Shown here one piece after another: positions 1 to 11,127 of a DNA stretch of 11,127 nucleotides (position 1 is the first letter of the stretch; the number at the start of each line of letters is the position of its first letter). Location: NCBI GenBank assembly GCA_020216925.1, contig JAIWOL010000101.1, forward strand, positions 1-11,127, read 5' to 3'. Both the position numbers and the translations under genes were made by a program. This stretch comes from Thiobacillus sp. (lineage in GTDB: Bacteria; Pseudomonadota; Gammaproteobacteria; Burkholderiales; Thiobacillaceae). The notes under the pieces were generated by a model. It ran no database searches. It was not told where the DNA came from and saw nothing but the letters and a program-made list of their open reading frames with translations.

Positions 1-449
1 CGCTGTTCGCAACCGTCGCTTACGAAACGCATAATGAAGTAGGAGCCAACCGTGATGTCGACGCCTGGAAAATTGGCGCTGGCTACAAGTTTGGCAGCAC
101 CGCCCTGGGCGCCGCCTTTGAAAAAATCGACGACGACGCCGCAAGCTCGAGGCTGAGCCGCAACGCATGGTACCTGTCGGCCCGTCACGACATGGGCAAT
201 ATCGCGCTGAAGGGCGCTTACGGCAAGGCGCAAAAGTCTGATTTCGGCAACGACAGCGCCAACTTCTGGGCACTGGGTGTTGACTATGGCCTGTCTAAGC
301 GCACTGTCGTCTACGCGCTGTACGCCAGCCTGAGCAACAAGACTGCCGCCAACTTCACCCTGGGCGGCAACGGCACCAACGGGGCGCAAACTTCGGGTGC
401 TGGCAATGATCCCAGCGGCCTGTCGCTCGGCGTCAAGCACAGCTTCTGA
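1..449 (+). CDS. Gram-negative porin, C-terminal part (5' end outside window)
   Basis: The open frame runs in from the left edge (first full codon at 3) and stops with TGA at 447-449, giving about 148 residues of the C-terminal part of an outer-membrane general porin. Visible: alternating beta-strand patterns (for example AWKIGAGYKF and AWYLSARHDM), Gly/Asp/Asn-rich loops, and the ending LGVKHSF with terminal Phe, the signal read by the BAM outer-membrane assembly machinery. The last 85 residues align closely with the end of the next porin (shared MGNI.LK.AYG, LSKRT, Y.YAS and DPSG.SLGV.H.F), so the two are tandem paralogues. An ATG at 192 is internal, not a start. Porins of this family form passive trimeric channels for small solutes; the substrate preference cannot be read here. 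Family assignment is firm, but start and promoter are not visible. Confidence 0.93.
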   Translation, partial: LFATVAYETHNEVGANRDVDAWKIGAGYKFGSTALGAAFEKIDDDAASSRLSRNAWYLSARHDMGNIALKGAYGKAQKSDFGNDSANFWALGVDYGLSKRTVVYALYASLSNKTAANFTLGGNGTNGAQTSGAGNDPSGLSLGVKHSF

Positions 450-495
450 TTGTGGTTCTCTTTGCCTGCCGGGCTTGCCCGGTTGGCAATCAAAC

Positions 496-527
496 AAAAC
501 GGGCACCCAAGGGGTGCCCGTTTTTAT
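496..527 (+). terminator. Rho-independent terminator of the first porin
   Basis: A 9-bp stem CGGGCACCC (500-508) / GGGTGCCCG (512-520) with a 3-base loop is flanked by AAAA on the left and followed by TTTTTATTT. It lies 50 bp after the porin stop. A second hairpin without a T-run (CCGGGC 469-474 / GCCCGG 477-482) precedes it. Confidence 0.9.
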
Positions 528-552
528 TTGAATTCGAACCTGGTAGAAAATT

Positions 553-580
553 TTGTTTTATGGCTGCAACTATGTGGAAT
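553..580 (+). promoter_or_regulatory. Possible promoter of the second porin
   Basis: A TTGTTT hexamer (553-558) and TGGAAT (575-580) are 16 bp apart in the 134-bp gap between the first porin's terminator and the next porin start. Each matches the sigma70 consensus at four of six positions, so this is a weak call. The locally A/T-rich base composition and the terminator upstream make it likely that some promoter lies here. Predicted leader length is about 70-75 nt. No operator is recognised. Confidence 0.3.
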
Positions 581-660
581 AAACTTGTTTGATGGTGCGT
601 CATGCATACGCATGGCATTCAAGCCTGCATCCAAGTAAATCATTCTTCTGGGGAGAACCA

Positions 661-1725
661 ATGACGCTCAAGCAACTTGCACTGGCCTTGCCACTGGCAC
701 TGCCGTCCGCAGCCTTTGCCGCCACATCCAGTGTCGATATTTATGGCCTGTTTTCAGCCTCGGTCGATATCGTCAATTTTGATGCACCCAACAAATCCGA
801 TGAAATGCTGGTTTCCAGTCACGCCTCGCGATTCGGTTTCAGGGGGAGTGAAGACCTGGGGGGTGGGCTTTCCGCTGTATGGGGTACTGAAGTAGGCCTA
901 TCTATCGATACCAATGGCGGGGAATGGGGGTCGCGTGGTTCGTTTGTGGGGTTGTCGAGCAAAAACCTCGGCAAGGTGATTCTGGGCGGCCAACTTAACA
1001 CCCCGCACAAGATGTCCACGGTTCGCCTTGATGTATTCAGCGACTCACTTGCCGATTACAACGGCATCATCGGCCAGGCTTCCAACACCGGAGCGGCAGG
1101 TAACCGCGCGGTATTCGATGCGCGCGGTTCAAACGCAATCCAGTACACAAGCCCGTCGCTGTCCGGCGTGGTGGTGGATGTGATGTATTCGCAGAAAAAC
1201 GAAGGCGGCAGCACGACGAATGACCCGCAACTCTGGTCGCTGGCGGCCAACTACTCCAATGGCCCGCTGTATCTGACGGTGGCGTGGGAAAAGGACTTCG
1301 ACTACGCAACAACCAATGATCGCAGCGACTGGAAGTTCGGCGCAGCCTACACGTTTGGCAACACCCGCCTGGCGGGGGTGTACGAGCGCATGAGCCAGAC
1401 CGGTTCGGGTGTGTATGACCGCAATGCCTACTACGTGTCAGTGCTGCACAAGATGGGCAATATCGATCTCAAGGCGGCTTACGGCCGTGCGGGTGATTCG
1501 GATGCGGTGGGCGGCGACGATGGTGCCAATTTGTGGGCGGTGGGCGGGGATTACAACCTGTCCAAGCGCACGGCCATTTATGCGATTTATGCCAGCCTGA
1601 ACAACGACAGCAATGGTCGTTACACCATGGGTCAGGGGACGGGGGCCAATACCGGAGCCATTACGCCGACCGGTGGTGGCCAAGACCCCAGCGGCTTCAG
1701 CCTGGGTGTGCGTCACACCTTCTGA
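661..1725 (+). CDS. Gram-negative porin (general outer-membrane porin)
   Basis: This encodes a 354-residue outer-membrane porin. The start at 661 is chosen because GGGGAG (650-655) sits 5 bp upstream and because it gives a clean signal peptide, MTLKQLALALPLALPSAAFA, with an AFA|A cleavage site; an earlier in-frame ATG at 589 would bury the signal sequence. The mature protein begins SSVDIYGLFSASVDIV, the usual first beta strand of the betaproteobacterial Porin_4/OmpC-like family, followed by SRFGFRGSEDLGGGLSAVW and SFVGLSSKNLGKVILGG, both family hallmarks. It ends LGVRHTF with terminal Phe. Length is typical for 16-strand trimeric porins (about 340-380). It is the complete paralogue of the partial porin upstream and has its own terminator. 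It forms a diffusion channel for small hydrophilic solutes; ion or solute selectivity is unknown. Confidence 0.96.
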   Translation: MTLKQLALALPLALPSAAFAATSSVDIYGLFSASVDIVNFDAPNKSDEMLVSSHASRFGFRGSEDLGGGLSAVWGTEVGLSIDTNGGEWGSRGSFVGLSSKNLGKVILGGQLNTPHKMSTVRLDVFSDSLADYNGIIGQASNTGAAGNRAVFDARGSNAIQYTSPSLSGVVVDVMYSQKNEGGSTTNDPQLWSLAANYSNGPLYLTVAWEKDFDYATTNDRSDWKFGAAYTFGNTRLAGVYERMSQTGSGVYDRNAYYVSVLHKMGNIDLKAAYGRAGDSDAVGGDDGANLWAVGGDYNLSKRTAIYAIYASLNNDSNGRYTMGQGTGANTGAITPTGGGQDPSGFSLGVRHTF

Positions 1726-1752
1726 AATTGGCCGCTTTCATGCGGCGAACTG

Positions 1753-1783
1753 AACGGGCACCTTCGGGTGCCCGTTTTTTTAT
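1753..1783 (+). terminator. Rho-independent terminator of the second porin
   Basis: A 10-bp stem AACGGGCACC (1753-1762) / GGTGCCCGTT (1767-1776) closed by a stable TTCG tetraloop is followed by a T-run. The stem core is nearly the same as that of the first porin's terminator. Its T-tract overlaps the stop codon of the minus-strand OsmC remnant. Confidence 0.93.
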
Positions 1784-1926
1784 TTTTCAACGATCACACA
1801 ATCATGCGTGATCTCAGCCGTTTTCCCCGGCATGATCGAGGCCGAGCAATATTTGTCGGCTGACAGCTTCACGGCCTGTTCCACGCGCTTGGGATCAAGA
1901 GATCTGCCGGTCACGGTGAAGTGCAC
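1780..1926 (-). pseudogene. Truncated OsmC-family peroxiredoxin (C-terminal remnant)
   Basis: Read on the minus strand, this encodes 48 residues from VHFTVTG to the TAA at 1782-1780. They align without gaps to the C-terminus of the intact OsmC protein at 3329-3745: by my count 38 of 48 residues are identical, and many of the differences are conservative. The second catalytic Cys motif (KYCSAS) is kept. The first two thirds of the protein, including the first catalytic Cys (GGCS in the intact copy), are missing: homology breaks where the tandem repeats begin at about 1927. The open frame continues for 12 more codons into the first repeat, which supplies ATG codons (MLMQDLTPFCVL then VHF), so gene finders may call a 60-residue protein. 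It cannot form the two-Cys active site, so I call it non-functional. The divergence from the intact copy argues against a very recent duplication. Confidence 0.85.
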
Positions 1927-1980
1927 GAGAACGCAAAATGGGGTCAGGTCTTGCATTAACACATTCCCTCGCCTAACCTG
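1927..1980 (+). repeat. Upstream tandem repeat, copy 1 (54 bp)
   Basis: First of three direct copies in front of the transposase gene. The unit contains the 17-base core GGGGTCAGGTCTTGCAT (1940-1956) and ends CTAACCTG. TCAGGT (1944-1949) can pair with ACCTGA (1976-1981) as a 6-bp stem with a 26-base loop. The left edge abuts the truncation point of the OsmC remnant. Confidence 0.95.
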
Positions 1981-1981
1981 A

Positions 1982-2035
1982 GAGAACGCAAAATGGGGTC
2001 AGGTCTTGCATTAACACATTCCCTCGCCTAACCTG
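1982..2035 (+). repeat. Upstream tandem repeat, copy 2 (54 bp)
   Basis: Identical over all 54 bases to copy 1, one base (A) further on. The 17-base core is at 1995-2011. The perfect identity suggests recent or continuously homogenised duplication. Confidence 0.95.
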
Positions 2036-2087
2036 GAACGCAAAATGGGGTCAGGTCTTGCATTAACACATTCCCTCGCCTAACCTG
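2036..2087 (+). repeat. Upstream tandem repeat, copy 3 (52 bp), abutting the transposase start
   Basis: Identical to copies 1 and 2 except that it lacks the first two bases (GA). The core is at 2047-2063, and the TCAGGT/ACCTGA stem (2051-2056 / 2083-2088) is possible. It ends 6 bp before the transposase ATG at 2094, so it must form the leader, and possibly the promoter or an operator, of that gene. I see no good sigma70 pair inside the unit and no strong ribosome binding site. Confidence 0.95.
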
Positions 2088-2093
2088 AGCAGC

Positions 2094-2939
2094 ATGTCAC
2101 GCCCTTTGAGACTTGAACTGGCCGGAGGTCTTTACCACGTCACCGCGCGCGGCGACGGGCGCGAGGACATTTACCTGGACGAGGCGGACCGGCTGGCGTG
2201 GCTGGAGGTGTTCGGCCAGGTCTGCAAGCGGTTCAACTGGGTGTGTCACGCCTGGTGCCAGATGAGCAATCACTACCACGTGCTGATCGAAACGCCGGAG
2301 GCCAATCTTGCGCAGGGGATGCGGCAGCTCAATGGCGTCTACACGCAACGTTTCAATCGCGCGCATGGGCGGGTGGGGCATGTTTTCCAGGGACGGTACA
2401 AGGCGATACTGGTTGAGCGCGACAGCTACCTGCTGGAGCTGGCGCGCTATGTGGTGCTCAATCCGCTGCGCGCCGGAATGGTCAAGCGGCTCGAAACCTG
2501 GCCGTGGAGTAGCTACCTTGCCACGTGCGGCCAGGCGCCGGTTCCCGCATGGTTGCAGCCGGACTGGATTCTGGCGCAGTTCGGTCGGCGGCGTTCCAGT
2601 GCAATCCGCAAGTATGTCGAGTTCGTGCATGCAGGCGCGCGACTGCCGAGTGTGTGGACGCAATTGCAGGGGCAGATCTACCTTGGATCGGAAGATTTCG
2701 TGAAAAGGATGCAGGCGCAGATCGAGAAACATGCATCGCTGGATGAAATTCCGCGCGCCCAGCGTCGACCGTTGACGCAGTCTTTGGCCGATTTCGAACA
2801 GCGTCATGACCGCAACGAGGCGATGGCACGCGCGTATCTGTCCGGACAGCACACCATGACGGCCATTGCCGAGCACTTCGGCGTGCATTATTCGACGGTG
2901 AGCAGGGTGGTGGCGCGCTATGAAGGTGCGGATGAGTGA
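2094..2939 (+). CDS. REP-associated tyrosine transposase (RAYT, HUH/Y1 family)
   Basis: This encodes 281 residues. The N-terminal Y1_Tnp domain (about 1-135) opens with SRPLRLELAGGLYHVTARG, the usual RAYT start; the HUH metal-binding motif is H60-Y61-H62 in MSNHYHVLIETP; and the family signature RYVVLNPLRAGMV carries the likely catalytic tyrosine Y119. HVFQGRYKAILVE (97-109) is also typical. Related enzymes (E. coli TnpA-REP, IS200/IS605 TnpA) cut single-stranded DNA at hairpins through a covalent 5'-phosphotyrosine bond. Residues 136-281 form an extension absent from the 165-residue E. coli protein; its end (about 250-277, TMTAIAEHFGVHYSTVSRVV) reads as a helix-turn-helix. All catalytic residues are present, so the enzyme may be active. 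Inverted repeats flank the gene, and its last 25 bp are duplicated downstream. The ribosome binding site is weak, which fits low expression. Confidence 0.93.
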   Translation: MSRPLRLELAGGLYHVTARGDGREDIYLDEADRLAWLEVFGQVCKRFNWVCHAWCQMSNHYHVLIETPEANLAQGMRQLNGVYTQRFNRAHGRVGHVFQGRYKAILVERDSYLLELARYVVLNPLRAGMVKRLETWPWSSYLATCGQAPVPAWLQPDWILAQFGRRRSSAIRKYVEFVHAGARLPSVWTQLQGQIYLGSEDFVKRMQAQIEKHASLDEIPRAQRRPLTQSLADFEQRHDRNEAMARAYLSGQHTMTAIAEHFGVHYSTVSRVVARYEGADE

Positions 2940-2995
2940 GGGGCCATTGCCAAGCCCGCCGCTGGTGCACGATGCAAGACCTGACCCCTCTGCTC
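2915..2995 (+). repeat. 81-bp direct duplication, copy 1 (includes transposase 3' end)
   Basis: Bases 2915-2995 recur exactly at 3045-3125 (offset 130 bp). The copied segment contains the last 25 bp of the transposase gene, with its stop codon, plus 56 bp of downstream sequence including one inverted 17-base core. The junctions are sharp: the copies differ at the base before and the base after. Confidence 0.95.
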
Positions 2996-3125
2996 CATGC
3001 TGCTCTGCTGGTGCACGATGCAAGACCTGACCCCTCTGCTCCATGCGCTATGAAGGTGCGGATGAGTGAGGGGCCATTGCCAAGCCCGCCGCTGGTGCAC
3101 GATGCAAGACCTGACCCCTCTGCTC
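2961..3125 (-). repeat. Downstream repeat array with inverted 17-base cores
   Basis: A 40-bp unit beginning GCTGGTGCACGATGCAAGAC occurs at 2961-3000 and 3007-3046, exact over all 40 bases, and again as its first 35 bases at 3091-3125. Each carries ATGCAAGACCTGACCCC (2972-2988, 3018-3034, 3102-3118), the exact reverse complement of the core in the upstream repeats. Sequence outside the 17 bases differs between the two flanks. Three upstream and three inverted downstream cores thus bracket the transposase gene, a layout expected for the hairpin ends of REP/REPIN-type elements. Confidence 0.9.
3045..3125 (+). repeat. 81-bp direct duplication, copy 2 (orphan transposase tail)
   Basis: Exact second copy of 2915-2995. 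Bases 3045-3069 encode the same C-terminal RYEGADE-stop as the transposase but are detached from any gene. It marks a local tandem duplication of about 130 bp whose second unit is incomplete, consistent with replication slippage or transposase-linked rearrangement. Confidence 0.95.
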
Positions 3126-3177
3126 TGACCCCTCTGCTCCTCTCTTTGCTCCTCTCCTTGCTCTGCTCCTCTCTGTT
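3111..3177 (+). repeat. C/T-rich low-complexity tract
   Basis: Almost pure pyrimidine-plus-G sequence grown from the repeat edge. CTGACCCCTCTGCTC occurs twice in tandem overlap (3111-3125, 3125-3139), then GCTCCTCTC recurs at 3136, 3148 and 3165. It looks like slippage-prone microsatellite decay of the repeat's last bases. No coding function is apparent; the Arg/Glu/Gln-rich minus-strand reading is a composition artefact. Confidence 0.8.
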
Positions 3178-3328
3178 CAAGATGCCCCCGCTGTTCGTTA
3201 CGTTGTTCCTGAGAAAATCGTTCGCGGGCAGGCGGCCGCGATTGTGTAGGCGTTCGAGACCGCTGCCTTGCTCGAATTGGGCGAAACATCCTGACGCTGC
3301 ACGAGCAGGGGGACGCGCCGAACAGCTT
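3178..3328. other. Gene-free stretch between repeat patch and osmC
   Basis: About 150 bp with no intact gene, tRNA or clear terminator. One plus-strand frame (about 3202-3330) reads VVPEKIVRGQAAAIV, stop, AFETAALLELGETS, stop, which looks protein-like but is broken by two stops; it may be a decayed gene fragment, which I do not recognise. It is also the 3' flank of the minus-strand osmC gene, yet I find no hairpin plus T-run for that direction. Confidence 0.4.
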
Positions 3329-3745
3329 TCAGTCCTCCACCACCTCGAAATCGTGCGTGATCTCGGCGGTCTTGCCGAGCATGATGCTGGCCGAGCAGTA
3401 TTTCTCGGCAGATAATTTCACTGCTTGTTCCACGCGTTTGCGGTCGAGTTCCTTGCCGCTGACGGTGAAGTGGACGTGGATTTTCGTGAAGACCCTGGGG
3501 TCGCTGTCGGCGCGGGTGGCGGTAAGGTCGGCGACGCAGTCCGAGACCTGTTGCCGGCTTTTGCGCAGGATCATCACCACGTCGAACGCGGAACAGCCGC
3601 CCAGACCCATGAGCAGCATTTCCATCGGACGCACGCCGAGGTTCTTGCCGCCGGCCTCGGGTGCGCCGTCCATGACCACGCTGTGGCCGGATTCGCTCTG
3701 GCCGACGAAGCACACATTTTCTAGGAGTTTGACACGGGCTTTCAT
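3329..3745 (-). CDS. OsmC-family peroxiredoxin-like protein
   Basis: This encodes 138 residues, the usual length for the OsmC/Ohr superfamily, cytosolic thiol-dependent enzymes that reduce organic hydroperoxides or act on related sulfur compounds. Both conserved cysteines are present: C51 in MGLGGCSAFDVV and C117 in SAEKYCSASIM. The pattern (PMEMLLMGLGGCSAFDVV, then HVHFTVSG, then a RVEQAVKLS helix) is the OsmC-like YhfA-type layout rather than classic Ohr. The start is supported by GAAGGA 5 bp upstream (3756-3751). The gene overlaps the preceding gene's stop by ATGA (3745-3742), so the two are probably co-translated. A diverged C-terminal copy lies 1.4 kb away on the same strand at 1780-1926. 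The exact substrate is unknown. Confidence 0.92.
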   Translation of the reverse strand: MKARVKLLENVCFVGQSESGHSVVMDGAPEAGGKNLGVRPMEMLLMGLGGCSAFDVVMILRKSRQQVSDCVADLTATRADSDPRVFTKIHVHFTVSGKELDRKRVEQAVKLSAEKYCSASIMLGKTAEITHDFEVVED

Positions 3746-4515
3746 GCTGTTCCTTCGTTGATTGGTGTACGCAGTTTGTACCACAGGATGCCCAGCCATT
3801 CGTGCAGGGCAAAGCTGCTGTCGCGCAGGCCGGCCGGCGAGGGAATGAGGTCGAATGCATTGCTGACCTGGGTACGCGCAAACTGGGTGCCTGCGGGCAA
3901 GACTGTGAGTCCTTGGGCTTCGAACAGGGGGACGGCGCGGCGCAGGTGCCAGGCGTGGGTAACAAGCACGACGCGGCGTTTGCCCGATTCGTGCAGCAAG
4001 GGTGCGGCGTGCCGGGCGTTTTCCCAGGTGGTGCGCGATGTGTTCTCGATCCAGCGGGCGGTCAGGCCAAACTCTTCCCGGAGGATGCGCGCCATCAGGT
4101 CGCCTTCTGCCTCGCTGCCGCCGTTTGGTTTGCCGCCCGCGACCAGCAGCGGCAGGCCGCTGGCGCGCGCAAGCCGCGCGGCGTAGCGCAGGCGTTCGAG
4201 GCTCAGGCTGTTGAGCGTGTCGCCGTTGTATTCTGGGGCGTCGATGCGCCGTCCGCCACCGAGCACGACGATGGCTTGGCTGTGTTTCAGCTTGTCGACG
4301 GAAATGGGTTGCGAGATTTCCAGCGATTTGAACAGCACGCCACCGGCCCACGGCGTGGACAAAACCAGCAGGGCTGCCGTGGCAGCGAGTATGAGCGACA
4401 TGGACAGCATGGGATGGCGGCGCCGGACAATCAGACCTGTGGCGAGCAGGATGACCAATACCAGCGGGGGCAGGAGCGCAGCGGCAATGAGTTTGGACGT
4501 TAACCAGAGGGCCAT
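3742..4515 (-). CDS. YdcF/DUF218-family membrane protein, ElyC-like
   Basis: This encodes 257 residues from the ATG at 4515. Two hydrophobic segments (about 9-30 and 36-55) precede a DUF218 domain (about 79-215) with the markers AIVVLGGG (81-88), LVAGGKPNGGSEA (124-136), ENTSRTTWENA (157-167) and VTHAWHLRRA (185-194). Length and two-helix topology match E. coli ElyC (YcbC, about 259 residues), an inner-membrane factor linked to envelope and peptidoglycan synthesis; that match comes from family knowledge, and the precise role here is inference. An in-frame ATG at 4584 would add 23 residues with no membrane character and would overlap the rplM promoter, so I prefer 4515. Neither start has a ribosome binding site; a TACAAT box 6 bp before 4515 would allow a leaderless message. 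The stop overlaps the osmC start. Confidence 0.85.
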   Translation of the reverse strand: MALWLTSKLIAAALLPPLVLVILLATGLIVRRRHPMLSMSLILAATAALLVLSTPWAGGVLFKSLEISQPISVDKLKHSQAIVVLGGGRRIDAPEYNGDTLNSLSLERLRYAARLARASGLPLLVAGGKPNGGSEAEGDLMARILREEFGLTARWIENTSRTTWENARHAAPLLHESGKRRVVLVTHAWHLRRAVPLFEAQGLTVLPAGTQFARTQVSNAFDLIPSPAGLRDSSFALHEWLGILWYKLRTPINEGTA

Positions 4516-4567
4516 GCGGTGATTGTATGCCAGTTGCTGTCCCGCCACCCTGCGGTTTGCAAGGCGT

Positions 4568-4597
4568 TTGACTTTGCCCGGCATGGGCGGTTAGAAT
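4568..4597 (+). promoter_or_regulatory. Promoter of rplM-rpsI
   Basis: TTGACT (4568-4573) and TAGAAT (4592-4597) have an 18-bp spacer and lie just upstream of the ribosomal protein operon, predicting a short leader of about 35 nt. GC-rich bases follow the -10 box, as at growth-regulated promoters. The same TAGAAT box is used at the rRNA promoter at the end of the window. Confidence 0.8.
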
Positions 4598-4617
4598 GCG
4601 CGGCTTTCCGAGATTGT

Positions 4618-4631
4618 CCTCTTTGCAGAGG
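4618..4631 (+). promoter_or_regulatory. Leader hairpin covering the rplM ribosome binding site
   Basis: CCTCT (4618-4622) pairs with AGAGG (4627-4631) around a TTGC loop. AGAGG is the Shine-Dalgarno sequence, 7 bp before the ATG at 4639, so the stem would hide it. In E. coli, L13 represses translation of its own rplM-rpsI message; this stem could serve such feedback, but that is inference. Confidence 0.5.
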
Positions 4632-4638
4632 TTGAGTC

Positions 4639-5076
4639 ATGAAAACCTTTTCCGCCAAACCCGCTGAAGTCAAACGCGACTGGTTCGTGGTCGACGCCGA
4701 CAACAAGGTGCTGGGTCGCCTGGCTTCCGAGATCGCCCGCCGTCTGCGCGGCAAGCACAAGCCTGAATTCACCCCGCACGTTGACACCGGCGATTACATT
4801 GTCGTGGTCAATGCGGGCAAGATGGTCGTGACCGGCAACAAGGGCCTCGACAAAAAATATTATCGCCATTCCGGTTACCCCGGCGGCATCTACGAAACCA
4901 ATTTCGACAAGATGCAGGAACGCTTTCCTGGCCGTGCGCTGGAAAAGGCCGTGAAGGGCATGCTGCCCAAAGGCCCGCTCGGCTACGCCATGATCAAGAA
5001 AATGAAAATCTACGCGGGCGCGGATCATCCGCACGAGGCGCAACAGCCCAAACCCCTGGAAATCAACGCTCAATAA
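4639..5076 (+). CDS. rplM: 50S ribosomal protein L13
   Basis: This encodes 145 residues (E. coli L13 has 142). Full-length uL13 pattern: [20 protein letters not shown] at the start, then [41 protein letters not shown], the [15 protein letters not shown] motif and [17 protein letters not shown] near the end. L13 binds 23S rRNA early in assembly of the large subunit. The start has AGAGG 7 bp upstream, inside a small hairpin. It is first gene of a two-gene operon with rpsI, 10 bp apart, the arrangement found across proteobacteria. Strong promoter upstream, no internal terminator. In E. coli the product represses its own operon. Nothing in the protein is unusual. Confidence 0.98.
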
Positions 5077-5086
5077 GGTCACACCC

Positions 5087-5479
5087 ATGATCGGCAACTA
5101 CAATTACGGTACGGGGCGTCGCAAGGAATCGGTCGCGCGCGTGTTCATCAAGGCCGGCAGCGGCAAGATCGTTGTCAACGACAAGCCGGTGGACGAATAT
5201 TTTTCCCGCGAAACGGGCCGCATGGTAGTGCGTCAGCCGCTGGTGCTGACCGACAGCCTCAACAAGTTCGACATCATGGTGAACGTGGCTGGCGGGGGTG
5301 AAACCGGCCAGGCAGGCGCGATCCGCCACGGGATCACGCGCGCGCTGATTGATTTTTCGGCGGAAATGAAGCCGGTTCTGAAAGCGGCCGGCCTGGTTAC
5401 CCGCGATGCGCGCGAAGTGGAACGGAAAAAAGTGGGCTTCCACAAGGCGCGTCGCCGCAAGCAGTTTTCCAAGCGCTGA
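5087..5479 (+). CDS. rpsI: 30S ribosomal protein S9
   Basis: This encodes 130 residues, the standard length. It starts [20 protein letters not shown], has [21 protein letters not shown] and the glycine-rich [22 protein letters not shown], and ends with the basic RRRKQFSKR tail; in ribosome structures the last Lys-Arg of uS9 reach the P-site tRNA. An AAGG sequence (5075-5078) precedes the ATG by 8 bp, overlapping the rplM stop. It is cotranscribed with rplM and followed 18 bp later by a strong terminator. No anomalies. Confidence 0.98.
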
Positions 5480-5496
5480 CTGTTGCGCGGAGCACG

Positions 5497-5528
5497 AAAA
5501 AGCCGCCTTGTTTCAGGGCGGCTTTTTT
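5497..5528 (+). terminator. Rho-independent terminator of rplM-rpsI
   Basis: Stem AGCCGCC (5501-5507) / GGCGGCT (5517-5523), with AAAA before and TTTTT after, so pairing extends outward. It lies 17 bp after the rpsI stop. The A-run would also allow function on the minus strand, though no minus gene ends here. Confidence 0.93.
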
Positions 5529-5551
5529 ACGTCGCTGTCACGCGCATGGCA

Positions 5552-5557
5552 TAGAAT
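5552..5557 (+). promoter_or_regulatory. Possible -10 box of argC
   Basis: TAGAAT at 5552-5557 lies 33 bp before the argC ATG, after the rpsI terminator, and equals the -10 box of rplM and of the rRNA operon. The best -35 candidate (TTTACG, 5526-5531) needs a long 20-bp spacer, so only the -10 is suggested. No ArgR operator is evident. Confidence 0.35.
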
Positions 5558-5584
5558 TCACGCTTCTCTGTGAAGGGCCTCATC

Positions 5585-6613
5585 ATGATCAAAGTGGGTA
5601 TCGTCGGCGGCACGGGCTACACCGGGGTTGAGTTGTTGCGCCTCCTTGCGCGCCATCCGCACGTGGAATTGCAGGCGATCACGTCACGCAAGGAAGCCGG
5701 GATGCCGGTGGCCGAGATGTTTCCCAATCTGCGTGGCCGGGTTTCGCTGGCGTTTTCCACGCCCGAGGAGGCGGGGCTCGGGCAATGCGACGTGGTGTTT
5801 TTCGCTACGCCTAACGGCGTGGCCATGCAGCAGACGCGTGCGCTGCTGGATGCGGGCGTCAAGGTGATCGATCTGGCTGCAGATTTCCGCATCAAGGATG
5901 TAAAGGTGTGGGAGCAGTGGTACAAGATGGAGCATGCCTGCCCCGACCTGATCGAAGAAGCTGTTTATGGTCTGCCCGAAATCAACCGCGACCGGATCAA
6001 GGGCGCACGCCTCATTGCCAATCCGGGTTGCTATCCGACGGCGGTGCAGCTGGGCTTTCTGCCCTTGCTGGAATCTGGTGTGGCTGACGCGGGCTTTCTT
6101 GTTGCAGATGCCAAGTCCGGGGTGTCGGGGGCCGGCCGCAAACCGGAAACCCATATCCTGTTTGCCGAAGCCGCAGACAACTTCAAGGCGTATGCGGTAG
6201 GCGGGCACCGTCACTGGCCGGAGATCAAGCAGGGACTGGATGCTTTTGCCGGCAAGCCGGTAGGATTCACGTTTGTGCCGCATCTCACGCCTCTGATTCG
6301 CGGCATTCACGCCACGCTCTATGCGCGGATCGACAAGGCGGTGGACTTGCAGGCCTTGTTCGAGCAGCGCTACGCAGGCGAGACGTTTGTGGATGTCTTG
6401 CCGGCCGGGTCGCATCCCGAGACACGTTCGGTGCGGGGGGCAAACACCTGCCGTATCGCGGTGCATCGCCCGCAGGGGGGAGATACTGTGGTGGTCTTGT
6501 CTGTGATCGACAATCTGGTGAAAGGGGCGGCAGGCCAGGCGGTTCAGAACATGAATATCCTGTTTGGGCTGCCGGAAGATGTCGCGCTCGCCGACGTCGG
6601 GATGCTGCCATAG
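5585..6613 (+). CDS. argC: N-acetyl-gamma-glutamyl-phosphate reductase
   Basis: This encodes 342 residues from the ATG at 5585, which has AGGG 7 bp upstream; a GTG at 5570 would add five residues but lacks that support. The enzyme catalyses the third step of arginine synthesis, NADPH-dependent reduction of N-acetylglutamyl phosphate to the semialdehyde, in the cytosol. Visible: N-terminal nucleotide-binding motif [10 protein letters not shown] (about 5-14), [16 protein letters not shown], the catalytic Cys149 in ANPGCYPTA, the [10 protein letters not shown] loop, the active-site His in GGHRHWPEI (about 206-214) and [12 protein letters not shown]. Length is that of the ArgC type 1 family (about 340-350). 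It stands alone, with a terminator before it, a weak hairpin right after the stop and the erpA promoter following, so it is likely its own transcription unit, as usual in betaproteobacteria, where arg genes are scattered. Confidence 0.97.
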
Positions 6614-6615
6614 GG

Positions 6616-6636
6616 CCGGAACCCTGCTTCCGGTTT
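6616..6636 (+). terminator. Weak hairpin after argC
   Basis: CCGGAA (6616-6621) pairs with TTCCGG (6628-6633) immediately after the argC stop, followed by only three T residues. It may end or stabilise the argC message; the poor T-run makes intrinsic termination doubtful. Confidence 0.4.
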
Positions 6637-6647
6637 GGGGTCTTTGC

Positions 6648-6675
6648 TTGACGCCTGTCGGGTGAAGCGGATAAT
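6648..6675 (+). promoter_or_regulatory. Promoter of erpA
   Basis: TTGACG (6648-6653) and GATAAT (6670-6675) are separated by 16 bp, each five of six to the sigma70 consensus. The start of transcription would be near 6682, giving a leader of about 20 nt. No IscR-like site is recognised. Confidence 0.75.
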
Positions 6676-6702
6676 TGGCCTAAATTTTCAAGGAGTAACA
6701 CT

Positions 6703-7068
6703 ATGAATGCAGTTACCGAAACGGCAGTTGCCCAGATGGACAGCCCGCTGATCTTTACCGATAGCGCGGCAGCCAAGGTGAAGAGCCTGATCGACGAGGA
6801 AGGCAACCCCGACCTCAAGTTGCGCGTCTTTGTTTCCGGCGGCGGCTGCTCGGGTTTCCAGTACGGCTTCACTTTCGATGAATCGCAAAACGACGATGAC
6901 ACCGTGATGGTGAAAAACGGCGTGACGCTGCTGGTGGACTCGATGAGCTTCCAGTACCTTGTCGGTGCGGAAATCGACTACAGCGAAGGTCTCGAAGGTG
7001 CGCAGTTCGTGATCAAAAACCCCAACGCCACCACGACCTGTGGCTGTGGATCGTCCTTCTCGGCCTGA
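6703..7068 (+). CDS. erpA: Iron-sulfur cluster insertion protein ErpA
   Basis: This encodes 121 residues. It is an A-type carrier that receives Fe-S clusters from the assembly scaffold and passes them to target proteins. The three cluster-binding cysteines are present: C49 in [13 protein letters not shown], and C113 and C115 in TTCGCGSSF at the C-terminus. The central region [37 protein letters not shown] is the ErpA version of the family pattern and favours ErpA over IscA or SufA, as does the absence of isc or suf genes nearby. Length is typical of betaproteobacterial ErpA. AAGGAG lies 7 bp before the ATG. It is a single-gene unit with its own promoter and a strong terminator shared with the convergent anmK. 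Confidence 0.95.
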
Positions 7069-7087
7069 TCGGTTCCTGCCTTTCAGC

Positions 7088-7113
7088 AAAAAAGCGGCTG
7101 CGGCCGCTTTTTC
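7088..7113. terminator. Bidirectional terminator between erpA and anmK
   Basis: Stem AAAGCGGC (7091-7098) / GCCGCTTT (7103-7110) with a TGCG loop, A-run on the left and T-run on the right. It reads as a terminator on either strand and sits between the stops of the convergent genes erpA (7068) and anmK (7141). Confidence 0.92.
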
Positions 7114-7140
7114 ATTTGGGCGCGCCGTGCGCTCTCTGCC

Positions 7141-8259
7141 TCAGGCGGGGTATATCGCACCCAGAACACGCGGGCCCGCCGCCCCCGTCACGGCGGGCAG
7201 GTTTCCCGGCTGGCCGTGTAGCGTCTGGCGGGCAAGCCAGGCAAACGCCATGGCCTCGACCCAATCGGGATCAATGCCGAGTGATGACGTGGTGGCAAGC
7301 TCGTGTCCCGCCAGTAAGGCCCCGAGTCTTGAACGCAGGAGGGTGTTGTGCGCGCCGCCGCCGCAGAGGTAGACGGCCTGGGCCCCCGGGCATTCTGTGC
7401 GGATTGCGTGTGCAAGGCTGGCAGCGGTGAACTCCAGCAGCGTTGCCTGGACGTCCGCCGGCTGGGGCGGGACTGGCAGACGGGCAATCTGGCTGTCGAG
7501 CCAGTTCAGGTTGAATTGCTCGCGACCGGCGCTCTTGGGCGGGGGCAGTGCCAGGTAGGGGTGGGCCATGAGCTGTTTGAACAGCTCTGCGTGTACCTTT
7601 CCGCTTGCAGCCCAACTGCCGTCCCTGTCATAACGGGCATTGCGGTATCGCTGAACCCACGCGTCCATCAGCATGTTGCCGGGGCCGGTGTCCCAGCCGC
7701 GGACGGCCGCGCCGGGGGGCAGATCGGTGATGTTTGCAATACCCCCAAGATTCGCGATTACGCGATGCTGCATGGGGTGCGCCAGCGCCTGGGCATGAAA
7801 ACCGGGCACCAGCGGCGCGCCCTGTCCGCCTGCTGCAATGTCGCGGCTGCGGAAATCCGCCACCACGGTTATTCCTGAAAGTTCGGCCAGCCGGGCTGCA
7901 TTTCCGATTTGCAGGGTATATCCGCTGTCCGGCCTATGGCGCAGGGTCTGGCCATGGCAGCCGATGGCGCGTACGGGAACCTCCGCGAAGTTGGCGATCA
8001 ATGCGCTCACAGCGCGGGCATAGCAGGCGGCGAGGTCGTTTCCTGCTTTCGCGGCAAGGTGAATTTCGTCAGGCTGGGGGTGGTGCAGTGCGAGGAGACG
8101 CTTGCGCAGGCTGTCCTCAAAAGGCAGGTAATGGCTGTTCAGTAATCTGGGAGGCGCCTGTCGATGGAATTCGACCAGCGCGGCATCCACGCCATCCAGG
8201 CTGGTTCCCGACATGAGACCGACGAAGCGCTCGGTCTCATGCAGTTTGCCGGCGCTCAA
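7141..8259 (-). CDS. anmK: Anhydro-N-acetylmuramic acid kinase
   Basis: This encodes 372 residues. AnmK opens and phosphorylates 1,6-anhydro-MurNAc to MurNAc-6-phosphate with ATP, a step in cytosolic peptidoglycan recycling. Motifs in order: phosphate-binding GLMSGTSLDGVD (14-25), GCHGQTLRH (100-108), VVADFRSRDIAAGGQGAPL (132-150), NLGGIANIT (170-178), GWDTGPGNMLMDAW (188-201) with the likely catalytic Asp190, PKSAGREQFN (241-250) and YLCGGGAHN (297-305). E. coli AnmK is about 369 residues, so this is full length. No ATG fits: the first in-frame ATG is Met16, inside the phosphate motif. I take TTG at 8259-8257, which overlaps the upstream stop as TTGA and implies translational coupling. GTG or TTG starts further up would run into the peptidase gene. 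The partner gene also acts on peptidoglycan. Confidence 0.95.
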   Translation of the reverse strand: MSAGKLHETERFVGLMSGTSLDGVDAALVEFHRQAPPRLLNSHYLPFEDSLRKRLLALHHPQPDEIHLAAKAGNDLAACYARAVSALIANFAEVPVRAIGCHGQTLRHRPDSGYTLQIGNAARLAELSGITVVADFRSRDIAAGGQGAPLVPGFHAQALAHPMQHRVIANLGGIANITDLPPGAAVRGWDTGPGNMLMDAWVQRYRNARYDRDGSWAASGKVHAELFKQLMAHPYLALPPPKSAGREQFNLNWLDSQIARLPVPPQPADVQATLLEFTAASLAHAIRTECPGAQAVYLCGGGAHNTLLRSRLGALLAGHELATTSSLGIDPDWVEAMAFAWLARQTLHGQPGNLPAVTGAAGPRVLGAIYPA

Positions 8260-9572
8260 TCGAGTGCTGCGAGGTTGGTCCCGCGCAACAGCGTGAGTTT
8301 GTCGCTCCAGCCTGCGGTTTGCTGCTGGAAAAGCGCGCGCTGGGCCACAGGCAGGGGAGGGGAGCCTGGCAGTTTGATGGTCATCGGGTTGTGCGGGAGG
8401 CCCGCGATGCGGACTTCGTAATGCAGATGCGGGCCGGTGGAGGCCCCCGTGGAACCGACAAAAGCGATTACCTGACCCTGGGAAACCGCGCGGCCAGGCC
8501 GAATACCCGAGGCGAATGCGCTCAGGTGTGCGTAATAGGTTTCATAACCATTGTGGTGGCGCAGGATGACCAGATTGCCGTACCCCCCCTTGCTGCCGGC
8601 AAATTTGACCACGGCATCACCAGTGGCCTTGACGCGAGTGCCGGTGGGAGCCCCGAAGTCCACCCCGGTGTGGGCGCGGTGGAAGCCGTAAACCGGGTGT
8701 TTGCGCGAATTGCTGAAACTGGAAGTGACGCGGGAGAATTCGAGCGGGGAGCGCAGGAACCCCTTTTTGAGCGATTCTCCTTCGGGGGTGTAATAGGCTT
8801 CGCTGCCGAAGGGGTCGCGATAAAGCACCGCCCGGTAAGACTTGCCGGCATTGACGAATTCTGCGGCAAGCAATTTGCCCGCACCCACAGGTTCACCGTT
8901 GCGATAGTTGACAGTGTAAATCACCGAAAAGGTGTCGCCACGGCGCAGATCTTCGCGGAAATCGATCTGGGTCGAAAAGGTTTCCGCCAGCTGGTCGGCG
9001 ATGCGGTCGGGAATCCCCGCGCTATCCGTTGCGCCGTACAGGGACGTCAGAATGCGACCGGAACGCATCAAGACGCGCGTTTCCAGGGCTTCTTCCTGCT
9101 CCTGGACGATGAAAGTCTCGCCCGACCGCCGAATCAACAGATCGGGCGCGTCAGTGCGCTCAAACTGGATGGCGTGCAGGGTGCCGTCAGATGCGCTCTC
9201 TGCCCGGATGCGTTTGCCTGCCCGAATGCCGGTCGCCAGAGAACGGACCGAGTCGGTGGCCAGCAGGCGCTGGATGTCCAGATCGTCGATTTTGAGGCGG
9301 GTCAGGACGCTGCCCAGAGTGTCGCCACGCTGGATGACGCTCTCGCGCGCATAGGTACCGGAGTCTGCCGCTTCAGCCAAGGCCGGAAGCGCTGCGGCCT
9401 CGAAAATGGTTTCCGGGGCAATGTCCAGCGTGTTGGTTTCGGGCGACAGGCCAAATGCGGCAACCACGCCGAACAACGGCAGGGTGGACAGCGCCACCAG
9501 GGTGCGGAGGCTCAGACGGCGCTCCGTTCCGGTGAGGTGATCGGTTAAGATTCTCAGTTTGGTAAGCGGCAT
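8256..9572 (-). CDS. M23 family metallopeptidase, MepM-like peptidoglycan endopeptidase
   Basis: This encodes 438 residues. It has an N-terminal membrane anchor (about 24-41) after a basic cytosolic stretch, a LysM/OapA-like segment (about 74-125, ESVIQRGDTLGSVLTRLKI), a middle Csd3_N2-like domain (about 160-280) and a C-terminal LytM/M23 domain (about 295-395). Zinc and catalytic residues are complete: H301 and D305 in HTGVDFGAPTGTRV, H349 in YYAHLS, and H382 and H384 in GPHLHYEVR. The layout and length match E. coli MepM (YebA, 440 residues), which cuts D-Ala-mDAP cross-links in the periplasm so the wall can expand. The ATG at 9572 has AAGGGA about 9 bp upstream. The stop overlaps the anmK start, so the two form an operon read away from tyrS. 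I leave the symbol blank because several paralogues exist in such genomes. Confidence 0.92.
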   Translation of the reverse strand: MPLTKLRILTDHLTGTERRLSLRTLVALSTLPLFGVVAAFGLSPETNTLDIAPETIFEAAALPALAEAADSGTYARESVIQRGDTLGSVLTRLKIDDLDIQRLLATDSVRSLATGIRAGKRIRAESASDGTLHAIQFERTDAPDLLIRRSGETFIVQEQEEALETRVLMRSGRILTSLYGATDSAGIPDRIADQLAETFSTQIDFREDLRRGDTFSVIYTVNYRNGEPVGAGKLLAAEFVNAGKSYRAVLYRDPFGSEAYYTPEGESLKKGFLRSPLEFSRVTSSFSNSRKHPVYGFHRAHTGVDFGAPTGTRVKATGDAVVKFAGSKGGYGNLVILRHHNGYETYYAHLSAFASGIRPGRAVSQGQVIAFVGSTGASTGPHLHYEVRIAGLPHNPMTIKLPGSPPLPVAQRALFQQQTAGWSDKLTLLRGTNLAALD

Positions 9573-9736
9573 TGACCGTTTCCCTTTCCGTAATCGAGCC
9601 CGGAGTCTATCACATCATCATTTCCGGGCCTGTCTTGCCGGGTGCCAGCGACCCGGCGGTGTCGGCAGGAGGTTCTAATGCCTTCATTACGGTAGCTGGG
9701 GCCAAAACTTGATGAAGTGACACGAGGACTGAATCG
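9573..9736. other. Divergent intergenic region between M23 gene and tyrS
   Basis: This 164-bp region must hold promoters for both directions, but I find no convincing -35/-10 pair on either strand. It has two perfect 7-bp inverted repeats: GCCCGGA (9598-9604) / TCCGGGC (9623-9629) and GCCGGGT (9637-9643) / ACCCGGC (9651-9657). The second would form a stable hairpin in the tyrS leader if transcription starts upstream. Neither has a T-run. Confidence 0.55.
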
Positions 9737-10927
9737 ATGCTGGATGCCTTGCGCGAAATCAAACGTGGAGCGGACGAACTGCTGGTCGAGTCCGAATTGC
9801 TCGACAGGCTGGGGACAGGCCGCCCGTTGCGGATCAAGGCGGGGTTCGACCCCACCGCGCCGGACTTGCACCTGGGCCATACCGTGTTGCTGAACAAATT
9901 GCGGACGTTTCAGCAACTTGGCCATCAGGTCATCTTCCTGATAGGGGATTTTACCGGCATGATCGGTGACCCCACCGGCAAAAACGCGACGCGTCCTCCG
10001 CTTACGCGCGATGCGGTTGCCGACAACGCCAAAACCTACCAAGAGCAGGTCTTCAAAATCCTCGACCCGGATTTGACCGAGGTGCGTTTCAACTCGGAGT
10101 GGATGGAAGGCATGGGCGCCGTCGGCATGATCCGCCTTGCGGCTTCGCACACCGTTGCCCGCATGCTGGAACGCGATGATTTTCACAAGCGTTATCACAG
10201 TCAGCAACCAATCGCGATCCATGAGTTTCTCTATCCCCTGATACAGGGGTACGACTCGGTGGCGCTGAAGGCGGATGTCGAGCTAGGCGGGACTGACCAG
10301 AAGTTCAACCTGTTGATGGGGCGCGAACTTCAGAAACAACATGGGCAGCCTGCGCAGTGTGTTCTCACCATGCCGTTGCTCGAAGGGCTCGATGGGGTAA
10401 ATAAAATGTCGAAGTCCCTGGGTAATTACATCGGGATCGACGAGCCGCCCCAGGAGATTTTCGGGAAATTGATGTCGGTTTCGGACGAATTGATGTGGCG
10501 CTATATCCAGCTGCTCTCGTTTGAACCCTTGCAGACCATAGAAAGCTGGAGACAGCAGGTTGCGCAGGGCGCCAACCCACGCAATATCAAGGTTGCCTTC
10601 GCGCAGGAAATCGTGGCGCGGTTTCACGGGCAGGCGGCGGCGCGTCAGGCGCTGGCCGATTTCGAGGCGCGCTTCCAGCGTGGCGCGCTGCCCGAAGACA
10701 TGCCGGAGTTTCAGCTGCCGGCGACGGGGGGGGCATTGGCCGTGCCGCAGTTGCTGAAATTGGCGGGGCTGGTGGCAAGTACGTCTGATGCCATCCGGCA
10801 AATAGCCGGCGGAGGGGTCAAGCTGGATGGCGAGCGCGTGACGGACAAGGGGGTGTGCGTGCCCCTGGGCGCAACAGTCGTGGCGCAAGTGGGCAAGCGT
10901 AAATTTGCGCGTGTCACGATTATTTAA
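9737..10927 (+). CDS. tyrS: Tyrosyl-tRNA synthetase
   Basis: This encodes 396 residues. The enzyme charges tRNA-Tyr with tyrosine in the cytosol. Class I signatures: HLGHT (45-49, the HIGH motif) after [13 protein letters not shown], and KMSKS (223-227) in [11 protein letters not shown]. Tyrosine-binding and dimer segments such as [14 protein letters not shown] (69-82), [26 protein letters not shown] (166-191) follow the TyrRS pattern. The C-terminal S4-like RNA-binding domain spans about 335-396 ([19 protein letters not shown], then [10 protein letters not shown]). Length and the HLGHT variant fit the TyrZ-like bacterial subgroup of about 400 residues rather than the 424-residue E. coli TyrS type. 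GAGGA (9724-9728) is 8 bp before the ATG. No GC-rich terminator follows: the rRNA promoter starts 19 bp after the stop, so read-through into the rRNA operon is possible. Confidence 0.97.
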
Positions 10928-10974
10928 AAATAATTCCGAGAAAGTGTTGACGGATTTTTCTCGCTCTGTAGAAT
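10920..10974 (+). promoter_or_regulatory. rRNA operon promoter with A/T-rich upstream element
   Basis: TTGACG (10947-10952) and TAGAAT (10969-10974) with a 16-bp spacer, then a GC-rich discriminator (GCGCAC) as expected for stringent, growth-rate control. Upstream bases 10920-10936 are nearly all A/T, like an UP element bound by the RNA polymerase alpha C-terminal domain; they overlap the tyrS stop codon. The short spacer is typical of rRNA P1 promoters. Confidence 0.85.
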
Positions 10975-10980
10975 GCGCAC

Positions 10981-11127
10981 CTTCTCGAAACGCAGCGTGA
11001 ACCGCGACAAAAGCGGAACGCAAAGCTAATCGATTGATCTTTAACAATTAACAGCCGATAGGTGTGGGTGTTTTTGCGGTGGCTATTCTGGTTTAGGCTG
11101 GGGTAGCGCTAGCATAGATGCTCATGC
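10981..11127 (+). other. 16S rRNA leader (5' external spacer) with boxA and boxC-like sites
   Basis: TGATCTTTAACAA (11035-11047) matches the boxA antitermination element (TGCTCTTTAACAA in E. coli) except at the third base, and GGTGTGGG (11061-11068) matches boxC. These sites load the NusB-S10 antitermination complex and lie before the 16S gene, which starts beyond the window: its typical first bases (AGAGTTTGATC) are not seen. The remaining sequence to the edge is leader that should pair with the region after 16S for RNase III cutting. Confidence 0.85.

Follow-up and report, generated by a model that had tools for sequence, protein, structure and literature searches.

The biochemistry of RAYTs in the literature that we examined concerns groups 2 and 3, whose enzymes cleave single-stranded DNA on the 5′ or the 3′ side of their repeat and are able to join ends (PMC8266576); cleavage by enzymes of TnpAY1 subclass 2.1 was not described in that literature. 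Subclass 2.1 (Bertels group 1) is the largest RAYT-like subclass (Quentin et al. 2018, PMC6006769) and was reported, in the parts of that study consulted, without recognisable REP-like repeats; according to its authors, it probably corresponds to the TIR-associated tyrosine transposases, or TIRYTs, of Di Nocera et al. 2013 (PMC6006769, PMC3733652). The latter account gave this name to RAYT-like genes located between TIRs with GGGGWSAS, which for some members occur also elsewhere, singly, as dimers or grouped, so that the initial annotation's idea of a distinct new RAYT/repeat family has to be given up (PMC3733652). The locus studied here, which lies in a window (the whole stretch of DNA analysed, 11,127 nucleotides) from a Thiobacillus genome, belongs to the known TIRYT/TIRtron kind: it has a RAYT-like HUH/Y1 gene with inverted GGGGTCAG at both ends, and copies of the TIR are found elsewhere, as one near copy in its own genome and as single or paired copies in relatives.

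According to our analysis, the gene at positions 2094 to 2939 of the forward strand is a TIRYT gene encoding a protein of 281 amino acids with an HUH/Y1 transposase domain and a C-terminal HTH, as indicated by profile, sequence and structure matches. The protein matches the IS200-like HUH domain PF01797 (5e-12), HTH_23/HTH_28 at its C terminus and, at 82.5 bits and thus just above the cut-off of 80, the NCBI model for REP-associated tyrosine transposases, NF047646. The AlphaFold model (pLDDT 84.5, pTM 0.69; weak at residues 214 to 225) finds its best fold match in E. coli TnpAREP (4er8, E value of 1.9e-8), followed by ISDra2 and IS608 TnpA, and a sequence-only search of the PDB returned the same best match, weakly (E value of 0.0025). 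The RAYT type proposed initially for this gene is borne out by PF01797, NF047646 and the TnpAREP fold match. The motifs NHYH (residues 59 to 62), FQ (98 to 99) and YVVLNP (119 to 124) are present, and N59-H60-Y61-H62, Y119, N123 and P124 do not vary among the 22 sequences, window protein included, that were aligned out of 32 first tried. With the NH[YF]H, FQ and Y..LNP motifs and the C-terminal HTH_23/HTH_28-like domain of TnpAY1 subclass 2.1 (PMC6006769), the gene probably fits the TIRYTs of this subclass, whose published pattern has E or H where the window protein has V (YVVLNP). An IS200 transposase (TnpAY1 class 1) was ruled out by the YVVLNP motif and the inverted ends. Relatives were found in 25 plasmid records, all below 60% identity, and in one phage record, with 27% identity over half of the protein. 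One plasmid gene, in Legionella adelaidensis (L260), is 50.7% identical and annotated as a transposase; its end is similar and shows the flank twice, as two copies of CACTCTGGA-GGGTC.

The 17-mer GGGGTCAGGTCTTGCAT had been claimed to occur exactly at 1940, 1995 and 2047 on the forward strand and at 2972, 3018 and 3102 on the reverse strand, and all six copies were found there. The window holds no additional copy at up to 3 mismatches, and the number is far above chance, since dinucleotide shuffles gave a mean of 0.05 matches and six or more matches in 0 of 200; the search of the rest of the genome at up to 2 mismatches returned one near copy, at C2:3689 with 1 mismatch. The observation of the six 17-mers was therefore right, but it missed the larger repeats of which they form part, namely a left repeat of about 54 nt, right repeats of 40 and 81 nt, and a truncated fourth right copy. 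The three left 17-mers belong to one tandem repeat of about 54 nt, present three times between 1927 and 2089, whose unit begins in host DNA (GAACGCAAAAT) and stops about 41 nt inside the element. Left unit 1 (1927 to 1980, forward strand) consists of the host flank GAGAACGCAAAAT and the first 41 nt of the TIR end, left unit 2 spans 1982 to 2035 (forward strand), and of left unit 3 the flank part (GAACGCAAAAT, 2036 to 2046, forward strand) is joined to the inner left TIR. The right 17-mers lie within the 40-nt repeat, with copies on the reverse strand at 2961 to 3000, 3007 to 3046 and 3091 to 3130 (the last at 90%), and within the 81-nt repeat, with forward-strand copies at 2915 to 2995, including the last 25 nt of the ORF with its stop, and at 3045 to 3125. 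The fourth right copy, the outermost stub (3126 to 3132, reverse strand, inside a match at 3108 to 3132), is truncated to GGGGTCA and is followed by the repeated GAGCAGA flank. As the left units and this stub hold host flank together with the start of the TIR, the arrays formed in place after insertion.

The relatives analysed were the best 80 of 580 confirmed among at least 592 pattern matches, i.e. close relatives, from named genomes, which with the window make 81 loci. Counting only flanks of at least 300 nt in these best 80 of 580 and the window, we detected an inward TIR of the form NGGGTCA[AGT][GT][TC]CT within 350 nt on the left side in 71 of 77 cases and on the right side in 55 of 78, both sides having one in 52 of 74 loci; the wrong orientation gave 1 of 155 flanks, windows 1,150 to 1,500 nt away 3 of 139, and the reversed pattern 1 of 155. 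The common core is about 12 nt long, instead of the 17 bases proposed before, and the next 14 nt or so vary with the transposase. Between the two ends of one element these 14 nt agree (mean of 3.88 versus 7.71 mismatches, 40 elements, 0 of 10,000 permutations), and they follow transposase relatedness (Mantel r of 0.44 to 0.47, 0 of 1,000), in an analysis for which an uninterrupted translation and a left TIR were required and which comprised 67 left and 44 right TIRs and 40 loci with both. The window runs counter to the end agreement, since its inner left TIR (2047 to 2072, forward strand; GGGGTCAGGTCT core plus specificity segment) and inner right TIR (2963 to 2988, reverse strand) differ at 9 of 14 positions after the core. 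That the HTH alone reads the specificity segment was considered and rejected: the correlation with TIR distance is similar for the HUH (0.465), middle (0.437) and HTH (0.461) parts, and the partial correlations are 0.295 for HTH given HUH and 0.300 for HUH given HTH. Since the three parts track TIR distance about equally, an HTH-only reading stays a guess. The TIR starts GGGGTCAGG, and the initial annotation was correct in describing the repeats as other than GTAG-type. Directly outside the TIR the host flank is A-rich, A making up 36 to 48 of the 103 bases at each position from −6 to −2, and G is scarce at −1 (6 of 103); these are raw counts over the 103 outermost cores that flank the genes of the 81 loci, and a target preference is possibly behind them.

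Regarding distribution, a 16-mer was present in 31 of 100 genomes, the own one included, its reversed control in none, and a protein relative (E ≤ 0.001) in 63. In the class-wide sample of 370 genomes, tested with the window's own genome set aside, 28 of the 57 genomes that have a transposase relative at E ≤ 1e-80 carry GGGGTCAGGTCTNGC, compared with 30 of the other 312 (Fisher p of 3e-11), and at E ≤ 1e-30 the figures are 35 of 101 versus 23 of 268; the reversed control matched once in each of four genomes. Relatedness among the genomes makes these p-values optimistic; the exact motif is missing from many genomes that have the gene and present in some that do not. The motif nevertheless tracks the gene, as had been expected, and neither its absence from genomes with close RAYTs nor an equal frequency in genomes without them, the two outcomes named beforehand as adverse, was seen. 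Among the 73 distinct TIR copies in 46 fetched loci, 13 are no more than 400 nt from a transposase gene or a fragment of one, 22 belong to gene-less inward pairs and 38 are single. The gene-less inward pairs recur in the genus where flanks do not match, and they tie TIRYTs to REPIN-like miniature elements. Several gene-less palindromic copies can be found within a few kb of each other (G025:C15, G012:C157, G036:C50). Palindrome clusters (L261 to L264) were considered as cassette arrays, an explanation that was not retained, the ORFs of L261, L262 and L264 being inspected by eye only. For two gene-less palindromes, L068 and L095, genus scans of 56 genomes each returned no empty site; the flanks of L068 had no match in other genomes, while those of L095 were partly matched in four (G043, G031, G036, G041), none of the matches spanning the sites, and insertion polymorphism was thus not seen.

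The element common to other genomes extends over about 942 bp of the forward strand, from approximately 2047 to 2988, and comprises the inner left TIR, the transposase gene and the inner right TIR. These limits were set from the starts and stops of DNA matches because the osmC neighbourhood is variable: among the fetched relatives' loci there was no clean empty site for the window element, and no new insertion was seen. Matches start at 2047 in G036, G051 and both G011 copies and at 2048 in G014, whereas the G003 match starts with the leading G of the second TIR copy (1995) and that of G033:C132 at 2045. The right limit of 2988 rests on one genome, G033, whose match (G033:C91) stops at 2989 with unmatched DNA beyond. 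The gene and both arrays together had been proposed as the mobile unit, which does not agree with the host flank contained in the left units, nor with the matches of other genomes, most of which start at the innermost TIR. In G011, two whole copies of the element stand in tandem, 97.9% identical over 934 bp.

The left array adjoins the 3′ remnant of an osmC-like gene (1778 to 1927, reverse strand), which is 73% identical to 3327 to 3476 and, at the amino acid level, 81% identical to the intact OsmC over its 3′ part. A truncated 3′ copy near osmC was found in 8 of 12 fetched relatives' loci (in the window 1778 to 1927 and 3329 to 3742; L228 to L236), and in the neighbourhoods of relatives the truncated copy is separated from the intact gene, or from a second fragment, by other small genes. 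These encode DUF2283, DUF433, RHH/DUF6290, DUF4160 and DUF2442 proteins (a Pfam match was obtained for 5 of 6 proteins tried) and look like toxin-antitoxin or similar cassettes; the osmC 3′ end may be an insertion hot spot. Compared with 2989 to 3330 of the window, G033 (L237, L016) has a close copy beside osmC with the same odd right TIR segment and different DNA directly outside, which reflects independent insertions at a single hot spot or else replacement of the flank.

Many array units in this family consist of the last 5 to 12 nt of the host flank and the first n nt of the TIR, in tandem, a pattern referred to here as stutter; the larger units of the window differ from the typical stutter units of 12 to 19 nt. 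Without assuming any motif, we found exact tandem duplications with units of 11 to 60 nt in 17 of 80 left and 14 of 79 right near flanks (31 of 159), compared with 0 of 81 ORF windows and 1 of 278 far windows (0 of 72, 0 of 74, 0 of 64 and 1 of 68). Of the 40 near-flank duplications, 27 contain GGGGT[CG]A and 13 do not, several of these having a variant. An exact tandem copy of flank and TIR start touches the TIR start in 37 of 157 gene-flank TIRs and in 13 of 69 TIRs of dispersed loci. In motif-anchored scans, at least 4 nt of flank were copied in 158 of 201 neighbouring GGGGTCA pairs, with a null of 1.0%. In an order-level sample the stutter pattern was present in 46 of 399 genomes, the reversed control in 0, and further loci were taken from this sample, found by the stutter pattern itself; a few of their genomes already belonged to the earlier sets, and with repeated sequences dropped 75 of 84 gave new pairs. 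Here, 109 of 134 new pairs copy flank (null of 0.7%), and the flank part measures 4 to 12 nt in nearly all of the 55 simple cases and 17 nt in one, so that the length of 5 to 12 nt predicted beforehand was matched only roughly. As the left units of the window and the short stutter units repeat the adjoining host sequence, they formed in place.

We consider the best explanation, with a probability of about 0.6, to be a TIRtron at approximately 2047 to 2988 whose TIRYT makes stutter units by cutting and rejoining its own end. The TIRYT would recognise its TIR, cleave the GGGGTCA-bearing strand a few nt outside it, and cleave also inside the TIR at preferred points, mainly GGGGTCA^GGTC; the inner 3′ end would sometimes be joined to the outer 5′ end of the sister strand, one unit of flank and stub being added per event. 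The longer units, those on the left with 41 nt of TIR and the 81-nt repeat on the opposite side, may go back to an inner cut placed deeper or to units having recombined with each other afterwards. We infer such cutting and misjoining by the TIRYT from the occurrence of stutter together with the transposase and from the ability of RAYTs of groups 2 and 3 to cut and join ends. The strongest competitor, although a less likely one, is replication slippage or template switching at a fork stalled near the TIR, with no direct role of the transposase. Slippage is in general a source of tandem duplications, which counts in its favour, whereas the near absence of like duplications from the ORF windows and far windows of these loci argues against it.

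The positions of the breaks bear on both explanations. Of the 109 further pairs that copy flank, 58 stop after exactly 7 nt of the TIR, a figure that is conditional, since the GGGGTCA-anchored scans need the motif in the outer copy and are blind to breaks before nt 7. The unanchored scan, with units of at least 10 nt, gave 20 unambiguous inner breaks in gene flanks, at nt 1 (4), 2 (2), 6 (1), 7 (10), 11 (1), 13 (1) and 41 (1), and 6 in dispersed loci, at nt 1 (1), 7 (2), 12 (2) and 26 (1). The main inner break is hence at nt 7 (GGGGTCA^) and the second at nt 1 to 2, nt 3 to 5 being empty in these 26. The favouring of nt 7 in two sets is not what slippage would predict, but the spread of inner breaks over several positions is in line with slippage and, with unambiguous breaks also at nt 1 to 2 (6 of 20), 6, 11, 13 and 41, runs counter to single-site cutting. 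At the outer break the preference is weak, starts with CA numbering 18.2 versus 7.2 expected and, in the further loci, 11.6 versus 4.0. In four loci (L113, L114, L129, L161), successive stutter units often lengthen by the two bases CA, which come from the GGGGTCA stub before them, as though the following outer cut were placed at GGGGT^CA.

The joins require no microhomology. Lengths of 0 to 4 nt were counted 20, 11, 4, 0 and 1 times (n = 36), and in the further loci, where only the 55 simple exact tandems among the 134 pairs enter the break and microhomology counts, 31, 16, 4, 1 and 3 times (n = 55), with 30.9, 15.5, 5.8 and 1.9 expected for 0 to 3 nt if microhomology is not needed; the GGGGTCA^ preference recurred in the further loci as well. 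Joins without homology, no more frequent in microhomology than chance, speak against simple slippage, as does the occurrence of stutter at TIRs without a stable hairpin: the single TIR of the window folds at −1.8, compared with −24 for the inward palindromic pair, which forms one long hairpin. With regard to the transposase, the stutter pattern was present in 29 of 101 genomes with it (E ≤ 1e-30) versus 3 of 268 without, and, when motif-bearing genomes alone are compared, in 14 of 35 versus 3 of 23 (p of 0.04). The three genomes that have the pattern but no transposase at this threshold are a point for slippage and against the enzyme. Going back to cutting and rejoining by the TIRYT, we give somewhat less than even odds to the more general proposal that TIRYTs add units of flank and TIR stub by homology-independent cut-and-join, and that genomes thereby record cleavage in vivo near base resolution. 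If cut-and-join holds, the cuts recorded may lie 5 to 12 nt outside the TIR and, inside it, mainly at nt 7 and also at nt 1 to 2 and about nt 12.

An origin of the repeated copies in faulty assembly of a fragmented draft is highly improbable. The source assembly consists of 196 contigs and is 84.64% complete, and short reads do not easily resolve repeats of 54 nt, so the number of copies given for the window could be wrong; an artefact cannot, however, account for the family-wide pattern, which is present in genomes listed as one contig (G074, G204, G207, G218) and in the isolate drafts of Andreprevotia lacus (L110), Thiococcus pfennigii (L115) and Marinobacter halodurans (L136). The least probable alternative of all, with hardly any weight, is a canonical REPtron or REPIN, in which a group 2 or group 3 RAYT moves GTAG-type palindromes. 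It would share the enzyme superfamily, the flanking inverted repeats and the dispersed gene-less inward pairs with the elements described here, but the repeats begin NGGGTCA and not GTAG or GGAG, the window TIR showed no hairpin with a GTAG or GT[AG]G foot in front of it, a single TIR has no stable hairpin, and the protein carries the HTH tail of subclass 2.1 (PMC6006769).

Taken as a whole, the interpretation in the initial annotation is supported in part: the RAYT, the non-GTAG repeats and the link between motif and gene stand, whereas the new class, the 17-nt core and the arrays as element ends do not. Truncated units of flank and TIR, or a link of such units to cleavage points, were not found in the literature searched, a search that missed at least one relevant paper, and a search with the letters of the core gave no transposon paper by title among the matches listed.

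REPs and REPINs reiterated together with flanking DNA are already published. In the tandem REPIN clusters of P. fluorescens SBW25, some of which are beside RAYT genes, repeats are reiterated with flanking DNA as they are here, but it is whole REPINs that are repeated, whereas our typical unit consists of 5 to 12 nt of flank and a truncated end (PMC3116915). IS200/IS605 elements such as IS608 and ISDra2 have the HUH/Y1 single-strand transposase fold in common with the window protein and differ by their lack of terminal inverted repeats and by their Y---Q motif (PMC2817692, PMC6006769). E. coli TnpAREP and the REPtrons of groups 2 and 3 likewise share the HUH/Y1 fold, and their repeat is cut 5′ or 3′ and rejoined; they have, however, a GTAG foot with a hairpin and cleavage at C|T (or CA), in contrast to the linear GGGGTCA core and the putative cut at GGGGTCA^ considered here (PMC8266576). 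The study of subclass 2.1 saw, in the parts consulted, no REP-like sequences near the genes and regarded the link to TIRYTs as needing confirmation (PMC6006769), whereas most of the relatives analysed here have a TIR. Closest to our locus is the TIRYT account, and the longer core, the clade-specific segment and the truncated units of flank and TIR, which are not described in the portion of that account consulted (PMC3733652), are where the present elements depart from it. The conserved TIR core, the clade-specific segment and the stutter scars together provide subclass 2.1 with a defined substrate and likely element ends, and the scars may mark the cleavage points of a subclass whose biochemistry is absent from the literature examined.
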